From positions 1,302,001 through 1,366,000 of the forward strand of contig NZ_JAHRYQ010000001.1 in assembly GCF_020622065.1 (NCBI RefSeq): 64,000 nucleotides of DNA, read 5' to 3'. Positions 1-64,000 of the stretch are shown here, in pieces. Both the position numbers and the translations under genes were made by a program. How positions within the stretch are numbered: the stretch's first letter is position 1; the number at the start of each line of letters is the position of its first letter. Below the pieces are notes generated by a model, which did no database searches, was not told the origin of the DNA, and saw only the letters and a program-made list of their open reading frames with translations. The DNA comes from Geothrix sp. (GTDB lineage Bacteria > Acidobacteriota > Holophagae > Holophagales > Holophagaceae).

Positions 1-1244
1 GTCTGGAGCGCGAGCGCAGCGGCTTTGAGCGGAGCCAGGAGAGCCGCGATGAGCCCCACCATCGCCGGGAATCTGATCAGGCCGAGGGCCTGCGGGGGAG
101 TCTGGGCGCGCGGACCTTCGCCCTGCTCACCCTCCTGGGCTGGGTTTCCGTGAAGGTGGGCGGGACGGGCCTGGCTCTGCCCATCGCCGTGCAGGCGTTC
201 GCAGCGCTGCTCATCGGACTCTTCTATTTCCAGACCAGCTCGGCGGAGCGGGGCCTCACCACGGAGATCGCGGCCCTGGCCGCCCCCCTGCTGGGCATGC
301 TCCTCACGCGGGACGCCCTCCTCGCCGTGGCCGTCACGGTGATCGTCACCCTGCTGCTGCTGTCCAAACCGTGGTTCCGCGCCTGGATTCCCCGCCTGCA
401 CCGGGAAGACCTGACCGCCGCCATGCAGCTGCTCATCGTCTTCGCCATCCTGCTGCCGCTGCTCCCATCGAAGACCCTGGATCCCTGGGGGGTGCTCTCG
501 CCCCAGAAGGTGGGCTGGATGGTGGCCCTTGTCGCGGCCGTGGATTTCATGGGCTATGCCTTGAACCGCACCCTGGGATCGAGCCGGGGCGCGGTGATGA
601 CGGGGCTCGTGGGCGGCATGGTGAGCTCCACCATCGTGGCCGTGACCATGTCGCGGCGGGTCAAGACTGATCCCTCCCTCCGCGGCCCCGGCCAGGTGGC
701 GGTGATGCTGGCCTGCGCGGTCATGGGGGTGAGGGTGGCGCTTCTCGCCGGCGTGGTGGGGGGAATGGATCTCCTGCGACCCCTCCTGGCGCCCCTGGCC
801 GCCATGGTGGTGACGCTGCTCGCCGCGACCTGGTGGATCCTCCGGTCCGGAGCGGCCCACGAGATCGATGCGGAGGAGGTGCCGGTGCGCAACCCCTTCC
901 ACCTGAAGCGGGCCCTGGCCTGGGGCCTGGCGCTGGCCGCCGTGCTGCTCGTTTCCGCTGCCGCCCGGGACGGGTTCGGAGATCGCGGCCTCATGATGGC
1001 GGCCGGTCTCTCGGGACTGGCCGATGTGGTCGCGATCACGCTGGCCGTGAGCAGCCAGGTGCGGTCCGTGGGGCTCCCGGCGGCCACGGCCGTGCTGGCC
1101 ATCGTGCTGGCCATCGGCGCGAACACCCTCGCCAAGGCCGGGTTCGCCTGGATCGCGGGCGGGCGGGCCTTCGGCCTCCGGCTGGCGGTCATGCTGGCCC
1201 TCTCCTTCGGGGCGACGCTGGCGATGACCGCCCTGCAGTTCTGA
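1..1244 (+). CDS. MgtC/SapB-DUF4010 family membrane protein, 5' end missing
   Basis: The reading frame is open from base 3, so the gene begins outside the window; 413 residues are visible. The first residues carry an LERERSG stretch and a GLRGSLGARTFALLTLLG segment. This resembles the cytoplasmic signature and first helix of MgtC/SapB proteins. The rest is a string of hydrophobic helices matching the DUF4010 membrane domain often fused to MgtC. An ATG at 150 is open in frame, but it lies inside the conserved N-terminal domain and is unlikely to be the start. The protein should sit in the inner membrane. The substrate or role is not known; MgtC relatives are linked to magnesium and virulence physiology. 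Confidence 0.8.
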   Translation, partial: LERERSGFERSQESRDEPHHRRESDQAEGLRGSLGARTFALLTLLGWVSVKVGGTGLALPIAVQAFAALLIGLFYFQTSSAERGLTTEIAALAAPLLGMLLTRDALLAVAVTVIVTLLLLSKPWFRAWIPRLHREDLTAAMQLLIVFAILLPLLPSKTLDPWGVLSPQKVGWMVALVAAVDFMGYALNRTLGSSRGAVMTGLVGGMVSSTIVAVTMSRRVKTDPSLRGPGQVAVMLACAVMGVRVALLAGVVGGMDLLRPLLAPLAAMVVTLLAATWWILRSGAAHEIDAEEVPVRNPFHLKRALAWGLALAAVLLVSAAARDGFGDRGLMMAAGLSGLADVVAITLAVSSQVRSVGLPAATAVLAIVLAIGANTLAKAGFAWIAGGRAFGLRLAVMLALSFGATLAMTALQF

Positions 1245-1265
1245 ATAGACCCTGGGTGGCGGCCG

Positions 1266-1451
1266 CTACTTCCCGCGGTTGCTCATGCGGGTGTGGGTGA
1301 CGCCGCTCTTTCCCTGGGGCTTGGTGGACGCCTTGGTGACCGGCTTGGGGTGTGCAGAGGCCTTCGGTCTTCCGGCCGTGGTGCCGGAGGCCGGCTTGTC
1401 CGCGGCCTGGATGTTCTTCAGCAGATCGGCGGGGACGAGGGGCTTGGTCAT
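1266..1451 (-). CDS. Small basic hypothetical protein (61 aa)
   Basis: This 61-residue protein is rich in Lys, Pro, Ser and Thr and has no hydrophobic segment, so it is probably cytoplasmic and largely disordered. A CAGGAG ribosome site lies just upstream of the ATG at 1451, which supports it as a real small gene. It ends with a GVTHTRMSNRGK tail. It lies downstream of the SpoIIE-type regulator gene on the same strand, about 85 bp away, and converges with the DUF4010 gene. No family was recognised. Confidence 0.55.
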   Translation of the reverse strand: MTKPLVPADLLKNIQAADKPASGTTAGRPKASAHPKPVTKASTKPQGKSGVTHTRMSNRGK

Positions 1452-1535
1452 GGGGGTACTCCTGCCCTCATCCTACGCTGGTGCCGCAAGCGGCGTGGCG
1501 GCAACTCGGCGCGAGCGGGGTGGTCAGGCGGTCCC

Positions 1536-3896
1536 CTAGCCGCAAGACAAGGTGAAACGGAGGGCATTGCCCGCCGCGTTGAACCCCAGGTCCCGGGAAA
1601 GGGCGCGAAGGGTGAGAAGACCCCGGCCGGCCATCGGAGGCTCGGCCTGGCCAGCCTGTTCCTGCCAGGCCCGCCAATTGAATCCCGGCCCCGAATCCTC
1701 AACTTCGACGGCGATTTCGCGGATCCCGGAGTGGGAACCTGCCCGGAGGCTGATCCGGAGCGAGACCGTCCCCTCCGTCAGGGCTTCCAGACCGGCGTGC
1801 CGGGCGGCCTCGTAGGCCTCGATCCCCCCCTCCTTCAGCCGGGGATCCAGGCGAAGCAGGCCGTGATCCACCGCATTGGCGAGGGCCTCGGTCAGGGCCA
1901 GGGCCAGACGCTGGGAGGGCCCGGATGGAAGGCCCTGATTGCCGAGGAGGCGGAGGCAGTCGGGCAGGAACTCGCGGATCGTCTGCTCCCGGGGATTCAG
2001 GATGAAGTCCAGGGCGAAGATCGTGCGGAGGGGTTCAGCGGAATCTCCGGCGGGACGGGCGGCATTCGAGAGGCGGGCAGATGCCGGGGCGGGCACCTCC
2101 CAGAGCGCCCAGCTGGCGTCGTCCTGCTGCTCGCGATCCAGGCCATCCGCCGCGAGCGCCTCTTGGATCGCCTTCTGGCAGGCGGGGAAGGGCAGCTTCC
2201 CGGAGGGAGCGAGGATGGACTGGAGGCGCTCGCCGAGCATGTCCTGGAGGCCGTCGGTGAAGGCGAACAGGCGGTCGCCCTCCGATACGGCGATCTGCTC
2301 CACGACAGGGGCATCCAGCCGGTCCACCACCCCGGCGGGCAGGTTGTGCGAGGCGATCCGCCGCGGCGGGCCGTGACGGGGCAACAAGAGGGCATCCGGC
2401 AGGCCCGCGTTCAGAATCGAGAGGGTGCCCTTGTGGACATCCAGCCGCATCAGCATCAGGCAGACGAACCGGCCCGAGGGCAGCATCTCGCGCAGCCGGG
2501 CATTGATCTGGCGGTAGGCCGTGTCCAGCGGGATGTTCCGGTTCGCCATGCTGAGGAAGGCCTGGACCGCCGGGAGGGTGGATACGCCCGCTGCCAGGCC
2601 GTGGCCGGTCGCGTCGCAGAGGAACCCGAAGTGGACCCCGGGCAGGCCTTGGCGGTAGGTGCAGGCATCGCCGTTGATGCGCCGGGTCTGGAGCGTCTCC
2701 ATGTGGAATCCGGGCGGCAGGGCCCGCAGACCCGGCTCGACCAGGCGCCGAAGCAGGTGCTTGGTAATGGCGAGCTCTTCGTCGGTTTCGGCCCTGGCCC
2801 GGGTCAGTGAACGCTCCTTGGCCTCCAGGCGTCCGATCATCGCGTTGAAGGACTCGGCGAGGACGCTCACCTCGTCGTTCCCCCGGATCCGGATGATCCG
2901 GTTCCCCGCCGGAAGGTCCCCCAGGGCCCGCACCTGGTGGGTGATGTCCTCGAGGTTGTCGGCCAGGCGGTGGGAGATCAACCAGGTGAGGAACAGGCTC
3001 ATGGCGACGACCAGTGCCACGGCAAGCTTGAGGTAGGACCGGAGCCGCTCGACCGGGCGAAGGGCCTCGGCGACCGGAAGGCTGGCCACGAGGATCCCAT
3101 CCATGGCTTGGAGCCGCTTGAGCGAGGAGATGGTCGGCACGCCCGCGGCGTTGACCCTCTCACCGCTGCCTTCAAACCCTTGGAGCGCCCGGTCGAAGAG
3201 CTCGGAAGGCTCCGGTGGGTCGAAGGATTTCATGAGCCGGGCCGGATCCGGATGGATCAGCACCCGGCGCTTGGAGTCGAACAGCTGGAGGTAACCGGAG
3301 TCCGGCAGCTGTTTGCGGGCGATCTCCCCGAGAAAATCATCGTGGAGAAGGTCGATGCCCCCCGCGAGGACGGCCAGGACCTGCCCATCTTTCCCCCACA
3401 GGGGAACTGCCATCAGGACGGCAGGTCGCCCGGCTGACGCCACATCATAGGGAGGGGATACCCCAGCCTGACGATTCGCCATTACCGCGTCGAGGAAGGG
3501 CCGAAGGGGAGCAGGCGCCAGGGCATCCTGGGGGGCGTCGGCCGCCTCGGTCAGGAGCCGGCCATCGGGCCCGACCAGGAACACCCCGTTCGGGAAGGTG
3601 GTGCGAAGGCTCGTGCGCGCCTGGAGCCAGCGCGCCGCTGATCGGTGGTCGAGTAGGGTGCTGGGTGGGATCTCCCGGGCGGCTCCTTCCAGGCACTGCT
3701 GATAGAAGGCGATGGTCTCGTCCATGGCCCGCGCCAGCAAGGTCACTTCATTGAGCTGGTGCTGCTCGATCCGGGCCCGGGATACGGAGGTGAAGTAGCG
3801 GGCGACGGCCCAGCCTCCACCCGCCACGACCATCGAGAAGAACAGGCCGAAGGCCATGAAGATCTTGCGCTGAATGCCGAAGTGGCGGGAACTCAC
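1536..3896 (-). CDS. Sensor-HAMP-SpoIIE phosphatase fused to an anti-sigma HATPase domain
   Basis: The 786-residue protein has a membrane helix at about 11-33, a periplasmic Cache-like sensor region to about 285, a second helix at about 290-310, a HAMP linker, a SpoIIE/PP2C phosphatase domain (about 395-600) and a C-terminal RsbW-like HATPase (about 650-786). The phosphatase acidic residues are visible in RINGDA, FLCDATGHG, FAFTDGL and QQDDASW. The kinase N box reads EALANAVDHG, followed by DSGPGF and GRGL. Family knowledge says such proteins dephosphorylate a STAS antagonist and may also phosphorylate it or bind a sigma factor. The STAS gene lies immediately upstream. The start is a GTG at 3894-3896, overlapped by the TGA of a 27-codon leader frame. 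Confidence 0.87.
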   Translation of the reverse strand: MSSRHFGIQRKIFMAFGLFFSMVVAGGGWAVARYFTSVSRARIEQHQLNEVTLLARAMDETIAFYQQCLEGAAREIPPSTLLDHRSAARWLQARTSLRTTFPNGVFLVGPDGRLLTEAADAPQDALAPAPLRPFLDAVMANRQAGVSPPYDVASAGRPAVLMAVPLWGKDGQVLAVLAGGIDLLHDDFLGEIARKQLPDSGYLQLFDSKRRVLIHPDPARLMKSFDPPEPSELFDRALQGFEGSGERVNAAGVPTISSLKRLQAMDGILVASLPVAEALRPVERLRSYLKLAVALVVAMSLFLTWLISHRLADNLEDITHQVRALGDLPAGNRIIRIRGNDEVSVLAESFNAMIGRLEAKERSLTRARAETDEELAITKHLLRRLVEPGLRALPPGFHMETLQTRRINGDACTYRQGLPGVHFGFLCDATGHGLAAGVSTLPAVQAFLSMANRNIPLDTAYRQINARLREMLPSGRFVCLMLMRLDVHKGTLSILNAGLPDALLLPRHGPPRRIASHNLPAGVVDRLDAPVVEQIAVSEGDRLFAFTDGLQDMLGERLQSILAPSGKLPFPACQKAIQEALAADGLDREQQDDASWALWEVPAPASARLSNAARPAGDSAEPLRTIFALDFILNPREQTIREFLPDCLRLLGNQGLPSGPSQRLALALTEALANAVDHGLLRLDPRLKEGGIEAYEAARHAGLEALTEGTVSLRISLRAGSHSGIREIAVEVEDSGPGFNWRAWQEQAGQAEPPMAGRGLLTLRALSRDLGFNAAGNALRFTLSCG

Positions 3897-3976
3897 GGCT
3901 GGCCCATGGATTCCGAGCCCTTGGCCTGGCGCGGCGGATCCGGGAGCGGGAACCCCATTCCCATGGCGGCCTTCAT
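3893..3976 (-). CDS. Possible 27-codon bridging ORF between STAS and SpoIIE genes
   Basis: This short frame starts with an ATG that overlaps the TGA stop of the STAS gene (ATGA). Its own TGA overlaps the GTG start of the SpoIIE gene (GTGA). A ribosome could therefore pass from one gene to the next with no gap. The product would be a 27-residue Pro- and Met-rich peptide with no recognisable domain. It may act only as a translational coupler, or the arrangement may be chance. Confidence 0.3.
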   Translation of the reverse strand: MKAAMGMGFPLPDPPRQAKGSESMGQP

Positions 3977-4284
3977 CCTTCCTGGATCTCGAAGAGCTTC
4001 CCGAACTGCACGATCTTGAGGATCTCCATCACCGCCGGGGAGGGTTTCCCCAGGACCACCCGGAGGCCCTTGCTGTCGGCCTTCTCGCGCAGCAGCAGCA
4101 GCATGCCCAGGGCGGAGGAATCCAGGTAGCTGAGGCCGGAGAGATCCAGGGTGATGGGCCCGGTCGCGGTCGCATCCAGCACCTCCTGGGTGGCGCTGCG
4201 GAACTGGGTGTGGGCTTCAAAGGTGAATTGGCCCTCGAGCCTCAACCGGGAAGCCTGGAGATCCTGGTGCAGCGTGAGACTCAT
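3973..4284 (-). CDS. STAS-domain anti-sigma-factor antagonist
   Basis: The protein is 103 residues and almost entirely a STAS domain of the SpoIIAA/RsbV type. The phospho-acceptor loop is LDLSGLSYLDSSALGML, with the DSSALG motif whose serine is the expected phosphorylation site. The ATG at 4284 has an AAAGGAC ribosome site and gives a standard-length STAS protein; an upstream in-frame start at 4356 would add an unlikely 24-residue tail. It is the first gene of the unit with the SpoIIE/HATPase protein, its probable phosphatase and kinase partner. A GGGAGG-CGG-CCTCCC hairpin (4300-4314) lies in the 5' leader. Confidence 0.88.
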   Translation of the reverse strand: MSLTLHQDLQASRLRLEGQFTFEAHTQFRSATQEVLDATATGPITLDLSGLSYLDSSALGMLLLLREKADSKGLRVVLGKPSPAVMEILKIVQFGKLFEIQEG

Positions 4285-4447
4285 GGGGATGTCCTTTGGG
4301 GGAGGCGGCCTCCCTTTTGTATCGTCAAGTGGATCTACAGGTTGATAATTCTGCACGAGAGGTGGATGTGACGCCCTTCAAGGACTTAATGAGTAATCTG
4401 GGAGGGCGTCCGGGGCGATTCTGAAGCCTCCAGGGAAAGGGTGGACC

Positions 4448-5779
4448 ATGGCGGCGATGGCGTTGGAGGGCATGGTCGGAGCCGCCGAGCGGGCCTTTGA
4501 GGCCTGGAAGGACGCCTCCCGTCTGGAGCGGCGGCGCTTGCTGGAGGCTTGGCTGGATCAGGTGGGCCGGGTCCGGGAGGACCTGGCGCGCTTCATCACC
4601 GAGGAGACCGGCAAGCCCATCAGCCTGGCCCGGGGGGAAGTGGCGCGGGCCGAGGCCACGCTGAAGGCCACGGTGGAGGCCGCAGCCGCCTTCGGCGAGC
4701 AGGCCGTTCCCTACGATCTGATGGCGGGCGCAGAAGGTTGCCGCGCGGTCCTGCGGCGCTTCCCCGTGGGCCCGGTTCTGGCGATTACGCCGTTCAACTT
4801 CCCCGTGAACCTGGCGGTGCACAAGCTCGGCCCGGCCCTGGCGGTGGGCTGCAGCGCGATCTGGAAACCCTGCCCCCAGGCTCCGCAGACCTCGCGGCTG
4901 CTCTGGGAGGCCTTTGAAGCCGCACGGATCTCGGTGGCCGCCCCCGTGCATCTCCTGCAGCTGACCGGGCCCGATCCTGCCGCCGCAGAGGCCTTGGCCA
5001 AGGACCCCCGCATCGCCGCCGTGAGCTTCACGGGCTCGGAGCGCGTGGGACGGCATCTCGAGCAGGTGCTGGCCGGCAAGCGGCTGCTGCTCGAACTCGG
5101 CGGCAACGGCGCCGTGGTGGTGGATGAGGGCGTGGACGCCGCGGCCGTCGCCCGCCAGCTCGCCCCCGCCGCTGTGGCCGGGGCAGGGCAGAGCTGCTCC
5201 AAAGCCCAGCGGATCTATGTCCACCGGGGCATCTGGGAGGCCTTTGCGCCCGCCTTCGTGGCGGCCGTACAAGCCCTGCCCGTGGGCGATCCCATGGATT
5301 CCGCCACGATCGTCGGCCCGCTCATCGATGAGGCCACCGCCCGCCGGCTGGACGAGAGTCTGGACCGGGCAGCGTCCGCCGGTGCCCAGGTCCTCCTGCG
5401 AGGGCGCCGGGATGGCGCGCTGCTGCCCCCGGCGATCCTCGCCGGCCTGGGGGAATCGGATCCGCTCCAATGCGACGAGGTCTTCGCCCCCATCACGGTG
5501 CTCACCCTCGTGGCCAGCTTCGATGAAGGCCTGGATCGTGCTGCGGCCACCCGTTTCGGCCTGAGGGCCAGCGCCTACAGCCGCGACCAGCGGAACCTCC
5601 GCCGGGCCGCTTCCACGCTGAGGGCCGGCGGTGTCCTGCTGAACCTTCCGCCCACTTTCCGCCTGGACGCGGCGCCCTTCGGGGGCGTGCAGGCCAGCGG
5701 CAACGGCTTCGAAGGACCCTGGTGGGCGATGGAGGGCTTCACCGAAGGCCGTCTCATCGTCGAAGGCCCGGCCCTGTAA
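4448..5779 (+). CDS. NAD(P)-dependent aldehyde dehydrogenase
   Basis: This 443-residue protein is an aldehyde dehydrogenase superfamily member. It shows the PFNFP cofactor-site asparagine, FTGSERVG, the general-base glutamate in LELGGN and the nucleophilic cysteine in GAGQSCSKAQRIYV. It is slightly shorter than the usual 470-500 residues. The sequence resembles semialdehyde and lactaldehyde dehydrogenases, but the substrate cannot be read from it. It is followed after 22 bp by a hypothetical gene and then by pta, which suggests a shared transcript. It might feed two-carbon or short-chain acid metabolism. Confidence 0.88.
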   Translation: MAAMALEGMVGAAERAFEAWKDASRLERRRLLEAWLDQVGRVREDLARFITEETGKPISLARGEVARAEATLKATVEAAAAFGEQAVPYDLMAGAEGCRAVLRRFPVGPVLAITPFNFPVNLAVHKLGPALAVGCSAIWKPCPQAPQTSRLLWEAFEAARISVAAPVHLLQLTGPDPAAAEALAKDPRIAAVSFTGSERVGRHLEQVLAGKRLLLELGGNGAVVVDEGVDAAAVARQLAPAAVAGAGQSCSKAQRIYVHRGIWEAFAPAFVAAVQALPVGDPMDSATIVGPLIDEATARRLDESLDRAASAGAQVLLRGRRDGALLPPAILAGLGESDPLQCDEVFAPITVLTLVASFDEGLDRAAATRFGLRASAYSRDQRNLRRAASTLRAGGVLLNLPPTFRLDAAPFGGVQASGNGFEGPWWAMEGFTEGRLIVEGPAL

Positions 5780-5801
5780 GAATCGAATCGGAGCCCTTCC
5801 C

Positions 5802-6164
5802 ATGCCCCTGTCCATGCCCTTCCGTCCCGGCGACCTTGTGGTGGTGCTGCTCCAGTCCCCGCGGGAGCGGATCTGGGGACGGATCCTGGGGCTGGATGCC
5901 TCGGGCATCGCGCTGCGCGGCGTGGACCTCGTGCCCTGGGAGGAAGTACTGACCCTCGTGCGCCGGGGCGAGGCCGACCAGGTGGCCCTGGGCACCCGCT
6001 TCATTCCCATGCACCGCGTGGAGACCTTGTACCTGGATGAACCCAGCTCGGGTGCCCCCAGCCTGGCGGACACCTTCCGCGAGCGCACCGGTCAGGATCC
6101 CCACGATTTCCTCGCCGACCCCCCTTCGCCAAAACCCTCGTCCCGCCATCGGAGGAATCCATGA
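5802..6164 (+). CDS. Conserved hypothetical protein between aldehyde dehydrogenase and pta
   Basis: The protein is 120 residues. It begins with a small beta-rich region ([20 protein letters not shown] and following) that looks like an Sm-like or SH3-like fold, and ends in a proline-rich tail. No signal peptide or membrane segment is visible. The stop codon overlaps the pta start (ATGA), so it is probably translationally coupled to pta. No family was recognised with confidence, and no function is assigned. Confidence 0.65.
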
Positions 6165-7165
6165 CCCACGCCAACCACACCCGCTGGATGGAGCGTTTCC
6201 GCGCCCGCGCCAAGGAATTGCAGCGCCACATCGTCCTGCCGGAGGGCCGGGATGACCGGACGCTCCAGGCGGCCCAGCTCCTGCTGGATCAGAGCCTCTG
6301 CCGCCTGACCCTGCTCGGCGATCCGGCCGATATGGCCAAGCGGGGGGCGGCCCTGGGCCTCGCGCTGAAGGGGGCCGAGATGGTGGATCCCTCGGCGAGT
6401 CCGCTGCTTCCGGAGTTGGCCGGGGCCTACTACGAGCGCCGCAAGGCCAAGGGCATCACCGAGGCCCAGGCGCTGGAAGCGATGCACAACCCTCTTTGGT
6501 TCGGTTCCATGCTGGTGCAGGCGGGCCATTGCGACGGCATGGTGGCCGGGGCCCTGAACACCACCGCCGAGACCGTGCGGGCCTGCCTCCAGGCCATCGG
6601 TGCCGCGAAGGGCATCAAGACCGTCTCCAGCTTCTTCATGATGATCCACCCCGATGCCGCCTTCGGCGAGCAGGGCGCCATGATCTTCGCGGATTGCGCG
6701 GTGGTGCCGGATCCCACGCCCGAGCAGCTGGCCGACATCGCCATCGCCTCGGCGGAGAACGCCCGCCGGGTGATGGGCGTGGAGCCCCGCGTGGCGCTGC
6801 TGAGCTTCTCCACCCGCGGCTCCGCTGAACACCCCTGCGTGGACAAGGTCCGCGCCGCCCTGGCCATCCTGAAGGAGAAGGCGCCGGATCTCGCCGTGGA
6901 CGGCGAACTGCAGGCGGATGCCGCCCTGGTGGCTTCCGTGGGCCAGCGCAAGGCGCCGGGTTCCGTGGTGGCGGGCAAAGCCAATGTGCTGGTCTTCCCC
7001 AACCTGGATGCCGGCAACATCTCGTACAAGATCACGGAACGCCTGGGCGGCGCCGTGGCGTTGGGCCCGCTGCTCCAGGGGCTGGCCCGGCCGGCCAATG
7101 ATCTGAGCCGGGGCTGCAGCGCCCAGGACATCGCGGATGTGGCGGTGCTCACGGCGCTTCAGTGA
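6161..7165 (+). CDS. pta: Phosphate acetyltransferase
   Basis: The 334-residue protein matches the catalytic PTA_PTB domain that converts acetyl-CoA and phosphate to acetyl phosphate. Visible blocks include [10 protein letters not shown] near the start, [17 protein letters not shown], a [14 protein letters not shown] block, [11 protein letters not shown] and [14 protein letters not shown]. It is the short form without the N-terminal regulatory domain. No acetate kinase gene lies beside it. It overlaps the upstream hypothetical gene and the downstream purN by four bases each. A second Pta domain is present in this window, fused to malic enzyme (40.9-43.1 kb). Confidence 0.93.
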
Positions 7166-7743
7166 AGCGGCTGGCCTTCTTCATCTCCGGCACGGGCGGC
7201 AATGCCCTGAATCTTCTCAGGGCCTGCCGCGAGGGCCGGGTCCCGGGTCTTCCCGTGCTGGGGCTCGCCTCCACGGCCAAGGCCGGGGGACTGGCGCGCC
7301 TGGGGGCCGAGGGGTTGCCCACGGCGGTCGTCACTCGGAAGGATTTCGAGTCGGATGACGCCTTTTCCGAAGCCTGCTACCAGGCCGCCGAAGCGGCAGG
7401 GGCCGAGATCATCTGCCTCTGCGGCTGGCTGAAGAAGCTGACCGTACCCACCCGCTGGGCGGGCCGCATCCTGAACATCCACCCGGGGCTGCTGCCTAAC
7501 TACGGCGGCCCGGGCATGTACGGTATGCATGTCCACCGAGCCGTGCTGGCAGCGGGGGAGGCCGAATCCGGCGCCACGGTGCACCTGGTGGACTCGGAAT
7601 ACGACCATGGGCGCATCCTCGCCCAGCTGCGGGTGCCGGTCCTGGCCGGAGAGATGCCGGAGGATCTGCAGAAGCGGGTGTACGCGGCGGAGATGGAGCT
7701 GTTCCCGAGGGCCCTGGCGGCATATCTCGCCGAACGGGATTAG
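7162..7743 (+). CDS. purN: Phosphoribosylglycinamide formyltransferase
   Basis: This 193-residue enzyme transfers a formyl group from 10-formyltetrahydrofolate to GAR in purine synthesis. The start has the [12 protein letters not shown] phosphate-binding loop. The catalytic set is visible in [10 protein letters not shown] (Asn and His) and in VDSEYDHG (Asp). Its GTG start overlaps the pta stop (GTGA). The length is normal for PurN. Confidence 0.94.
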
Positions 7744-7752
7744 ACTTTCGCC

Positions 7753-7830
7753 ATGAGCATGAAGCAGGAGCGGACTGCCACCTTGGCGAAGCCGAAGCCC
7801 GGAGGGCACGGCCTTGGAGGTGCCGCGTGA
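7753..7830 (+). CDS. Possible 25-codon leader ORF upstream of nnr
   Basis: An ATG at 7753 opens a 25-codon frame whose TGA overlaps the GTG start of the NAD(P)HX repair gene (GTGA at 7827-7830). A TAGACT hexamer at 7741-7746, which also holds the purN stop codon, sits the right distance upstream to act as a -10 box with transcription starting at about this ATG. The peptide is basic at its N terminus and glycine-rich at its end. It may serve only to deliver ribosomes to nnr. Confidence 0.3.
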   Translation: MSMKQERTATLAKPKPGGHGLGGAA

Positions 7831-9221
7831 TTCCCCTCCTCACCGCCGACGAGATGCGGGCCGCGGAGCGCCAGGCCATCGAGGGCTGGGGCATGCCGTC
7901 ACTGGTTCTGCAGGAGCACGCCGCCCTGGGAGCCCTGGCGCTGATCCCGCCCGGCGAGCCGATCCAGGTGCTGGCGGGACCTGGCAACAACGGCGGTGAC
8001 GCCTTGGCGTTGGCCCGCCTGGCCAGGCTCCAGGGGCGCGAGGTCACGGTGTGGTCTCCCTTCACCCAGCCCGAATGGCGCGGGGATGCGGCCCACCAGG
8101 CCCGGCTCTGGAAGGGCCTCGGGGGAGACATCCAGGGGGCGACCGGGCCGGGCGAAGTCATGCGGACCTGGCGCGGCTGGGTGGTGGACGGCCTCTTCGG
8201 CCTGGGCACCACCCGCCCGCTGGACGGCCCGGCCGCGGTCTGGGTGAGGGCCCTGAACGGCAGCGGCCTCCCGGTGCTGGCCCTGGACCTGCCCTCGGGC
8301 CTGGATCCCAGTGCCGCCGAAATTCCCGGGGAAGCGGTGCGAGCCGCGCGGACGGCGTGTTTCGGAGCCCTCAAGGTCTGCCACGGCCTGCTTCCGGCGA
8401 AGGAATATTGCGGCAGGATCTCGGTGATCCCCATCCCCCTGGACCGCGCTCCGGTAGCCGCGATGCAGCTGCTGGAACGGCCGATCCTCCCCCCCCGGGC
8501 CTGGAATGCCCACAAGGGGAGCTTCGGGCATGTGGTCATCCGGGCGGGCAGCCTGGGCATGAGCGGGGCCGCGGTGCTGGCGGCCCTGGGCGCCCTGCGC
8601 GTGGGCGTGGGCCTGGTGACGGTGCTGGCGGAGCCAGAGGTCCGTGCCGAGATCGCTGCCCAAGTCCCTGAAGCCATGGTGCATCCCTGGCGCGGGACCG
8701 TTCCCCCGGAGGCCGATGTGCTCCTGGTGGGTCCCGGGGGCATCGCCCAGGTGCCGGATTGGGACGGTCCGCTGGTGGTGGATGCCTCGGCCCTGAAGGA
8801 AGGGGAAGGGAAACGCTGGATGGAGCGACCCGGCACGGCCATCACGCCCCATCCCGGTGAATTCGCCCGGCTCTTCCGGCTCTCGCGCCCACTCCTGATG
8901 GACGAGCGCCTGGCTCAGGCCCGGTTGGTGGCGGCGGGCAAGCCCGGCGTTCTGGTCCTCAAGGGGGCCCAGACCGTGATCGCCGGAGGCGCCCGGGGCG
9001 ACCTGTGGATCAATCCCACGGGCCATCCGGGCATGGCGACGGGCGGCAGCGGCGATCTGCTGGCGGGCATGGTGGCCGGCTTCCGCGCCCAGGGTCTGCC
9101 CATGCGCGAGGCCGCGGCCGCGGCCACCTGGTTCCACGGCGCCACCGGGGATCAGCTCCCGGGCGCAGGGCTGCTCCCCCGGGATCTGGCGGCGCTGCTT
9201 CCGGAGCTGTTGCGTGCCTGA
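7827..9221 (+). CDS. nnr: Bifunctional NAD(P)HX epimerase / ADP-dependent dehydratase
   Basis: The 464-residue protein repairs hydrated NAD(P)H. The N-terminal half is a YjeF_N epimerase, with LTADEMRAAERQAIEGWG, GPGNNGGDALALAR and DLPSGLDP. The C-terminal half is a ribokinase-like YjeF_C dehydratase, with AHKGSFGHVVI, ITPHPGEFARL, VLKGAQTVI and TGGSGDLLAGMVAGF. The GTG start follows a GGAGG site at 7816-7820. The next gene, tsaE, overlaps its end by 8 bases. The nnr-tsaE pairing is common in bacteria. Confidence 0.94.
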   Translation: MIPLLTADEMRAAERQAIEGWGMPSLVLQEHAALGALALIPPGEPIQVLAGPGNNGGDALALARLARLQGREVTVWSPFTQPEWRGDAAHQARLWKGLGGDIQGATGPGEVMRTWRGWVVDGLFGLGTTRPLDGPAAVWVRALNGSGLPVLALDLPSGLDPSAAEIPGEAVRAARTACFGALKVCHGLLPAKEYCGRISVIPIPLDRAPVAAMQLLERPILPPRAWNAHKGSFGHVVIRAGSLGMSGAAVLAALGALRVGVGLVTVLAEPEVRAEIAAQVPEAMVHPWRGTVPPEADVLLVGPGGIAQVPDWDGPLVVDASALKEGEGKRWMERPGTAITPHPGEFARLFRLSRPLLMDERLAQARLVAAGKPGVLVLKGAQTVIAGGARGDLWINPTGHPGMATGGSGDLLAGMVAGFRAQGLPMREAAAAATWFHGATGDQLPGAGLLPRDLAALLPELLRA

Positions 9222-9648
9222 GTCCTTTCTGGCCGATGATGGGGCCACGGAGGCCCTGGGCGAAGCCCTGGCCCGGGTCACGCCGGCGGGCGGGACCTGG
9301 CTGCTACGGGGTGAATTGGGTGCCGGCAAGACCACCTGGACCCGGGGTTTCCTGCGGGGCCTGGGGGGGGATCCGGATGAAGTGGCCTCGCCCACCTATG
9401 CCGTGCTCCACCGCTACGATCACCCGGGGGGGCGGGTCTTTCACCTGGATCTGTACCGTCCCGGTCCCGGAGGTGCTTGGTCCCTGGGTCTTGATGAGAT
9501 CCTGGAGGCCGCGGACCGTCTCGTGGTGGAGTGGGCCGGCACGGATGGTCCCTGGCCCACGGACTGGGTGGCCGAGCTGCGGCTGTCCCAGGAAGGTGAG
9601 GGGCGCCGGGCGGAATGGACACTCCCTGTCGCGCACGGCGGACGATGA
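9214..9648 (+). CDS. tsaE: tRNA t6A biosynthesis ATPase TsaE
   Basis: The 144-residue protein is a small P-loop ATPase needed with TsaB, TsaC and TsaD to make threonylcarbamoyl-adenosine in tRNA. Walker A is GELGAGKTT. The family's SPTYAVLHRY and FHLDLYR motifs follow, then VVEWAG. The GTG start lies inside the nnr end, indicating coupling. tsaB, tsaC and tsaD are not in this window. Confidence 0.92.
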   Translation: MPESFLADDGATEALGEALARVTPAGGTWLLRGELGAGKTTWTRGFLRGLGGDPDEVASPTYAVLHRYDHPGGRVFHLDLYRPGPGGAWSLGLDEILEAADRLVVEWAGTDGPWPTDWVAELRLSQEGEGRRAEWTLPVAHGGR

Positions 9649-9655
9649 TGGGGGC

Positions 9656-10945
9656 ATGGACCTCCCGCTGATCGTCTCCCTCCTCGCCTGTTCCGTCGCG
9701 GCCTTGGCGGTCTGGGCGGCCCTTCGCCGGCCCCCCTTGGAGGCCGCGCCATTCGAGGCTCTGCGCCGCCACGCGGAGGAGCTGGCCTCGCGGGATCGGG
9801 GCGAGGCCCGGCAGGCCCTGGCCACGCAGATTCAGCCCGTCTTTTCGGAGCTCGGCCAGCTGCGGACTGCCCAGGCCGAAAAGCTGGGCGAGGGCTTTCG
9901 CCAGCTCACGGCCGCCGTCCAGGAGGCGCTGAGGGCCTCCCGCGCGGAGCAGGCCGCTCAGCTCGGCCTGGTCCAACAGCAGGTGCAGCAGCGGCTGGAT
10001 GCCATCCAGACCTCGAACGAGGCCAAGCTCGAACAGATCCGCCGCACGGTGGACGAACAGCTCCACGAAGCCCTGGAGAAGCGCCTCGGCGAGAGCTTCA
10101 ACCTCGTGGCCCAGCGCCTGGAGCAGGTGCAGAAGGGGTTGGGCGAGATGCAATCCCTGGCCCAGGATGTGGGCGGGTTGAAGCGGGCGCTCACCAATGT
10201 GAAGACCCGGGGTGTGCTCGGCGAGGCCCAGCTGGGTGCGCTGCTGGAGCAGTTCCTGTCTGCGGGGCAGTATGCGGCGAATGTGAAGGTGAAGCCCCGT
10301 TCCGCCGAGGTGGTGGAGTTCGCGGTGAAGCTGCCGGGAGCCGAGGAGGGGGGCAGTGTCTGGCTTCCCATCGATGCCAAGTTCCCCCTGGAGGACTACC
10401 AGCGGCTCATGGAGGCCTATGAGGCCGGGGATCTGGCCGCCGTGGAGGCCGCGGGCCGGGCGCTGGAGAACCGCCTGCTCTCCCAGGCGCGGGACATCCG
10501 CGACAAGTACATCGCGCCGCCCTACAGCACGGATTTCGCGCTGCTCTTCCTGCCTTTCGAGGGGCTCTATGCGGAGGCGCTGCGGCGGCCGGGGCTGTTC
10601 GGTCGGCTCCAGCGGGAATGCAAAGTCACCTTCGTGGGCCCCACCACGCTCACGGCCTTCCTCAACAGCCTCCAGGTGGGGTTCAAGACCTTGGCCATCA
10701 GCCGGCAGAGCAGCGAGGTCTGGCGGGTGCTGGGCCATGTGAAGGCCGAGTTCGGACGGTTTGGGACGGCCCTGGCGGCGGTCCAGGACCGGCTGGATGA
10801 CGCCAGCAAGCGGCTGGGGGAGGTCTCGAAGCGGAAGGACCTCATGGAAAAGCGGTTGGCGGGGGTGGAGGCGGCTCCGGAGGTTCCGGCGGACGCACAG
10901 GCCGAGGGCGCGCCAGTGCTGGCGATGCCGAGCGGGAGCGAATAA
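9656..10945 (+). CDS. rmuC: DNA recombination protein RmuC homologue
   Basis: The 429-residue protein has an N-terminal membrane anchor (about 5-21), a long coiled coil to about residue 170 and the conserved RmuC nuclease-like core. The core shows TRGVLGEAQLGALLEQ, WLPIDAKFPLEDYQRL, KYIAPPYSTDFALLFLPFEGLYAE and FVGPTTLTAFLNSLQVGF. RmuC limits DNA inversions and rearrangements; its biochemical role is not settled. The ATG at 9656 is chosen because it starts the membrane anchor. The frame is open further upstream, but there it overlaps nnr and tsaE. Confidence 0.9.
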   Translation: MDLPLIVSLLACSVAALAVWAALRRPPLEAAPFEALRRHAEELASRDRGEARQALATQIQPVFSELGQLRTAQAEKLGEGFRQLTAAVQEALRASRAEQAAQLGLVQQQVQQRLDAIQTSNEAKLEQIRRTVDEQLHEALEKRLGESFNLVAQRLEQVQKGLGEMQSLAQDVGGLKRALTNVKTRGVLGEAQLGALLEQFLSAGQYAANVKVKPRSAEVVEFAVKLPGAEEGGSVWLPIDAKFPLEDYQRLMEAYEAGDLAAVEAAGRALENRLLSQARDIRDKYIAPPYSTDFALLFLPFEGLYAEALRRPGLFGRLQRECKVTFVGPTTLTAFLNSLQVGFKTLAISRQSSEVWRVLGHVKAEFGRFGTALAAVQDRLDDASKRLGEVSKRKDLMEKRLAGVEAAPEVPADAQAEGAPVLAMPSGSE

Positions 10946-10999
10946 TTCACTTCCCAAATCGCAGGAATGCCTTAGGATTCGGGCCAATCCGGGGGTGTG

Positions 11000-11506
11000 A
11001 TGCTGAAGGGAGGGGGTCGTCACGGAGCCGGCGAGGTCATCGCCGTGGACCGGAACTATGTCCCCATGCAGGAAGTAAGCCGCCGTCGCGCCCTCTGTGC
11101 CGTGGTGGCCGGCCGGGCCCATGTGCTGAATCCCGCCACCTTCGAGCGGCACGGCAACCTGGAGGGTCGCCTGGAATTGATCATCTTCCCCCACGCCCAG
11201 GCCTGCAGCGACTCCAAGCTGCTGCTGGGCCGTTTGGAGCGGCGGGTGCTGCGCCGGGACCACTACCTCTGCCAGTACGAGGGCTGCCAGCGGAAGGCCA
11301 CCACGGTGGATCATGTGGTGCCTCTGTGCCAGGGCGGCTCGACCACCTGGCAGAACCTCGTGGGATGCTGCCTGTCGTGCAATCAGAGCAAGGGCGGACG
11401 GACGCCCGAGCAGGCCGGCATGATCCTCAAGCGCCAGCCCAAAGGGCCCCGGGCCCACCTCTTCGAGCGCTTCGAGGAGCTGCTGAAGCGGGCCAGCGCG
11501 GCCTGA
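11000..11506 (+). CDS. HNH endonuclease domain protein
   Basis: The protein is about 168 residues. The C-terminal half holds an HNH nuclease fold: a Cys pair in YLCQYEGCQRKA, the VDHVVPLCQGG strand with the catalytic Asp-His, an Asn in TWQNLVGCC, and a second Cys pair ending CLSCNQSKGG. The N-terminal half (VIAVDRNYVPMQEVSRRRA) is typical of chromosomal stand-alone HNH proteins in many phyla. A GTG at 10997 is directly before the ATG used here. There is no mobile-element context; its role is unknown. Confidence 0.85.
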   Translation: MLKGGGRHGAGEVIAVDRNYVPMQEVSRRRALCAVVAGRAHVLNPATFERHGNLEGRLELIIFPHAQACSDSKLLLGRLERRVLRRDHYLCQYEGCQRKATTVDHVVPLCQGGSTTWQNLVGCCLSCNQSKGGRTPEQAGMILKRQPKGPRAHLFERFEELLKRASAA

Positions 11507-11518
11507 TCCATTCCCCGT

Positions 11519-12853
11519 TCAGCCCAGGAGGGCACGGGTCTTGAGGAAGAGCTCCGCCCACTCCCGGGTGGCCTCGCTGCGGCGCGTGATCCCGCCGCCG
11601 GTCCAGTAGGTCAGGCGTCCTTCGGCGATCTGGGCGGTGCGGATGGGCAGGGCCAGGTCCAAGTCGCCGCGGGGCCCGATCCACCCCAGGGCCCCGCAGT
11701 AGAACCCTCGAGGGGCGGCCTCGGCCTGGGCCAGGTGGGTGCAGACCGCGTGTTTTGGTGCCCCGGTGACGCTGCCGCCCGGCAGGACGCTGCGGAGGAG
11801 GGCCGCCAGACCCAGGCCGGGACGGGCCTGGGCTTCGACGGTGCTCACCAGGTGCTGAACCGTGGGGTAGGGCTCCACGGCCATGGGGCGGCTCACGGCG
11901 ACGGAGCCTGTCCGGGCCACGCGGCCCAGGTCGTTGCGGACGAGGTCCACGATCATGGTGTGCTCGGCCCGCTCCTTGGGGTCGGCGGCCAGGGCCACGG
12001 CGGCTCGGCAGTCGGCCTCGGCCTCGCCCGTGAGTGGGACGCTGCCCTTGATGGGCTGCGACCAGAGGCGGTCTTCCCGGCGGGTCAGGAGGCGCTCCAT
12101 GCTCAGGCAGAGCAGGTGGCGGCCGCCCAGGTCCAGCAGGGCCCCGAACGGGGGGCGGGCTCGGAGGAAGGCCGATTGGGCGAACGCCTTGGGCGAGCCC
12201 GGGAAGAGTCCTTCGAAGGGGACGCAGAGGTTGGCCACATAGAAATCCCCCGCCAGGATGCGCTCCCGGATCCGTTCCACCGCGGCCCGGTGGGTGACCT
12301 CTTCCCAGCGGGGCTGAAGGTCCAGAATGGGGGCGGCCATCACCGCGGTCCTTTCCCCGGTGGTCCCCAGGCGGTGTCGCCAGAGGTCCGGGTCTGGGGG
12401 TCCCTCCTCCCAGGACCAGAGTTCCACCTGGTCCTCCTGAAGGTGCAGGGCCTGTCGAAGCGCCGTCCAATGCTGGCCCAGGGTGCCGGGAGGCAGTCCC
12501 TGGCGGGGCAGGCCGGCCTCATCGCAGGCGAGTTCGTAGGTGGCGGCGCCGACCCAGGGGCCCGGGCTCTCTGGAAGGGCGGATTCCAGGGCCTGCCAAG
12601 GGGAACCATGGAGGATCAACTTCCCGAGGCGGGTCTCCCAGGCCCTACCCGTCCAGCGGGAGGTGAGGACGGGGCCTCCGGGGAGGCCCAGGAGCCCCTC
12701 GCCGGTCCGCCCATCCTGGAGCCAGGGCGCGCCCTGGGCGAGCAGCGCCCCGGTGCAGGCCGGCCAGGGGCCGGGGAGGGGGAAGGGCAGACGATGCCTA
12801 GGGGAGAGGTCCATCCGGGACATCATCCCATCAGAATCTGGAACTTGCTCCAT
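11519..12853 (-). CDS. pabB: Aminodeoxychorismate synthase component I (PabB-like)
   Basis: The 444-residue protein is a chorismate-binding enzyme of the PabB/TrpE family. Conserved blocks are SQPIKGSVPL, AEHTMIVDLVRNDLGRV, LPGGSVTGAPK, GFYCGALGWIG and YWTGGGITRRS. These fit amination of chorismate to 4-amino-4-deoxychorismate for folate. The N-terminal third is divergent. A later start near residue 14 is also possible. It converges with the HNH gene and is divergent from pepA across an AT-rich intergenic stretch. No pabA or pabC gene is adjacent. Confidence 0.88.
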   Translation of the reverse strand: MEQVPDSDGMMSRMDLSPRHRLPFPLPGPWPACTGALLAQGAPWLQDGRTGEGLLGLPGGPVLTSRWTGRAWETRLGKLILHGSPWQALESALPESPGPWVGAATYELACDEAGLPRQGLPPGTLGQHWTALRQALHLQEDQVELWSWEEGPPDPDLWRHRLGTTGERTAVMAAPILDLQPRWEEVTHRAAVERIRERILAGDFYVANLCVPFEGLFPGSPKAFAQSAFLRARPPFGALLDLGGRHLLCLSMERLLTRREDRLWSQPIKGSVPLTGEAEADCRAAVALAADPKERAEHTMIVDLVRNDLGRVARTGSVAVSRPMAVEPYPTVQHLVSTVEAQARPGLGLAALLRSVLPGGSVTGAPKHAVCTHLAQAEAAPRGFYCGALGWIGPRGDLDLALPIRTAQIAEGRLTYWTGGGITRRSEATREWAELFLKTRALLG

Positions 12854-12971
12854 TGGCTAGCGTTGAAAAAGAGTTCGCTAACAAATTGCCAAACGGTGAC
12901 AAATAATGACCGAAAACGACCTTTTCTTTTTTTTGGGTTCGGCCTAGTCTCTTGGACCAGGAGGAACTTCC
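12854..12971. promoter_or_regulatory. AT-rich divergent promoter region pabB/pepA with inverted repeat
   Basis: This 118-bp spacer is far richer in A and T than the flanking genes, with a run of T near 12920-12934. It holds a partial inverted repeat, TAGCG (in TTGGCTAGCG) facing CGCTA (in CGCTAACAA), separated by about 13 bp. A TAGTCT hexamer upstream of the pepA start fits the TANNCT -10 pattern seen elsewhere in the window. A strong AGGAGGAA ribosome site precedes the pepA ATG. Confidence 0.5.
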
Positions 12972-14444
12972 ATGTCTTCAGTGGATATCAGTTCTCAAAC
13001 CGGCAAGGACTTCGCGGGAGACGCGCTGATCGTTCCGGTGTTCTCCGGGCGTGAGCGACATCGGCTGCCTCTCGCCATCAGCAAGGTCGCACGGCAAGTG
13101 ATGGATGAGGAGGATTTCAAGGCGGACTATCTTGAAGTTGTGCCGCTGCATCATCCCAATGGCGTGAAGGAAAGCCGCTGGATGGTTCTGGTGGGGCTTG
13201 GCGACGAAGAGAAGGTGACACTCAACAAGATCCGCAAAGCCGTGGGTACGGCCGCCCGTTTCTGCCTCAAGAAAAAGTGGAAGAAGATCGGCGTGCTCTC
13301 GCCCTCCACCTCCACGCTGGACCACGATGCCGTGCAGGTGTCCGTCGCCGAGGGCGCCCTTCTGGCCAACTACGATTTCGTGGTGTTCAAGGGCGGCAAG
13401 CCGGAGGCGAAACAGTTTTCGTCCATCGAGATCTTTACCAATGGGGATGACACCCGCAAGGCCCGCCGCAAGCTGCCCATGATCGAGGCCGGGGTGGTGG
13501 CCTGCCATCGGGTGCGCGACCTGGCCAACACCCCTGCGGGCGATCTCTATCCTGAGGTTTTCGCGGAAACGGCTTCGAAACTGGCCAAGCAGCACAAGCT
13601 CCACTGCGAAGTGATGGATGTGCCGGCCCTCGAAAAGGGCGGCTTCCGTTCCGTGTTGGCGGTCGGCCAGGGCAGTGCCCGGCCTCCGCGGGTGGTGAAG
13701 CTCGAATACAAGCCGAAGGAGAAGCCGAAGAAGCATGTGGTGTTGGTGGGCAAGGGTGTCTGTTTCGATTCGGGCGGCCTGTCCCTCAAAGACGCCTCGG
13801 GCATGGAGACGATGAAGGACGACATGACCGGCGCGGCCATCGTGCTGGCCACCCTCGTGGCCTGCGCGCAGCTGGAGGTTCCGGTGCAGGTCACGGGCCT
13901 GTTGGGCCTGGTGGAGAACATGCCCTCCGGCACCAGCTACAAACCCGGCGATGTCCTCCGCAGCCGCAGCGGCAAGACCATTGAAGTGCTCAACACCGAT
14001 GCGGAGGGCCGGCTGGTGTTGGCGGACCTCCTCCACTACGCGGGCGAGCTGGGCGCGGACCATGTGGTGGACTTGGCCACCCTCACGGGCGCGGCGCTCA
14101 TCGCCATGGGCGATGGGGTCTCGGCCGTCATGGGCACCGACCAGAAGCTGGTGGACCACCTCATGGATGCGGGCGGGGCCGTGGGCGAGCACCTCTGGCA
14201 GCTCCCCCTGGTCGAGGAATACGCCGAGCTGCTCAAGAGCCCCCTGGCCGACCTGAAGAACATCACGGGCATCCGCTGGGGCGGCACCATCACGGCCGGC
14301 CTCTTCCTGCGCGAGTTCGTGGGGCAGGCCTCCTGGGCCCATGTGGACCTCTCCGGCGGCTGGTCGGGCAAGGAGCGGGACTACCGTACCCACGGCGCCA
14401 GCGGGGAGGGCCCGCGGTTCCTCCTGGAATGGCTCATGGCTTGA
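12972..14444 (+). CDS. pepA: Leucyl aminopeptidase (M17)
   Basis: The 490-residue protein is an M17 metallo-aminopeptidase of normal length. The two-metal site is visible in GKGVCFDSGGLSLK (Lys and Asp), DDMTGAA and the signature NTDAEGRLVLADLL. The N-terminal macrodomain-like region is present. It cleaves N-terminal residues from peptides in the cytoplasm. The gene has a strong Shine-Dalgarno site and ends at a clear intrinsic terminator. Confidence 0.95.
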   Translation: MSSVDISSQTGKDFAGDALIVPVFSGRERHRLPLAISKVARQVMDEEDFKADYLEVVPLHHPNGVKESRWMVLVGLGDEEKVTLNKIRKAVGTAARFCLKKKWKKIGVLSPSTSTLDHDAVQVSVAEGALLANYDFVVFKGGKPEAKQFSSIEIFTNGDDTRKARRKLPMIEAGVVACHRVRDLANTPAGDLYPEVFAETASKLAKQHKLHCEVMDVPALEKGGFRSVLAVGQGSARPPRVVKLEYKPKEKPKKHVVLVGKGVCFDSGGLSLKDASGMETMKDDMTGAAIVLATLVACAQLEVPVQVTGLLGLVENMPSGTSYKPGDVLRSRSGKTIEVLNTDAEGRLVLADLLHYAGELGADHVVDLATLTGAALIAMGDGVSAVMGTDQKLVDHLMDAGGAVGEHLWQLPLVEEYAELLKSPLADLKNITGIRWGGTITAGLFLREFVGQASWAHVDLSGGWSGKERDYRTHGASGEGPRFLLEWLMA

Positions 14445-14461
14445 GTACCCCCTCCGGGTCG

Positions 14462-14496
14462 TTTGAAAAGGGGGCTTCGGCCCCCTTTTTTTCAAA
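14462..14496 (+). terminator. Intrinsic terminator after pepA
   Basis: A GGGGGC-TTCG-GCCCCC stem-loop is flanked by an A run before and seven T after, so the stem extends through TTTGAAAA/TTTTCAAA. This is a textbook rho-independent terminator located 18 bp after the pepA stop. Confidence 0.9.
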
Positions 14497-14514
14497 TGGA
14501 TGGAGATGTCCCTC

Positions 14515-14543
14515 TTGACCGCAGGCCACAGATGGGGATTTAT
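14515..14543 (+). promoter_or_regulatory. Candidate sigma-70 promoter for the HU/IHF gene
   Basis: TTGACC (14515-14520) is followed after 17 bp by ATTTAT (14538-14543). This is the best hexamer pair in the short interval between the pepA terminator and the HU/IHF start at 14592. Confidence 0.4.
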
Positions 14544-14591
14544 TGAGGACTGCCTTCAATCCACCTGAGCCCACACACCCCCGGAGTTCCC

Positions 14592-14888
14592 ATGGAAGCG
14601 ATGGAGACCCTCACCAAGGCCGACCTGTCCCGACATCTGATGGAGCGCCTGGAGCTTGGAAAGAAGGACGCCGACCTCCTGGTGAACACCTTCCTGGAGA
14701 GCATCATCGAATCTCTCAAGACAGGTGAGGGTGTGGAACTGCGCGGGTTCGGCAGCTTCCGGCTGCGGGATCGCCGGGCCCGTCAAGGGCGCAACCCCCG
14801 CAGTGGCGAGAGCATCCAGGTGCCGCCCAAGCGCGTGGTCTATTTCAAGCTGGGCAAGGAACTTCGCAGCAAGCTGATCGACGATTAG
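14592..14888 (+). CDS. HU/IHF-family DNA-binding protein
   Basis: The 98-residue protein has the HU/IHF fold: two N-terminal helices, FGSFRLRDR, the basic beta-arm RRARQGRNPRSGESIQVPP with the intercalating proline, and a closing VVYFKLGKELR helix. The RNPRSGE arm and an N-terminal LTKADLSRHLMERL resemble IHF-alpha as well as HU. It bends and packs DNA. It sits alone between a terminator upstream and a CsgG-like gene 28 bp downstream. Confidence 0.92.
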   Translation: MEAMETLTKADLSRHLMERLELGKKDADLLVNTFLESIIESLKTGEGVELRGFGSFRLRDRRARQGRNPRSGESIQVPPKRVVYFKLGKELRSKLIDD

Positions 14889-14916
14889 TCGCCTCAACCT
14901 CTTTCCTGGAGTCCCC

Positions 14917-15654
14917 ATGCGTTTCCGCAAGCTGCTCCTCGCCCTTCTGGCCGTCGCCGCTGTCGCGACACCTGCTTTCGCCCAGAAGAAGCTCTCCAAA
15001 GAAGACAAGGCCAAGCTCCCCCGCATCGCCATCCTTGAGTTCAAGGCCGCGCCCGACGCCTGGCACGGCTGGCGCTTCGGTGGCTGGGGCAATCAGATGA
15101 GCACCATCTCCAACCAGCTCCGCGACCTCTTCACCACGGAGATCATGGAGAAGGGCAAGAACAAGATCCGCGTCATCGAGCGCGAGCGACTGTCCGAGAT
15201 CCGCGAGGAGCTGAACTTCCAGCAGAGCGGCGAAGTGGATACCGCCACCGTCCAGAAGATCGGCAAGCTGCTGGGCGTGAAGTATGTGATGACGGGCAAG
15301 ATCACCCGCTTCGCATACAAGGAGGGCGGTTTCGGCACGGGCTGGGGCGTGGGCGCCCTGGTGAGCAAGGTCACGGGCGATGGCCTGGCCGGGGCCGTGG
15401 CGGGCAGCGTGAATGTCAAGAAGGCCTCCTTCACGGGCCGCCTGGACATCCGCCTCATCGAGGTGGAGACCGGCGAGATCCTGGGCGCCTGGAAGGACGA
15501 GGACAAGATTTCCGACACCAGCGTGAAAGTGGCCGGCACCGGCGCCGAGGTGCAGTACGACGAGGAACTCGTGAACAAGGTGTTCGAGCCCATCGTGCAG
15601 CGCATCACGCCGAAGCTCCTGCGCGCCACCGTGGCGGCCCACGAAGAAGAGTAG
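14917..15654 (+). CDS. CsgG/HfaB-family exported protein
   Basis: The 245-residue protein has a Sec signal peptide ending in TPAFA. The mature part reads LPRIAILEFKAAP, then LRDLFTTEIMEKG, RVIERERLSEIREEL and LGVKYVMTGKITRF. This matches the CsgG/HfaB domain (curli secretion channel family). No lipobox cysteine is seen, unlike true CsgG. No curli subunit genes lie nearby, so the role may be a more general envelope one. It is close behind the HU/IHF gene and may be cotranscribed. Confidence 0.8.
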   Translation: MRFRKLLLALLAVAAVATPAFAQKKLSKEDKAKLPRIAILEFKAAPDAWHGWRFGGWGNQMSTISNQLRDLFTTEIMEKGKNKIRVIERERLSEIREELNFQQSGEVDTATVQKIGKLLGVKYVMTGKITRFAYKEGGFGTGWGVGALVSKVTGDGLAGAVAGSVNVKKASFTGRLDIRLIEVETGEILGAWKDEDKISDTSVKVAGTGAEVQYDEELVNKVFEPIVQRITPKLLRATVAAHEEE

Positions 15655-15665
15655 GAAATCCCGGC

Positions 15666-16658
15666 TCAGGGAATCGGACGGGGCCCTTCGGGGCCCCTTT
15701 CCGGTTCAAGGGGAAGCCATTCGGAGACGGCCTGCCGGATGGCGCCCGCGTAGGCGGGGCCCATCACCTCGGCGCAATGCAGGTGCCAGGTCGGCACTTC
15801 GATCACCCGCCCTGAGGCGAACCGCGCGGCCAGGGTCCGTTGGATGTCCGGCGGGGCCAGACGGTCCTGGGTGGCCAGGAAGCACAGGCTCGGAGTGGTG
15901 AAGCGCAGGCCCTGGGTCCGGCGCAGCAGGTCCGTCTCGGAAGGCTCGTAGCCGCCCATGCGCCCGGCCCCGGCGCTGGCCAGGGCTCCGATGGGTGGGG
16001 CGAGGAGGTGCCACCAGCGATCCTCCGGACCCCTCACGAGGCGCTCGGCGAAGCTCCGGCTGCTGGCGGGGGCGCCCTCCCAGATAAGGCCCGCCAGAGG
16101 GCCCCGGCCTTCCCCCTCCAGGTCGGCCAGCGCCAGCAGGCCCACGGAGGCTCCGAGGCTGCGACCCAACAGGAGGATCTTGCACCGGGGGGTTCCCATG
16201 GCCTCGAGGCGATGGACGATGCGCACCACATCCCGGGATTCGGCCACGCCGAAGGTGACGGCCGGCGCGGACCCGCCGGCCCGCAGGGCATCATCCCGGC
16301 GCCGGTAGGTGAAGATGGCGGCATCGAGGCCCGGGAACCACTTCAGGGCGGGGCTCGTGCCCCAGCGGTCATCCCCGAAGCCATGAAGCAGGAGGACCAC
16401 CCCCCGGGAGGGTTCCCGGCGGCGGAGGCGCCAGAGCTGCAGGCCATCGACCTCCTGGGCCGACCAGACGCCGCCCGGGTCGCCGTCGCCGCCTGCCGCG
16501 AGCTCGCGGTAGGTGGCCTCGACCCGGGCCAGGGGCTGGGGGCGGTAGAAGGGCGGATCCACCAGTTCCCGCGCGACCTTCCAAGATTTCCACGCGACGA
16601 AGCCCCCCACCGCCAAGAGGGGGAGGGCTGCAAGGCCGAGCCAGGCCGACCGTCTCAC
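15666..16658 (-). CDS. Membrane-anchored alpha/beta hydrolase
   Basis: The 330-residue protein has an N-terminal hydrophobic anchor (LGLAALPLLAVGGFVAW) and an alpha/beta-hydrolase domain. The oxyanion strand is VVLLLHGFGDDRWG and the nucleophile elbow is LLGRSLGASVG. The acid is probably in FLATQDRLAPP and the histidine in PTWHLHCAE. The GTG at 16658 is preferred because it overlaps the ferredoxin stop (GTGA) and begins just before the anchor. A longer frame starting at 16709 overlaps the ferredoxin more. The substrate is unknown. Confidence 0.82.
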   Translation of the reverse strand: MRRSAWLGLAALPLLAVGGFVAWKSWKVARELVDPPFYRPQPLARVEATYRELAAGGDGDPGGVWSAQEVDGLQLWRLRRREPSRGVVLLLHGFGDDRWGTSPALKWFPGLDAAIFTYRRRDDALRAGGSAPAVTFGVAESRDVVRIVHRLEAMGTPRCKILLLGRSLGASVGLLALADLEGEGRGPLAGLIWEGAPASSRSFAERLVRGPEDRWWHLLAPPIGALASAGAGRMGGYEPSETDLLRRTQGLRFTTPSLCFLATQDRLAPPDIQRTLAARFASGRVIEVPTWHLHCAEVMGPAYAGAIRQAVSEWLPLEPERGPEGPRPIP

Positions 16659-16948
16659 CAGTAGCCCGTCGTGATCAGAAGGGTCTCGGCCGCGTTCAGG
16701 GCCCGGCACTGGCAGCTGAGCCGCTGATCAGGCGCGGCGTGGTTCCGGCTCAGCACCCGGGCTTCGTGGGTGCGGATCGGGCTGAGCTGCTCGCCCCCCT
16801 GCAGCACGGTGACCAGGCACCTGGCGCATGCTCCGCGGCCTGAGCAGGCCGAGGCCACGGGCAGGCCCGCGGACAGGCAGCGATCCATCAGGGTTCCCCG
16901 CCCACCGATGATGCGGTCTGCCCGGCGGGTGCGGGCCACCAGCGGCAT
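16655..16948 (-). CDS. Plant-type [2Fe-2S] ferredoxin
   Basis: The 97-residue protein shows the ferredoxin cluster ligands in ACSGRGACARCLV (Cys-x5-Cys-x2-Cys) and a fourth Cys in RLSCQCR about 30 residues on. LMDRCLSAGLPVASACSG is typical of the loop before the ligands. It should carry electrons in the cytoplasm. It lies between the lipoprotein gene upstream and the hydrolase downstream on the same strand, with no obvious redox partner beside it. Confidence 0.88.
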   Translation of the reverse strand: MPLVARTRRADRIIGGRGTLMDRCLSAGLPVASACSGRGACARCLVTVLQGGEQLSPIRTHEARVLSRNHAAPDQRLSCQCRALNAAETLLITTGYW

Positions 16949-16950
16949 CG

Positions 16951-17376
16951 CTACTTGACGAGGGTGGCCGAGACCCCAGGAAGCCCCTCGGCGGTGGGCA
17001 GGGGGTCCGGCTTGCCGTAGAGCACCGATTCCAGCTTCTGGGTGAGGGTGACCTGATAGATGCCCTTGTCGGCGCCCATGTCCAGTTCACCCTGGTCCGG
17101 GCTGAAGGTCTCGCGCTGGCTGGTGAGGAAGAAGCGATGCTTGCCCGGCGTCAGCCCCTTCACGACCAGGCTCTTCGCGCCCTTGGGCAGCTGCTGGACG
17201 GGAATGCGGGCCCCGTCGAGGCTCAGTTCCACCGGGCCCCGCACCGCGCGGGTGAAGCGGAACACAGCCGTCCCGGAGGGAATGGGCGAGCTGGGCGTCA
17301 GGGGCACCTTGCGGCAGCCCACGAAGGAGGCGACCCCCAGCAGGACCAGGGTGGGAACGATGGCGTGGAACTTCAT
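16951..17376 (-). CDS. Putative lipoprotein (141 aa)
   Basis: The protein starts MKFHAIVPTLVLLGVASFVGC, a lipoprotein signal with lipobox FVGC. A GGAGG site precedes the ATG at 17376; a longer frame upstream is open but lacks a ribosome site. The mature part contains a region (VELSLDGARIPVQQLPKGAK, then LTPGKHRFFLTSQRETF) resembling PEGA-like beta domains. It is likely anchored to a membrane from the periplasm. The ferredoxin gene begins 2 bp after its stop. No specific function is assigned. Confidence 0.75.
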   Translation of the reverse strand: MKFHAIVPTLVLLGVASFVGCRKVPLTPSSPIPSGTAVFRFTRAVRGPVELSLDGARIPVQQLPKGAKSLVVKGLTPGKHRFFLTSQRETFSPDQGELDMGADKGIYQVTLTQKLESVLYGKPDPLPTAEGLPGVSATLVK

Positions 17377-17444
17377 GAAGCCTCCGGGACCTTGATGATA
17401 TGCGATGAGGGGGCGGGAGGTCTCGCGGACCGCCATCCACCGGC

Positions 17445-17894
17445 TCAGGGCAGGACGACCCAGAGCAAACCCTTCCAGAGCGCGTGCTTCGGCTGCCGGC
17501 CAACCACGCCCGTGAGGGGGCCGGCACAGATGATTTCGACACGACCGCCGGAGCGATCCTCCAGGACGCGGAACCGGATCCGCGTCTTCCCGGTGGCCGC
17601 CCAGGTATCCGGGTAACCCCCCGGCGCCTGGCGGAGGATCTGGAGCCTCTGGAGGGTGCCGTCCTTCTTGAGGGCGAGCTCAAAATCGAAGGCTCTGTCC
17701 GGCTCCGGTGGGACGAGGCGCCCGGTCAGCCGCACCAGGTCCGGAAGGGTCGTCACCGTGCTGGGTTCGAATCGGTGGACGAGGCCGTCCAGGGCGATCT
17801 CGCCGCCTCCCTGGACGATCTCTTCCAGACCCGGGGTCTGGGCCCACAGGGGCAGGGCGAGGACGAGGGCGGGCAGGGCGCGCAGGAAGTTCAT
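17445..17894 (-). CDS. Exported hypothetical protein (149 aa)
   Basis: The protein has a signal peptide (MNFLRALPALVLALPLWAQ) and about 130 mature residues. A TGGAG site precedes the ATG. The mature part looks beta-rich, with FDFELALKKDGTLQRLQIL and KTRIRFRVLEDRSGGRVEII. No family was recognised. It leads the minus-strand group lipoprotein-ferredoxin-hydrolase and is divergent from the cyclophilin gene. Confidence 0.68.
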   Translation of the reverse strand: MNFLRALPALVLALPLWAQTPGLEEIVQGGGEIALDGLVHRFEPSTVTTLPDLVRLTGRLVPPEPDRAFDFELALKKDGTLQRLQILRQAPGGYPDTWAATGKTRIRFRVLEDRSGGRVEIICAGPLTGVVGRQPKHALWKGLLWVVLP

Positions 17895-17950
17895 GCTGAC
17901 TCCAGGGGGTGGGGCCTCTATTCTGGAGGATTGAACCTGAGAGGTGAACC

Positions 17951-18418
17951 ATGACCCGTGTGCTCTTCCAGACCGACAAGGGCGACATCAACCTGGAACT
18001 CTTCCCGAAGGAGGCCCCGGGCACCGTGGCCAACTTCGTGAAGCTCATCGAAGCCGGCTTCTACGACGGGCTGGCTTTCCACCGCGTGATCCCCGACTTC
18101 GTCATCCAGGGCGGCTGCCCCAACACCAAGCCCGGCGCCTCGGGCATGCCCGGCACCGGCGGCCCCGGCTGGAAGATCAAGTGCGAGACCGCCGGCAACC
18201 CCCACCAGCACAAGCTGGGCGCCGTCTCCATGGCCCATGCGGGCAAGGACACCGGCGGCAGCCAGTTCTTCGTGGTGAACGGCGACCGCCGCAATGTGGC
18301 CCATCTCGATGGCGTCCACACGGTCTTCGGCCAGTGCGTCTCGGAGGCCGACATCAAGGTGGTGCAGGCGATCAAGGCCAATGACCGCATCGTGAAGGCG
18401 ACGGTGGTGGAGGCTTAA
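17951..18418 (+). CDS. Cyclophilin-type peptidyl-prolyl isomerase
   Basis: The 155-residue protein is a single cyclophilin domain with [34 protein letters not shown] and [12 protein letters not shown]. It has no signal peptide, so it is a cytoplasmic PpiB-type enzyme that speeds proline isomerisation in folding proteins. A TATTCT hexamer (17919-17924) and a GAGAGGTG ribosome site lie upstream. A symmetrical terminator follows. Confidence 0.94.
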
Positions 18419-18436
18419 GCCTCCTGTCGGTTCATC

Positions 18437-18469
18437 CGAAAACAGGGCGGCGCTGCCGCCCTGTTTTCG
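18437..18469. terminator. Symmetric intrinsic terminator after the cyclophilin gene
   Basis: A perfect 15-bp stem with arms CGAAAACAGGGCGGC and GCCGCCCTGTTTTCG and a 3-nt loop lies 19 bp after the stop. T4 runs are present on both strands, so it could act in either direction. Confidence 0.88.
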
Positions 18470-18486
18470 TAGAGAGGGGGGAGGAC

Positions 18487-19053
18487 ATGGACGGGAAGAT
18501 TCGCTGCGGCTGGTGTGGGACGGATCCGCTCTATGTGGCCTACCACGACGAGGAATGGGGCGTCCCCCAGCATGACGACCGGCGGTTGTTCGAGAAGCTG
18601 GTGCTGGAAGGGGCCCAGGCGGGCCTGAGCTGGATCACCGTGCTCCGCAAGCGCGAAGCCTACCGGAAGGCCTTCCACGGGTTCGATCCCGCGAAGGTCG
18701 CAGCCATGACCGACACAGAGCTGGAGGCGGTCCTCCAGGACCCGGGCATCGTGCGGAACCGGCTGAAGGTCTTCTCGGCCCGGAAGAATGCCCTGGCCTA
18801 CCTGGCTGTGCAGCGGGAATTCGGCAGCTTCGACGCCTTTCTCTGGGCCTTCGTGGGGGGGAAGACGAAGGTCAACCGGCCGAAGACCCTGGCGGAAGTC
18901 CCCGCCGTGACGCCCGAGGCCGAGGCCCTCAGCAAGGCCCTCAAGAAGCGCGGCTTCACCTTCGTGGGGCCCACGATCATGTACGCCTACATGCAGTCGC
19001 TGGGGCTGGTCGATGACCATCTGGCCACCTGCTGGAAGCGGCAAAGAGCCTGA
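18487..19053 (+). CDS. tag: DNA-3-methyladenine glycosylase I
   Basis: The 188-residue enzyme removes 3-methyladenine from alkylated DNA. It shows the family start RCGWCGTDPLYVAYHDEEWG and the FEKLVLEGAQAGLSW helix. The terminal zinc-site residues are in GPTIMYAYMQSLGLVDDH and LATCW. Length and motifs are normal for Tag. It lies 17 bp past the terminator. Confidence 0.95.
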   Translation: MDGKIRCGWCGTDPLYVAYHDEEWGVPQHDDRRLFEKLVLEGAQAGLSWITVLRKREAYRKAFHGFDPAKVAAMTDTELEAVLQDPGIVRNRLKVFSARKNALAYLAVQREFGSFDAFLWAFVGGKTKVNRPKTLAEVPAVTPEAEALSKALKKRGFTFVGPTIMYAYMQSLGLVDDHLATCWKRQRA

Positions 19054-19101
19054 CTCGCGGAGCAGGGCGGGGGCCGGTAGACTGGAAGGCTCGGAGCCCC
19101 C

Positions 19102-21006
19102 GTGTCCAAGCCCTTCTACATCACCACGCCCATCTACTATGTCAACGACCGGCCCCACATCGGCCATACCTACACCACGGTGCTGGCGGATGTGATCGCC
19201 CGGTTCCACCGCATGCGGGGCGAGGAGGTGTACTTCCTCACGGGCACCGACGAGCACGGGCAGAAGGTGGAGAAGGCCGCGGCCGCCCGGGGCATCACCC
19301 CCAAGCAGCTGGCCGACGAGGTGGTGGCCAACTACACGGAGCTGTGGAAGGCCATGGGGATGACCCACTTCCGCTTCATCCGCACCACGGACGAGGACCA
19401 CCGGGCCCAGGTCCAGCGCCTCTTCAAGCGGCTCCTCGACAAGGGCGACATCTACAAGGCCACCTACAAGGGCCTCTACTCGGTGAGCGACGAGGCCTAT
19501 GTCACCGAGACCCAGGCCAAGGAGCTGCAGGCCCAGGGCCTCGCCCACCAGCTGGTGGAACTGGAGGAGGAGACCTACTTCTTCCGCCTGAGCGCCTACC
19601 AGGACCGCCTGCTGAAGCACTTCGAGGAGCATCCAGAGTTCGTGCAGCCGGACTTCCGCTTCAACGAGGTGAAGCGCTTCGTGGAAGGCGGCCTGCAGGA
19701 CCTTTCCATCAGCCGGACCAGCATCAGCTGGGGCATCCCCGTGCCCGGCGACGAGAAGCATGTCATCTATGTCTGGTTCGATGCGCTGCTCAACTACCTC
19801 ACGGGCTGTCCTCCCAGCTGCTGGCCACCGGACCTGCAGCTCGTGGGGAAGGACATCCTGCGGTTCCACGCCGTGTACTGGCCGGCTTTCCTCATGGCGG
19901 CGGGCATGTTCCAGCCCACCACCATCCTGGCCCACGGCTGGTGGCTCATGGGCGAGGACAAGATGTCCAAGAGCAAGGGCAATGTCGTGCGCCCGGATAC
20001 CCTGCTGCGCTTCGGCAATGACGCCCTCCGCTTCTACTTCATGCGCGACATGCAGGTCGGCCATGATCGCGGCTTCAGCTTCGAGGGCTTCATGGACCGC
20101 CTCAACGCCGATCTGGCCAATGGCCTGGGCAACCTGGCCTCCCGCACGCTGAGCATGATCCAGCGCTATCGCGGCGGTGTGGTGCCCATGCCGTCGGCCA
20201 TGGACGAGCTCGACCAGCAGATGGCCAGCCAGCTGCTGGAAGTCTTCCCCGAATACCTGGAGAAGGCCCGCGCCAACGACTTCCATGCCGCCCTGGACGC
20301 CCTGTGGGGGCACCTGCGCGCCCTCGACGGCTACATCGTGAAGGCTGAGCCCTGGAAGCTGGCCAAGGACCCGGCCAACGACGCCAAGCTGGACGCCGTG
20401 CTGGCGAACCTATACCGGGCCCTGCGCGCCACCGCCCTGCTCGTGGCGCCGGTGATGCCGGAGCTGGCCCAGACCTTGTGGGAGAGCCTCGGCCACGACA
20501 CGAAGGTGGCCGAGCGGACCTTCCACGGCTTCGCCCTGGATGGCCCCGCCATCGGTCCCATCGGCGATCCCAAGCCCCTGTTCCAACGCATCGACAAGGA
20601 GAAGGAATTGAGCGACCTCGAGACGGCTGCGGCAGCCCCTGCCGAGACCAAACCCAATCTGGATGTCCCGGAGATCCGCGAGACCGTGGACGCCGACACC
20701 TTCTTCAAGGTGGACCTGCGCGTGGGACGGGTCCTCGAGGCGGAACGCGTGCCCAAGAGCGACAAGCTCATCAAGATGAAGGTGGACATCGGCCTGGAGC
20801 AGCGGACCATCGTGGGGGGCATCGGCAAGGCCTACGAGCCTGCGGACCTGCTGAACCGCCTCGTGGTCGTGGTCGCGAATCTGGCGCCCCGCAAGCTCAT
20901 GGGCATCGAAAGCCACGGCATGCTGCTGGCCGCCAGCGACAATGCGAGCAAGCCCTACCTGGTGGCGCCGCCCAGCGACGCCCAGCCTGGATTCCTGGTG
21001 AAGTGA
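19102..21006 (+). CDS. metG: Methionyl-tRNA synthetase
   Basis: The 634-residue class I synthetase charges tRNA-Met. It has the HIGH motif in RPHIGHTYTT, the KMSKS motif in EDKMSKSKGN, and a C-terminal tRNA-binding domain starting VDLRVGRVLEAERV. In the connective region the usual zinc-knuckle Cys pair is replaced (GLYSVSDEAYVTET), so this copy seems to lack zinc there. The GTG start is 18 bases downstream of a TAGACT -10-like box (19078-19083). The gene overlaps the next one by GTGA. Confidence 0.95.
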   Translation: MSKPFYITTPIYYVNDRPHIGHTYTTVLADVIARFHRMRGEEVYFLTGTDEHGQKVEKAAAARGITPKQLADEVVANYTELWKAMGMTHFRFIRTTDEDHRAQVQRLFKRLLDKGDIYKATYKGLYSVSDEAYVTETQAKELQAQGLAHQLVELEEETYFFRLSAYQDRLLKHFEEHPEFVQPDFRFNEVKRFVEGGLQDLSISRTSISWGIPVPGDEKHVIYVWFDALLNYLTGCPPSCWPPDLQLVGKDILRFHAVYWPAFLMAAGMFQPTTILAHGWWLMGEDKMSKSKGNVVRPDTLLRFGNDALRFYFMRDMQVGHDRGFSFEGFMDRLNADLANGLGNLASRTLSMIQRYRGGVVPMPSAMDELDQQMASQLLEVFPEYLEKARANDFHAALDALWGHLRALDGYIVKAEPWKLAKDPANDAKLDAVLANLYRALRATALLVAPVMPELAQTLWESLGHDTKVAERTFHGFALDGPAIGPIGDPKPLFQRIDKEKELSDLETAAAAPAETKPNLDVPEIRETVDADTFFKVDLRVGRVLEAERVPKSDKLIKMKVDIGLEQRTIVGGIGKAYEPADLLNRLVVVVANLAPRKLMGIESHGMLLAASDNASKPYLVAPPSDAQPGFLVK

Positions 21007-21344
21007 AGCACCCCGTCTTCAGCTTCGAGGCCGAGCTCCTCACGGACGCGCCCTTCGACCACATCGTCGAGCGGCTTCGGACTGCCCCGCCGCAGTCGTT
21101 CAAGAGCCTGCGGCCCTTGAGCCGCTGGGCCGCGCCGGAAGAGGCGCCCGGGGGGGTCGTCCTCCGCTGGACCCGCGCCATGGCCGGGGCCGAGGAGTCC
21201 GGAGCATTGACCCTGAGGCCGGATCCCAAGGGCGCCCACCTGCGTCTCGAGGGCCGGATGAAGGGTTGGGCGGGCTTCCTCTTCTTCGGGCTGCTGCGCT
21301 GGCGCACGGACCGGCTGCTGGACCGTTTCGTGGAGGAACTGTGA
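21003..21344 (+). CDS. Hypothetical protein coupled to metG (113 aa)
   Basis: The GTG start overlaps the metG stop (GTGA) and the stop overlaps the next start in the same way. The protein has a charged N-terminal half, a central VVLRWTRAMAGAEES strand and a short hydrophobic stretch (WAGFLFFGLLRW). It has some look of a SRPBCC-type lipid or polyketide-binding fold, but this is weak. No family was recognised. Confidence 0.6.
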   Translation: MKHPVFSFEAELLTDAPFDHIVERLRTAPPQSFKSLRPLSRWAAPEEAPGGVVLRWTRAMAGAEESGALTLRPDPKGAHLRLEGRMKGWAGFLFFGLLRWRTDRLLDRFVEEL

Positions 21345-21682
21345 AGCCTGTCCTCTGGATGAAGTCGAGCTGCACCACCTGCCGCAATGCCAGGGCCAAG
21401 CTCGCGGAGCTGGGTATCGAAGTGGCGATTCGCGACTACTTCAAGCAACCTCTGGAAGCTGCGGAGCTGGAGCGCCTCCTGCCGGAGGACCCCAGCCCCA
21501 TGCTCGGTACCAAGAGCCCCAAGTACAAGGAGTTGGGCCTGAAGGGCCGACCGCTTGCCAAGGCCGAGGCCATCGCGCTGATGGTGCAGGACAACAACCT
21601 GCTCAAGCGCCCCATCCTGGTTCATGCCAAGGGTGTGATCATCGGTTTCGATCCCGAGGCCTATGCCGCCTTGCGTTCCTAA
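21341..21682 (+). CDS. ArsC/Spx-family thioredoxin-fold protein
   Basis: The 113-residue protein has the ArsC/Spx redox motif at its start (SSCTTCRNARAKL, CxxC) and the family's later TKSPKYKELGL and KRPILVHAKGVIIGFD blocks. These proteins include arsenate reductases and Spx-like regulators. No arsenic genes are nearby, so YffB/Spx-like function is as likely as arsenate reduction. The GTG start overlaps the upstream stop. Confidence 0.85.
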   Translation: MKPVLWMKSSCTTCRNARAKLAELGIEVAIRDYFKQPLEAAELERLLPEDPSPMLGTKSPKYKELGLKGRPLAKAEAIALMVQDNNLLKRPILVHAKGVIIGFDPEAYAALRS

Positions 21683-21695
21683 AAGGAGAGTCCCC

Positions 21696-22472
21696 GTGCG
21701 CTTCTACAGCTGGAATGTCAACGGCTTCCGCTCGGTTCTGAAGAAGGGCTTCATGGATTGGCTGGAGGAGGCCGAGCCGGATGCCCTCTCCCTCCAGGAA
21801 ATCCGCTGCGAGTGGGAGGAAGTGGATCTCGGCGTGCGGCGCCAGCTGGAGAGCGCCTACGACATCTGCTGGTTCCCGGCGACGAGCAAGAAGGGCTACG
21901 CGGGTTCCGCCACGCTCACGAAAAAGGAGCTGGGGTTCAGCCACGCCAAGGGGCTCGGCCTGGAGGGCTACGATGCCGAAGGGCGCATGGTCGTGTCCCG
22001 GAAGGACAAGCTCGTCTTCATCGCCGGCTACTTTCCGAACGCCTCCCAGGGGCTGGTGCGCCTGCCCTTCAAGCGCCAGTTCGCGAAGGATCTTGCCGCC
22101 ATCGTGGCCAAGCACCACAAGGCCGGGGACCAGGTGATCCTCACGGGGGACATGAATGTGGCTCCCGAGGAGATCGACCTCGCCCGGCCCAAGGACAACA
22201 CCAAGAATCCCGGCTTCACGCCCGAGGAGCGCGAGGACTTCAAGCTCTACCTGGGGGCGGGCCTTGCGGATGTGCTGCGGGAGCGAAACCCCGGCGTGCC
22301 GGGCCTCTACACCTGGTGGACGGCCCGCGGCGGCGCCCGGGAACGGAATGTGGGGTGGAGGATCGACCTGTTCCTGGCCAGCCGGGCCCTGCTGGATCGC
22401 GTGAAGGATGCCCGCATCCACGCCGATGTGCTGGGCTCTGACCACTGCCCCATCAGCCTCGAATTGATCTGA
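21696..22472 (+). CDS. xth: Exodeoxyribonuclease III / AP endonuclease
   Basis: The 258-residue enzyme has the EEP nuclease motifs FYSWNVNGFRS, LSLQEIRCEW, ILTGDMNVAPEEIDLARP, WRIDLFLAS and GSDHCPISLEL. It cuts at abasic sites in base-excision repair. The GTG start has an AAAAGGAGAG ribosome site; the frame is open a little upstream but inside the ArsC-like gene. It ends a plus-strand run that began with metG. Confidence 0.94.
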   Translation: MRFYSWNVNGFRSVLKKGFMDWLEEAEPDALSLQEIRCEWEEVDLGVRRQLESAYDICWFPATSKKGYAGSATLTKKELGFSHAKGLGLEGYDAEGRMVVSRKDKLVFIAGYFPNASQGLVRLPFKRQFAKDLAAIVAKHHKAGDQVILTGDMNVAPEEIDLARPKDNTKNPGFTPEEREDFKLYLGAGLADVLRERNPGVPGLYTWWTARGGARERNVGWRIDLFLASRALLDRVKDARIHADVLGSDHCPISLELI

Positions 22473-22489
22473 TCCTTTCCTGACGGCAA

Positions 22490-22521
22490 AAGCAGAGGGC
22501 CCCAACCGGGGCCCTCTGCTT
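22490..22521. terminator. Convergent terminator xth / TPR gene
   Basis: A perfect 14-bp stem AAGCAGAGGGCCCC / GGGGCCCTCTGCTT with an AACC loop lies between the convergent stops. A T run follows on the minus strand, so it best serves the minus-strand TPR gene, with weaker action for xth. Confidence 0.85.
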
Positions 22522-22534
22522 GGGTGCGGTGTGT

Positions 22535-23557
22535 CTACTTGATCCGCTTCAGAGAAGGATCCTTCAGCATCTCCTTGGCGGTGGCAGCATTCTTGCCGGC
22601 CGGCGCGAGCTCGAGGTACTTCTCGAGGTTCTGCTTGGTGCCGCGCAGGTTGTTCTCGCCGAACTCGACCATGGCCAGGAGGTAGTGGGCCTCGGCGTAC
22701 TTGGGGTCGATCTCCAGGGCCTTCAGGAGCTGGGCCTTGGCCTCCTTGGTCTTGCCCGCGTTGAAGGCCTCCACGCCCTTGTTGTAGATCACATCGGGGT
22801 TCGGTCCCTGGAGGGTCTCCAGCATGGCGGTGTACTTCTGCTCGGTCGCCTTGTCGCCCTTGGCCTTGCTGGTCTCGATGAGGCCCAGGATCACGCGCTC
22901 ATCCTTGGGGTTCCGTTCGAGGGCCCGCATGAGATAGGGCTCGGCCTCTTCCTTCTTGGCGCCGGCCTGGGCGATGCAGATGCCGAGGACCCGCTCGACC
23001 TTCAGCAATTCCGGCATCAGCTCGGCCTTGGCCTGTTCATCCTTCAGCTTGTCCTTGGCCTCAGTGAGGGTCTTGTAGGCCTTCTCGACATGAGGCAGGG
23101 CCTCGTCGTACTTGCCATCGTTGTAGAAGGGGATGGCGAGGTTGAACGAGTCGCGGCCGGCGGCATCGAGGGCGGCACCGGGATCTTCGGGGGCGGCCTG
23201 GGCGGCGCCGGAGGCCACGGCCTGCGAGCGGGCCTCGGCGGGGGTGAGCAGGGTGATGTTCCTGACCAGCACATCCGCCAGGGGGATCTTGATGCGCTCC
23301 TTGTAGTCCACATAGCCTTCCCCGCTGACCGTGAGGTCGAAATCCTTCGGGTCCAGGCCGACCTGCAGGTAGTTCCCGGCCTTGTCGGGAATGAGGTCCT
23401 TGCTCCAGTTACGGTCGATCCGCTTGAGGTTCACCTTGGCCCCGGGGACCGGCTTGCCCTCCTTGTTGAGGACCTTGCCGGAGATCCGGCCCGTGGATTC
23501 TGCGTAGATGGACATGCAGGCTGCGGGAAGCAGAAGCGTGAGAATGAGGCGTCGCAT
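22535..23557 (-). CDS. Exported carboxypeptidase-regulatory-like / TPR protein
   Basis: The 340-residue protein has a signal peptide (MRRLILTLLLPAACMSIYA), then a carboxypeptidase-regulatory-like beta domain (GRISGKVLNKEGKPVPGAKV), then at least four TPR-like helix pairs (for example YNKGVEAFNAGKTKEAKAQL and YAEAHYLLAMVEFGENN). The ATG at 23557 is backed by GGAGGAAGA; the frame is open upstream but without a ribosome site. It is probably a periplasmic scaffold protein. Specific partners are unknown. Confidence 0.85.
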   Translation of the reverse strand: MRRLILTLLLPAACMSIYAESTGRISGKVLNKEGKPVPGAKVNLKRIDRNWSKDLIPDKAGNYLQVGLDPKDFDLTVSGEGYVDYKERIKIPLADVLVRNITLLTPAEARSQAVASGAAQAAPEDPGAALDAAGRDSFNLAIPFYNDGKYDEALPHVEKAYKTLTEAKDKLKDEQAKAELMPELLKVERVLGICIAQAGAKKEEAEPYLMRALERNPKDERVILGLIETSKAKGDKATEQKYTAMLETLQGPNPDVIYNKGVEAFNAGKTKEAKAQLLKALEIDPKYAEAHYLLAMVEFGENNLRGTKQNLEKYLELAPAGKNAATAKEMLKDPSLKRIK

Positions 23558-23744
23558 GGGTCTTCCTCCAAACCCATTCATCGTTCCACAGGGTTGGCCT
23601 GACGCCGAGTGCTTTTCGTCAAAAAGGCCTTTCTCTTCCCGCACGGCACCCTCCGAACAGGCCTTATTTCGAGACGGGTGCAGGAAAATTCGGGCTGTGA
23701 TAGGCTTCCCGCCAGACAAGTCCTGAAAGCGTTCGAGGTAGCCC

Positions 23745-24032
23745 ATGACTCCTGCGGTACCGGAAGCCTCCTTGCAGGCCCTGATGCATCTTCTGGCGGA
23801 ACAGGCGCTTCTGGCCATGGGTGTGCCCCACCCGATGATGAAGGAAGTGCCCCCGGCCAACCCTGAAGCGGCCCGCTTCTATGTGGACCTGCTGGCCGTC
23901 CTCAAGGACAAGACCGAGGGGCGAAGGACGGATTCAGAAACCCGGGAGCTGGAAGACATCCTCTACGGACTCCGGATGCGGGTGATGGACCTCAAAGCCG
24001 CCCCGGGCACCCCCGTGGGACCCCAGTCATGA
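23745..24032 (+). CDS. DUF1844 family protein
   Basis: The 95-residue protein matches DUF1844: LQALMHLLAEQALLAMGV, then AARFYVDLLAVLKDKTEGRRT, then ELEDILYGLRMRVMDL. This is a small all-helical family whose function is unknown. A TAGGCT box lies at 23701-23706. Its stop overlaps the start of the next gene (ATGA), which links it to the TPR membrane protein. Confidence 0.85.
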   Translation: MTPAVPEASLQALMHLLAEQALLAMGVPHPMMKEVPPANPEAARFYVDLLAVLKDKTEGRRTDSETRELEDILYGLRMRVMDLKAAPGTPVGPQS

Positions 24033-25939
24033 GCTTCGGGAGCCTCAGCATGGGAATCCGGCAGGTTCTGCGGACAGCGGCCCTGGTGGGCCTGATGGGT
24101 CAGGTGGGGATGTCCGGAGCCCCCCTCCGGGAGGCGCCCAAGGCGGCCGTCGCGCCCGCGCCGGTGACCGAGGCGCATCCTGGGCAGGCCCCGGAGACGC
24201 TGCCGGCCATCGCCCTCAGCCATCGGGCGACGCACCTGTTCGCGGCCCTGTCGAAGGGCGATCCCGAAGCGGTGCGGGCGGCCCAGGTGGAAGTGGAGGC
24301 CCTCCGGCGGACCTACTCCACCTTGGATGTCACCCCCCTGATCGAAGCCACGGCCTTCTGGGCGCGTGGGCAGGGCATGGCCGACCGGGCCGCGCTGGGC
24401 CTGGAGGGCCTCCAGGCCGTCGAGCGCTGGGCTCCCGACCATCCCAGCCTCCTGGGCACCCGGGTCTCGCTGATGAGGCAGGAAGGCGTCCGCGGCTGGT
24501 TTTGGAGCTTCCCCGATGTGCTCCGGCTGACGCTCCTGCGGGTGGAGCACCCCGCCCACCGCTGGCTCTGGATGGTGCAGCACCTCGGCATGCTGCGGCT
24601 GGCGGCCACGCTGTTGCTGTGGGGCTGGGCGCTGACCATGGGGCTGCGCTACCGGAACGCCTTCCGGCACCTATGGGAGGAGCCCCTCCGGCGCAAGGGG
24701 CTCGGCCCCGTTCCCGTGGCCCTGATCGGCGCAGGGATCCTGGCAGGTCCGGTGCTCCTCGGCCTCGATCCCCTGGTGGCGGCCATGCTCTGGCTCTTCC
24801 TCCTGGCTCCGTTCCTTCTCGCTTCCGAAGTGAAGGTCACAGCCTTCCTCCTCCTGCTCCAGCTGATCCACCCCGTGCTGGCGGCCATGGAACCCTGGTC
24901 CGCCCGGGAACCGGAGCCCAGCCTCCTGACCCTCCAGCTCCAGCCCCAGGTCCGCCCTGTGCCGGCGGCCACCCTCCGCCTGCTTCCCCCGACGGACCAG
25001 GCCTTCCTCCAGGGATGGGAGCACCTTCAGAACCAGCGATGGAAGGAGGCCGAAGGCAGCTTCCAGGATCTGGTGGGCCGGCACCCCGAGCAGGGGGAGG
25101 TGCTGAACAACCTGGCCGTCGCCAAGTTCCAGATGGGGGATGTCGCTGGGGCGGAGAAGACCTTCGAAGCGGCGCTCCAGGCTGGACCTCGCATGGAGAT
25201 CCTTCTCAACCAGAGCATCCTCGCCTTCAACCGCCTGGACACGGGGCTCGGCGCCTCCAAGCGGGACGAGGCCCAGGCCGTGGCCCCGGAGGCCTACACG
25301 CGCCTCATTGCCCTCAACGATGCCCAGAAGGATGTCCGCACCTATCCGATGCCCCTCCCGGACACGCCGCAGCGCGTGAGCGCCCTCGTGGAAGCGGCGG
25401 GTGGTCAGAAGGCCGAAGGGGTGCCGCTGACGGAGCCCGCCTTCCTCGTGGCGCTGCTGCTGCCCCTGCTCGGACTGGCCGCGTTCTTCGTGCGCGTGAG
25501 GGCCAGCCTCCGCATGGCGCACCCCACCCAGTGCATCCGTTGCGGGGAGCCCTTCCACACCACCGACAGCCCCGATCCCGAGGTGTGTCCGAAGTGCCAC
25601 CATCTCTTCGTGCTGCGGGATGGGCTCCACACGGAAAACCGGAAGAAGAAGCTGGACGAGGTGGCCGACCACCAGCAGACCACCCGATGGATCCACAAGA
25701 CCTTGATCGTGCTGCTGCCCGGGTGCGACCTGGCCTTCCTGGGGGAGACGCGGGAAGGGCTGATGGAGTTCATCCCCTTCTGCCTGGCGGTGGGCATGAT
25801 CCTGGCCACAGGACGGTCGGTGCGCTACCCCGGTGAGATCCTGGCGGATCCCACCTCCACCTGGCTGGCCATCGGGGCCCTCCTGGTGGGACTGCTGTAT
25901 GTCCGTTCGTGGCTGAAGCTGATCTTGAGGAGGGCCTGA
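24029..25939 (+). CDS. Membrane protein with TPR segment and zinc ribbon
   Basis: The 636-residue protein has an N-terminal hydrophobic signal or anchor, membrane helices at about 190-300, a TPR-like segment at about 325-400 (WEHLQNQRWKEAEGSF, EVLNNLAVAKFQMGDVAGAE), another helix at about 470-490, and a zinc ribbon (CIRCGEPFHTT...CPKCHHLF). Two or three further helices come at the end. No single family covers it. Neighbours are DUF1844 (overlapping) and DUF4388 (1 bp gap), so the three probably act together at the inner membrane. Confidence 0.75.
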   Translation: MSFGSLSMGIRQVLRTAALVGLMGQVGMSGAPLREAPKAAVAPAPVTEAHPGQAPETLPAIALSHRATHLFAALSKGDPEAVRAAQVEVEALRRTYSTLDVTPLIEATAFWARGQGMADRAALGLEGLQAVERWAPDHPSLLGTRVSLMRQEGVRGWFWSFPDVLRLTLLRVEHPAHRWLWMVQHLGMLRLAATLLLWGWALTMGLRYRNAFRHLWEEPLRRKGLGPVPVALIGAGILAGPVLLGLDPLVAAMLWLFLLAPFLLASEVKVTAFLLLLQLIHPVLAAMEPWSAREPEPSLLTLQLQPQVRPVPAATLRLLPPTDQAFLQGWEHLQNQRWKEAEGSFQDLVGRHPEQGEVLNNLAVAKFQMGDVAGAEKTFEAALQAGPRMEILLNQSILAFNRLDTGLGASKRDEAQAVAPEAYTRLIALNDAQKDVRTYPMPLPDTPQRVSALVEAAGGQKAEGVPLTEPAFLVALLLPLLGLAAFFVRVRASLRMAHPTQCIRCGEPFHTTDSPDPEVCPKCHHLFVLRDGLHTENRKKKLDEVADHQQTTRWIHKTLIVLLPGCDLAFLGETREGLMEFIPFCLAVGMILATGRSVRYPGEILADPTSTWLAIGALLVGLLYVRSWLKLILRRA

Positions 25940-25940
25940 G

Positions 25941-27107
25941 ATGGCACTGGAAGGCTCCCTCCGGGACTTCGACCTCTTCTCCCTGTTCAACATGATCAAG
26001 ATCCAGGGGAAGAACGGCACCCTGGTTCTCTCCCAGGGGCAGGAATTCGTCAAAGTCTTCTTCGAGAACGGCGAGATCGTCGGCTGCGATTCCAACCAGG
26101 TCCGCATGGAGGATCGTCTGGGCACGATGCTCGTGCGCCTGGGCCGCCTCACGGGCGATGAACTGCTGGCCATGGTCCAGGTGCAGCGGCAGACGCTCAA
26201 GCGCATGGGCACCCTGCTGCTCGAAAGCGGCAAGGTCCAGGCTTCGGACCTGCAGGACGCGCTGTTCGGCCAGGCCACCGCCATCCTCCATCGCACCTTC
26301 CGCTGGGTGGAGGGCGACTACCGCTTCGATTCCTTCCTGCCCGCGGATCTGGACCGGGAGCACTTCGTCCCCATCCCCGTGGACACGGTGCTGATGGAGG
26401 CCGCCCGGATCCAGGACGAGTGGCCCGAAGTGGAACGCCGCCTGCCGGCCATGGACCTCCCCCTGGGGCGCTCGCCGCGCGCCCAGGCCCTCCACCTGGA
26501 CATCGACCGGGATGTGTCCGGGGTGCTGGACGGGAAGGGGCAGATCCAGCATGGTTCCTCGGGCCTCAGCCACGAGCAGGAGATGGTGCTGTCGTACTTC
26601 GACCATCCCCAGGCCATCAAGGACATCGTCCAGATCAGCCGCTACGAGGAGCTGGACACCTGCAAGGCCATCGCGGACCTGCTGGAGGCGGGGCTGCTGG
26701 AGCCCATCTCCGGCGAGGCCCCCAAGGTGGTGCGCCCCTGGGTGGATGGCCACTCGGATCTCACGCCCGACGCCTGGGAGCCGAGCGCCCTGCTGTGGCC
26801 CCTGGTGGCCCTGGGTTTCATCCTTCCCCTGGCCCTCTATGTGCCCCACCAGCGGGGATCCATGAACCTGGGGCTGGCCAGCCTGGCGCCGGTGGATGTC
26901 CGCGTGGTGCCCGAAGGCCCCACGCGGATGCGGCAGGCCTGGGCACTCCGCATGGCCGCTCCGAGGGACGGAGGCGCCATACTGGCGAAGGACCTCGGCA
27001 GGCCCCTGGGCGAGAAGAACCCGGTGCCCGACCTGACCCAACTGCCCGACCCGATGGTTCAGGTCCCGGCAGCGGCTCCCCAGCCTTCTCCACGCCTCAA
27101 GCGATAA
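25941..27107 (+). CDS. DUF4388 (PatA-like) domain protein with C-terminal membrane helix
   Basis: The 388-residue protein starts with a DUF4388 domain (LEGSLRDFDLFSLFNMIKIQ, GTLVLSQGQEFVKVFFENGE), as found in PatA-type regulators and gliding-related proteins. The middle has a winged-helix-like part (YFDHPQAIKDIVQISRYEEL). A membrane helix LLWPLVALGFILPLALYV at about residue 283 is followed by a Pro-rich tail. It follows the TPR/zinc-ribbon gene by one base pair and precedes tdk by 9 bp. The role is likely signalling or complex assembly, but unproven. Confidence 0.75.
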   Translation: MALEGSLRDFDLFSLFNMIKIQGKNGTLVLSQGQEFVKVFFENGEIVGCDSNQVRMEDRLGTMLVRLGRLTGDELLAMVQVQRQTLKRMGTLLLESGKVQASDLQDALFGQATAILHRTFRWVEGDYRFDSFLPADLDREHFVPIPVDTVLMEAARIQDEWPEVERRLPAMDLPLGRSPRAQALHLDIDRDVSGVLDGKGQIQHGSSGLSHEQEMVLSYFDHPQAIKDIVQISRYEELDTCKAIADLLEAGLLEPISGEAPKVVRPWVDGHSDLTPDAWEPSALLWPLVALGFILPLALYVPHQRGSMNLGLASLAPVDVRVVPEGPTRMRQAWALRMAAPRDGGAILAKDLGRPLGEKNPVPDLTQLPDPMVQVPAAAPQPSPRLKR

Positions 27108-27116
27108 GGATTTCCG

Positions 27117-27704
27117 ATGTTCGTGCACCAACGCCAGGGCTCCCTGGAGGTGATCTGCGGCCCCATGTTCTCCGGCAAGTCGGAGGAGCTCATCCGGCGC
27201 ATCAAGCGCGCGATCATCGCCAAGCAGAAGGTTCAGGTCTTCAAGCCCGCCCTGGACGACCGCTACGATGCCTCCGCCATCGCCAGCCACAGCCAGCGCA
27301 AGCACGAGGCCATCCCGGTGAAGAACACGGAAGAGCTGCTCCGCCATCTGGATCCGGAAGCCCAGGTGGTGGCCCTCGACGAGGCCCAGTTCCTGGACGA
27401 GGGGCTCATCCCCATCATCGAGGAGCTGGCCGACCGCGGGGTGCGGGTCATCGCCGGTGGCCTGGATCAGGACTCCAACGGCGAGCCCTTCGGCATCATG
27501 CCCATCCTCCTCGCCAAGGCGGAATATGTCACCAAGCTCCAGGCCATCTGCATGGTCTGCGGAGCCCTGGCGGGGCGCACCCAGCGCATGGTGCACACGG
27601 GCGGCCAGGTGCTGGTAGGCGCGGCCGAGGCCTATGAGGCCCGCTGCCGGCACTGCCATGAGACGCCCCACGCCACCGGTCCACGGATGCTCGAAGGCGA
27701 GTGA
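27117..27704 (+). CDS. tdk: Thymidine kinase
   Basis: The 195-residue enzyme phosphorylates thymidine in the salvage route. It shows the P-loop [41 protein letters not shown] and the zinc-site Cys pairs CMVCGAL and CRHCHE. It is a normal type II thymidine kinase. It ends the DUF1844-TPR-DUF4388-tdk run. Confidence 0.95.
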
Positions 27705-27743
27705 GCTCCATCCTCCAGGAGGGGTTCCTTCCCCCTTGGAACA

Positions 27744-27758
27744 TTGACACTCCGTCAA
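27744..27758. promoter_or_regulatory. Candidate operator TTGAC-N5-GTCAA upstream of the acyl-CoA dehydrogenase
   Basis: A perfect 5-bp inverted repeat TTGAC-ACTCC-GTCAA lies 150 bp upstream of the acyl-CoA dehydrogenase start, in a 203-bp non-coding stretch. Its size fits a TetR- or MerR-type operator of the kind often found at fatty-acid or amino-acid degradation genes. No regulator gene lies beside it. A TAGACT -10-like box follows at 27831-27836. Confidence 0.35.
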
Positions 27759-27907
27759 GGTGATTCCTGCTGCGACAGGAAAGCGCGGCTCGGTGGAGGG
27801 TGGCTTGCTGAATGGGTTTTGACGGGGCGATAGACTGGCCCCGGCGCGCTGCTGCAGCGCCGTTTTGCCAACCCGCCCGAGGCTTCAGGGCATTCCAGGA
27901 GGTCACC

Positions 27908-29098
27908 ATGGCCGGCGCCTACGCCACCTTCACCCACATCACCGACTACATGGGCTTCGAGGGCCTGCTCACCGAAGAAGAGCGGATGATCCGAGAAACG
28001 GCGCGGAAGTTCGTGAACGCCGAGGTGCTGCCCATCATCGAAAAGCACGCCCAGGATCAGACCTTCCCCAAGCAGCTCATCCGCAAGATGGGCGAGCTGG
28101 GATTCTACGGTCCCTCGCTGCCGGAAGAATACGGCTGCATGGGCGTGTCCAACGTGGCCTACGGCCTGTTGATGTATGAGCTGGAGCGCGGCGATTCCGG
28201 CCTGCGCTCTTTCGCCTCCGTGCAGGGCAGCCTCGTCATGTGGCCCATCTACGCCTATGGCAGCGAGGAACAGAAGAAGCACTGGCTGCCCAAGCTGGCC
28301 GCCGGCGAGAAGGTCGGCTGCTTCGGCCTCACCGAGCCGGACTTTGGTTCCAACCCCGGCGGCATGCTCACCAAGGCCGTGCGCGAGCCCGGCGGCAAGT
28401 GGCGCATCAACGGCACCAAGATGTGGATCACCAACGGCACGGTGGCTGATGTGGCGGTGGTCTGGGCCCAGACCGAGGACGGCATCCGCGGCTTCCTCGT
28501 CGAGAAGGGCACGCCCGGCTTCAGCGCCCCCGAGATGAAGGGCAAGTGGAGCCTCCGCGCTTCGACCACTTCTGAGCTCGTGCTTGAAGATGTGATCGTG
28601 GAGGAGAAGGCCAGCCTGCTGCCCAATGTGAAGGGCCTGAAGGGCCCCCTGGGCTGCCTCACCCAGGCCCGCTACGGCATCGCCTGGGGAGCGCTGGGCG
28701 CCGCGGACGCCTGCTACCAGTGCGCCCTGGACTACGCCAAGACCCGCATCCAGTTCGACAAGCCCATCGCCAGCTACCAGCTCCAGCAGGAGAAGCTGGC
28801 CTGGATGGTCACCGAGCTCACCAAAGGCCAGCTCCTGGTCCACCAGCTGGGCCGCTTGAAGGACGCGAAGACCTACACCCCCGCCCAGGTCTCCATGGCC
28901 AAGATGAACAATGTGAATGTCTCCCTCGAGATCTGCCGGAAGGCCCGGACCATCCTGGGCGCCAACGGCATCCTCGACGAGTACCCGGTCATGCGCCACA
29001 TGGCGAACCTCGAGAGCGTCTACACCTACGAGGGCACCCACGACATGCACACCCTCATCATCGGGCAGGAGGTCACGGGGATTCCCGCCTACCGCTAA
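27908..29098 (+). CDS. Acyl-CoA dehydrogenase, glutaryl-CoA dehydrogenase type
   Basis: The 396-residue flavoenzyme closely follows the glutaryl-CoA dehydrogenase pattern: SGLRSFASVQGSLVMWPIYA, GCFGLTEPDFGSNP, TKMWITNGTVAD, LGCLTQARYGIAWG, and the catalytic Glu in YEGTHDMHTLIIGQ. Family knowledge says such enzymes oxidise and decarboxylate glutaryl-CoA to crotonyl-CoA in lysine or aromatic breakdown. The ATG at 27908 follows GGAGG; the frame is open upstream without support. A strong terminator follows. No electron-transfer flavoprotein genes are adjacent. Confidence 0.88.
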   Translation: MAGAYATFTHITDYMGFEGLLTEEERMIRETARKFVNAEVLPIIEKHAQDQTFPKQLIRKMGELGFYGPSLPEEYGCMGVSNVAYGLLMYELERGDSGLRSFASVQGSLVMWPIYAYGSEEQKKHWLPKLAAGEKVGCFGLTEPDFGSNPGGMLTKAVREPGGKWRINGTKMWITNGTVADVAVVWAQTEDGIRGFLVEKGTPGFSAPEMKGKWSLRASTTSELVLEDVIVEEKASLLPNVKGLKGPLGCLTQARYGIAWGALGAADACYQCALDYAKTRIQFDKPIASYQLQQEKLAWMVTELTKGQLLVHQLGRLKDAKTYTPAQVSMAKMNNVNVSLEICRKARTILGANGILDEYPVMRHMANLESVYTYEGTHDMHTLIIGQEVTGIPAYR

Positions 29099-29112
29099 AA
29101 GCCGTTCTGTGC

Positions 29113-29146
29113 TCCGAAAAACGGGCCATTTGGCCCGTTTTTCGGA
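29113..29146 (+). terminator. Intrinsic terminator after the acyl-CoA dehydrogenase
   Basis: A perfect 15-bp stem TCCGAAAAACGGGCC / GGCCCGTTTTTCGGA with an ATTT loop and an internal T5 run lies 14 bp after the stop. The end of its 3' arm overlaps the GGAGG before the patatin gene. Confidence 0.88.
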
Positions 29147-29160
29147 GGATAAAATGCCGA

Positions 29161-30159
29161 ATGTCCCAACCCTTCCGCATCCTGTCGATCGACGGCGGCG
29201 GCATCCGCGGCCTCATCCCGGCGCTGGTGCTGGCCGAGCTGGAGCGGCAGACGGGCCGGGCCGTGGCGGACTGCTTCGACCTCATCGCGGGTACCAGCAC
29301 GGGCGGCATCCTGGCCCTGGGGCTCGCGGCGCCGGGGCAGGGTGGGCGGCCCCGCTATTCGGCCCAGGATCTGGCCGGGCTCTACCTGAAGGAGGGCGGG
29401 CGGATCTTTGACGAGAGCCTCTGGCGCCGCCTCACGAACCCCATGGGGCTGCGGGCCGCGAAATACCCGTCGGACGGCCTCGAGGGCGTGCTCGAGCAGT
29501 ACTTCGGGGAGGCCCGCCTCAAGGAGGCCCTCACCGAGGTGCTGGTGACCGCTTACGATCTGGAGAAGCGGGATGCCTTCTTCTACCGCCGCCGCAAGGC
29601 CCGGGAGGACGCCCGCTACGATGTGCCCCTGCGCGTGGCGGCCCGCGCCACCAGCGCGGCTCCCACCTACTTCGAGCCGGCCCTGGTGTCGTGGCCGGGG
29701 GAGCGTGATGTGCTCGTGGATGGGGGCGTTTTCGCCAACAACCCGGCCATGTGCGCCTATGCCGAGGCGTGGCAGACGCTGGGAAAGGCTGGCCGTTCCG
29801 CGGAGGATCTCCTCCTCGTGTCCCTGGGCACGGGGCTCTATGCCAAGCCCTACCGCTACGAAGAGGCGAGGGGTTGGGGCGTGGCCGGGTGGGCCAGGCC
29901 CGTACTGGATGTGATCTTCGATGGCGTGGCCGACACGGTGGACTACCAGCTCCGCCAGCTGCTGCCCGCCCGCGAAGACGGCATGCCGCGCTACCACCGC
30001 TTTCAGGCCGATCTCGACGCGGGGCTCAGCGAGATGGACGACACCAGCCCGGAGCATCTTGAGGGGTTGCGGCGCGCGGCCGAGGGCATCCTCAAGCGCC
30101 AAGCTGTGGAGGTGGAGGCCCTGGCGAAGCTGCTCCGGGGTGTTGCCCCGACCTCCTAG
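29161..30159 (+). CDS. Patatin-like phospholipase
   Basis: The 332-residue protein has the patatin oxyanion loop SIDGGGIRGLIPAL, the nucleophile elbow AGTSTGG and the catalytic aspartate in LVDGGVFANNPA. It should cleave acyl chains from lipids. It has no signal peptide. The sequence resembles the CapV/patatin group used in some defence systems, but no CD-NTase or other defence gene is nearby. The ATG at 29161 lies six bases past a TAAAAT box (29150-29155). Its stop overlaps the convergent universal stress protein gene. Confidence 0.9.
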   Translation: MSQPFRILSIDGGGIRGLIPALVLAELERQTGRAVADCFDLIAGTSTGGILALGLAAPGQGGRPRYSAQDLAGLYLKEGGRIFDESLWRRLTNPMGLRAAKYPSDGLEGVLEQYFGEARLKEALTEVLVTAYDLEKRDAFFYRRRKAREDARYDVPLRVAARATSAAPTYFEPALVSWPGERDVLVDGGVFANNPAMCAYAEAWQTLGKAGRSAEDLLLVSLGTGLYAKPYRYEEARGWGVAGWARPVLDVIFDGVADTVDYQLRQLLPAREDGMPRYHRFQADLDAGLSEMDDTSPEHLEGLRRAAEGILKRQAVEVEALAKLLRGVAPTS

Positions 30160-30584
30160 TGCGTCTTCTCCGTGCGCACCACCAGGACATCGCAGGGGGC
30201 CAGTCTCACCACCCGCGCGGCGGTGCTGCCGAAGAGCAGGCGCTCCAGGGTGGAATGGCCCACCTGGGCCACCACCAGCAGCGTCCGGTGATCCGCCTCG
30301 GAGATCAGCTCCTCCGCCGGCCCACCCCACTTCACGACGGCGGTGGCCCCGGAGTAGGGCCTGAGCCAGCCCTCCAGCTGCTCGCGGGCGTGGTCTTCCA
30401 TGCTGTGGAGCCAGGCGGGGTCGGGCAGGGCGATCTGGGCCTCGGGCAGCATGGGCGCCGGAGGCTGAAGCACATGCATGGCCACCAGGGGGACGCCCAT
30501 CCGAGTGGCCCAGTTGCCGGCCCGTTCCAGGGCCTGCTTCGAGGCCTCAGAGAAGTCGATCCCCACCAGCACCCGCGTGATCAC
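30156..30584 (-). CDS. Universal stress protein UspA family
   Basis: The 142-residue protein has the UspA fold, with VLVGIDFSEASKQALERA at the start. The ATP-binding loop near the end is imperfect (VAQVGHSTLERLLFGSTAARV), so nucleotide binding is possible but not certain. It is monocistronic and convergent with patatin. Confidence 0.9.
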   Translation of the reverse strand: MITRVLVGIDFSEASKQALERAGNWATRMGVPLVAMHVLQPPAPMLPEAQIALPDPAWLHSMEDHAREQLEGWLRPYSGATAVVKWGGPAEELISEADHRTLLVVAQVGHSTLERLLFGSTAARVVRLAPCDVLVVRTEKTH

Positions 30585-30658
30585 GGCGGCCTCCGTTTGG
30601 ACACCCCAAAGATAAGTCCATGTTCCTCATGAAGCTCCCGTTTTTTTGGGGGGAGGGG

Positions 30659-30686
30659 TTGAAATAAAAGTTGCAACACCTAAAAT
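30659..30686 (+). promoter_or_regulatory. Sigma-70 promoter for the pirin pair
   Basis: TTGAAA (30659-30664) and TAAAAT (30681-30686) are spaced by 16 bp, close to consensus and in an unusually AT-rich stretch. A GCAGGAGG ribosome site and the ATG at 30703 follow. It is the clearest canonical promoter in the window. Confidence 0.7.
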
Positions 30687-30702
30687 GAATGCAGGAGGCA
30701 TC

Positions 30703-31401
30703 ATGATCACGCTGCGACCTGCTGGAACCCGCGGCCATTTCGATTTCGGCTGGCTGGACACCCACCACACCTTCTCCTTCGGTGAGTACTTCGACGCCGA
30801 CCACATGCAGTTCCACGCCCTGCGCGTCGTCAACGAGGACCGCGTGCAGGCGGCCAAGGGGTTCGGCACCCATGGCCATCGCGACATGGAGATCCTCACC
30901 TGGGTGCTGTCCGGCACGCTGGAGCACCGCGACAGCCTGGGCACCCACGGCGTCATCCGCCCGGGCGAGGCGCAGGTCATGAGCGCCGGCACCGGCATCC
31001 GCCACAGCGAGTTCAACCCTTCGGCCGACGAGCCCGTGCACTTCCTCCAGATCTGGATTCTGCCCGAGCGCCCGGGCCTCGCCCCCCGCTATGACCAGGT
31101 GGCTTTTCCCGAAGCCGACCTTCAGAATCAGCTGCGTCTCATCGCCAGTCCCGACGGTGCGGAGGGTTCCGTGAAGCTCTTCCAGGATGTGAAGGTCTTC
31201 GTGGCCCGGCTGGACGGGGGCCGCGAGGTGCGGGGCTCCATCCCCTCCGGGCGCGCGGGGTTCCTCCAGGTGGCCAGGGGCTCCATCAGCCTCAACGGCG
31301 CGGCCATGACCACGGGGGATTCCGCCCGCATCGAAGGGGAGCCGTCCATCACCGTGGTGGCCGGATCACCCGCCGAAATCCTGTTCTTCGATCTTGCCTG
31401 A
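30703..31401 (+). CDS. Pirin family protein (YhhW-like)
   Basis: The 232-residue protein is a bicupin pirin. Metal-site residues are visible in GFGTHGHRDMEILTWVLSG and in the GTGIRHSEFNPS block. YhhW/pirin proteins can act as quercetinases or redox sensors. The ATG at 30703 has AGGAGG upstream; an earlier in-frame start at 30646 lacks support. It is followed after 10 bp by a second, different pirin. Confidence 0.9.
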   Translation: MITLRPAGTRGHFDFGWLDTHHTFSFGEYFDADHMQFHALRVVNEDRVQAAKGFGTHGHRDMEILTWVLSGTLEHRDSLGTHGVIRPGEAQVMSAGTGIRHSEFNPSADEPVHFLQIWILPERPGLAPRYDQVAFPEADLQNQLRLIASPDGAEGSVKLFQDVKVFVARLDGGREVRGSIPSGRAGFLQVARGSISLNGAAMTTGDSARIEGEPSITVVAGSPAEILFFDLA

Positions 31402-31411
31402 GGAGGTTCCG

Positions 31412-32278
31412 ATGACCCGCAAACCCGTTTCCGTCCTCGTGCCCGGACTCCCCACGGAGGATGGCAACCGCGTGCCGCTCACGCGCCTGGTGCCCGGCCA
31501 GGGCAAGCGCGGCGCGGAGGCCTTCCGTGCCATGGATCCCTTCCTGCTCATGGACCACTTCGGTCCCATGGTGCTGCCTCCGGGGACGGATGCGGGCTTC
31601 CCGCCCCATCCCCACCGGGGCTTCCAGACCCTCACCTATCTGATCCAGGGCGCCTTCCGGCACCGGGACAGCACGGGTGGCTCGGGGCTGCTGCAGCCCG
31701 GCGGCGCCCAGCTCATGAATGCCGGGGCCGGCATCGTCCACGAAGAGATGCCGGTGCCCGAGCACCTGGAATCCGGCGGCCCCATCGAGGGCGTGCAGCT
31801 CTGGATCAACCTGCCCAAGGCGCTGAAGGGCTCCACCCCGGGCTACACGGATCTGCAGGCGGGCACCATGCCGTGGACCGCCATCCCAGGCGGACGCATG
31901 CGCGTGCTGGCCGGCACCTGGGCGGGCGTGACCGGCCCGGCCCGCACGCCCGCGAAGATCGCCTATGCCCACCTGGAGCTGGAGGCCGGTGCGCGGTTCG
32001 AGCAGGCCATCCCCGCCGGGTGGATCGCCGCCGCCGTGCCGCTGCACGGAGCCATCCGCATCGAGGGCACGGAGGTTCCGGCCGACAGCGTGGCCCTGCT
32101 GGGTGAAGGTGATTCGCTGGCCCTGGAAGCGGCGGTCCCCGTCAGCCTCATGCTGCTGGCGGGAGAACCCCTCCAGGAGCCCATCGCCCACTACGGCCCC
32201 TTCGTGATGAACACCTACGAGGAGATCGAGCAGGCCATCCAGGACTACCAGGCTGGTCGCATGGGCCATCTGGACTGA
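31412..32278 (+). CDS. Second pirin family protein
   Basis: The 288-residue protein is a longer, classic pirin: [26 protein letters not shown] with the metal histidines, and the [12 protein letters not shown] block. The ATG at 31412 is backed by GAGGAGG. It follows the shorter pirin in the same transcript. The two are different subfamilies rather than a recent duplication, which suggests two linked substrates or partners. Confidence 0.9.
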
Positions 32279-32334
32279 ACTTCAGATTCGGGGGGCCGGG
32301 CCGAAGAAGAAGGCCTGTCCCCCCGGAAACGCCC

Positions 32335-33918
32335 ATGTCCGAATCCACCTCCAGGCCCGCCGTGCCCGCCGCGAGTGGCTCCGAGGAGCACGACCCGGCG
32401 CAGCTCGCCCAGGATCTGGCGGGCCTGGAGACCGTGATCAACCGCTCGGCGGCAGGCGCGGCGCGGACCTCGGTGAGGATCCAGACCCTGGCGCGGGAGA
32501 TCGACCGGATCCTCGACAGCACCCGGAGCATCCAGGGGACCCTGGAAGGCCTGGACGCGAACATCTCCCAGGCGGCTTCGGCGGCGGAGGAGGGCGCCGA
32601 GTCCACCCGCCTCATGGCCGACCTGACACGCCAGGGCCGCCGGGAAAGCGATGAGGCCGTGGCCACGGTCCGGCAGCTCCAGGAACAGACGACCCTCACT
32701 TCCGAACGCCTGGAATCCCTGATGGGGCACATTCTCCAGGTGAACGAAGTCTCGCAGGTGATCGGGGAGATCGCGGACCGCACGGGGATGCTCAGCCTCA
32801 ATGCCGCCATCGAGGCCGCCCATGCGGGCGCGGCGGGCCGGGGCTTCGCAGTGGTGGCCGAGGAAGTGCGGAAGCTGGCGGATCGCACCTCCAGGCAGAC
32901 CCAGGAAATCGGGCAGCTGCTGGAATCCATCCGCCGGGACCTCGATCCGGCCCGGGAGGCCATGGGCCGGAGCCTGGGCCTGGCTTCCGAAACCCGGGCC
33001 CAGGTGGAGGCTGTGGAGCAGCGGTTCTCGGGCATCGCGGAGCTGGCGGAATCCACTGCCGGGAATGTCTCCAGCATGGCCCGCACGGCCTCGGAGGAGC
33101 ACGCCGCGGCCCGGAGGCTTGTGGCGGCCTCGGGAGAGCTGCTGGATGCCACGGGCACCCTGAAGACCGAGGCGGAAGCCGTGGCCCAGGACGCCTTCAG
33201 CGTCTCCTCGCTCACCGAACTCGGGCACCGCCATCTGGCCGCCTACGATACGGGCTCGCTGTTCCACCGCGCGCTCGACCTGGCTCGGGGCCTCACCGCC
33301 ACCAGCGCCAAGATTCTCGAGGCGGCCCTCGGTGACGGGCGAGTCCGCCCGGAGGACCTGCTGGCGCTCGACTACCGGGAGATCCGGGGGGCGGAGATCC
33401 AGAGCCTCTCCCGCTTCTTCAATGTGCTGCATGTTCCGCCCGAAGGCTTCGCGCCCCCCAAATACCGCACCGCCTACGATGCCCTGGTGGAGCGGCCACT
33501 GCAGGAAGCCTTCGACCGCGTCCTCGAGCAGGAGCCGCGCCTCACCTTCGCCCTGGTCCTCGACCTCAACAGCTACGCCCCTTCCCATAACCGACGCTTC
33601 GCCCAGGACTGGACCGGCCACCCCGACAAGGATCTGGCCGGCAACCGCGTGAAGCGCTTCTTCACGGACAACCGCGTCCTGGTGCGGGGGGCGCGGCACG
33701 GCCTGGGCGAGGCGGCCGAGGCGCTCCCCGACCGGGCCAGCCGGGCGGCGTTCCAGCGGGTGGCCGACCTGGACGAAAAGGCCGCCCGCCGGGAGGATTT
33801 CCTGGTGCAGACCTATGCTCGCGACACGGGCGCCATCATCACGGTGCTCACAGTGCCGCTCCATGTCTGCGGCCAGCGCTACGGCGTGAGCCTGCTGGGC
33901 TGGTCGAGCGAGAGCTAG
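32335..33918 (+). CDS. Soluble methyl-accepting chemotaxis-type protein with C-terminal sensor
   Basis: The 527-residue protein has no membrane helix. The chemoreceptor signalling hairpin comes first, with its tip at about 143-180 ([20 protein letters not shown], then [17 protein letters not shown]). The C-terminal 230 residues form a sensor-like domain with [24 protein letters not shown] and [14 protein letters not shown]. The order is the reverse of classical receptors. It should signal to a CheA kinase from the cytoplasm. No che genes are adjacent. Confidence 0.87.
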
Positions 33919-33982
33919 ACGCCGCGGAGCGCTCGCCAGGCTCCATCCCTCGTGCGGTGTCGTATGGTTTTGTCACGACCTC

Positions 33983-35371
33983 TTAGATCGGCCTGGCTTC
34001 GAGCTTCCGCCCCAGGGTGAACCGGCCCTGGGCCAGCTTGCCCAGGGCCCGGGCCAGGGCTTCGCGGCTGCAGGCCAATTCCGAGCTCCAGTCTTCCAGG
34101 GGGAGCTCGCCGCCCTCGGGGTGGGCCTCCGTCCAGGCCTGCCAGAGGGCCGAGAGGACCGTCGCGTCCGGTTCTTGGCGATCCCGCCAGCTGCGTTCCT
34201 GGGGGCGCTTCGGTTCGTAAAAGGAAAGGCCCCGCAGCTTGTCGGGCAGGAAAGCCTGCTCGCGGTCGTAGTCGTCGTGGGAGTAGTGGTAGCCCGCGCC
34301 GCGACCGGCCTTGCGGGCGGTGGCGGTGTGGGCGTCGCGGATGGCCTCGGGAATGGGCGCGTCATCGGCCGCCAGGGCCGCGTCCACCGCCAGCACGGTG
34401 GCGTTGCTCTTGGGGGCGTTGGCCACATAGATGATGGCCTGGGCCAGGGGGATGCGGGCCTCGGGCCAGCCGATCTGCTCCACGGCGCGGCTGGCGGCCT
34501 CGCAGAGAATGAAGGCCTGGGGATCGGCGTTGCCCACATCCTCCGCGGCGCAGACCATGAGGCGCCGGGCGATGAAGCGGGGATCTTCGCCGCCGCGGAT
34601 CATGCGGCTCAGGTAGTAGAGGGCCGCGTCCGCGTCGGAGCCCCGCAGGCTCTTCTGGAAGGCGCTGGCCAGGTCGTAGTGGCCGTCGGCGCGGTCGAAC
34701 ATCATGCGGCCGCCCAGGGCGCCCTGGAGGGATTCCAGATCCGGATCCGGCATCTCCATCCAGGTTTCCAGGCCCGAGAGTGCCGAGCGCAGGTCGCCGC
34801 CGGCCCAGTGGGAGAGCCACTCGAAGACCTCCTTGGGCTCGGGCTTGCCAGCCTGCTCCTTGGCCCAGGCCCGCTTCAGCACCTGCTGGATGTGGATGGG
34901 CTCGAGGGCCTTGAGGGCGATGAGCTGGCAGCGGCTGCGGAGCGCCGGGTTCAGGTAGAAGGCGGGGTTCTCGGTGGTGGCGCCGATGAGCACGGCCTCG
35001 CCCCGTTCCAGGAAGGGCAGCAGGATGTCCTGCTGAGCCCGGTTGAAGCGGTGGATCTCGTCCAGGAACACCACGGGCGGCACGCTTCGGAACAGCGGCA
35101 TCTCGCGGCTGTCCGCCAGGAACTTCTTCAGCTCCGCCGCGCTGCCGCTGACCCCCGAGAACTCCATGAAGCCATGGCCCGTGGCCTCCGCCAGGATGCG
35201 GGCCAGGGTGGTCTTGCCGGTGCCTGGCGGGCCCCACATCACCATTGAGGGCAGGCGCCCCCCGGCCGTGAGCCGGGTCAGGGCGCCCTTCGGCCCCAGC
35301 AGGTGGGCCTGGCCCACCACCTCATCGAGGGTGGCGGGGCGGAGGCGTTCGGGAAGGGGGATGTGGGACAT
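33983..35371 (-). CDS. rarA: Replication-associated recombination protein A
   Basis: The 462-residue AAA+ ATPase matches RarA/MgsA: RPATLDEVVGQ, Walker A WGPPGTGKTTL, Walker B VVFLDEIHRFN, sensor IGATTENPAFYLNPAL and the C-terminal YHYSHDD. It acts at stalled replication forks. A TAGGCT box on the minus strand (35384-35389) and GGAGGGG lie right before the start. It is divergent from alaX. Confidence 0.94.
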   Translation of the reverse strand: MSHIPLPERLRPATLDEVVGQAHLLGPKGALTRLTAGGRLPSMVMWGPPGTGKTTLARILAEATGHGFMEFSGVSGSAAELKKFLADSREMPLFRSVPPVVFLDEIHRFNRAQQDILLPFLERGEAVLIGATTENPAFYLNPALRSRCQLIALKALEPIHIQQVLKRAWAKEQAGKPEPKEVFEWLSHWAGGDLRSALSGLETWMEMPDPDLESLQGALGGRMMFDRADGHYDLASAFQKSLRGSDADAALYYLSRMIRGGEDPRFIARRLMVCAAEDVGNADPQAFILCEAASRAVEQIGWPEARIPLAQAIIYVANAPKSNATVLAVDAALAADDAPIPEAIRDAHTATARKAGRGAGYHYSHDDYDREQAFLPDKLRGLSFYEPKRPQERSWRDRQEPDATVLSALWQAWTEAHPEGGELPLEDWSSELACSREALARALGKLAQGRFTLGRKLEARPI

Positions 35372-35383
35372 GGCGACCCCTCC

Positions 35384-35408
35384 AGCCTATCAGCGCCTGT
35401 GCTAGGCT
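35384..35408. promoter_or_regulatory. Divergent rarA/alaX promoter with AGCCTA-N13-TAGGCT inverted repeat
   Basis: The 43-bp space between the two starts carries TAGGCT on the minus strand (35384-35389) and TAGGCT on the plus strand (35403-35408), together forming an inverted repeat with a 13-bp spacer. Each copy is placed as a -10 box for its own gene. The plus-strand copy ends six bases before the alaX ATG. Confidence 0.45.
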
Positions 35409-35414
35409 CCCGGC

Positions 35415-36608
35415 ATGTCCACGCCCGCCTATGAACGAGACCCTTTTGCCACGGTGCTCGAGACCCGCATCCTGGCCAGCGGGGAGGAGCGGGGACGCCC
35501 CTTCGTCCTCCTGGAAGACACGGTTTTCTACCCGGAGGGGGGCGGCCAGCCCTGCGACCTGGGCATGGTGAATGGCGTGGCCGTGGTGGAGGTCCAGAAA
35601 CGCGAGGGCGGGATCCGCCACTACCTTGCGGCGGCCCTCCCGGTGGGGCCTGCTTCGCTGCAGTTGGACTGGATCCGCCGCTTCGACCACATGCAGCAGC
35701 ACACGGGCCAGCACCTGCTGACGGCCGTGGCCCAGGATCAGTTCAAGTGGGGCACGACGGCCTTCCACCTGGGGGGAACGGTCTGCGACATCGAGCTGGA
35801 TGCGCCGTCGATCTCCCCCGCGGAGATGGAGCGGCTGGAGGAGGCCGTGGCGGCGGAGATCCGTGCCCGGCGCGAGGTCACGGCCCGGTGGGTGAACCCC
35901 GAGGCCTACGGGGCCGAAGCCGTGCGCTCCCGCGGATTGCCGGAGGGGCACACGGGCGACATCCGCCTGGTGCAGATCGCCGGGGTGGATCTCAACACCT
36001 GCGGGGGCACGCACCTGCATCACACGGGGGAGATCGAGGCCCTGAAGCTGCTGGGCACCGAAGGCATCCGCGGAGGCACCCGCCTCTACTATGTGGCCGG
36101 CAGGCGCGCCAGGCTGCGCCTGGGCGCGCATGAAGAGCGCAATGCAAGGCTGCGGACCCTGCTTGGTGCACCCGACGAGGAACTCGTCGCCGCCCTCCAG
36201 ATCAAGCTGGATCAGCTGCTGGCTCTGGAGCGCCGCAGCCGGAAGCTGGAGGAGGAGCTGGTGGAGTTCCAGGCCGCCGCGCTGGCCGCGCGGCCTGATG
36301 CCCTGGTGGAAGCCCACCTCGAAGGTCGCGACATGGCCTTTCTCCAGAAGCTGGCTCGGGGCATTCTCGCGGCGGATCCCGCCAAGGCCGTGTTCCTCAC
36401 GGCGGATCCTGGCGGGCAGGGCCTCTTCCTCCTGACCGCGGGTGCGGGTTCCCGGCTGGAGGTACCCTCGGTCGGCCAGGCCGTGGCGGGGATCCTCGGG
36501 GCCAAGGGCGGCGGTTCCGGCAAGAGCTTCCAGGGCAAGGCGCCGAGCCTGTCTGCGCGAGGGGAGGCTCTGGCCCACCTCCTGCACTGGGCCGAGATGG
36601 GACAATGA
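35415..36608 (+). CDS. AlaX-type alanyl-tRNA editing protein with DHHA1 domain
   Basis: The 397-residue protein lacks the alanyl-tRNA synthetase catalytic core but has the editing domain: FYPEGGGQPCD, zinc ligands in HMQQHTGQHLL and CGGTHLHHTGEI, then a coiled coil and a DHHA1-like C-terminal domain. This is the long AlaX form that removes Ser or Gly from mischarged tRNA-Ala. The ATG sits almost directly after a -10-like box, suggesting a leaderless message. It is followed by a cysteine desulfurase 7 bp later. Confidence 0.9.
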   Translation: MSTPAYERDPFATVLETRILASGEERGRPFVLLEDTVFYPEGGGQPCDLGMVNGVAVVEVQKREGGIRHYLAAALPVGPASLQLDWIRRFDHMQQHTGQHLLTAVAQDQFKWGTTAFHLGGTVCDIELDAPSISPAEMERLEEAVAAEIRARREVTARWVNPEAYGAEAVRSRGLPEGHTGDIRLVQIAGVDLNTCGGTHLHHTGEIEALKLLGTEGIRGGTRLYYVAGRRARLRLGAHEERNARLRTLLGAPDEELVAALQIKLDQLLALERRSRKLEEELVEFQAAALAARPDALVEAHLEGRDMAFLQKLARGILAADPAKAVFLTADPGGQGLFLLTAGAGSRLEVPSVGQAVAGILGAKGGGSGKSFQGKAPSLSARGEALAHLLHWAEMGQ

Positions 36609-36615
36609 CGCCGCC

Positions 36616-37764
36616 ATGGATCTGATCTACCTCGACCACAACGCCACCACACCCCTCGACCCCGAGGCCTTCGAAGCCATGCGGCCCTGGTTCACGGAGC
36701 GTTTCGGCAATGCCAGCGCGGCCTATGCCCTGGGGCACCTGTCGGATGGTGCGGTGGTGGCGGCGCGGGAGCAGGCGGCGGCCCTGGTGGGCTGCGCCCC
36801 CGCGGAGATCGTGTTCACGAGCGGGGGCACGGAAAGCCTGAACCACGCCGTCCGGGGCGTATGGGAGGCGTTTCCCACGAAGCGGCACCTGGTCACCACG
36901 GCCGTGGAACACCCCGCCGTACGAGCGCTGGCGACCTGGTGGAAGGCCCAGGGAGGCGAGGTCGCGGAAGTGGGTGTGGATGCCGAGGGGCGCCTTGACC
37001 TGGCCGCGCTGGAGGCCGCCGTGCGGCCGGACACGGCGCTGGTGGCCGTCATGGCCGCCAACAACGAATCAGGCGTGCTGTTCCCGGTCGCCGAGATCGC
37101 GCGCCGGGTGAAGGCCAAGGGCGCCCTGTTCCTGGTGGATGCCACCCAGGCCATCGGCAAAGTGCCCGTGGCGGCGGCGGACTGGGGCGCGGACCTGCTC
37201 ACGCTCAGCGGACACAAATTTCATGGACCCAAGGGGACGGGCCTGCTCATGATCCGGCGGGGCGTGCGCCTGAAGCCCTTCATGCTGGGTGGCTCCCAGG
37301 AGCGGGGGCGCCGCGGCGGCACCGAGAATGTCCCGGGGCTCGTGGGGCTGGGCAAGGCCGCGGCCCTCGCCCAGGCGCGGCTGCCGCAAATGGACCGCGT
37401 GCGGCACCTGCGCGATGCCCTGGAGACCCGCCTCATGGCCGAGGTCCCGGAAGTGCGCATCCATGGAAGCGGGGCGGAGCGCCTCCCCAACACCAGTCTC
37501 GTGGGGTTTGCGGGAATCGAAGGCGAGGCCCTGCAGCTGAAGCTGGCCGAGCAGGGCATCTGCGTCTCCACGGGGAGCGCCTGCAGCACGGGCATGCGGG
37601 AACCCAGCCATGTGCTGCGCGCCATGCAGGTGCCCGACACCTACGCGCGCGGGACGGTGCGCTTCAGCCTGGGATTGGGTACCACACCGGTGCAGATGAC
37701 CCGGCTGATGGACCTGCTGCCGGGGCTGGTGTCGGAGCTGCGCCAAGGGCTGGGTCGATCTTGA
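36616..37764 (+). CDS. Cysteine desulfurase, NifS/IscS family
   Basis: The 382-residue PLP enzyme starts MDLIYLDHNATTPLDPEA. The PLP lysine is in LSGHKFHGPKG and the catalytic Cys loop is VSTGSACSTGMRE. It takes sulfur from cysteine for Fe-S clusters or tRNA thiolation. No iscU or mnmA gene is adjacent, so the use of the sulfur is not shown. The ATG at 36616 is used, as the frame upstream overlaps alaX. Confidence 0.93.
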   Translation: MDLIYLDHNATTPLDPEAFEAMRPWFTERFGNASAAYALGHLSDGAVVAAREQAAALVGCAPAEIVFTSGGTESLNHAVRGVWEAFPTKRHLVTTAVEHPAVRALATWWKAQGGEVAEVGVDAEGRLDLAALEAAVRPDTALVAVMAANNESGVLFPVAEIARRVKAKGALFLVDATQAIGKVPVAAADWGADLLTLSGHKFHGPKGTGLLMIRRGVRLKPFMLGGSQERGRRGGTENVPGLVGLGKAAALAQARLPQMDRVRHLRDALETRLMAEVPEVRIHGSGAERLPNTSLVGFAGIEGEALQLKLAEQGICVSTGSACSTGMREPSHVLRAMQVPDTYARGTVRFSLGLGTTPVQMTRLMDLLPGLVSELRQGLGRS

Positions 37765-37879
37765 ATTGATCGATAAATTCCATGAGCAATATTGAAATTT
37801 AATACTTTCATGGAGTAGGTATCGAATACATGATGGGGAGGTTCATTCCCTTCCGCCTCCTTCCGACCTGGAGCGCATC
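37765..37879. promoter_or_regulatory. AT-rich control region upstream of the propeller gene
   Basis: This 115-bp spacer is markedly AT-rich against a GC-rich background. It holds a perfect 7-bp inverted repeat TCCATGA (37779-37785) / TCATGGA (37808-37814) with a 22-bp spacer, and GATCGAT/TATCGAA elements outside it. This looks like an operator-bearing promoter for the gene starting at 37880. Confidence 0.45.
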
Positions 37880-39139
37880 ATGGCCCTGGAACGCCTCAAG
37901 CGCCTCGCCCAAGGGTTCCTGCCCACTCCCGCCCAGGCTGCGGCCATCCGGTGGCGGACACCAGCCGTGGTGGATCGCGGACGGATCGGAGAGGCCCGCG
38001 TGGCCCTGGATCGCCACGGGCGCGGCGTGCTGCTCTGGGAGAACGCGGGCAAGCTGTGGACCATGCCCATGGGCCCCGGCGCCTCGCCCGCGCTCATGCG
38101 ACTTCCCTTCGGAGATGGGACGACGCCGCGGCTGGCCCTGAACCCCGAAGGACGGGGGCTCGCGATCTGGCTGGCTGATGGGGAGGACGAGCGCCAGATC
38201 CTGGGCGCCGTTCTCGGCCCCGGCGAGAGCCCGGGCCGCAGCGTGTTCCGGACGGTGGGGCGGATCCACCAGCTCCAGGTGGCCGTCGACCGGCGCGGCA
38301 ATGCGCTGGTGGCCTGGGTCCATGAACGGGTGGGCCAGATCGAGGTGATGGCCCATGCCTTCAACACCCGCGGGGAGGCCTGGGACGAGGCGCCGGTCCT
38401 CCTGGGGCTCCCGGGGGATCCGTCGGCTTCGCCGCAGCTGGCCGCCAACCGGCGGGAGCACGCCATGGTGGTCTGGGAAGCCCAGAACAGCGTGTTCGAG
38501 GGACTGATGGCCTGCCACTACTGGCCGGCGGATCGGATCTGGTCCGATCGTCCCGTGCCCGTCGTGGCTCATGCCGCCCGGCATCACCAGGTGGCGATGG
38601 ACGACTCCGGGAACGCCCTGGCCCTCTGGGTTCACGCGCCGTACGGCCAGCGCAGCCTCCTCGAGGCCAGCTTCTACGAGGCCCTTCATGGCGAGTGGAG
38701 TGAGCCCGTGGTGCTTGCGAGCGCCCATGTGATGTCTTCCCCCCGGCTGGTCATGAATGGGGATGGCGAAGCCCTGGCCGCCTGGTCCCAGCGGGAAAAC
38801 GCCGGCGTCTCGCGACTGCTCGTGAAGGCCTTCAAGGGAAGGGGCTGGGAGCCCGGCGCGGAGTGCCTCGACCATGGCCATGAACCCGTCCAGGACTATG
38901 CCATCGACCTGGCAGAGGATGGTCGTGCGGGGTTTGTCGTGGTCCAGCGGGGAGCCACCGGGGACCAGGTGTCCGTCCGGATCCGGGAGGATGGGTGGTC
39001 TCTTCCCAGGACGATGGGATCGGCCCCCGGTTCCGTCTGTGCCGCGCCGCGCATCGCGCTCAGTCCGCAGGGGGCCTCGCTCATCTGGATCCAGGGCGAG
39101 GGCGACGGCCGATCTCTGGTCCTGACGGACTCCCACTGA
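37880..39139 (+). CDS. Repeat protein, probable eight-bladed beta-propeller
   Basis: The 419-residue protein has no signal peptide. It contains eight repeats of the type VAxDxxGxAxxxW at about residues 41, 85, 134, 187, 238, 290, 342 and 393, for example VALDRHGRGVLLW, VAVDRRGNALVAW and VAMDDSGNALALW. The 44-53-residue period and the strand pattern fit propeller blades. No known family name was recognised. It is monocistronic with an unusual AT-rich upstream region. The function is unknown; ligand or protein binding is the usual use of such folds. Confidence 0.75.
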   Translation: MALERLKRLAQGFLPTPAQAAAIRWRTPAVVDRGRIGEARVALDRHGRGVLLWENAGKLWTMPMGPGASPALMRLPFGDGTTPRLALNPEGRGLAIWLADGEDERQILGAVLGPGESPGRSVFRTVGRIHQLQVAVDRRGNALVAWVHERVGQIEVMAHAFNTRGEAWDEAPVLLGLPGDPSASPQLAANRREHAMVVWEAQNSVFEGLMACHYWPADRIWSDRPVPVVAHAARHHQVAMDDSGNALALWVHAPYGQRSLLEASFYEALHGEWSEPVVLASAHVMSSPRLVMNGDGEALAAWSQRENAGVSRLLVKAFKGRGWEPGAECLDHGHEPVQDYAIDLAEDGRAGFVVVQRGATGDQVSVRIREDGWSLPRTMGSAPGSVCAAPRIALSPQGASLIWIQGEGDGRSLVLTDSH

Positions 39140-39158
39140 AGGCAGCCCGCACCGGATC

Positions 39159-40133
39159 CTAGGCGCCGAGCAGCTGTTTCGAATAGTGTTCCACGGCGTA
39201 GGGCAGCCAGCGGTGGCCCGGCAGGTCGCGGCTGAGGTAGCCCATGTGGCCGCCGCGGGGCTCGAAGTGGAGGTGGACCGCCGGTGAAGGCTGGGCTTCG
39301 GCGGCGTGCCGCCAGGGAATGAAAGGGTCGTCCTTGGCCATGAGGATCACGGTGGGGATGGTGATCTTCGACAGGTGGAACCGGGCTGAGCACTGGTCGT
39401 AGTAGTCGTCGGCATCCCGGAAGCCTGCGGCCTTCGTGGTGTAGGCATCGTCGAACTGCCGCAGGCTCATCAAGGGGCTGGTCCGGTAGATGTCGGGGAT
39501 GAGGCCGTCCTCCACGCGCTGGTGGATGGCCTTGCGGCACCGCCGGATGAAGCGGAGTTCGTAGAGGCGGCTGAGGCCCCGGTGGATGGTGTCGGAGCAG
39601 GCGCCGAGATCCACCGGCGGGTTCACCGCGATGGCGGCGTCGGGCTGGGCGGCCGGCCCCCGCAGCCCACCGCCCAGGTTCAGGAGCAGGGCGTTCGCGG
39701 ATAGGGAGTAGCCGATGGCCAGCTGGCGAAGGTCCGGGTGGCGTTCGCGGGCGGCCGCGAAGGCCGCGCCCAGATCCTCGCCGGAACCGCTGTGGTAGGG
39801 CTGTTTCGCCAGGCCGCGCCCCTCGCCGCAGCCCCGGTGGTTCACGGTCCAGACATGATGGCCCAGCTTCCGGGCCAGGGCGATGGTGCGCCGGACATAG
39901 TGAGCCTGATCGTCTCCCCCCAGGCCATGGAAGACCAACACCAGGGCATTGGTCTCACCCGGGTAGTGCCGACCCGTGAGCTGGTCGCCATCGGCAAGCT
40001 GGATGCGGAAGGGCTCCGAGGGATGCGTCGGCAACTCGCCCGGCAGGTAGTTGCCGAGGATGGTCTGCAGGTGCCCGGAGGCGGCCCACCAGGGCGCGCG
40101 GCAGGAGAGAGGCGGAGGGACGAGCGGGCGCAT
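39159..40133 (-). CDS. YheT-family alpha/beta hydrolase
   Basis: The 324-residue protein matches the YheT/COG0429 group: WAASGHLQTILGNYLP at the start, VLVFHGLGGDDQAHYVRR, the nucleophile in AIGYSLSANALL, the acid in MAKDDPFIP and the histidine in EPRGGHMGYL. These are esterases of unclear natural substrate. It is the downstream gene of a two-gene minus-strand group with an exported protein. Confidence 0.9.
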   Translation of the reverse strand: MRPLVPPPLSCRAPWWAASGHLQTILGNYLPGELPTHPSEPFRIQLADGDQLTGRHYPGETNALVLVFHGLGGDDQAHYVRRTIALARKLGHHVWTVNHRGCGEGRGLAKQPYHSGSGEDLGAAFAAARERHPDLRQLAIGYSLSANALLLNLGGGLRGPAAQPDAAIAVNPPVDLGACSDTIHRGLSRLYELRFIRRCRKAIHQRVEDGLIPDIYRTSPLMSLRQFDDAYTTKAAGFRDADDYYDQCSARFHLSKITIPTVILMAKDDPFIPWRHAAEAQPSPAVHLHFEPRGGHMGYLSRDLPGHRWLPYAVEHYSKQLLGA

Positions 40134-40157
40134 GACCCCAGTTTGCGCCCGGAGCCC

Positions 40158-40703
40158 TCAGTCGTTCCGCTTGAAGACGAATTTGTACGAAAACGGATTG
40201 TCGAGCTTCGGATGGGCGTAGGTCACCTGCAAGGCCAGGGAGCTGCCATCCTTCCGCATCGAATAGACATGCTTCAGCGTGTAGCCATCACCCGTGAGGG
40301 TCTGGATCATGGTGGGGCCGTCCTTGGTGAGGGTGGCCTTGAACACCACATCGTCGCTGCGTTTCCAGTCGTTCTCGGTGCCATCAGCCGGGGTGTCGAT
40401 GGGGCGCTCCCGGCCCATGGTCACCGAGAAGCTGTCCCCGGCCAGGATGTCCAGCTTGTTGAAGCTGCGGCAGGCGCCCTGGAGCTTCTTCTTCCAGAAG
40501 AGCTTCATGGCGAAGTTCAGATCCTTCAGATGGGCATCGATCTGCTCGTCGATCTTGTCGCTCTGGGAGGCCTGGAGGGTCCACTCGCCGTCCCAGTCGA
40601 CCTGGGCCTGTTTCGGGGCGGATTCCTTAGTGGGCGCCTTGGCCTTCTGGGCGACCACCGGAAGGGCCAGCAGGCAAGGCAGCAGAATGGACAGCAAGCG
40701 CAT
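40158..40703 (-). CDS. Exported hypothetical protein (181 aa)
   Basis: The protein has a signal peptide (MRLLSILLPCLLALPVVAQ). The mature part is beta-rich in the second half (VVFKATLTKDGPTMIQTLTG, then SSLALQVTYAHPKLDN), with a pattern like lipocalin-type barrels. The ATG at 40703 follows GGAG; the frame is open upstream in the promoter region of maeB. No family was recognised. Confidence 0.68.
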   Translation of the reverse strand: MRLLSILLPCLLALPVVAQKAKAPTKESAPKQAQVDWDGEWTLQASQSDKIDEQIDAHLKDLNFAMKLFWKKKLQGACRSFNKLDILAGDSFSVTMGRERPIDTPADGTENDWKRSDDVVFKATLTKDGPTMIQTLTGDGYTLKHVYSMRKDGSSLALQVTYAHPKLDNPFSYKFVFKRND

Positions 40704-40884
40704 GGATGCTCCGTGGAGAGATCGTTGGATCGTACCTCCGGGAGGGGCCGCGCGGAAGCGTTCCTTGTGATTCCTGCAACAAAGCCGCGAATTGATGACC
40801 TTCCAGGAAAGATCGCGTAAGACGAGGTGTAAGCTGGGGGCAATCAGCCCAAAAACCAGGGCACTCAATTGAAGGAGTGTGGCT

Positions 40885-43137
40885 ATGAGTCGTAAGCAGG
40901 AAGCCCTCGACTACCATTCGCAGGGACGAAAGGGAAAGATCGAGGTCGTCGCCACCAAGCCTTGCTCCACGGCCCGCGATCTGGCCAACGCCTATTCGCC
41001 GGGTGTGGCGGAACCCTGCCTGGAGATCGAGAAGAACCCCGAGGATGCTTACAAATACACCGCCAAGGGCAACCTGGTGGCCGTGATCTCCAACGGCACC
41101 GCCGTCCTGGGCCTGGGCAACATCGGCGCCCTGGCGGGCAAGCCGGTGATGGAAGGCAAGGGCGTGCTCTTCAAGCGCTTTGCCGACATCGATGTGTTCG
41201 ACATCGAGGTCAATGAGCTGGACATCGACCGGTTCTGCCAGGTGGTGAAGGCGCTGGAGCCCACCTTCGGCGGCGTGAACCTCGAGGACATCAAGGCCCC
41301 CGAGTGCTTCGAGATCGAGACCCGCCTGAAGAAGGAGATGAACATCCCCGTCTTCCATGACGATCAGCACGGCACCGCCATCATCAGCACGGCCGCCCTG
41401 ATGAACGCCTCCGAGATCGTGAAGAAGAAGCTGAGCGACATGAAGGTGGTGTTCAGCGGCGCCGGGGCCTCGGCCATCGCCTGCGCCAACATGATGATCG
41501 CCGCCGGCGTGAAGCTCGAGAACCTGTGGCTCTGCGACACCAAGGGGCTGGTCTACACCGGCCGCACGGAAGGCAACAACAAATACAAGGACAAGTTCGC
41601 CAAGCCCAGCGAATGGCGCACCCTGGCCGACACCATCGTGAACGCGGATGTGTTCGTGGGCTGCTCCAGCAAGGGCGCGCTGACGCCCGAGATGCTCCTG
41701 AGCATGGCCAAGAACCCCATCGTCTTCGCCCTGGCCAACCCCGATCCTGAGATCGACTACCCCACCGCCAAGGCCACCCGCGACGACATCATCCTGGCCA
41801 CGGGCCGCAGTGACTATCCGAACCAGGTGAACAATGTCCTGGGCTTCCCCTTCATCTTCCGCGGCGCCTTGGATGTACGCGCATCGGAGATCAACGAGCC
41901 CATGAAGCTGGCTGCCGCCAAGGCCCTGGCCGCCCTGGCGAAGGAAGAGGTTCCGGATTCCGTGGTGAAGGCCTACTCGGGCCAGAAATTCAGCTTCGGC
42001 CCCGAGTACATCATCCCCAAGCCCTTCGATCCCCGTGTGCTGCTGTGGGTGGCTCCCGCCGTCGCCAAGGCCGCCATGGAGACCGGCGTGGCCAAGCAGC
42101 CCATCGCCGACATGCAGGCCTACAAGGAGCGCCTCGAAGGGCTCCAGGGCCGCAGCAAGGATGTGATCCGCAGCGTGGTCCACCGTGCCAAGGCCAACCC
42201 CAAGCGCGTGGTCTTCCCCGAGGGCGACCATCCGCTGATCCTCCAGGCCGTGTCCCAGATGGTGGACGAGGGCATCTGCGTGCCCATCCTCGTGGGCGAT
42301 CCCGCCAAGGTGAAGGCCGTGGCCGCCGGTCACGGCATCTCCGTGGACGGCATCGAGATCCTGGATCCGGCCACCGTGGCTTGGCGCGCAGAGGCGGAGG
42401 ACGCCTTCCTGGAACTGCGGAAGCGCCGGGGCGTCACCCGCGACGAAGCCGGCCGCAAGATGCAGGAGCGCATCTACTTCGGCGCCATGATGTGCCGCCT
42501 GGGCAAGGCCGATGGTCTCATCGCCGGCCTGACGATGTACTACCCCGACACCATCCGCCCCTGCCTCGAAGTCATCGGCACCCGCAAGGGCGTCAAGCGC
42601 GTGTGCGGCGTCTACACCATGGTGCTGAAGAACCGTGTGCTGTTCTTCTCCGACACCACCATGAACATCGAGCCCAGCAGCGAGGAACTGGCCGAGATCG
42701 CCCTGCTGACCGCGGATCTGGCGAAGGACACCTTCAACATGGAGCCCCAGGTCGCCATGCTGTCCTTCTCCGATTTCGGCAGCGTCGAGCATCCGCTGGT
42801 CCGCAAGGTCCAGAAGGCCGTGGAGATCGTCAAGGCCCAGCGGCCCGGCCTCAAGTGCGACGGCGAGATGCAGGCCGACACCGCCCTTGGCGCCGACATC
42901 CTGTCCGAGAACTACCCCTGGGTGGACCTGCCGGGTGGCCCGAATGTGCTGATCTTCCCCGACCTCACCAGCGGCAACATCGGCTACAAGCTGGTGCAGC
43001 GGCTGGCGAACGCCGAGGTCATCGGCCCCATCACCTGCGGCATGGCGGCTCCCGTCCATGTCCTGCAGCGCCACAGCGACCTGAACGACATCATCCACCT
43101 CACGGCGCTCACCGTCGTGGAGGCGCAGCAGAAGTAG
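40885..43137 (+). CDS. maeB: Malic enzyme fused to phosphotransacetylase-like domain
   Basis: The protein is about 750 residues. The N-terminal malic enzyme (about 1-420) shows [32 protein letters not shown] and the Rossmann loop [15 protein letters not shown]. The C-terminal half (about 430-750) is a Pta-like domain ([39 protein letters not shown]). It turns malate into pyruvate and CO2; the Pta part is known as a regulatory, acetyl-CoA-sensing domain in this family. The ATG at 40885 has GAAGGAG seven bases before it. A TAAGCT -10-like box lies at 40830-40835. Confidence 0.94.
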
Positions 43138-43160
43138 TCTGCAGTCCTGAATCTCAGTGT

Positions 43161-43182
43161 GCGGGGGCCTTCGGGCCCCCGC
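43161..43182 (+). terminator. Stem-loop after maeB
   Basis: GCGGGGGCC-TTCG-GGCCCCCGC forms a perfect 9-bp stem with a UUCG tetraloop, 23 bp after the maeB stop. No T run follows, so termination may be partial. The next gene starts soon after. Confidence 0.55.
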
Positions 43183-43219
43183 TGCTATGCTGGGAGGAAT
43201 TCACGGCTCGGGAGCGGCG

Positions 43220-43654
43220 TTGGCGGATGTGCTGTGTGCCTGGTGCGGGGCCCTGGTCGGACAGAGCGCGGCCGAGCATTCCCACGGCATCTGCCAGCCC
43301 TGCTATCAGCGGCTCCGGGGCCTTCCCGACCTCACCGAGGAGGAGCTCGACGAGCTGCCCTTCGGCGTCATCGTGCTTTCCCGGGATGGCATCATCCGCT
43401 CGTACAACCGGGCCGAGGGCGAACTTGCCGGGCGGGCACCCCGCAGCGTCCTCGGCCGGAACTTCTTCACGGAAGTGGCCCCGTGCACCTCCGTCCAAGC
43501 GTTTGAAGGCTCTTTCCGTGCGTTCTGCGAGGGGGATGAAGTCTCTCGGACTTTCCAGTTCACCTTCCGGTTTCTGGCGGGCCCGGTCCGGGTACAGATC
43601 GTCTTCCTCCACAAACAACCGGATGTGGCTGTGGCGATCCGGAAGCTGCCCTAG
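43220..43654 (+). CDS. Photoactive-yellow-protein-like PAS protein with N-terminal four-Cys motif
   Basis: From the TTG at 43220 the protein has 144 residues. An N-terminal zinc-ribbon-like piece (CAWC and SHGICQPC; Cys 6, 9, 25, 28) is followed by a PAS domain from about residue 44. That domain closely follows photoactive yellow protein: LPFGVIVL, YNRAEGELAGR, LGRNFFTEVAPCT. The chromophore Cys (89) and the hydrogen-bonding Tyr (62) and Glu (66) are kept, as is Arg (72); the PYP Thr50 and Met100 positions are Ala. Starts at 43187 (ATG) or 43229 (GTG) are also possible, but 43187 lies inside a TATGCT -10-like box. Whether it binds p-coumarate is unknown; no chromophore-synthesis genes are nearby. 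Confidence 0.72.
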   Translation: MADVLCAWCGALVGQSAAEHSHGICQPCYQRLRGLPDLTEEELDELPFGVIVLSRDGIIRSYNRAEGELAGRAPRSVLGRNFFTEVAPCTSVQAFEGSFRAFCEGDEVSRTFQFTFRFLAGPVRVQIVFLHKQPDVAVAIRKLP

Positions 43655-43673
43655 AAAGCCTTCGTAGGCCGCG

Positions 43674-44465
43674 TCAACGCTCCAACTGCCGCATCCACGC
43701 CTGGATCTCGGGGTCGGGATCGGGGCTGAGGTGCAGGGCCATGCGCAGGTCGATGAGGGCCTGCCCGGGCTCGTCGCGCTGCAGGTGGATGAAGGCGCGC
43801 TCTTTGTGGGCCCTTGGATTGCTGGGCTCGAGGAGGATGAGGTGGGTGCCGGTCCAGAGGGCCTCCTCCCAGTCCTCCGCATGCATAAATCGCAGGTGCA
43901 GGTTCCGCACGAGGCGGACGAGGATCTGCCGGTCGGGCGCGGGGCTGAGCATGTCCCGGTGGAAGGCCACGCGGCCGGCGGTGGCGGACTTCACCAGCTC
44001 GGCTCCGCCCTCCTCGCCCACGGGGCGGCCCTGGTGGAAGGGGTCGAAGCAGAGCAGGCCGAAGTCCGTGCGCAAGGCGGCGATGAAGTGGCCCGGGAGC
44101 CTCACGCCCACGGCGTCGAACCCCATGCGCCGGGCCAGATCGATCCAGAGGATGGACAGCGAGATGGGCAGGCCCTTCCGCCGTGCGATCACGGCCGGGA
44201 GCAGCGCATTCAGTGGATCGTCGTAGGTCTCGCGGTCGCCGGTGAAGCCGAGTTCCGCAAAGAGCAGGTGGTTGAGCGCGTCCAGGGCCTTGTGGGTGTT
44301 CCAGGGCAGGGGCATGCGGCCCGCGAGGGTGAAGGCCCACTCATTGAGCTGCAGGGCGACATGGTCGGGATCGGGATCGTCCAGGGCCGGCGCCACGGCA
44401 TGCACGGCGCCCTCAGCCAGATTTCGGCACTCGGGATCCTCGCGCAGGTACTCGAGCAGGGACAT
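43674..44465 (-). CDS. SirB1-type transglutaminase-like protein with TPR tail
   Basis: The 263-residue protein has the SirB1/transglutaminase-like core: YDDPLNALLPAVIARRKGLPISLS, GVRLPGHFIAAL and CFDPFHQGR. A short TPR-like segment follows (NPRAHKERAFIHLQRDEPGQAL). Its role is not established; relatives are often near protein-release-factor methylation genes, which are absent here. Its ATG overlaps the upstream stop by one base (TGATG). Confidence 0.83.
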   Translation of the reverse strand: MSLLEYLREDPECRNLAEGAVHAVAPALDDPDPDHVALQLNEWAFTLAGRMPLPWNTHKALDALNHLLFAELGFTGDRETYDDPLNALLPAVIARRKGLPISLSILWIDLARRMGFDAVGVRLPGHFIAALRTDFGLLCFDPFHQGRPVGEEGGAELVKSATAGRVAFHRDMLSPAPDRQILVRLVRNLHLRFMHAEDWEEALWTGTHLILLEPSNPRAHKERAFIHLQRDEPGQALIDLRMALHLSPDPDPEIQAWMRQLER

Positions 44466-44959
44466 CAGCCGCGCCGTTGGATGACCGCGCGGGCCACCAG
44501 CGCCAGTGCCAGGAGCGCCAGGGCGCCATAGACCCAGCGCTGCCAGGCAGTGGTGGCCGCCTGCACCTTCTTGCCTTCTTCGGCCTTGCGGGCGTTCTCT
44601 TCCAGCGAGAGCTTGGACTGCGCCTCCCGGGCATCCTTCACGGCCTTCTGGGCGGATTCCCGCGAGGCCTGCAGGTCCTTGGAGGCCGCTTCCTGCTCTT
44701 CCTGCACGCCCAGGACCGCGGCGCTCTTCCGCGGCGGAGCCTGCTTGGGCAGGAAGGAGGCGGGCACGGCGGCGCCATCGTCTTCGTAGGAGGCAGGTGC
44801 CTGGCTGTTCTCGATGGATTCCGTCAGGAGCTGGATGTCCTCCCGCAGCGCCTGCAGCACCTGGCCCTGGCGGTGGAGCTGAGCGCCCTGGATCCAGAGC
44901 ATCACCAGCTGGAGCGCCAGCAGGGCGGGGATGGTCCATCGGAGGGTGGGGCGGCTCAT
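44465..44959 (-). CDS. Membrane-anchored coiled-coil protein (164 aa)
   Basis: The protein has a membrane helix near the N terminus (about 9-25), a central coiled coil rich in Lys, Glu and Gln (QEEQEAASKDLQASRESAQK and following), and a second helix at the C terminus (WVYGALALLALALVARAVI). No family was recognised. It sits between the SpoIIE-type phosphatase (ATGA overlap) and the SirB1-like gene, so it may be an accessory of that signalling unit. Confidence 0.65.
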   Translation of the reverse strand: MSRPTLRWTIPALLALQLVMLWIQGAQLHRQGQVLQALREDIQLLTESIENSQAPASYEDDGAAVPASFLPKQAPPRKSAAVLGVQEEQEAASKDLQASRESAQKAVKDAREAQSKLSLEENARKAEEGKKVQAATTAWQRWVYGALALLALALVARAVIQRRG

Positions 44960-47511
44960 GCGTGCTCCCTTCCCAGGATAAACAGAGTCCGGTCGTCGCG
45001 GTTCTGGGTATCGAAGGCGGCCACATCCTGGAAGACCGCTTCGCAGGCGGCCCGGGGGCTGCCGGTACCCCAGAGGCGGCGCAGCTGGTTGCCCAGGCGG
45101 CCCACACCGTAGAGTTCGCCGTCCCGGTTCATGGCCTCGGACAGGCCGTCGCTGTAGAGCACCATCCAGCCCTTGGGAGGCAGCACCCCTTCGATGACTT
45201 CCCAGTCACCGGGGCCCGCCGGGCGGAGGCCAAGGCCCCGGCCGTGGGGCGTCATTTCAGTGGAACAGTCTTCCGACAGGCCATGGAGCAGCAGCGCGCC
45301 GGGGTGCCCGGCTCGCGCCAGCCGGTAGTTGCCGGCCTCGTCCCACTCCAGCAGAACCAGGGTGAGGAAGCCCCGCTGACCCAGCAGCTGGCGCAGGGTG
45401 TGGTCCAGCGAGCAGAGGATCTCCTCCAGGCGCTGGTCCTCCCGCTGGGCGGCCTGCTCCAGAAGGGCCGTGGCCTGGGCCATGTAGAGCGCGGCAGCGA
45501 GGCCTTTGCCGCAGATGTCGCCCACGGCGGCCAGCCAGTTGCCACTGGGGCGCCGCTTGACGAAGAGCAGGTCGCCGCCGGTTTCCAGGGCGGGTTCGAG
45601 CCGCAGGGCGACCTGGAAGCCCGGGATGGGCGGCAGATGGGAGGTGATCAGGCCCTCCTGGATGCGGCGGGCCGTTTCCAGTTCCTGGCTGAGCCGCTCC
45701 TGGGCCACGAGGCGCTGGTGCATCACGGCGGTCTCCAGCACCTGGCCGGCGGCCAGGGCCACCTCGCGCAGCAGCTCGCGGTCCTCCCGGCCGTAGTTCA
45801 ACTCGGCGTATTTGCCGCCCAGCAGGACAGCGCTGTGGGGCTGGTCCCCGGCGACGATGAGCAGGAGCAGCTGGGCCTCCAGGGCGTCCACATGGGCCCG
45901 CACGCCTTCGCCCTGCTCGCGGATCCAGTCAGCCTCCTCGCTGCCCAGGCCCAGCACCAGCTCGCGGTTCTCGCGGGCGAGGCGGAGCAGGCCCGGTGGG
46001 AGCCTCAGGGGCTGGGGCGGAAAGTGCAGGCGCCGGTCATCCCGGTCCACGGCCTCGGCGGCGGGCAGGAGGATCTGCCGCTCCTCGATGGGCAGCACCT
46101 CCAGGAACTGCGGCTGGAAGGCCTCGCCCAGGGCGCGGCGCAGGGATTTGATCAGGGCCTCTTCGCTGAAGCGCTTGCGGGGCTCCCGCACGGCGCTGAG
46201 GGCGATCTCGCGGGTGCTGGAGAAGTCCCGGCGGAATCGCCGCCGGATGCCGCGGAGCAGGCGCCGCAGGGCCCACCCCAGAGGGAGCGCCAACAGGCCG
46301 ATGAGGGCTCCGGCCCAGCCGGACGGGATCGAGGAGAGGTGGGAGAAGGCCCAGGCCAGGCCGCCCAGGTAGGCCACGATCGTGATGCCGAGGATGGCCA
46401 TGTAGCTCACCCACCGCAGCAGCACCTTGCGCACATCGAAGAGGCCGTGGCGGAAGATGGCAAAGGCGAAGCTCAGGGGCAGCAGGGGGGCCGGCAGCAT
46501 GAAGATGAAGATCTGGCGGCGGAAGAGCAGGCTCTTCCCGTATTTCGCGTCGAGCAGGGTCCAGGCCACCAGGTCGAGGCAGAGCACCGCCGCCACGATG
46601 AGCGAAGGCAGCAGGGCCCGGCGCAACCGCTCGTGGGTCCGGAAAGTGCCCGCCAGGAAGAAGCCCAGGCCCGTGAGGGCGGCCACGACATAGAGCGGGA
46701 TGGGCAGGCCGAAGGCGCCCAGGGCGGCCTTGAGCATGCCCACGGGAGCCAGGCCCGCGGGTGTGCGGAGGGCGCCGTCGGTGAAGATGCCCCACAGACG
46801 GACGAAGAGGAGCCACAGGGAGAGCACCGCGAAGGTTCCGTACACGGCCTGGAGGAAGCGCCGGTTCTTGCGGAGCGCGAAGGCATGCGGGAATCGGAGG
46901 AAGAAGTGGATCCACAGCGGTGGCAGCAAGGCGATGGCGACGGCGGTCATCAGGGCGATGGCGATCCGCATGGGGATCGGCGCGTTGCCTGAGAGCGTGG
47001 CCCCCGACATCAGCAGGGCGGTGGCCGCCAGGTAGAAGAAATGGCGGGAGGTCTTGCGCTCCGGGGCCGACAGCACCACCAGCAGGCTGATGGCCCAGGC
47101 GAGGATGCCGTTCAGCAGCAGGGCCAGCTGCACCGGTTCCAGGGGCTTCACCAGGCGCAGGGGCAGCAGGATCTGGCGGCCCTGGCGCTTCACTGTGTAG
47201 ATCAGGATGGCGCCCTGGGGCTTGGAGTTGATGAAGCGCTGGGCTTTGAGCGTGCCTTCCTCAGTGGGTTCGAAGGCACGGCCCTGGATCTTCACCAGCT
47301 CATCGCCCTCGAGAAGCCCCGCCTCCTCGGCCACGCCCTCGGGCAGGATCTCGCGGATGACGACCTTCCCGTTTTCCACGACCCAGGAGCACTGGTCGTC
47401 CGAGGCGGCGTAGACCCACTGGTTGAGCGCGAAGGATCCCAGCGCCAGCGTCAGGCAGGCAAAGCTGATCCACAGCAGGCGCCAACGGATGCGTTTGAGG
47501 TAGGGATTCAT
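44956..47511 (-). CDS. PDZ-multispan membrane-SpoIIE phosphatase
   Basis: The 851-residue protein has an N-terminal helix, a periplasmic PDZ domain (about 45-120; GVAEEAGLLEGDELVKIQGR), seven or more membrane helices (about 125-430), a GAF-like linker (about 440-590) and a SpoIIE/PP2C phosphatase domain (about 610-851). Phosphatase motifs are ETGGDLLFV, VGDICGKGLAAAL, MVLYSDGLSEAM and NRDDRTLFIL. It should dephosphorylate an anti-sigma antagonist in response to an envelope or membrane cue. No STAS gene is adjacent. It leads an operon with the coiled-coil and SirB1-like genes. Confidence 0.87.
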   Translation of the reverse strand: MNPYLKRIRWRLLWISFACLTLALGSFALNQWVYAASDDQCSWVVENGKVVIREILPEGVAEEAGLLEGDELVKIQGRAFEPTEEGTLKAQRFINSKPQGAILIYTVKRQGRQILLPLRLVKPLEPVQLALLLNGILAWAISLLVVLSAPERKTSRHFFYLAATALLMSGATLSGNAPIPMRIAIALMTAVAIALLPPLWIHFFLRFPHAFALRKNRRFLQAVYGTFAVLSLWLLFVRLWGIFTDGALRTPAGLAPVGMLKAALGAFGLPIPLYVVAALTGLGFFLAGTFRTHERLRRALLPSLIVAAVLCLDLVAWTLLDAKYGKSLLFRRQIFIFMLPAPLLPLSFAFAIFRHGLFDVRKVLLRWVSYMAILGITIVAYLGGLAWAFSHLSSIPSGWAGALIGLLALPLGWALRRLLRGIRRRFRRDFSSTREIALSAVREPRKRFSEEALIKSLRRALGEAFQPQFLEVLPIEERQILLPAAEAVDRDDRRLHFPPQPLRLPPGLLRLARENRELVLGLGSEEADWIREQGEGVRAHVDALEAQLLLLIVAGDQPHSAVLLGGKYAELNYGREDRELLREVALAAGQVLETAVMHQRLVAQERLSQELETARRIQEGLITSHLPPIPGFQVALRLEPALETGGDLLFVKRRPSGNWLAAVGDICGKGLAAALYMAQATALLEQAAQREDQRLEEILCSLDHTLRQLLGQRGFLTLVLLEWDEAGNYRLARAGHPGALLLHGLSEDCSTEMTPHGRGLGLRPAGPGDWEVIEGVLPPKGWMVLYSDGLSEAMNRDGELYGVGRLGNQLRRLWGTGSPRAACEAVFQDVAAFDTQNRDDRTLFILGREHA

Positions 47512-47536
47512 GGTGCCTTTGTGGGAATATGCCCGG

Positions 47537-48271
47537 ATGGAGCGGATCTCGCGGAATGATCGGGCCTGCTGGGTGCTGGTGGGCGGAAGGCGGCGGCTGG
47601 GTCGGGCCCTGGCGGAGGATCTGGCCCGGGACCACGACCTGGTGCTGACCAGCTCTGAGCCCTGGGACGGGGAAACCTGGGTGGATGACTTGTCGGAGAC
47701 GGCGCGGATCCGGACGCTTCAGTGGGATGCCGAGAACCCGGAACTGGTGTCCCGCATGATGGCAGATCTGGACAGGTTGGCGTCAGATGGATGGGTGATT
47801 TCCGGCGCCGTGATCCTGGCCGGGACCTTCCCGAAAAGCCCCCTCGGCACCTGGACGCCGGATCTCCTCGAGACGACCTGGCGCATGAACCTGAGCTTCC
47901 CGTTCCTATGCGCCCAGGCCCTGGGGCCACGGCTCGTCGCTGGCGCCTGCCTCCAGCTCCTGTTGGACACCTCCATCCACCACCCCTGGCTCGAGCGCTT
48001 GCCCTACAGCGCCGCCAAGGCCGGCCTGGCCGCCCTCGTGCCGGGGCTCGCGCAGTTGCTGGCGCCGAAGGTGCGGGTGGTGGGCCATGCCCTGGGGGCG
48101 GTGCTGCCGGCGGAAGGGAGCGATGCCGGCTTCCTGGCCCAGCGCACCCTGCTCAAGCGCCTCGGAGATCCCGCCGATCTCTGCCGCGCGGTGCGCTTCG
48201 CCGCCGACAGTCCCTTCCTCACGGGCGACATCCTGACCCAGGATGGCGGGCGGCGTTGGGTGGACCGATGA
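47537..48271 (+). CDS. Short-chain dehydrogenase/reductase, pteridine-reductase-like
   Basis: The protein is about 244 residues. The nucleotide loop is VLVGGRRRLGRALAEDLA, whose RRRLG form resembles FolM/PTR1 pteridine reductases rather than typical TGxxxGIG enzymes. YSAAKAGLAAL holds the catalytic Tyr and Lys. FLTGDILTQDGGRRW is the usual SDR ending. It overlaps queE (ATGA). A role in pterin or deazaguanine chemistry is suggested by that neighbour but not shown. A start at 47510 is also open. Confidence 0.82.
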   Translation: MERISRNDRACWVLVGGRRRLGRALAEDLARDHDLVLTSSEPWDGETWVDDLSETARIRTLQWDAENPELVSRMMADLDRLASDGWVISGAVILAGTFPKSPLGTWTPDLLETTWRMNLSFPFLCAQALGPRLVAGACLQLLLDTSIHHPWLERLPYSAAKAGLAALVPGLAQLLAPKVRVVGHALGAVLPAEGSDAGFLAQRTLLKRLGDPADLCRAVRFAADSPFLTGDILTQDGGRRWVDR

Positions 48272-48936
48272 AGGTCAAGGTCAATGAAGTGTTCCATTCG
48301 ATCCAGGGAGAGGGCGCCCGGATCGGCCGGCCCTGCCTGTTCATCCGCCTCACGGGCTGCCCGCTCCGCTGCTCCTATTGCGACACGGCGTACGCCTTCT
48401 ATGACGGCTCCCTGCGGGAGCTGGACGACCTGCTCGCCGAAACACGGCAGCGCCTCGGCCCGCCGCGGAAAGGACCCAATGCCCCCTTCGTGGAACTGAC
48501 TGGCGGCGAGCCCCTGGCCCATCCCCAGGCTCCGGAACTGCTTCAGTCCCTGCTGAACCTGGGCTACGAAGTGGCCCTGGAAACGGCCGGCAGCCACGAC
48601 CTGGCAGCGGTGCCCCGGGAGGTCATCAAGATCGTGGACCGCAAGACCCCCGGCAGCGGCGAAGTCCATCGCTGGCTGGAATCCAATCTCGACCACATGG
48701 TTCCCGGCCAGGACGAGCTGAAGTTCGTCCTGTGCGATCCCGCAGACTATGACTGGGCCCGGGACTGGTGCGCCGAGCGGCAGGTGTGGGACCGCCTGGA
48801 GGTGCTCTTCAGCCCGGTGTGGGGCAGCCTCGATCCGGCCTGGCTGGCCGAACGGATCGTCGCCGACGGCCTGCCCGTACGCCTGCAGGTGCAGCTGCAC
48901 AAGGTCATCTGGGGGGCCGAGAAGAAGGGGGTCTGA
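48268..48936 (+). CDS. queE: 7-carboxy-7-deazaguanine synthase
   Basis: The 222-residue radical-SAM enzyme has the cluster motif GCPLRCSYCDTAYAF, the start VNEVFHSIQGEGARIGRPC and VELTGGEPLAHP. It makes the deazaguanine ring in queuosine synthesis. No queC, queD or queF gene is adjacent. The ATG overlaps the SDR stop. Confidence 0.93.
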   Translation: MKVKVNEVFHSIQGEGARIGRPCLFIRLTGCPLRCSYCDTAYAFYDGSLRELDDLLAETRQRLGPPRKGPNAPFVELTGGEPLAHPQAPELLQSLLNLGYEVALETAGSHDLAAVPREVIKIVDRKTPGSGEVHRWLESNLDHMVPGQDELKFVLCDPADYDWARDWCAERQVWDRLEVLFSPVWGSLDPAWLAERIVADGLPVRLQVQLHKVIWGAEKKGV

Positions 48937-49037
48937 GGAAGGGGGCCCCGAAGAGGATCGAATAAATTTACCAACTCGTCATCATTTGGGCCCGGTGTGG
49001 TCAAGGGGCGGAACGATAAGGGAGGACGGAGCGTGCC

Positions 49038-49493
49038 ATGCTGCGTCAGATTCGACCCTTGTATCATCACCGTGCGGCCCGATGCCTGGGAACCGCGGTC
49101 CTCGTCGCCGCCCTGCCCGTGGTGCCCTTGCTGGCCCAAGGGGTCCCGGTGGAAGAGGCGGCCAAGTTCCTTCTGATTCTGGCCAGCAGTGCCGGCTCGG
49201 AAGGACGGGTCGCCTGCAAAGAACTCGACATGGTTGCCCAGCTCAAGAAATCCGACATCTCGGTGGACGCCAAAGCCAATGTGGCCTGGTCCTTCACCTC
49301 GGATCAGACCCGGTTCTATGCCGGCCAGGGCAAGCTCGTCGTGTGCAGCAACCGGAAACTGTTCGCGGATGGCGGCGCCATCGCCTTCGAGCGCATCGGC
49401 GGGCGGCTGACGGTCTTCGTCAATCAGGCGAACCTGAAGGGAAGCGGCGTCAGCCTTCCCGAGTCCTTTCTCCGGATGGCCGTGAAGGTCTAG
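49038..49493 (+). CDS. YfiR/DUF4154-like exported protein
   Basis: The 151-residue protein has a signal-like N terminus (LGTAVLVAALPVVPLLAQ). The mature part ends with VVCSNRKLFADGGAIAFER, RLTVFVNQANLKGSG and LPESFLRMAVKV. This is the pattern of the YfiR (DUF4154) periplasmic family, which controls diguanylate cyclases or sits beside TonB receptors. No cyclase or TonB gene is adjacent. An AT-rich stretch at 48958-49000 upstream may hold its promoter. Confidence 0.68.
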   Translation: MLRQIRPLYHHRAARCLGTAVLVAALPVVPLLAQGVPVEEAAKFLLILASSAGSEGRVACKELDMVAQLKKSDISVDAKANVAWSFTSDQTRFYAGQGKLVVCSNRKLFADGGAIAFERIGGRLTVFVNQANLKGSGVSLPESFLRMAVKV

Positions 49494-49509
49494 CCAGGCT
49501 CGGGCCGGG

Positions 49510-50388
49510 TTATTTCCCCGCCTTCCACTCCGTCCGCTCTTTCTCGAGGTTTTCAGTGTATTCCTTGGGCGCCTTGCCCTTGGAGAGACTGATGGCCTTT
49601 TCGAGTTGGGCGAGGGCCTCGGGCATCCGCTTGGCATCCTTGTAGATCCGGGCGGCGGTTTCGTGATTCCAGAAGCTGTCCCCGGCCTTGAGGCTCTTCT
49701 CGATCCAAAGGAGTGCCTTCTGGGGTTCGATGCCTTGGGCCTGGCAGTAGGCGGCGGCCTGATACCAGGGCACCCAGTCGGTCTCGGGGGCCTTCTTCAG
49801 GGTGCTCTCCAAGTGGGCCCAGTAGATCGCCTTGGTATCGAAGGCCACCGGGAAGCTCACGCGCAACTTCTCCCAGCCCAGCTCGACCGTGGCGTCCCCG
49901 GTTCCGGTGGGGATCACCCGGTAGTCCAGGTATTCGAGAAAGGGTCCGGCCTGGGGCGTGGCCTCCCAGCGCACCAGATCCTCCTCGGCCTTGTACTCGT
50001 AGGCCCCCCACTGCTTGGCCTTCTTGTTGAGGATGAGCGTCCACGCCTTCTCGCCAGGAACGACGAAGAAGCCATACGAGCCCGCGGGCACCTCCTTGCC
50101 CGCCACCTTGGCGGCATGGCTGAAGGTGATCACGGTGGCGTTGTTGGCACCGGCCCGCCACACCTGCCCGAAGGGCACCAGGTCGCCCCAGACCTTGCGG
50201 CCCTTCACGGCAGGGCGGGCGAAGGCAAGGTCGATCTTGCTGATGCCGATCTCCTGCGACACCGTGCAGGCGGGGCTCACCCGCAGGGGCGTCAGGCGCA
50301 CGGGCGCGGGCTTGTCCTGGGCGGCCTGGGCGGCGAGGGGGAGGGCGACCGCGGCTGCGAGAAGGGCAGGGAGAAACAGGCTGCGCAT
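49510..50388 (-). CDS. DUF2911 exported protein with TPR tail
   Basis: The 292-residue protein has a signal peptide (MRSLFLPALLAAAVALPLAAQ). A DUF2911 domain follows: DLAFARPAVKGRKVWGDLVP, WRAGANNATVITFSH, VPAGSYGFFVVPGEKAWTLI. The C-terminal 80 residues form TPR-like helices. The ATG at 50388 follows GGAGA. DUF2911 proteins are common exported proteins of unknown function in Bacteroidota and Acidobacteriota. It ends the minus-strand run starting with the GNAT gene. Confidence 0.87.
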   Translation of the reverse strand: MRSLFLPALLAAAVALPLAAQAAQDKPAPVRLTPLRVSPACTVSQEIGISKIDLAFARPAVKGRKVWGDLVPFGQVWRAGANNATVITFSHAAKVAGKEVPAGSYGFFVVPGEKAWTLILNKKAKQWGAYEYKAEEDLVRWEATPQAGPFLEYLDYRVIPTGTGDATVELGWEKLRVSFPVAFDTKAIYWAHLESTLKKAPETDWVPWYQAAAYCQAQGIEPQKALLWIEKSLKAGDSFWNHETAARIYKDAKRMPEALAQLEKAISLSKGKAPKEYTENLEKERTEWKAGK

Positions 50389-50435
50389 GGGGATCTCCGG
50401 GGTGGGCATCCAGCTTACCGGGTTCCGCAGGAGCC

Positions 50436-52361
50436 TCAGCGCGGTTCTTCGGCGAGGGGCTGGGCCTTGGTGGGGGCTTTCGGCGGCGCACCCAGGAAAC
50501 GACCTGGATGGCGATTGAAGGCTTTGAGGATGCCGATCCCCAGGCGGCGCCCTGCGCGTCCGCTCAGGTCGCGGGCGCGCAGGGCGGTCCAGAGGGCGAG
50601 GGCGAAGGAGAAGGCGAAGTTCATGACCCCGATGAGGGCGATGCCCAGCAGGCCCCAGAGCACCTCGCGCCAGGCCAAGGTGCCCTCCAGCCAGAGGCTG
50701 GCTGAAGCCAGGGCCAGGGAGGCCGCCTGGAGGGTGACATGGCGGACCTCCAGGTGGATGCCTGCGAAGGCGAAGGCCATGGGCACGAAGACCAGCAGGA
50801 TGCCGAGGGCCGAATAGCCGGCGAAGCCCGCCAGATGCCGATGGATGAACCGGCCCAGGGCGGCGGCGCCCGCCTGCCCGAGCCAGCCCTGGAGGCGGTG
50901 GTTCTGGGCCAGGGCCTCGGGCAGGCAGCGATAGGCGCTCCAGTTGGCGGTCCAACCTGCGGCCAGGCTGGAGAGCCAGAGCAGCACGCCGGTCATGGCC
51001 GCGTAGACCAGGGTCCAGCCGTGGAAGGGGTGCGTGCCATGCAAGCCGTGCAGGGCGGATTCGGTTCCCAGGGGGCCATGGCCCGTGGCCCAGGCCCAGA
51101 GGGCGACGATGCCCAGGGCCGCGGGGATCGTCGCCAGCACATTGCCCAGGGTGGCGATGACCTGGGTGCGCGTGATGGCCGCCACGAGTTCGATCTCGCG
51201 GGCCTGGTCGTCCCCTTCTTCCAGCGCCCGGGCCAGGGCGGCGGCGGTCATGGCGGGCTGCTTGGAGGCCAGGCTGAAGCCCATCAGCTGCATGGTACAG
51301 AAGCTGATGGCGTAATTGGCGGAGAGGGCGAGGCCCGTGAGCAGGGGCGCCAAAGGCAGGGCGGTGAAGGCCGCCTTGAGCAGGGCCGTGACCGAGGTGA
51401 GCAGGCCGCCCCCGGCGGCGGAACGGCCCATGGCCCACCACTCTGCCCGGTCCCGGGCGATGTAGTGCTCACCGGTCTCGCCGGTGTGCTCCACGACCTT
51501 GCGGGCCAGGCGCTTGACCACCGTGCGCAGCAGGAACCGCAGGCCGTGCTGGGAGGCGCTCCCCCGCACCAGCTCGGCGGCGAGGGCGGTGCCGTCCCCC
51601 CGGGCCCCGGCGAAGTCGAGCAGCTGGCCGATGCGCGCCAGCTGAGCCTCCAGCAGCTCGAGCCGGAACACCAGGTCCGTGGAGACGCCCCGGGCTTCGA
51701 GACTCGCATGGGCCCGGGCCAGGGTGGCCACGCAGGCCGCGCGGCAAGCCTCCCAGGCCGCGTGGGCCGAGGCGTCCACGGGATGGTCCGCAGCTTCCTG
51801 GACGGCCCGGGTGAGGTGGAAGAAGGGTGAATCCGCGTCGCTGCCCTCGGGGCTCAGCGCCAGCAGATCGCGCGACAGGCCCACGGCGGCGGCCCGGTGG
51901 GACAGCAGGCAGGCGGCGTGGACCCAGGTCTCCTGCGGCGGAGCCAGGATGTCGCCCCAAGCGGCCCGGAGATCTCCAGGCAGGGCCTCGATCCAGGCGG
52001 CGTCGGCCTCCTTCAGGTTCAGCCGGTCCAGCAGGGCGTAGAGATCCCCTTCGGGATCCAGACGGGGGATGAGATGGTCCGCCAGCCGCAGGAAGCCTTC
52101 GCCCATCAGGGTCGTGCGGTCCGGCAGGCCCGTCTCGGCCAGCAGGCGGATGGCCGAGGCATGATTCCAGGCCTCGGCCAGGGGACCCGTGAGCCCGCGT
52201 TCGGCCAGGGCGCCGAGAAGGTACCGCAGCTGGGCAGTGCGGTGGGGTTCGCCTCCTGCAGGGGCCTCCGGTGAGGCCGCCAGCAGCCAACGGAGCAGAG
52301 GTTCCGGCCTCGGCGAGCCACCGAGCAGCACATCATCCAGCCTGAGGTCGGGCAGGGGCAT
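50436..52361 (-). CDS. Gcr/COG4389 family multispan protein (annotated as site-specific recombinase)
   Basis: The protein is about 641 residues. The first half is helical and soluble. The second half holds several membrane helices (for example AITRTQVIATLGNVLATIPA, GWTLVYAAMTGVLLWLSSLA and ALGILLVFVPMAFAFAG). It matches the family named after Neisseria Gcr, said to affect pilin gene conversion. The many membrane helices make a direct recombinase role doubtful. The ATG at 52361 with an AGGA site is used; a GTG at 52394 is also open. Confidence 0.8.
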   Translation of the reverse strand: MPLPDLRLDDVLLGGSPRPEPLLRWLLAASPEAPAGGEPHRTAQLRYLLGALAERGLTGPLAEAWNHASAIRLLAETGLPDRTTLMGEGFLRLADHLIPRLDPEGDLYALLDRLNLKEADAAWIEALPGDLRAAWGDILAPPQETWVHAACLLSHRAAAVGLSRDLLALSPEGSDADSPFFHLTRAVQEAADHPVDASAHAAWEACRAACVATLARAHASLEARGVSTDLVFRLELLEAQLARIGQLLDFAGARGDGTALAAELVRGSASQHGLRFLLRTVVKRLARKVVEHTGETGEHYIARDRAEWWAMGRSAAGGGLLTSVTALLKAAFTALPLAPLLTGLALSANYAISFCTMQLMGFSLASKQPAMTAAALARALEEGDDQAREIELVAAITRTQVIATLGNVLATIPAALGIVALWAWATGHGPLGTESALHGLHGTHPFHGWTLVYAAMTGVLLWLSSLAAGWTANWSAYRCLPEALAQNHRLQGWLGQAGAAALGRFIHRHLAGFAGYSALGILLVFVPMAFAFAGIHLEVRHVTLQAASLALASASLWLEGTLAWREVLWGLLGIALIGVMNFAFSFALALWTALRARDLSGRAGRRLGIGILKAFNRHPGRFLGAPPKAPTKAQPLAEEPR

Positions 52362-52398
52362 CGGCAATCCTGGTGGCGTTCCCCAGAGTGCCACAAGC

Positions 52399-52902
52399 CT
52401 AGAGCTTGAACCTCGATCGATGGGATGAGTCCCGGCTAGTCCGACTGAGGAACTGCTGCACCGCCTGGGGATCCACGGTGGCCGGCAGGCCCGACCAAGG
52501 CTGGGAGGGTTTCAGCATGACCAGCATGTCCTCGGGGCAACCCACCTGCTCGTAGAGCTGCTCCACGCGGCGCGCCAGCTGCGCGGCGGTGGTTTCCGCG
52601 GACAGGGCGTCGCGCAGGAGGGCTTCCCGCCAGCGATCCTGGGCCTGGGACCAGCGGGTGCTGCCGGGCCGGGGCGTCTTGCCCACCGCCTCGGCGCAGG
52701 CGGCCCAGAGGTGGGCTTCAAAAGTGCTGAGATCCTCGCCCCGGAGGGCCCGCAGGCGTGCCACGGCAGGCCCTTCCCCGGGGACCCAGCCCTGGATCTC
52801 GGCGGCGCCGAGGAAGCCGAAATCATGGCCCGTGACGATGTCATCCCAGGTGGGGGACCCGTGGATGATCCGGAAGGCCTCGAAGGGCGTGGGGGTGCTC
52901 AT
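52399..52902 (-). CDS. Hypothetical protein (167 aa)
   Basis: The soluble protein begins MSTPTPFEAFRIIHGSPTWD, followed by DIVTGHDFGFLGAAEIQGWV. This looks a little like the start of DUF2247 immunity-type proteins, but the match is weak. The middle is helical and rich in Arg, Ala and Glu. It lies between the arginase-family gene (9 bp upstream) and the Gcr-family gene. No function is assigned. Confidence 0.6.
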   Translation of the reverse strand: MSTPTPFEAFRIIHGSPTWDDIVTGHDFGFLGAAEIQGWVPGEGPAVARLRALRGEDLSTFEAHLWAACAEAVGKTPRPGSTRWSQAQDRWREALLRDALSAETTAAQLARRVEQLYEQVGCPEDMLVMLKPSQPWSGLPATVDPQAVQQFLSRTSRDSSHRSRFKL

Positions 52903-52911
52903 GCAAGCTCC

Positions 52912-53850
52912 TCAGACCAGCAGATGAAGGGCGAGATGGACGGCGACCCGGGCGCTGGCCTCGGCGCCCTCCAGCGTGGGGGCCAGTTCCATGAGATCGG
53001 CGCCCACCCAGGGTTCGGGCCACTGCCGTGCGGCGTGGATCAGGCGCAGGGCTTCTTCCAGGCTCAGGCCACCGGGCACGGGCTCGGCCACGGCCGGCAC
53101 CAGCACCGGGTCCAGGGCATCCAGGTCCAGGCTCAGGTAGGCGGGACCCCGGCCCACGGCGGCCAGGTCCTCTTCCAGCTGGGGCGCCAACCGCGGATCA
53201 CGCAGATCCCCGGGCGTCCACATGCGCACGCCGGCCGCCTGGAGGAAGGCCAGCTCGTCGTCATCGAAGCGCGGCGCCCGCAGGCCCGCCTGCACCACGC
53301 GGGTCGGGTCGACCAGGCCTTCCTCCAGGGCCTGGCGGAGCCAGGCGCCGTGGTGGATGTCCGTGCCCCAGGCGGCCCCATCGGCCGCGTCCGGGTGGGC
53401 GTCCAGATGCAGCAGGCCGAGAGGGCCGTGCTGGCGGGCCAAGGCCCGCAGGGCGCCGAGGGTGAGGGCGTGGTCGCCGCCCAGCATCAGCGTGCGGCAA
53501 CCGGTCATGGCCCAGGCGCCCACCGTGGCCTGCACGGTTTCGAGGGCCCCCGCCAGGGAGAAGGGCAGGGTGGGGATGTTGCCGCCGTCCAGCCAGCCCC
53601 GGGCGGCCGCGGGGCCGAGGGCGGGGCGGGCTTCCCGGAGCCGCCCGGGCATCGGGTGGGAACCCATGCCCATGGCGGCCGCACGCATCGCCCAGGGCCC
53701 CAGGCGGGCCCCGGGGCGGTTGATGACGCCCGCATCGCAGGGCGCGCCGAGCACCACGCCGGTGGCGGGTCGGGGATCGAGGCAGAGGGGCAGGCCGAAG
53801 AACGGCGTGAGGCCGGTGCGGAGGCCCTGGAGGAGAAGGTCAGCGGACAT
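52912..53850 (-). CDS. Arginase/agmatinase family ureohydrolase
   Basis: The 312-residue enzyme has the manganese-site motifs LMLGGDHALTLG, LLHLDAHPDAADG and LSLDLDALDPVLVPAV. Substrates in this family include agmatine, arginine, formiminoglutamate and guanidinobutyrate; the sequence does not decide between them. The ATG at 53850 has GGAG upstream. It overlaps the end of the acyltransferase gene by 11 bp. Confidence 0.88.
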   Translation of the reverse strand: MSADLLLQGLRTGLTPFFGLPLCLDPRPATGVVLGAPCDAGVINRPGARLGPWAMRAAAMGMGSHPMPGRLREARPALGPAAARGWLDGGNIPTLPFSLAGALETVQATVGAWAMTGCRTLMLGGDHALTLGALRALARQHGPLGLLHLDAHPDAADGAAWGTDIHHGAWLRQALEEGLVDPTRVVQAGLRAPRFDDDELAFLQAAGVRMWTPGDLRDPRLAPQLEEDLAAVGRGPAYLSLDLDALDPVLVPAVAEPVPGGLSLEEALRLIHAARQWPEPWVGADLMELAPTLEGAEASARVAVHLALHLLV

Positions 53851-54520
53851 CGGGGCTCCGGGGGGAGAGGGCCGCTCGAAAGGCGGCGAGCCACTGGGCT
53901 GCATCCGGAAAGTCTTCCGGATGCAGCGGGGCCTCGGCCGTCACGGTGAGAGGGGTGCGGGCGGCGAACAGCGTGCGGAGGTGCGGGAGCAGGGTCTCGT
54001 CGCCGGTCCAGGGGTAGTGGGGCGCGGGACTGCTGAGGCGGATGGGCTGGGCGGGCAGCCCCAGCTCGTAGGCGGCCCGCAGCCCGCCCTCGTAGAAGGG
54101 AGCCAGGCGTTCGCCGCGGGTGGTGGTGCCCTCGGGGAAGAGGAGCATGTCCCGGCCGCTCTGGAGCGAGGTGGTGAAGCTGGCCAGGGCCGCCGCGCGG
54201 CTGGTGGCATCCTCCCGGTCCACGAAGTGGATGCCGGACTTCCGGGCCCATCGCCCGATGAGCGGATAGCCTGTGACTTCGCCCTTGGCGATGGTGCCCA
54301 TGGGGCGGAGGCTCATGAGCACCACGGGATCGACCCAGCTGAGGTGGTTGGCCACCCAGAGGGGGATGTCCCGGCGGGGCTGCCCGGCAATCTCCAGATC
54401 CAGGCCCAGGGCCGGAAGGAGCCGCTGGGCCCAGCGGTGCATGCCGGGCTGGGGCTCCGTGCCGACCGCCAGCCGGGGCAGCAGGGCGAAGGTGGGCCAG
54501 AGGACGCCGGCCCAGCTCAC
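53840..54520 (-). CDS. PlsC-type lysophospholipid acyltransferase
   Basis: The 226-residue protein has the acyltransferase HX4D motif in VANHLSWVDP, the FPEGTTTRGERLAPF block and a hydrophobic N terminus. It probably acylates a lysophosphatidate or an ornithine or amino-acid lipid. The GTG at 54520 shares a base with the stop of the GNAT gene, marking coupling. A GNAT-like gene plus PlsC is the usual pair for ornithine-lipid synthesis, but this GNAT does not clearly look like OlsB. Confidence 0.85.
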   Translation of the reverse strand: MSWAGVLWPTFALLPRLAVGTEPQPGMHRWAQRLLPALGLDLEIAGQPRRDIPLWVANHLSWVDPVVLMSLRPMGTIAKGEVTGYPLIGRWARKSGIHFVDREDATSRAAALASFTTSLQSGRDMLLFPEGTTTRGERLAPFYEGGLRAAYELGLPAQPIRLSSPAPHYPWTGDETLLPHLRTLFAARTPLTVTAEAPLHPEDFPDAAQWLAAFRAALSPRSPDVR

Positions 54521-55056
54521 TAGCTCACCAGCTTGAGGCGGGTGTAGCGGGCCCGGACGCGCTCCAGGTCGTCGCGCGTGATGGCGGACCAGAGGCGCGT
54601 GTCGCCGGGGGCGTAGAAGTCCTTCACCTCGGCCACCACCCGGGCGCCCAGGGCGTTGTGGACGCTGCGGGCGTCGGCGTTGCCGGGCTCCACCAGGAAG
54701 CGGCACTCGTCCACATTCTCCTGCAGCAGCTTGGAGACCATGGCGCGGATGAGCAGGTAGTTCACCCGCCCCTTCTGGTAATCGGGGTGGACCGCCAGGG
54801 TGGCGCAGTAGGCGGTGGTGCCCTTCACGAAGTTCAGGACATAGCCCACGGGCCGGTCGCCGTCGAGGGCGAGGAAGCACCAGTCGCCGTAGAGCTCGGT
54901 GCAGAGGCGCAGATAGTGGGGGCAGAGTTCGCCAGCGCCGTCTCCGGACCAGATCTCCGCTTCGAGGCGGCGGAGGTGGGCGTAGTCCGAGCTGGACAGC
55001 GGCCGCACCGCGTAGCGGGCTCCCTCTGGATGGGGGGCGAGGGTCTCGATGGTCAT
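54520..55056 (-). CDS. GNAT-family N-acetyltransferase
   Basis: The 178-residue protein has a GNAT core: GYVLNFVKGTTAYCATLAVH, then PDYQKGRVNYLLIRAMV, then FLVEPGNADARSVHNALGAR. The PEGNADARSVHN-type block resembles amino-acid N-acetyltransferases such as ectoine-type EctA. The ATG at 55056 follows GGAGG. A promoter-like TTGTAA-N16-TATTTG lies upstream. It leads the six-gene minus-strand run. Confidence 0.86.
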   Translation of the reverse strand: MTIETLAPHPEGARYAVRPLSSSDYAHLRRLEAEIWSGDGAGELCPHYLRLCTELYGDWCFLALDGDRPVGYVLNFVKGTTAYCATLAVHPDYQKGRVNYLLIRAMVSKLLQENVDECRFLVEPGNADARSVHNALGARVVAEVKDFYAPGDTRLWSAITRDDLERVRARYTRLKLVS

Positions 55057-55131
55057 GCCGTACCTCCCTGGTGTTGGAACCAGGATCGGAGGCGGGGATG
55101 ACAGTCCCGCGATGGTCGCGGCAATTCCGCG

Positions 55132-55159
55132 CAAATACCTTGATACCGGATAGTTACAA
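55132..55159 (-). promoter_or_regulatory. Candidate promoter for the GNAT-led operon
   Basis: On the minus strand TTGTAA (55154-55159) and TATTTG (55132-55137) are spaced by 16 bp. They lie about 75 bp upstream of the GNAT start, in the only AT-rich part of the 191-bp gap to the PiT gene. Confidence 0.5.
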
Positions 55160-55247
55160 GCCATCCGCGGATCGGGCCTATCAGTCTCGCAGAAGGATGA
55201 GGCGCGCTGGAAACGGGAGCGTCACTTCTGAGTGAACCAGCACCGGC

Positions 55248-56264
55248 TCAGAAGAAGGGCGCCACCAGCTTGAGGAAGCCCGCGGCGAGGAGGGCGCTGA
55301 TGGGGATGGTGAGCACCCAGGCCACCACGATGTTGCCGGCCACGCCCCAGCGCACCGCGCTGGCGTTCATGGAGGTGCCGACGCCCATGATGGCGCCGGT
55401 GATGCTGTGGGTGGTGCTGACCGGAATGCCGAAATGGGCGGTGGTGAAGAGCACCGCCGCGGCCGCGGTCTCGGCGGCGAACCCGTGGATGGGGCGCAGC
55501 TTCACGATCTTCGAGCCCATGGTCTTGATGATCTTCCAGCCGCCCGAGGCGGTGCCCAGGGCCATGAAGCTGGCACTGCCGATCTTCACCCAGAGGGGAA
55601 TGATCACCTTGGCCTTGGCATCCACGGGGAGATGGAACTTGTACGCGATGAGCGCGAGACAGATGATGCCCATGGCCTTCTGGGCGTCGTTCTGGCCGTG
55701 GGTGAAGGACATGGCCGCGGCGCTCACCAGCTGCGCCTTTCGGAAGACGACATTCACCTTGTGCCCGGAGAAATGACGGACGATCCACAGGATGATCAGG
55801 ATGAGCAGCATGCCCACGATGAAGCCCATGGCGGGGGAGATGATGATGAAGGCACCGATCTCCTCAAGCTTTTTGGTGTGGAGGGCCCCGAATCCTGCAT
55901 GGGCCACGACGGCTCCGGCCAGGCTACCGAGCAGGGTGTGGCTGGTGCTGGAGGGGATGCCGAACCACCAGGTGAGCAGATCCCAAGTGATGGCCGCCAT
56001 GAGGGCCGCCGCGATGACCGCCGGGACCACATGCTGGCTGTCGGCGATGCCCTTGGCGATGGTGGTGGCCACGGAAGTGCCCGCCAGGGCCCCGGCGAAA
56101 TTGAGGGTCGCGGACATGACGAGGGCGTACTTGGCGGGAAGCACACCGGTGCTCACCACGGTGGCGATGGAATTGGCGGTGTCGTGGAACCCGTTGATGT
56201 AATCGATGCCCCAAGCCAGAAGAACCAGGACCGCCAGGGACGGGATGAGGAACGCTTCGATCAT
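55248..56264 (-). CDS. pit: PiT-family low-affinity phosphate transporter
   Basis: The 338-residue membrane protein has the PiT repeats: the first GWGIDYINGFHDTANSIATVV motif and the second SFTHGQNDAQKAMGI motif. About ten helices are visible. It imports phosphate as a metal complex using the proton or sodium gradient. It follows the DUF47 gene by 7 bp, the usual pairing. Confidence 0.94.
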   Translation of the reverse strand: MIEAFLIPSLAVLVLLAWGIDYINGFHDTANSIATVVSTGVLPAKYALVMSATLNFAGALAGTSVATTIAKGIADSQHVVPAVIAAALMAAITWDLLTWWFGIPSSTSHTLLGSLAGAVVAHAGFGALHTKKLEEIGAFIIISPAMGFIVGMLLILIILWIVRHFSGHKVNVVFRKAQLVSAAAMSFTHGQNDAQKAMGIICLALIAYKFHLPVDAKAKVIIPLWVKIGSASFMALGTASGGWKIIKTMGSKIVKLRPIHGFAAETAAAAVLFTTAHFGIPVSTTHSITGAIMGVGTSMNASAVRWGVAGNIVVAWVLTIPISALLAAGFLKLVAPFF

Positions 56265-56271
56265 CGAAGCC

Positions 56272-56919
56272 TCAGGCGTTCTTCATGACGGTGGAGCCGA
56301 TCACCTTGGCCACCAGCTCGATCCGGTCGGTGGCGTCCTCGATCTTCTCGAGCATTTCCTTCCACTTCACCACTTCAATGGGGTCTTTCGGATTGTCGAA
56401 GATCTGGGCGAGACCGGCGTGGTAGATGGAGTCGGCCTTGTTCTCCAGGGCGTGCACCCGGCGGATGCGGTCCCCGATTTCCTTCTGGTTGGACATGTTG
56501 CGGAGGGAGCGCGTGAGGTGGAGGATCTCGCCGGCGCCCTCCACGATGATGGAGCTGATCTCCGTGACCGCGGGCATCACCTGGCTGATGCGGTAGAGGA
56601 TCAGGCGTTCGCAGACGGAATGGATGCGGTCGATCACATCATCGATGGCGTGGGCGAGGGTCAGGATGTCCTCGCGATCGATGGGGGTGACGAAGGTGTG
56701 GTTCAGGCGGTCGATGATCTCGTGGGTGATGTCGTCGCCGGTGTGCTCCAGGTCCTTCATCTGCCTGCGCAGCTCCGCAAACCGCGCCGGATCGGCGCTG
56801 CGGATCTCCCGGTCGAAGAGCTGGGCGGCTTGGTAGACATTCCCGGAGGCCGATTCCAGGAGATCGAAAAAGACCATTTCCCTGGGTTTGAGCCAGCGCA
56901 TCACGGCATTCAAGGACAT
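56272..56919 (-). CDS. DUF47/PhoU-like regulator of the PiT transporter
   Basis: The 215-residue all-helical protein is of the DUF47 (PhoU-divergent) family: FFDLLESASGNVYQAAQLFD, DLEHTGDDITHEIIDRLNHTF and DREDILTLAHAIDDVIDRI with the metal-binding E/DxxxD pattern. It is the usual partner and regulator of PiT. The ATG at 56919 has GGGAG upstream. A possible Pho box lies in its promoter. Confidence 0.92.
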   Translation of the reverse strand: MSLNAVMRWLKPREMVFFDLLESASGNVYQAAQLFDREIRSADPARFAELRRQMKDLEHTGDDITHEIIDRLNHTFVTPIDREDILTLAHAIDDVIDRIHSVCERLILYRISQVMPAVTEISSIIVEGAGEILHLTRSLRNMSNQKEIGDRIRRVHALENKADSIYHAGLAQIFDNPKDPIEVVKWKEMLEKIEDATDRIELVAKVIGSTVMKNA

Positions 56920-56963
56920 GACAACTCCCACAGATCCGTTTTCCACTGTACCGGCTCCAGAGG

Positions 56964-56980
56964 TGTAAACGGAGCGTAAA
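56964..56980 (-). promoter_or_regulatory. Candidate Pho box (TTTAC direct repeat, 11-bp period)
   Basis: Read on the minus strand this is TTTACG-CTCCG-TTTACA: two near-identical hexamers with 11-bp period, as PhoB/PhoP sites have. A TACAGT -10-like box follows toward the DUF47 start. The site lies between the DUF47-pit operon and phoR, so it could act on either. Confidence 0.5.
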
Positions 56981-57032
56981 TTGGCGGCGGGGCGATGGGT
57001 GGGGCCGCGGGGAAGGTGTATGGTCTGAGGGC

Positions 57033-58382
57033 ATGGCGGAACAAGAGATTCAGCGCGAGGTCGAGTCCGGGGTGCGGGTTTTTCTGGGGCGGGCCTTGGT
57101 CTGCCTGGGGTCGGTGCTCTTCCTCGGCCTCGGCCTGGGCATGAGTGTCCATCAGGGGGCCTCGGTCCCCTGGACCCTGGGGCTTGTCATGACGGTGTTC
57201 CTGGTGGTCATTCTCATGGCCCGCTGGCAGGTGCGGCTGGTGGCGGAGCCCCTGGGCCAGCTGCTGGGCGGATCCAGACCCAGGACCATCGAGGACCTGC
57301 CGCGGGCCTGGTCCGCCCTGGAACAGGAGAACCTGGATCTCCGCGAGCGGGCGGCGCGCGAGGACCGGCTGCTGCCCAGCATCATGGCGAGACTTGAGGA
57401 GGGGGTGCTGCTGTTCGGCCCTGCTGGCGGTCTGGAACAGTTCAACCCCGCCGCCCAGCGCCACCTGGGCCTGGGGGCGCCCCTGGCGAAGGGCATGGTG
57501 GTGGGCGAGGTGTTCCGCGACCCGGACAGCTCCGCCGCGGTTCAGAAGGCCTATCGAGGCGCACCCTCGGAATGGCGCCTGGCGCGGGCGGGCCGGACCC
57601 TCCGGGTGCGGGCCATCCCCTTCGCCCCGGCAGGCTCCGTCAGCGGCGTGCTGCTCACCCTCGATGATGTGACGAGCCAGGAGGCCCTCGAAACCACGCG
57701 GCAGAAATTCATCTCCAATGTCAGCCACGAACTGAAGACGCCGGTGACCGCCATCCGCATCGCCGCCGAGAATCTGCAGGAAGAGGCGCTGCCGGATTCG
57801 GCCCAGGCGGGGGCCCAGTCCATCCTCCGGTCCGTGGATCGCCTCTCCTTGTTGCTGGGCGACCTCTCCGAATTGAGTCGCATCGAAAGCGGGGCCCTGC
57901 ATCTTGACCCCGTGCGCCTGGATCTGGCGGCCTTCCTCGCCTCCCTCGTCAAGGACCAGCAGGCGCGCCTCGCCGGAGCCGGCGTCAGCCTGGCGGTGGA
58001 GGTCGAGGCTCCCGAAGGGGCCACCCTCCTGGCGGATCCCCTGCGCCTGAGCCAGGTGGTGGAAAACCTACTCTCCAACGCCATCAAATTCAGCCCGCCG
58101 GACGGCCGAGTGGAGCTCCGCGTCAGGCTCTCCGAGCGGGGGCAGCTGTGGGAGGTCAAGGATCAGGGGCCGGGCATCCCCTTGGCTGACCAGGGACGCA
58201 TCTTCGAGCGATTCTACCGCTCCCAGGCTACGAAGGCCAAACCCGGCACGGGTCTGGGCTTGGCCATCGTGAAGCACCTCTGCCGCCTGATGGGCGGTGA
58301 GGTCACGGTGGAGAGCCAGCCAGGCGAGGGCGCCACCTTCCGGGTGATGCTGCCCCCGTTGCCAAGCCGGCAGGAGGATTAG
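57033..58382 (+). CDS. phoR: Phosphate-regulon sensor histidine kinase
   Basis: The 449-residue protein has two N-terminal membrane helices with a very short periplasmic loop, a PAS domain (about 120-215), a HisKA box FISNVSHELKTPVTAIR with His232, and a HATPase with NLLSNAIKFSP, VKDQGPGIP and GTGLGLAIVKHL. This is PhoR architecture, and its placement by pst and phoB supports the call. A TATGGT box ends eight bases before the ATG, suggesting a leaderless message. It converges with phoB. Confidence 0.9.
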   Translation: MAEQEIQREVESGVRVFLGRALVCLGSVLFLGLGLGMSVHQGASVPWTLGLVMTVFLVVILMARWQVRLVAEPLGQLLGGSRPRTIEDLPRAWSALEQENLDLRERAAREDRLLPSIMARLEEGVLLFGPAGGLEQFNPAAQRHLGLGAPLAKGMVVGEVFRDPDSSAAVQKAYRGAPSEWRLARAGRTLRVRAIPFAPAGSVSGVLLTLDDVTSQEALETTRQKFISNVSHELKTPVTAIRIAAENLQEEALPDSAQAGAQSILRSVDRLSLLLGDLSELSRIESGALHLDPVRLDLAAFLASLVKDQQARLAGAGVSLAVEVEAPEGATLLADPLRLSQVVENLLSNAIKFSPPDGRVELRVRLSERGQLWEVKDQGPGIPLADQGRIFERFYRSQATKAKPGTGLGLAIVKHLCRLMGGEVTVESQPGEGATFRVMLPPLPSRQED

Positions 58383-58406
58383 GGCCTGATTTAAATCCTG
58401 CGGTGA

Positions 58407-59111
58407 TTAGGCGCCAGCCGGCCCGCCGAGCCGGTAGCCGACCCCCACGACCGTTTCAATGAGGTCGGCCGCCGGCTCGCCGAGCTTGGCCCGGACCCGC
58501 CGGACATGGGCATCGATGGTGCGGCTTTCGCCCAGGTATTCCAGGCCCCAGACCTGCTGCAGGATCTTCTCGCGGCTCAGGACGCGGCGGGGATTGCCGA
58601 GGAAATACGCCAGCAGCTCGAACTCCCGGCGGGTGAGGTCGACCAGCTGCCCGTCCACGCGCGCCGTGTGCATGTCGAGGTCCACGGTGATGGGGCCGAA
58701 GGTCAGCTGCGGAGCGCGATCCGCGATTTCGGTGGGGACCGCGCGCCGGAGGATGGCCCGCAGGCGGGCCGCCAGCTCCCGCGCCGAGAAGGGCTTGGAT
58801 ACATAGTCGTCCGCGCCGAGCTCAAGGCCCAGCACCCGGTCGATCTCCTCGCTCCGGGCGGTGACGAGCAGCACGGGGAGGCCGCGGTGCAAAGCATGGG
58901 TCCGGATGGCCCGCAGCACATCGAGGCCGTCCATGTCGGGCAGGCTCAGATCGAGCAGGGCCGCATCGAGTCTGGGACTTGGTGCGCTGAGGGCCTGGAG
59001 GGCATCCCGGCCGGTGCCCACGCTGGTCAGGCTGAAGCCCTCCCGGCGCAAATGCTGCTCGAGACCCAGGCGGATCTCAGTGTCGTCTTCCAGGAGGAGG
59101 ATGTGGGGCAT
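58407..59111 (-). CDS. phoB: Phosphate-regulon response regulator
   Basis: The 234-residue OmpR/PhoB-family regulator has acidic pocket LLEDD, phospho-acceptor Asp54 in LLDLSLPDMDG, and Lys in ADDYVSKPF. A winged-helix DNA-binding domain ends with SREKILQQVWGLEYLGESRT, TIDAHVRRVRAKLGE and TVVGVGYRLG. It lies downstream of phoU and is probably the last gene of the pst operon. Its partner phoR is on the opposite strand, tail to tail. Confidence 0.92.
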   Translation of the reverse strand: MPHILLLEDDTEIRLGLEQHLRREGFSLTSVGTGRDALQALSAPSPRLDAALLDLSLPDMDGLDVLRAIRTHALHRGLPVLLVTARSEEIDRVLGLELGADDYVSKPFSARELAARLRAILRRAVPTEIADRAPQLTFGPITVDLDMHTARVDGQLVDLTRREFELLAYFLGNPRRVLSREKILQQVWGLEYLGESRTIDAHVRRVRAKLGEPAADLIETVVGVGYRLGGPAGA

Positions 59112-59125
59112 GGGACCCTTCGTCG

Positions 59126-59791
59126 CTATTCTACGGAGTTGCCGCGGAGATATGGGTGCTTGGCGTTCCGGCCCTCGAGGATGAAGAGGACCTCTTCCGC
59201 GATGTTGGTGGCCTCGTCGGCGATGCGCTCCCAGTTCTTGATGACGAGGATCAGATGGCTCGCCCGCTCGATGCAGAGGGGATCCGCGAGCATGATGCGC
59301 AGCAGGTCCCGGTAGATCTTCCCGTAGAGGGCGTCCACGCTGTCGTCGCTCAGGATCACGGCCTGGGCCAGCGCGGCGTCGCTGCTGACGAAGGCATCCA
59401 CCGCCCGGCGGACCATGTTCCTCGTTTCGGTGCCCAGCTGCTCCAGGTCGTTGCCGGCCAGGATGGGCGGATGGACCAGGGACACCCGGCGCGCGATGTT
59501 GCAGCAGTGGTCGCCGATGCGCTCCAGCTCGGGGATGATCTTGAGGCTCGAGGCGATGCGGCGGAGGTCCGAAGCCGCAGGGGAGTGAAGGGCCAGGAGG
59601 TCGATGCATTGCTGGTCGAGCTTGAGCTCCCACTCGTCCATGCGGCGGTCGAGAAGGTTGACCTGCTCGGCCTTGGCCGGGGAGGGTTCCGTCAGGGCCT
59701 GGATGGTGAGATCGATCATCTCCTCGGCCACGCCGGCCATGGCCATGATCCCGTCCCGCAGCTCCTTGAGTTCCGTGTCGAACAGCCGCAT
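59126..59791 (-). CDS. phoU: Phosphate-signalling protein PhoU
   Basis: The 221-residue all-helical protein has two PhoU repeats, with metal-ligand motifs SSLKIIPELERIGDHCCNIARR and LVIKNWERIADEATNIAEEV split across the halves. PhoU links Pst transport to PhoR inhibition. The ATG overlaps the pstB stop (TGATG) and phoB follows by 14 bp. Confidence 0.94.
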   Translation of the reverse strand: MRLFDTELKELRDGIMAMAGVAEEMIDLTIQALTEPSPAKAEQVNLLDRRMDEWELKLDQQCIDLLALHSPAASDLRRIASSLKIIPELERIGDHCCNIARRVSLVHPPILAGNDLEQLGTETRNMVRRAVDAFVSSDAALAQAVILSDDSVDALYGKIYRDLLRIMLADPLCIERASHLILVIKNWERIADEATNIAEEVLFILEGRNAKHPYLRGNSVE

Positions 59792-60675
59792 CAGCCGAAC
59801 CTCCCCGTGATGTAGTCTTCCGTCATTTGCACTCTCGGCGTGGTGAAGATCCGCTCGGTGAGGTCCATCTCGACCAGTTTGCCCAGCCAGAAGAAGGCCG
59901 TGAAGTCGCTGACCCGGGCCGCCTGCTGCATGTTGTGGGTGACGATCACGATGGTGAGGCGTTCCTTCAACTCGGTGATGAGGTCCTCGATCTTGGCGGT
60001 GGCGATGGGGTCGAGGGCGGAGCAGGGTTCGTCCATCAGCAGGACTTCGGGATTCACCGCCAGGGCCCGGGCGATGCAGAGCCGCTGCTGCTGGCCTCCG
60101 GAGAGCCCGTTGGCCGAGTCCTTCAGCCGGTCCTTGACCTCGTCCCACAGGCCGGCCCCCTTCAGGCTGGTTTCGACAGCCTCCTCCAGCACCGTGCGGT
60201 CCCGCTGACCCTGGATGCGAAGGCCATAGGCCACATTCTCGAAGATGGACTTGGGGAAGGGGTTCGACTTCTGGAACACCATGCCGGCGCGCTTCCTGAG
60301 GGCGATCACATCCGTCTCGGGAGCGTAGAGGTCCGTATCGCCCAGCAGGACCCGGCCTTCGATCCGGACATTCTCGATGAGGTCGTTCATCCGGTTCAGG
60401 CAGCGGAGCAGGGTGCTCTTGCCGCATCCCGAGGGGCCGATGAACGACATGACCGAGTTCGGGGCCACCTGCAGGTTGATGTCCGACAGGGCCTGCTTCT
60501 CGCCGTAGAACAGGTTCAGCCGCTCGACGCGCAGCATGGTCGACGCCGGTCCGGCATTGGGGGCCGGCAGGGGCAGGTGGGCCCTGGGGAGGACTCCGGG
60601 GCGCGAACCGGATCCGTTGATCGGTGCTGGCAAGAGCGCGGGCTCCGGCACCGGGCGAGGGTCGTCGATTTCCAT
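59791..60675 (-). CDS. pstB: Phosphate ABC transporter ATPase
   Basis: The 294-residue ATPase has Walker [14 protein letters not shown], the Q-loop region VFQKSNPFP, signature [16 protein letters not shown], Walker [14 protein letters not shown] and the H-loop in VTHNMQQ. It carries an unusual Pro-rich N-terminal extension of about 46 residues before the domain starts at MLRVERLN. The ATG at 60675 has a GGAG site; no site precedes the inner ATG at 60537. A start at 60696 is also possible. Confidence 0.93.
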
Positions 60676-60698
60676 GGCGAGGGCTCCGGTAGGCATGA

Positions 60699-62300
60699 TC
60701 AGAATGTGCTCCCGCCCAGGCGTTCCCGCAGCTTGCGCCGCAGGTTCAGGGCAAACAGGTTGAGGATGACCACCACCAGCAGCAGCAGCAGCGAGGCCAT
60801 GAAGACCATGGGCTTGGCGGCCTCGGAATTGGGGCTCTGGAACCCGACATCGTAGATGTGGAAACCGAGGTGCATGAATTTCCGGTCGAGGTGGAGGAAG
60901 GGGAAGGTTCCGTCCAGGGGCATGGCGGGGGCGAGCTTCACTACGCCGGTCAACATGAGGGGCGCCACCTCGCCCGCGCCCCGGGCGATGGCCAGGATGA
61001 GGCCGGTGAGGATGCCGGGGGTGGCGCTGGGCAGGACGACATTCCAGAGGGTCTGCCACTTGGTGGCGCCCATGGCCAGGCTGGCTTCCCGCTGAGAACG
61101 GGGCACGGCTCCCAGCGCCTCCTCGGTGGCCACCACCACCACGGGCACCGTCAGCAGGGAGAGGGTAAGGGAGGCCCAGAGGATGCCGCCGGTCCCGTAG
61201 GTGGGCGTGGGCAGGCTGTCGGCGTAGAAGAGGTGGTCGATGGTGCCCCCCAGGCCGTAGACGAAGAAGCCCAGGCCGAACACGCCGAACACGATGGAGG
61301 GGACGCCCGCCAGGTTGTTCACGGCCACGCGGACGGCCCGGACCAGCCAGCCCTGCCGGGCGTATTCGCGAAGATAAAGGGCCGTGATCACGCCCAGGGG
61401 CACCACCAGGACCGACATCACCAGGACCATCATCACGGTGCCGAAGATCGCGGGGAAGATGCCGCCCTCGGTGTTGGATTCCCGCGGCGAATCGGCCATG
61501 AATTCCCAGAGACGCGAGGCGTACACGCCCAGCTTTCCGAAGACATTCATGTCATTGGCGGGAACCAGCCGGACCACGGAGGCCAGGGGCAGCTCCTTGA
61601 CCTGTCCATCGGCCGTTGAAAGGGAAAGGGTCCAGGTCCTGGACTGCGCCCGGAGGTCCTCCAGGCCCGCCTGGACCTGGTCATAGGTCACCTGGAGGGC
61701 GGAAACCTTGGCATCCAGCGATTCGAGGAGGGCCGCATCGCCGTTCTTTTCGGCTTTGCGGCGGGCCAACCGGATGGCTTCGATGCGGCGGTTGAGCTCC
61801 CCGACTTCGCCCTTCTCGATGGACTGGATGCGGCGGCGCAGGCGGTAGGCTTCGCCCAGGTGGCCCTGGGCCTCGGCCAAGGCACGCGTTCCCGTGGCCA
61901 CGACTTCGCCCTGGTGGCTGATGGAGGCGATCCGGCCGATGAAGGGACCGTATTCGAGCCGTTCGATGAGCAGGGCATCTTTCGGCCGTTCCGGAGCGCT
62001 GCTGATGTCGGCGGCGGGGATCCAGCGGAAGTCCTGGCCATAGATGTCGCGGTTGGCGACGCGGAACTGGATCTTCTCGGATTCTGCCCCGCGGGCGGGC
62101 TCATGGCCCGTGATCTCCCCCAGGAGGGGCCCGTCAGGCGTCTGGACCTGGACGATGGGACTGGGCCAGAAGTAGCCCAGGCCCTTGGCCGCGATGAACC
62201 CGGCCAAGCCGATGATCATCGCAAGACAGAAGGCGAGGACTGTGGCGGAGAGCCAGACGAAGACATCGCCTTGACGGAAGGATTCGGTCAAGCGGCTCAT
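60699..62300 (-). CDS. pstA: Phosphate ABC transporter permease PstA, long form
   Basis: The 533-residue permease is almost twice the usual length. After a first membrane helix (about 15-38) there is a 230-residue extracytoplasmic insert with a coiled coil (about 145-230; [20 protein letters not shown] and following). The standard BPD permease domain comes last, with the EAA-like loop [20 protein letters not shown]. The start overlaps the pstC stop (TGATG). Long PstA/PstC pairs are known from some proteobacteria. Confidence 0.9.
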
Positions 62301-64000
62301 CAGATGGACTCATAGCGGCGCCGCAGCCGCTGGCGGACCAGTTCGGCGACGGTGTTGAGGATGAAGGTGAAGATGAAGAGGAGGAAGGCCGCGAGGAAGA
62401 GGATGCGGTAGAGGGTTCCATGCAGCGGGGCTTCCGGGATCTCCACGGCGATGTTGGCGCTGAGGGTGCGCATGCCGTTGAAGGGGCTCCAGTCCAGCAC
62501 GGGGGTGTTGCCCGTGGCCATGAGGACGATCATCGTCTCGCCGATAGCCCGGCCCAGGCCGACCATGGTGGCGGAGAAGATGCCGGGGCTGGCCGTCGGG
62601 AGCACCACGCGCCAGGCGGTCTGCCAGGGGCTGGCGCCGCAGGCGAGGCTGGCCGAGGTGAGCGAGCGGGGCACGCTCGACAGGGCGTCTTCGCTGATGG
62701 TGAAAATGATCGGGATGACGGCGAACCCCATGGCGAAGCCGACCACCAGGCTGTTCCGCTGATCATAGGAGACGCCCATGGCCGACTGCAGCCAGGCGCG
62801 GTAGCTGCCTCCCATCATCGTGTGCTCGACCCAGGGCCCGGCCAGGCTGGCGAGCCAGATGCCCACGAGCAGCACCGGGAACATCCAGAGCGCCTCGCGG
62901 CCGGTGCCGAAGGCGTTGCGGAAGGGCTGGGGCAGGCGGCTCCAGATGGGCATGACCAGCAGGGCCAGGAAAAGGACGGCGAAGGGGTAGATGAAGACTT
63001 CCACGGCCATTTTTTCGAGCAGGGGCGCCATGACGAGGCCCGCGAGGAAGCCGAGCACCACGGAGGGCAGGGCCGCCATGATCTCCACCGTGGGCTTGAT
63101 GACATTCCGCAGGCGCGGAGAGGCCAGCTGCGAGGTGTAGAGCGCCCCGAGGACCGCCAGGGGGAACGCGAAGAGCATGGCGTACAGGGTGCCCTTGAGG
63201 GTTCCGAAGACCAGGGGCACGAGGCTGAACTTGGGTTCGAAATCGTCGGTGCCGCCCGTGCTCTGCCAGACATATTCCGCCTTCTCGTACCCCTCGTAGT
63301 GGGTCTTCCCCCACAGCAGGCCGAAGCTGACTTCCGGATGAGGGGCGCTCAGGGACCAGAGGCGCAGGGCGCCCGTGGCGGCGTTCGCATGGAGGATGAG
63401 GTCGCCCCGGGGCGCCAGGGTGGCGTGGCCGGGGCCGTCGATGCGCATGGAGAACAGCCGCCGTTCAGTTGTCAGGTGGTCCACCACGACCTGACGGGCC
63501 GTCCAACCGAGGAACCGCTTGTCGCGCTGGCTGGGCTGAAACCCCAGGACGGCTCCGTCCAGGCGGGGGAAGTGGTGGAAGGACTGGAGCTGGAAGGTTT
63601 CGTTCACCCGGACCCGCTGGAAGGCGGCGAGCTTGCCCTGAGCCCCGCCGACCAGAAGGCTGGTGTGCCCCAGCGCGAAGCCCAGGGACTGGATCGGCTC
63701 GCCGAAATCTGAGGTGGAGAGGACGCCATTCGCCTCGGGATCCACATCCAGCAGGTGGCCTTCCCGGGTTCCGATGAAGAGGTTTTTGGCGTCGCCGCTC
63801 CAGGCCGCCGCCGTGGGATGGAGCGCGGGATCGAGGGGAAGGGCCTTCCAGTCGAGGGTGCCCGTACCATCCAGGGCCGATTCGGACCAGACCAGGCCAT
63901 CGCCCCGGCGGGCGGCCACCCTCAAGGTGGTTCCGCCGGCGAGGCCTCCCCCCTCCAAGGTCTGGAAGGTCAGGATCTCGCCCACCTGCAGCCCGACCAG
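62300..64000 (-). CDS. pstC: Phosphate ABC transporter permease PstC, long form, start outside window
   Basis: 566 residues are visible and the frame stays open to the window edge. The first 240 visible residues form a beta-rich, WD-like domain (KNLFIGTREGHLLDVDPEAN, HTSLLVGGAQGKLAAF, RGDLILHANAATGALRLWSL). The permease domain follows with about six helices and the EAA-like loop ALSSVPRSLTSASLACGASP. Its size and layout fit the COG4590-type PstC found with long PstA. It is the first Pst gene visible in the operon; the binding protein PstS may be upstream. Confidence 0.9.
   Translation of the reverse strand: MVGLQVGEILTFQTLEGGGLAGGTTLRVAARRGDGLVWSESALDGTGTLDWKALPLDPALHPTAAAWSGDAKNLFIGTREGHLLDVDPEANGVLSTSDFGEPIQSLGFALGHTSLLVGGAQGKLAAFQRVRVNETFQLQSFHHFPRLDGAVLGFQPSQRDKRFLGWTARQVVVDHLTTERRLFSMRIDGPGHATLAPRGDLILHANAATGALRLWSLSAPHPEVSFGLLWGKTHYEGYEKAEYVWQSTGGTDDFEPKFSLVPLVFGTLKGTLYAMLFAFPLAVLGALYTSQLASPRLRNVIKPTVEIMAALPSVVLGFLAGLVMAPLLEKMAVEVFIYPFAVLFLALLVMPIWSRLPQPFRNAFGTGREALWMFPVLLVGIWLASLAGPWVEHTMMGGSYRAWLQSAMGVSYDQRNSLVVGFAMGFAVIPIIFTISEDALSSVPRSLTSASLACGASPWQTAWRVVLPTASPGIFSATMVGLGRAIGETMIVLMATGNTPVLDWSPFNGMRTLSANIAVEIPEAPLHGTLYRILFLAAFLLFIFTFILNTVAELVRQRLRRRYESI

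Follow-up and report, generated by a model that had tools for sequence, protein, structure and literature searches.

Does the short gene between a malic enzyme gene and a transglutaminase-like gene of this Geothrix genome encode a photoactive yellow protein (PYP), and what would such a protein sense and signal, given the four cysteines that precede its PAS domain? The window (the whole stretch of DNA that was analysed, 64,000 nucleotides) belongs to a genome of 3.35 Mb in two contigs, rated 100% complete; its host is a Geothrix of the Holophagaceae, which bears out the preliminary description in taking it for a probable acidobacterium.

The gene and its parts

The features of the locus are collected in Table 1. 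The gene had at first been read from the ATG at 43187, but this start is ruled out, as relatives carry a stop after the ATG; in an orthologue of 92% identity (L008), it lies just downstream of the equivalent codon. The correct start is the TTG at 43220, given this stop, the conservation of the start codon (TTG is shared with L008 and L013, while in other orthologues this codon is ATG), and a GGAG located 6-7 nt upstream. Counted from this TTG, the three residues originally proposed to hold the chromophore, Tyr62, Glu66 and Cys89, do align with Tyr42, Glu46 and Cys69 of the Halorhodospira halophila protein (Hhal), and the VAPCT loop is intact. The alignment also bears out the reading of Ala at the positions of Thr50 (Ala70) and Met100 (Ala120); Ala at position 50 is, however, the consensus of the PYP family and no departure from it (PMC12826048).

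Table 1. Coordinates of the Cys4-PYP locus within the window, with the evidence for each feature.
Feature	Position	Strand	Evidence and remarks
maeB-type malic enzyme/phosphotransacetylase	40879..43137	+	Pfam, synteny; fixed left neighbour
GC hairpin, GCGGGGGCC-TTCG-GGCCCCCGC	43161..43182	+	Fold -23.5 kcal/mol; likely maeB terminator-type element
Shine-Dalgarno-like GGGAG	43210..43214	+	Ahead of TTG
Cys4-PYP gene	43220..43654	+	TTG start, 144 aa plus stop; start fixed by relatives
Four-Cys module, C6-x2-C9-x15-C25-x2-C28 (CAWCGALVGQSAAEHSHGICQPC)	43235..43303	+	Kept in 19/19 Geothrix Cys4-PYPs; probable zinc ribbon or knuckle, metal binding predicted
PYP (xanthopsin) PAS domain	43322..43648	+	Residues 35-143
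Tyr62 (Hhal Tyr42)	43403..43405	+	Alignment, invariant in Geothrix Cys4-PYPs; chromophore phenolate hydrogen bond
Glu66 (Hhal Glu46)	43415..43417	+	Alignment, invariant; chromophore hydrogen bond, proton donor
Cys89 (Hhal Cys69)	43484..43486	+	Alignment, invariant; thioester attachment residue, VAPCT loop
Cys103 (Hhal position 83)	43526..43528	+	Alignment; extra Cys
Ala120 (Hhal Met100)	43577..43579	+	Alignment
Transglut_core2 + TPR protein	43674..44465	-	Pfam, synteny; convergent fixed right neighbour
PDZ/membrane/SpoIIE phosphatase	44956..47511	-	Pfam, synteny; nearest signalling gene, strand opposite to PYP

Membership in the PYP family

Over 93 residues, ungapped, the gene product is 40% identical to Hhal PYP (BLASTP), in line with the 40-45% over about 100 residues first estimated. 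The PYP profile TIGR02373 (photo_yellow) scores 101.8 bits on it (E 2.2e-29 to 2.6e-29), far above the general PAS profiles (PF00989, 37.7 bits; sensory_box, 15.9 bits); the similarity is thus specific to PYP, as had been proposed, but it stays below the curated equivalog cut-off of 143.05 bits, which none of the Acidobacteriota or Gemmatimonadota genomes among those searched passes. This model misses most PYPs (PMC9664959). A PYP profile of our own, whose seeds included the Geothrix protein itself, gives 137 bits for this protein and at most 24 bits for the generic PAS domains of Holophagaceae genomes. Where the family is defined by homology and the presence of Cys69 (PMC9664959), the Geothrix protein belongs to it, the equivalents of Cys69, Tyr42 and Glu46 all being present. 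The closest solved structure by sequence is the PYP domain of R. centenum Ppr (1mzu, E 1.8e-23); the nearest named loci are from Geothrix sp. (97% identity) and G. fermentans (70% identity).

An AlphaFold2 model, built on an alignment of 51 locus sequences (pLDDT 84, pTM 0.77), matches PYP chains of the PDB with Z scores of about 16-17 (16.7) over 111-118 residues at an rmsd of 1.8-2.2, against a Z score of 12.5 for the best non-PYP PAS chain. In this model, residues 2-16 form a hairpin that contains C6 and C9, while C25 and C28 open the next helix, immediately before the equivalent of the PYP N-terminal cap. By profile, triad, predicted fold and tree (see below), the gene encodes an authentic member of the PYP family.

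Conservation and selection

Profile searches of 47 Geothrix genomes, unbiased towards the VAPC loop, find PYPs in 19. The orthologue is present in 14 of these, from 14 species; another four have five divergent Cys4-PYP genes between them, and one has a PYP without the Cys4 module. Tyr62, Glu66, Cys89 and the thioester loop are invariant in all 19 Geothrix Cys4-PYPs, and so are further residues of the pocket (in Hhal numbering, Gly29, Ile31, Asn43, Phe62, Ala67, Pro68, Thr70, Phe96 and an aromatic residue at 98). Invariant columns are enriched for pocket columns (Fisher p 2e-6), a value that is indicative only, since the 19 sequences are related. Position 100 varies among Ala, Gly, Thr, Ser, Asp and Glu and is never Met, position 50 is Ala across most of the group, Trp119 is lost, and Cys103 is kept in all 14 canonical orthologues but is absent from the divergent copies. 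For whole genes, dN/dS is 0.04-0.27 in ten pairs; the gene is under purifying selection and, being present in 14 species at these ratios, is no chance reading frame.

In Gemmatimonadota, the same searches bring up a paralogue group in which Cys69 has become Ser or Gly and Thr70 has become Ala, with Trp119 kept (L201, L204, L206-L209, L212, L213, L215-L219); judged by these replacements, its members should not attach p-coumarate. Retention of Cys69 is thus not automatic in this family.

The Cys4 module

Paired CxxC motifs joined by a short loop are a typical zinc site, and the module at the N-terminus of the Geothrix protein, by its motif, probably binds zinc. Beyond Geothrix, eight genomes of Gemmatimonadota, one of Planctomycetota and a further acidobacterial family have the Cys4-PYP architecture, mostly with longer spacings between the cysteines than C-x2-C-x15-C-x2-C; the fusion recurs in at least three phyla. 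The motif had been said to be known from other bacterial signalling proteins, and this is so within the same genome, where four further HGICxxC proteins (L147, L149, L150, L151) carry a motif of the same kind as a tail at the C-terminus of sensor-like proteins, with the consensus P[IV]CxxCxKxxDDxGYWxQ...[ST]HGICP[ED]C; the reversed pattern, searched as a control, gave 0 matches. These tails share with the Geothrix module the two CxxC pairs, the second in an HGICxxC context, but they are longer (about x30 between the pairs), lie at the C-terminus, and come without a PYP; one that was scanned against Pfam matched no significant family.

The Cys4-fused PYP is apparently a variety so far undescribed. 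In the available text of two open surveys, of 2022 and 2025 (PMC9664959, PMC12826048), the partners of PYP are PHY, kinase, V4R, MCP, GGDEF/EAL and REC domains and a Cys4 extension is not mentioned, though an earlier mention elsewhere is possible; the literature gave no match for Geothrix with PYP and none for the SHGICP motif. According to its available text, the 2025 survey counts as multidomain only proteins of more than 200 aa (PMC12826048), so that Cys4-PYPs, at 144 aa, will have been tallied under such a rule as plain single-domain PYPs.

Relationship to known PYPs

A tree of 119 columns, with PYPs of the Hhal, Leptospira and Burkholderiales types and from Myxococcota, Gemmatimonadota and Acidobacteriota, places the protein among the PYPs. 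The Geothrix Cys4-PYPs form one group (support 99/93), and all Cys4-PYPs lie on one side of a branch (97/90; 97/92 in a second tree) together with PYP-V4R and PYP-kinase proteins, labels that were assigned by reading the sequences. The Geothrix group is separate from the sampled rows of Hhal-type A, Leptospira-type B and Burkholderiales-type C, but clade A is broad as defined and the deep forks are poorly resolved over 119 columns. The proposal of a distinct PYP subfamily agrees with a separate, supported Cys4 grouping. Rooting with generic PAS domains was dropped as unreliable, the outgroup branches being far too long. A single origin of the fusion is not what the trees give: the Cys4 label changes twice on them, either by two gains or by a gain that was followed by a loss.

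Compared with Halorhodospira PYP (xanthopsin, 1NWZ/2PHY), the Geothrix protein has the same PAS fold, triad and VAPCT loop in a small soluble protein, but differs by the N-terminal Cys4 module, Ala at 50 and 100, Phe at 98, the absence of Trp119, and the lack of identifiable TAL and pCL genes. With the PYP domain of Ppr (1MZU) it shares Phe98 as well as closest sequence similarity among solved structures; Ppr, however, is a PYP-phytochrome-kinase with a C-terminal output, whereas the extra module of the Geothrix protein is N-terminal and comes without an enzyme domain. The PYP-V4R and PYP-histidine kinase proteins (as in PMC12826048), its nearest branches in the tree, likewise differ in having V4R or the kinase at the C-terminus and no Cys4 module. 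Among the other PYPs collected, five proteins from Acidobacteriota and a delta-proteobacterial MAG (L002, L024, L045, L067, L091) combine, as judged by eye, an EAL-like domain with a PYP that lies C-terminal to it; the available text of the 2025 survey lists EAL fusions with an N-terminal PYP only.

A candidate blue-light sensor and its alternatives

There is a slightly better than even case that the protein is a soluble p-coumaroyl blue-light sensor that signals via its N-terminal Cys4 module. Since the triad is conserved, a thioester-linked p-coumaroyl group and a photocycle driven by blue light are to be expected from established PYP chemistry: Cys89 would carry p-coumaroyl or a closely similar 4-hydroxycinnamoyl group, held by Tyr62 and Glu66; blue light would isomerise the chromophore, and its protonation by Glu66 would loosen the N-terminal cap. 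The Cys4 module, probably a zinc-held hairpin directly before this cap, would then move or dock, passing the signal to a partner encoded elsewhere. In Hhal PYP mutants, loss of Met100 strongly slows dark recovery, and the small residue that stands at position 100 in place of the Met of many PYPs is predicted to do the same here; like the chromophore and photocycle, we infer this slow recovery from the known chemistry of the family. Exchange experiments on Hhal PYP have shown that light signals reach the N-terminal cap (HDX work reviewed in PMC4477167), and since the Cys4 module is fused at this light-responsive element we infer a docking or output role for it, as we do the bound zinc and the partner. 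Signal transfer by single-domain PYPs is the main open question in the field, and a PYP this compact, whose responding cap bears a conserved extra module, offers a handle for pull-downs and structures. Against the blue-light reading stand the score below the TIGR02373 cut-off, the lost Trp119 and the lack of a conserved partner in the operon.

The supply of the chromophore is less easily accounted for. It had been suggested that the rest of the genome be searched for tyrosine ammonia-lyase (TAL) and coumarate-CoA ligase (pCL), and neither turned up: genome-wide, in this complete genome, the only lyase of the kind is the histidine ammonia-lyase HutH (634.8 bits, above the hutH cut-off), and the pair expected to supply the chromophore of a PYP photoreceptor was not found. 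In the other Geothrix genomes, too, there is a single aromatic lyase, at HutH level (the incomplete G024 yielded none, and in a few genomes it is divided between contigs), and no Geothrix genome has a ligase like TIGR02372, the best scores belonging to enzymes that resemble acetyl-CoA synthetases. The seven AMP-ligases of the genome comprise two of acetyl-CoA synthetase types, FadD, a FadD11-like, an Aas-like and an MbcS-like enzyme, and one unassigned. As pCL is missing from roughly two thirds of predicted pyp operons too (PMC12826048), these genes are no strict requirement and their absence is not fatal; any coumarate would be of external origin or the product of an unrecognised enzyme.

Of the alternatives, the one that best survives holds that the PYP fold is kept but p-coumarate unused, Cys89 either carrying another acyl ligand or joining Cys103 and the Cys4 module in sensing thiols, redox state or metal. 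We regard it as doubtful, if not lightly set aside: TAL and coumarate ligase are absent from the genome and the genus, the protein has six cysteines in 144 aa, one of them the Cys103 that is invariant in the canonical orthologues, and a conversion to redox function has been suggested for the Ppr-PYPs of methylobacteria (PMC9664959). However, the invariance of Cys89 is shared by Tyr62, Glu66 and the aromatic pocket, whose importance should lie mainly in binding a phenolic chromophore, and exactly these residues are missing from the proposed redox PYPs (PMC9664959); Cys103 is not found in the other Geothrix Cys4-PYPs, and the direct basis for redox sensing is the cysteines themselves.

A narrower alternative, which refines the p-coumaroyl reading and is no exclusive rival to it, takes the chromophore acid to be environmental (plant-derived or from neighbouring organisms) and activated by a general acyl-CoA ligase; photoreception would then depend on the supply of coumarate. 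Such supply has been considered for PYP bacteria (PMC12826048), and an MbcS/benzoate-ligase-like enzyme (L157) and FadD-type ligases are at hand, but as none of the Geothrix genomes encodes a ligase that approaches TIGR02372, this reading is rather unlikely. That the VAPC loop arose by chance in an ordinary PAS domain, or that the gene is a decaying pseudogene, draws on the score below the TIGR02373 cut-off and has a negligible probability, being ruled out by the gap between this protein and generic Holophagaceae PAS domains on our own profile and by dN/dS far below 1, with the position inside PYP in the tree also against it.

Geothrix is an anaerobic, non-phototrophic iron reducer. It does occur in lit cultures: a Geothrix strain without phototrophic marker genes was a lasting partner in an enrichment of phototrophic Chloroflexota (PMC10972752). 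PYP is now placed in non-phototrophic iron reducers that have none of the usual chromophore genes, where the source of the chromophore becomes testable. A wider view, which we offer tentatively, is that of a PYP lineage whose probable zinc Cys4 module on the photo-responsive cap makes it a self-contained sensor-plus-adaptor, and which in Geothrix either uses scavenged coumarate or has switched to another thioester ligand or to thiol/redox sensing, with the whole PYP pocket kept.

Two other genera of the Holophagaceae (g7, g9) have an additional aromatic ammonia-lyase next to a TIGR02372-related ligase (L111-L116, neighbouring PF00221 hits), in L111 with an adjoining acyl-carrier-like stretch. 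These pairs were rejected as chromophore genes; they look to be of aryl-polyene type, because genomes that lack PYP have them as well and because, in those whose surroundings were read, an acyl-carrier-like protein is close by.

Genomic context

In orthologue-bearing genomes whose flanks were read, maeB and the PYP gene are followed by the convergent genes for the transglutaminase/TPR protein, a membrane protein and the PDZ-SpoIIE phosphatase, in this order; the exception is G024 (L011), where neither neighbour lies within the flanks read. In Geothrix genomes without PYP, the interval between the same flanking genes is either about 50-330 bp or, where a different, lipoprotein-like gene occupies it, about 660-700 bp. 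As the site is thus empty or otherwise occupied, the PYP gene is a clean cassette at a fixed position, gained or lost within the genus, and the gap between maeB and the transglutaminase-like gene is a small integration spot. The lipoprotein-like gene, of about 200 aa, stands at the PYP site in L271-L275, L277 and L282. The strong hairpin between maeB and PYP suggests that the latter probably has its own transcript; the hairpin has no T-run, and a terminator scan found no terminator.

The first impression that the neighbours offer no partner holds: by Pfam and synteny no obvious one adjoins the gene, none is conserved in the same operon, and the convergent PDZ-SpoIIE phosphatase is the sole signalling gene nearby. 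Around the other Cys4-PYPs of Geothrix and those of Gemmatimonadota, genes called with a simple gene caller show no visible repetition. A second Geothrix Cys4-PYP (G048, L231:9355-14980) lies, as seen by eye, upstream of a bacteriohemerythrin-like gene and a gene for a large sensor protein, which may possibly form a functional neighbourhood.

Follow-up and report, generated by a model that had tools for sequence, protein, structure and literature searches.

Receptor layouts in known systems and the Geothrix operon

The closest described layout is that of ComP, in which a large extracytoplasmic PDZ loop lies between TM1 and TM2 and is followed by further spans, ten of them in BaComP, according to the available text of the source (PMC9620489). 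For signalling outputs in general, the available part of another study (PMC12143880) puts forward coiled-coil linkers as the element that lets sensor domains be exchanged among PPM phosphatases, kinases and cyclases. In the literature searched, no paper was found that describes a PDZ-SpoIIE protein (two that came up mean other things by PDZ), and none that joins Geothrix and partner switching. The preliminary description of this DNA had stated that the partner genes have no known link to such systems, which agrees with our search, where no paper with both SirB1 and SpoIIE was found.

The window, a stretch of 64,000 nucleotides, comes from a Geothrix-type genome (Holophagaceae, Acidobacteriota) and contains three genes, A, B and C, which form one operon on the minus strand. 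Gene A (44956..47511, 851 aa) encodes TM1, a periplasmic PDZ domain, eight or nine further TM helices, a GAF-like domain, a linker helix and a SpoIIE/PP2C domain. Gene B (44465..44959, 164 aa) encodes a TM helix, a helical hairpin, a second TM helix and an Arg-rich C-terminus, and gene C (43674..44465, 263 aa) a Transglut_core2 domain with TPR. Genes A and B overlap by 4 bp and genes B and C by 1 bp. The neighbour of A that is kept most constantly is a divergent SDR oxidoreductase gene on the plus strand (47537..48271), whose start was chosen by us at 25 bp from A, its ORF being open from 47510. The three ORFs and both overlaps were present as previously described, and the observation of a PDZ-multispan-GAF-SpoIIE gene with two overlapping partner genes is confirmed. 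We read A as a ComP-type membrane receptor wired to a partner-switching SpoIIE phosphatase, with B and C as partners, at a probability of roughly 0.6.

Conservation of the operon and the partner genes

Gene A was matched in 72 of the 77 family genomes, a count that includes fragments (in G035, G067, G083 and G085, and in G013 as an extra piece), and full-length A is found at 48-99% identity. In nine comparisons for each gene, dN/dS was 0.13-0.19 for A and 0.17-0.42 for B. On the identity range, the number of genomes and the low-range dN/dS, the conservation of A and B is more than chance. Genes A and C lie 463-621 bp apart on one strand in 61 of the 63 genomes that have both (on different contigs in two), and this linkage persists where identity has fallen to about 52% for A and 54% for C.

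The linkage of the three genes in other genomes is not obligate. At the G073 locus B, C and gene D are present and A is missing. The four genomes of genus g25 have kept A, with C not found and B shortened, remnant or not seen, and of the four genomes of genus g21, three (G083-G085) gave no match to C. Because of these losses A, B and C are not strictly interdependent, and an obligate trio was rejected on G073 and genus g25. The preliminary description had named unlinking as evidence against itself; the linkage of A and C stands across the family, and the lack of an obligate trio counts in part against the description. Loss of the operon in G028 was not counted since the SDR gene and the MaeB orthologue are also absent there, which makes an assembly gap likely.

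The losses in G073, g25 and g21 would fit a reading in which only inherited gene order and joint translation keep the three genes together, with B and C having no action on A, as would the wider synteny with SDR, QueE and MaeB, which is likewise conserved in many loci. We regard this as doubtful: the A-C spacing is retained over the whole range of divergence given above, 27 of 34 loci show an overlap of 1 or 4 bp between the A stop and the B start, and in a search of 396 Acidobacteriota genomes every B match lay next to A or C and within Holophagaceae.

Neither B nor D has a Pfam family above the cut-off. In the structure model B forms two long helices, at intermediate confidence (mean pLDDT 70, pTM 0.29), and the hairpin carries a disordered loop that is predicted to be periplasmic. 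By the positive-inside rule, the Arg-rich C-terminus of B is probably located in the cytoplasm, so that B would have no periplasmic C-terminus to offer. On this prediction B was rejected as a PDZ ligand acting through its own C-terminus.

Gene C matched Transglut_core2 at 131.7 bits against a cut-off of 23.5, while the SirB1 profile (PRK10941) gave 45 bits against an NCBIfam cut-off of 391. Of the earlier SirB1/transglutaminase-like label, the transglutaminase part is therefore retained and the SirB1 likeness is weak. No signal or TM segment was seen in C, which is therefore probably cytoplasmic. Active papain/transglutaminase enzymes have a Cys-His-Asp triad. Residues H126 and D141 of C were found to be invariant in 29 sequences, and the sole invariant Cys, C13, lies well N-terminal to the core. 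A sequence profile search gave no PDB relatives at E<=0.01, and the function of PF13369 is stated as unknown in the available text of PMC10318531.

The PDZ-multispan input module

The PDZ domain of A occupies residues 38-122 (47146..47400, minus strand). PDZ_6 scores 19.6 bits in the window protein, below the Pfam cut-off of 27 bits. The fold predicted by the preliminary description is nevertheless supported in three ways. In the AlphaFold2 model, residues 41-119 have their strands and helices in PDZ-like order (block pLDDT 84-92); in the PDB, the family profile matched chains with PDZ domains, at a best E of 1.6e-5; and L219, L221 and L233, relatives that share the layout, have PDZ above a Pfam cut-off. 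Residues D39, C41, W43 and D70 are invariant in 45 sequences, and conservation extends to I94 and N95 of the second helix.

Canonical PDZ domains have a glycine-type carboxylate loop. The corresponding position in A reads D38-D39-Q40-C41-S42-W43 and is not glycine-type; we take D39-x-C41-x-W43 to be the place where DegS-type PDZ domains carry this loop. The sub-cut-off score and the unusual loop are observations that count against our main reading. Six kinase relatives (L221, L222, L223, L224, L234 and L237) have D-G-x-x-W there, without Cys, and C41 therefore looks specific to the Holophagaceae family. The preliminary description had hinted at sensing of exposed protein C-termini as in envelope stress. 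This was found to be unsupported, as no protease domain was found in A with Pfam and NCBIfam profiles and the loop is atypical, and DegS-like sensing is retained only as possible.

The invariance of D39, C41 and W43, together with a Cys that seems family-specific, would also suit a structural or redox role, with sensing left to the spans and C41 either fixing the dimer state or responding to redox. Such a role appears unlikely given the conservation of other PDZ features (D70, I94 and N95) and the binding of peptides by HtrA-type PDZ domains. ComX binding by the ComP PDZ domain, which also bears on this, is proposed rather than shown in the available text of PMC9620489.

The multispan region (residues 126-426; 46234..47136, minus strand) was delimited from hydropathy, the model, conservation and relatives on kinases. 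It contains the motif HFFLRFP at residues 202-208; confidence in the model is low for the final two spans (pLDDT 51-69). The GAF-like domain follows at residues 430-600 (45712..46224, minus strand), where the model shows an alpha/beta domain at about 446-600. No Pfam match to GAF was found in the window protein at E<=1, and a sequence profile of this region gave one chance-level match in the PDB and nothing beyond chance. Relative L221 is above the GAF_3 and GAF cut-offs, and L219, L233 and L238 match GAF_3 below the cut-off. The GAF domain previously described is supported as GAF-like, on the model and the relatives rather than a direct Pfam match. A long helix in the AlphaFold2 model (residues 575-621; 45649..45789, minus strand) joins this domain to the phosphatase and is a candidate dimer linker, for which the crossing linkers of RsbU and RssB, as given in the available part of PMC12143880, serve as comparison.

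The PDZ-multispan module was matched by profile search in 92 sampled Acidobacteriota genomes outside Holophagaceae, one of which (G192) was matched through a contig resembling Holophagaceae contamination. Sixty loci were examined, from 59 of the 92 genomes and from an additional site in Geothrix genome G072. At E<=1e-3 the module was present in 57 ORFs; a histidine kinase follows it in 41 of them, SpoIIE in 9 and neither in 7 (including L236 of G192 and L286 of G072), labels that are not independent because the sorting profiles were built partly from the same proteins (nine kinases, and L219, L233 and L238). No ORF with the module at this threshold was found at L233, L261 and L283, although L233 is a further SpoIIE protein by Pfam, beyond the 9 of 57. 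The SpoIIE-bearing module proteins outside the family are L219, L233, L238, L258, L266, L269, L270, L271, L276 and L279. In a module tree made by a quick method, with long branches and with ORFs of module match below 250 residues left out, the other SpoIIE proteins (L233 not included) fall outside the Holophagaceae clade, and a single fusion origin of all SpoIIE versions is not decided by it. The PDZ domain had been called an unusual input; this holds for a phosphatase only, because the module is common on the histidine kinases of the phylum and is known from ComP.

The phosphatase output and comparison with known systems

The SpoIIE/PP2C domain of A (residues 627-849; 44965..45633, minus strand) was identified from Pfam, conservation and structure search. 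It matched PF07228 at 115.4 bits against a cut-off of 25, and the acidic residues D647, D665, D788, D839 and D840 are invariant in 45 sequences; the assignment of metal binding among these Asp residues draws in part on D628 of SpoIIE. The catalytic residues are intact, and with the metal-binding acidic residues and a SpoIIE match above the cut-off, A belongs to the SpoIIE/RsbU-type PP2C phosphatases. The best VIA-align rows were the RsbU domain of Rv1364c (Z 26.6, 2.3 Å over 217 residues) and SiaA (Z 26.0, 2.7 Å over 238 residues), which tie since rows less than 1 Z apart are counted as ties. The top Foldseek match is RssB, and the PDB fold search with A, being filled by phosphatase matches, covers the phosphatase part only.

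No STAS or RsbW gene was found adjoining A, and the STAS substrate is therefore unproven. The matching STAS protein expected earlier has unlinked candidates in the genome: six STAS matches were found, one of which is a SulP-transporter-like protein of 620 aa. The stand-alone STAS proteins are at C2:478993, C1:707273, C2:287923, C1:1305982 and C1:965014. The best orphan candidate has an Omp85 gene on one side and flgB on the other, and no sigma gene was seen next to it. RsbW-type ATPases are also present, one of them an orphan. The joint presence of A, the orphan STAS gene and the orphan RsbW gene was considered as evidence and is uninformative, because almost every genome has the full set and some of the matches to STAS are paralogues. 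STAS proteins that control a cyclase or transport are known from SiaA and stressosome variants. A target of this kind, or another phosphoprotein, in place of a sigma-factor switch seems rather improbable in view of the RsbW-type ATPases, even with SiaA as close a match as the RsbU domain and the best orphan STAS gene lying where it does.

Returning to the receptor-phosphatase reading, we infer ligand sensing, dimer control, the STAS substrate and the roles of B and C as follows. The periplasmic PDZ domain and the span bundle of A would read a ligand or a membrane state, and the signal would travel by way of the GAF-like domain and the helix at 575-621, probably within a dimer, to reposition the PP2C switch helices. 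The active phosphatase may then dephosphorylate a STAS anti-anti-sigma protein encoded elsewhere, which would release the target from an RsbW-type kinase. B may serve as a family-specific membrane partner whose hairpin lies in the periplasm beside the PDZ domain and probably tunes A, and C could be a cytoplasmic scaffold-type partner. It is a long shot that a ComP-type peptide-receptor input has passed here from kinases to a phosphatase, and that A works in a single circuit of unlinked genes with the orphan RsbW and the family-wide STAS protein whose gene lies with an Omp85 gene next to flgB, B being a co-receptor in the periplasm. If true, an envelope or cell-to-cell signal, read by partner switching, would be joined to outer-membrane assembly or motility. 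For Geothrix, a receptor has now been defined, together with two partner genes whose function is little understood.

When compared with known systems, A shares the phosphatase fold and the preceding helix with RsbU, RssB, SiaA and Rv1364c, whereas the sensors differ and, unlike in those systems, no STAS or kinase gene lies beside it. Similarity to DegS and RseP is limited to a weak PDZ likeness (TIGR02038, 17.5 bits; TIGR00054, 13 bits), and the protease domain of these envelope stress sensors was not found in A. Other PDZ-multispan-SpoIIE proteins of Acidobacteriota have the module followed by SpoIIE as in A, but their loci have no match to C or to B (none outside Holophagaceae); a TPR gene adjoins at L238, L266 and L269. 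The PDZ-multispan histidine kinases of the phylum carry a module that is homologous by profile, with a kinase output unlike that of A. For example, L221 has PDZ, GAF, PAS, HisKA and HATPase_c domains, and among the loci listed these kinases were, by eye, mostly followed by a response-regulator-like gene. A receptor module usual on signalling kinases is thus joined to a phosphatase, which shows rewiring of a sensor between signalling systems. The whole membrane receptor module occurs on both outputs within one phylum, and the idea of sensor exchange is therefore testable by an output swap. In ComP of Bacillus, compared through the layout in the available text rather than through sequences, the same TM1-PDZ-multispan arrangement serves the ComX pheromone and leads to a histidine kinase, that of ComQXPA quorum sensing. 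With SpoIIE as its output, A shares its type of input with ComP without being a ComP kinase.

Organization and conservation of the operon

The three genes are all on the minus strand of a 3.35-Mb Geothrix-type genome (Holophagaceae, Acidobacteriota) and overlap one another: A (the PDZ-multispan-GAF-like-SpoIIE phosphatase; 44956-47511) overlaps B (a two-span helical hairpin protein; 44465-44959) by 4 bp and B overlaps C (a Transglut_core2 and TPR protein; 43674-44465) by 1 bp. Among 77 Holophagaceae genomes, A was observed in 72, a few of them fragments, and C in 64. The two genes occur together in 63 genomes and in 61 of these they are found on the same strand, 463-621 bp apart, which is the room taken by B; the genes of the preliminary description are thereby linked in other genomes as well. 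In the remaining two, A and C are located on separate contigs with A near a contig end (on an 8047-bp contig in G034 and starting at base 60 in G078). Placement of B was read in 34 loci (the window and 33 others). In 27 of them the start of a B-type ORF overlaps the end of A by 1 or 4 bp, in L086 and L087 it comes 34-69 bp past that end, and in the five loci of genus g25 no intact B was seen. A search confined to Acidobacteriota (396 genomes) found B in 36, with one match apiece, every one of them in Holophagaceae.

As a unit, the trio stands only in part: the A-C linkage is kept, but the three genes do not always go together. Genus g25 was covered by five loci from four genomes, and its isolate codes presumably denote a termite-gut origin. 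Here A is retained in all five loci, whereas C was not found in any of the four genomes. B is reduced to a shorter ORF in L088 and to an N-terminal remnant in L091, and was not seen in L089, L090 and L092. One assembly of this genus (G096) contains two full-length A genes, in L088 and L089, which differ downstream. Furthermore, three of the four genomes of genus g21 yielded no C, and in G073 (94% complete, 220 contigs) the start of B adjoins an SDR gene, with A absent at the locus and in two genome-wide searches. In several genera outside Geothrix, C is followed or replaced by D, a well-conserved membrane protein of 189 aa with no Pfam family (for example L244:1639-2205, L073:4671-5237 and L082:8473-9039). 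D was observed in 26 of 101 loci searched, some genomes being counted twice under different locus ids, with no Geothrix among the 26; it is present in four of the g25 loci, L088 being too short to tell.

Among the neighbours of A, the one kept most consistently is a divergent SDR gene starting about 25 bp from the start of A, matched in every compared locus except L189, where the contig stops 17 bp before A. A gene for a photoactive-yellow-protein-like PAS protein (43157-43654, plus strand) converges on C and was seen in some Geothrix-type loci but not all. This protein scores 101.6 bits against TIGR02373, below the cut-off of 143, retains the APCT cysteine and by eye has an N-terminal CxxC...CxxC zinc-finger-like part. 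The gene at 50436-52394 (minus strand) encodes a large membrane protein with a 501.5-bit match to PF10136, a family named Site-specific recombinase, and such a gene recurs close to A in several other loci.

Anatomy of the three proteins

The anatomy of A was read from hydropathy, Pfam and an AlphaFold2 model built with 45 sequences (mean pLDDT 82.1, pTM 0.48). A first transmembrane helix (3-33; model and hydropathy) precedes a modelled PDZ-like domain with strands 41-46, 49-55, 71-75, 102-109 and 112-119 and helices 60-64 and 84-95, followed by eight or nine further spans to residue 426, the last ones modelled at low confidence. The model then shows a GAF-like alpha/beta domain (about 446-600) and a long helix (575-621), after which lies the PP2C domain (Pfam and model). 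The positive-inside rule is used for membrane topology, and the basic N-terminal residues predict a periplasmic PDZ domain. This domain scores under the Pfam cut-off. At E<=1, a family profile of the N-terminal half matched 185 different sequences in the PDB, and the best 60 of these all align inside profile positions 43-133, with InaD-like protein first and MamP, a zinc-metalloprotease PDZ, DegP, DegS and CtpB also present. D39, C41 and W43, at the carboxylate-loop position, are invariant in 45 sequences. The expected acidic residues of the phosphatase are likewise present and invariant across 45 proteins, and its top structural matches are the RsbU domain of Rv1364c (Z 26.6; 2.3 A over 217 residues) and that of SiaA (Z 26.0; 2.7 A over 238 residues).

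B is predicted, from model and hydropathy, to form two long helices with one membrane span each and a disordered loop between them. Judging by the basic residues at either end, B probably has both termini in the cytoplasm and its hairpin in the periplasm. Across 29 sequences of C, H126 and D141 of the Transglut_core2 core are invariant, but the core lacks a conserved cysteine; a 2023 paper on papain-like folds gives the function of the Transglut_core2 family as unknown (PMC10318531). TPR proteins are found next door to three PDZ-SpoIIE genes of other families (L238, L266 and L269, the pair at L269:352-4253 overlapping by 4 bp), and a TPR partner may therefore recur beside such genes.

Spread of the input module and candidate partners

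Of 396 Acidobacteriota genomes, 127 were matched at E<=1e-6 by a profile of residues 1-430 of A, the PDZ-multispan input module; 35 of these 127 belong to Holophagaceae and 92 lie outside it. The match in G192, one of the 92, is probably due to contamination. Its locus, L236, is a Holophagaceae-type contig inside a genome assigned to another family, and L215 is such a contig within a record titled Bacillota; both are probable contamination or mislabelling. Sixty further loci were compared; 59 came from the 92 genomes, and the other was an additional site in G072. Of these, 57 have a module-bearing ORF, with a histidine kinase output in 41, SpoIIE in nine and neither in seven, as labelled by output profiles built partly from these very proteins; L233 is a tenth SpoIIE protein with the module. 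A PDZ cut-off is passed by L219, L221 and L233. A tree of 66 modules groups the 14 Holophagaceae proteins in a single clade and six further SpoIIE versions in a separate one, each with a support of 100 (SH-aLRT), a topology compatible with either one module-SpoIIE fusion or several.

The genome contains five SpoIIE, six STAS and 24 HATPase_c_2 matches, the last including at least two single-domain RsbW-type proteins. A STAS gene adjoins three of the five SpoIIE genes; none was found beside A or beside the SpoIIE gene whose product has, by eye, a zinc-finger-like region. The second SpoIIE gene of the window (1536-3896, minus strand) encodes a fusion of sensor, SpoIIE and HATPase parts, and a STAS gene lies directly upstream of it, at about 3982-4248. 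Another STAS gene (C2:478993) stops 4 bp short of an Omp85/POTRA gene and runs divergently from flgB, an order kept in all ten other family genomes examined (for the STAS-Omp85/POTRA locus, see L122:1903-5314), while the orphan RsbW gene (C1:1843162) has no neighbour common to more than two of ten genomes. Since both are nearly family-wide (STAS in 67 of 77 genomes, including some paralogues, and RsbW in 71), their presence or absence is uninformative on cooperation with A.

Comparison with known regulators

Within the open-licence literature, we found no paper joining Geothrix with partner switching or SirB1 with SpoIIE, nor, in the portions of text covered, one describing a PDZ-SpoIIE/RsbU/PP2C architecture or the A-B-C operon. 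RsbU is reported to be activated through ordering of a coiled-coil linker which dimerises the phosphatases, and this mechanism is proposed to make sensors exchangeable among phosphatases, kinases and cyclases (PMC12143880). The switch in SpoIIE is described as a shift of the first two PP2C helices (PMC5468089). A holds the parts for such linker or switch-helix control, namely a receptor, a GAF-like domain, a linker helix and a phosphatase, where a putative ligand, dimer and substrate would complete the scheme. The input of A has the same layout as ComP of Bacillus, which carries a PDZ domain in the first extracytoplasmic loop together with ten spans (PMC9620489).
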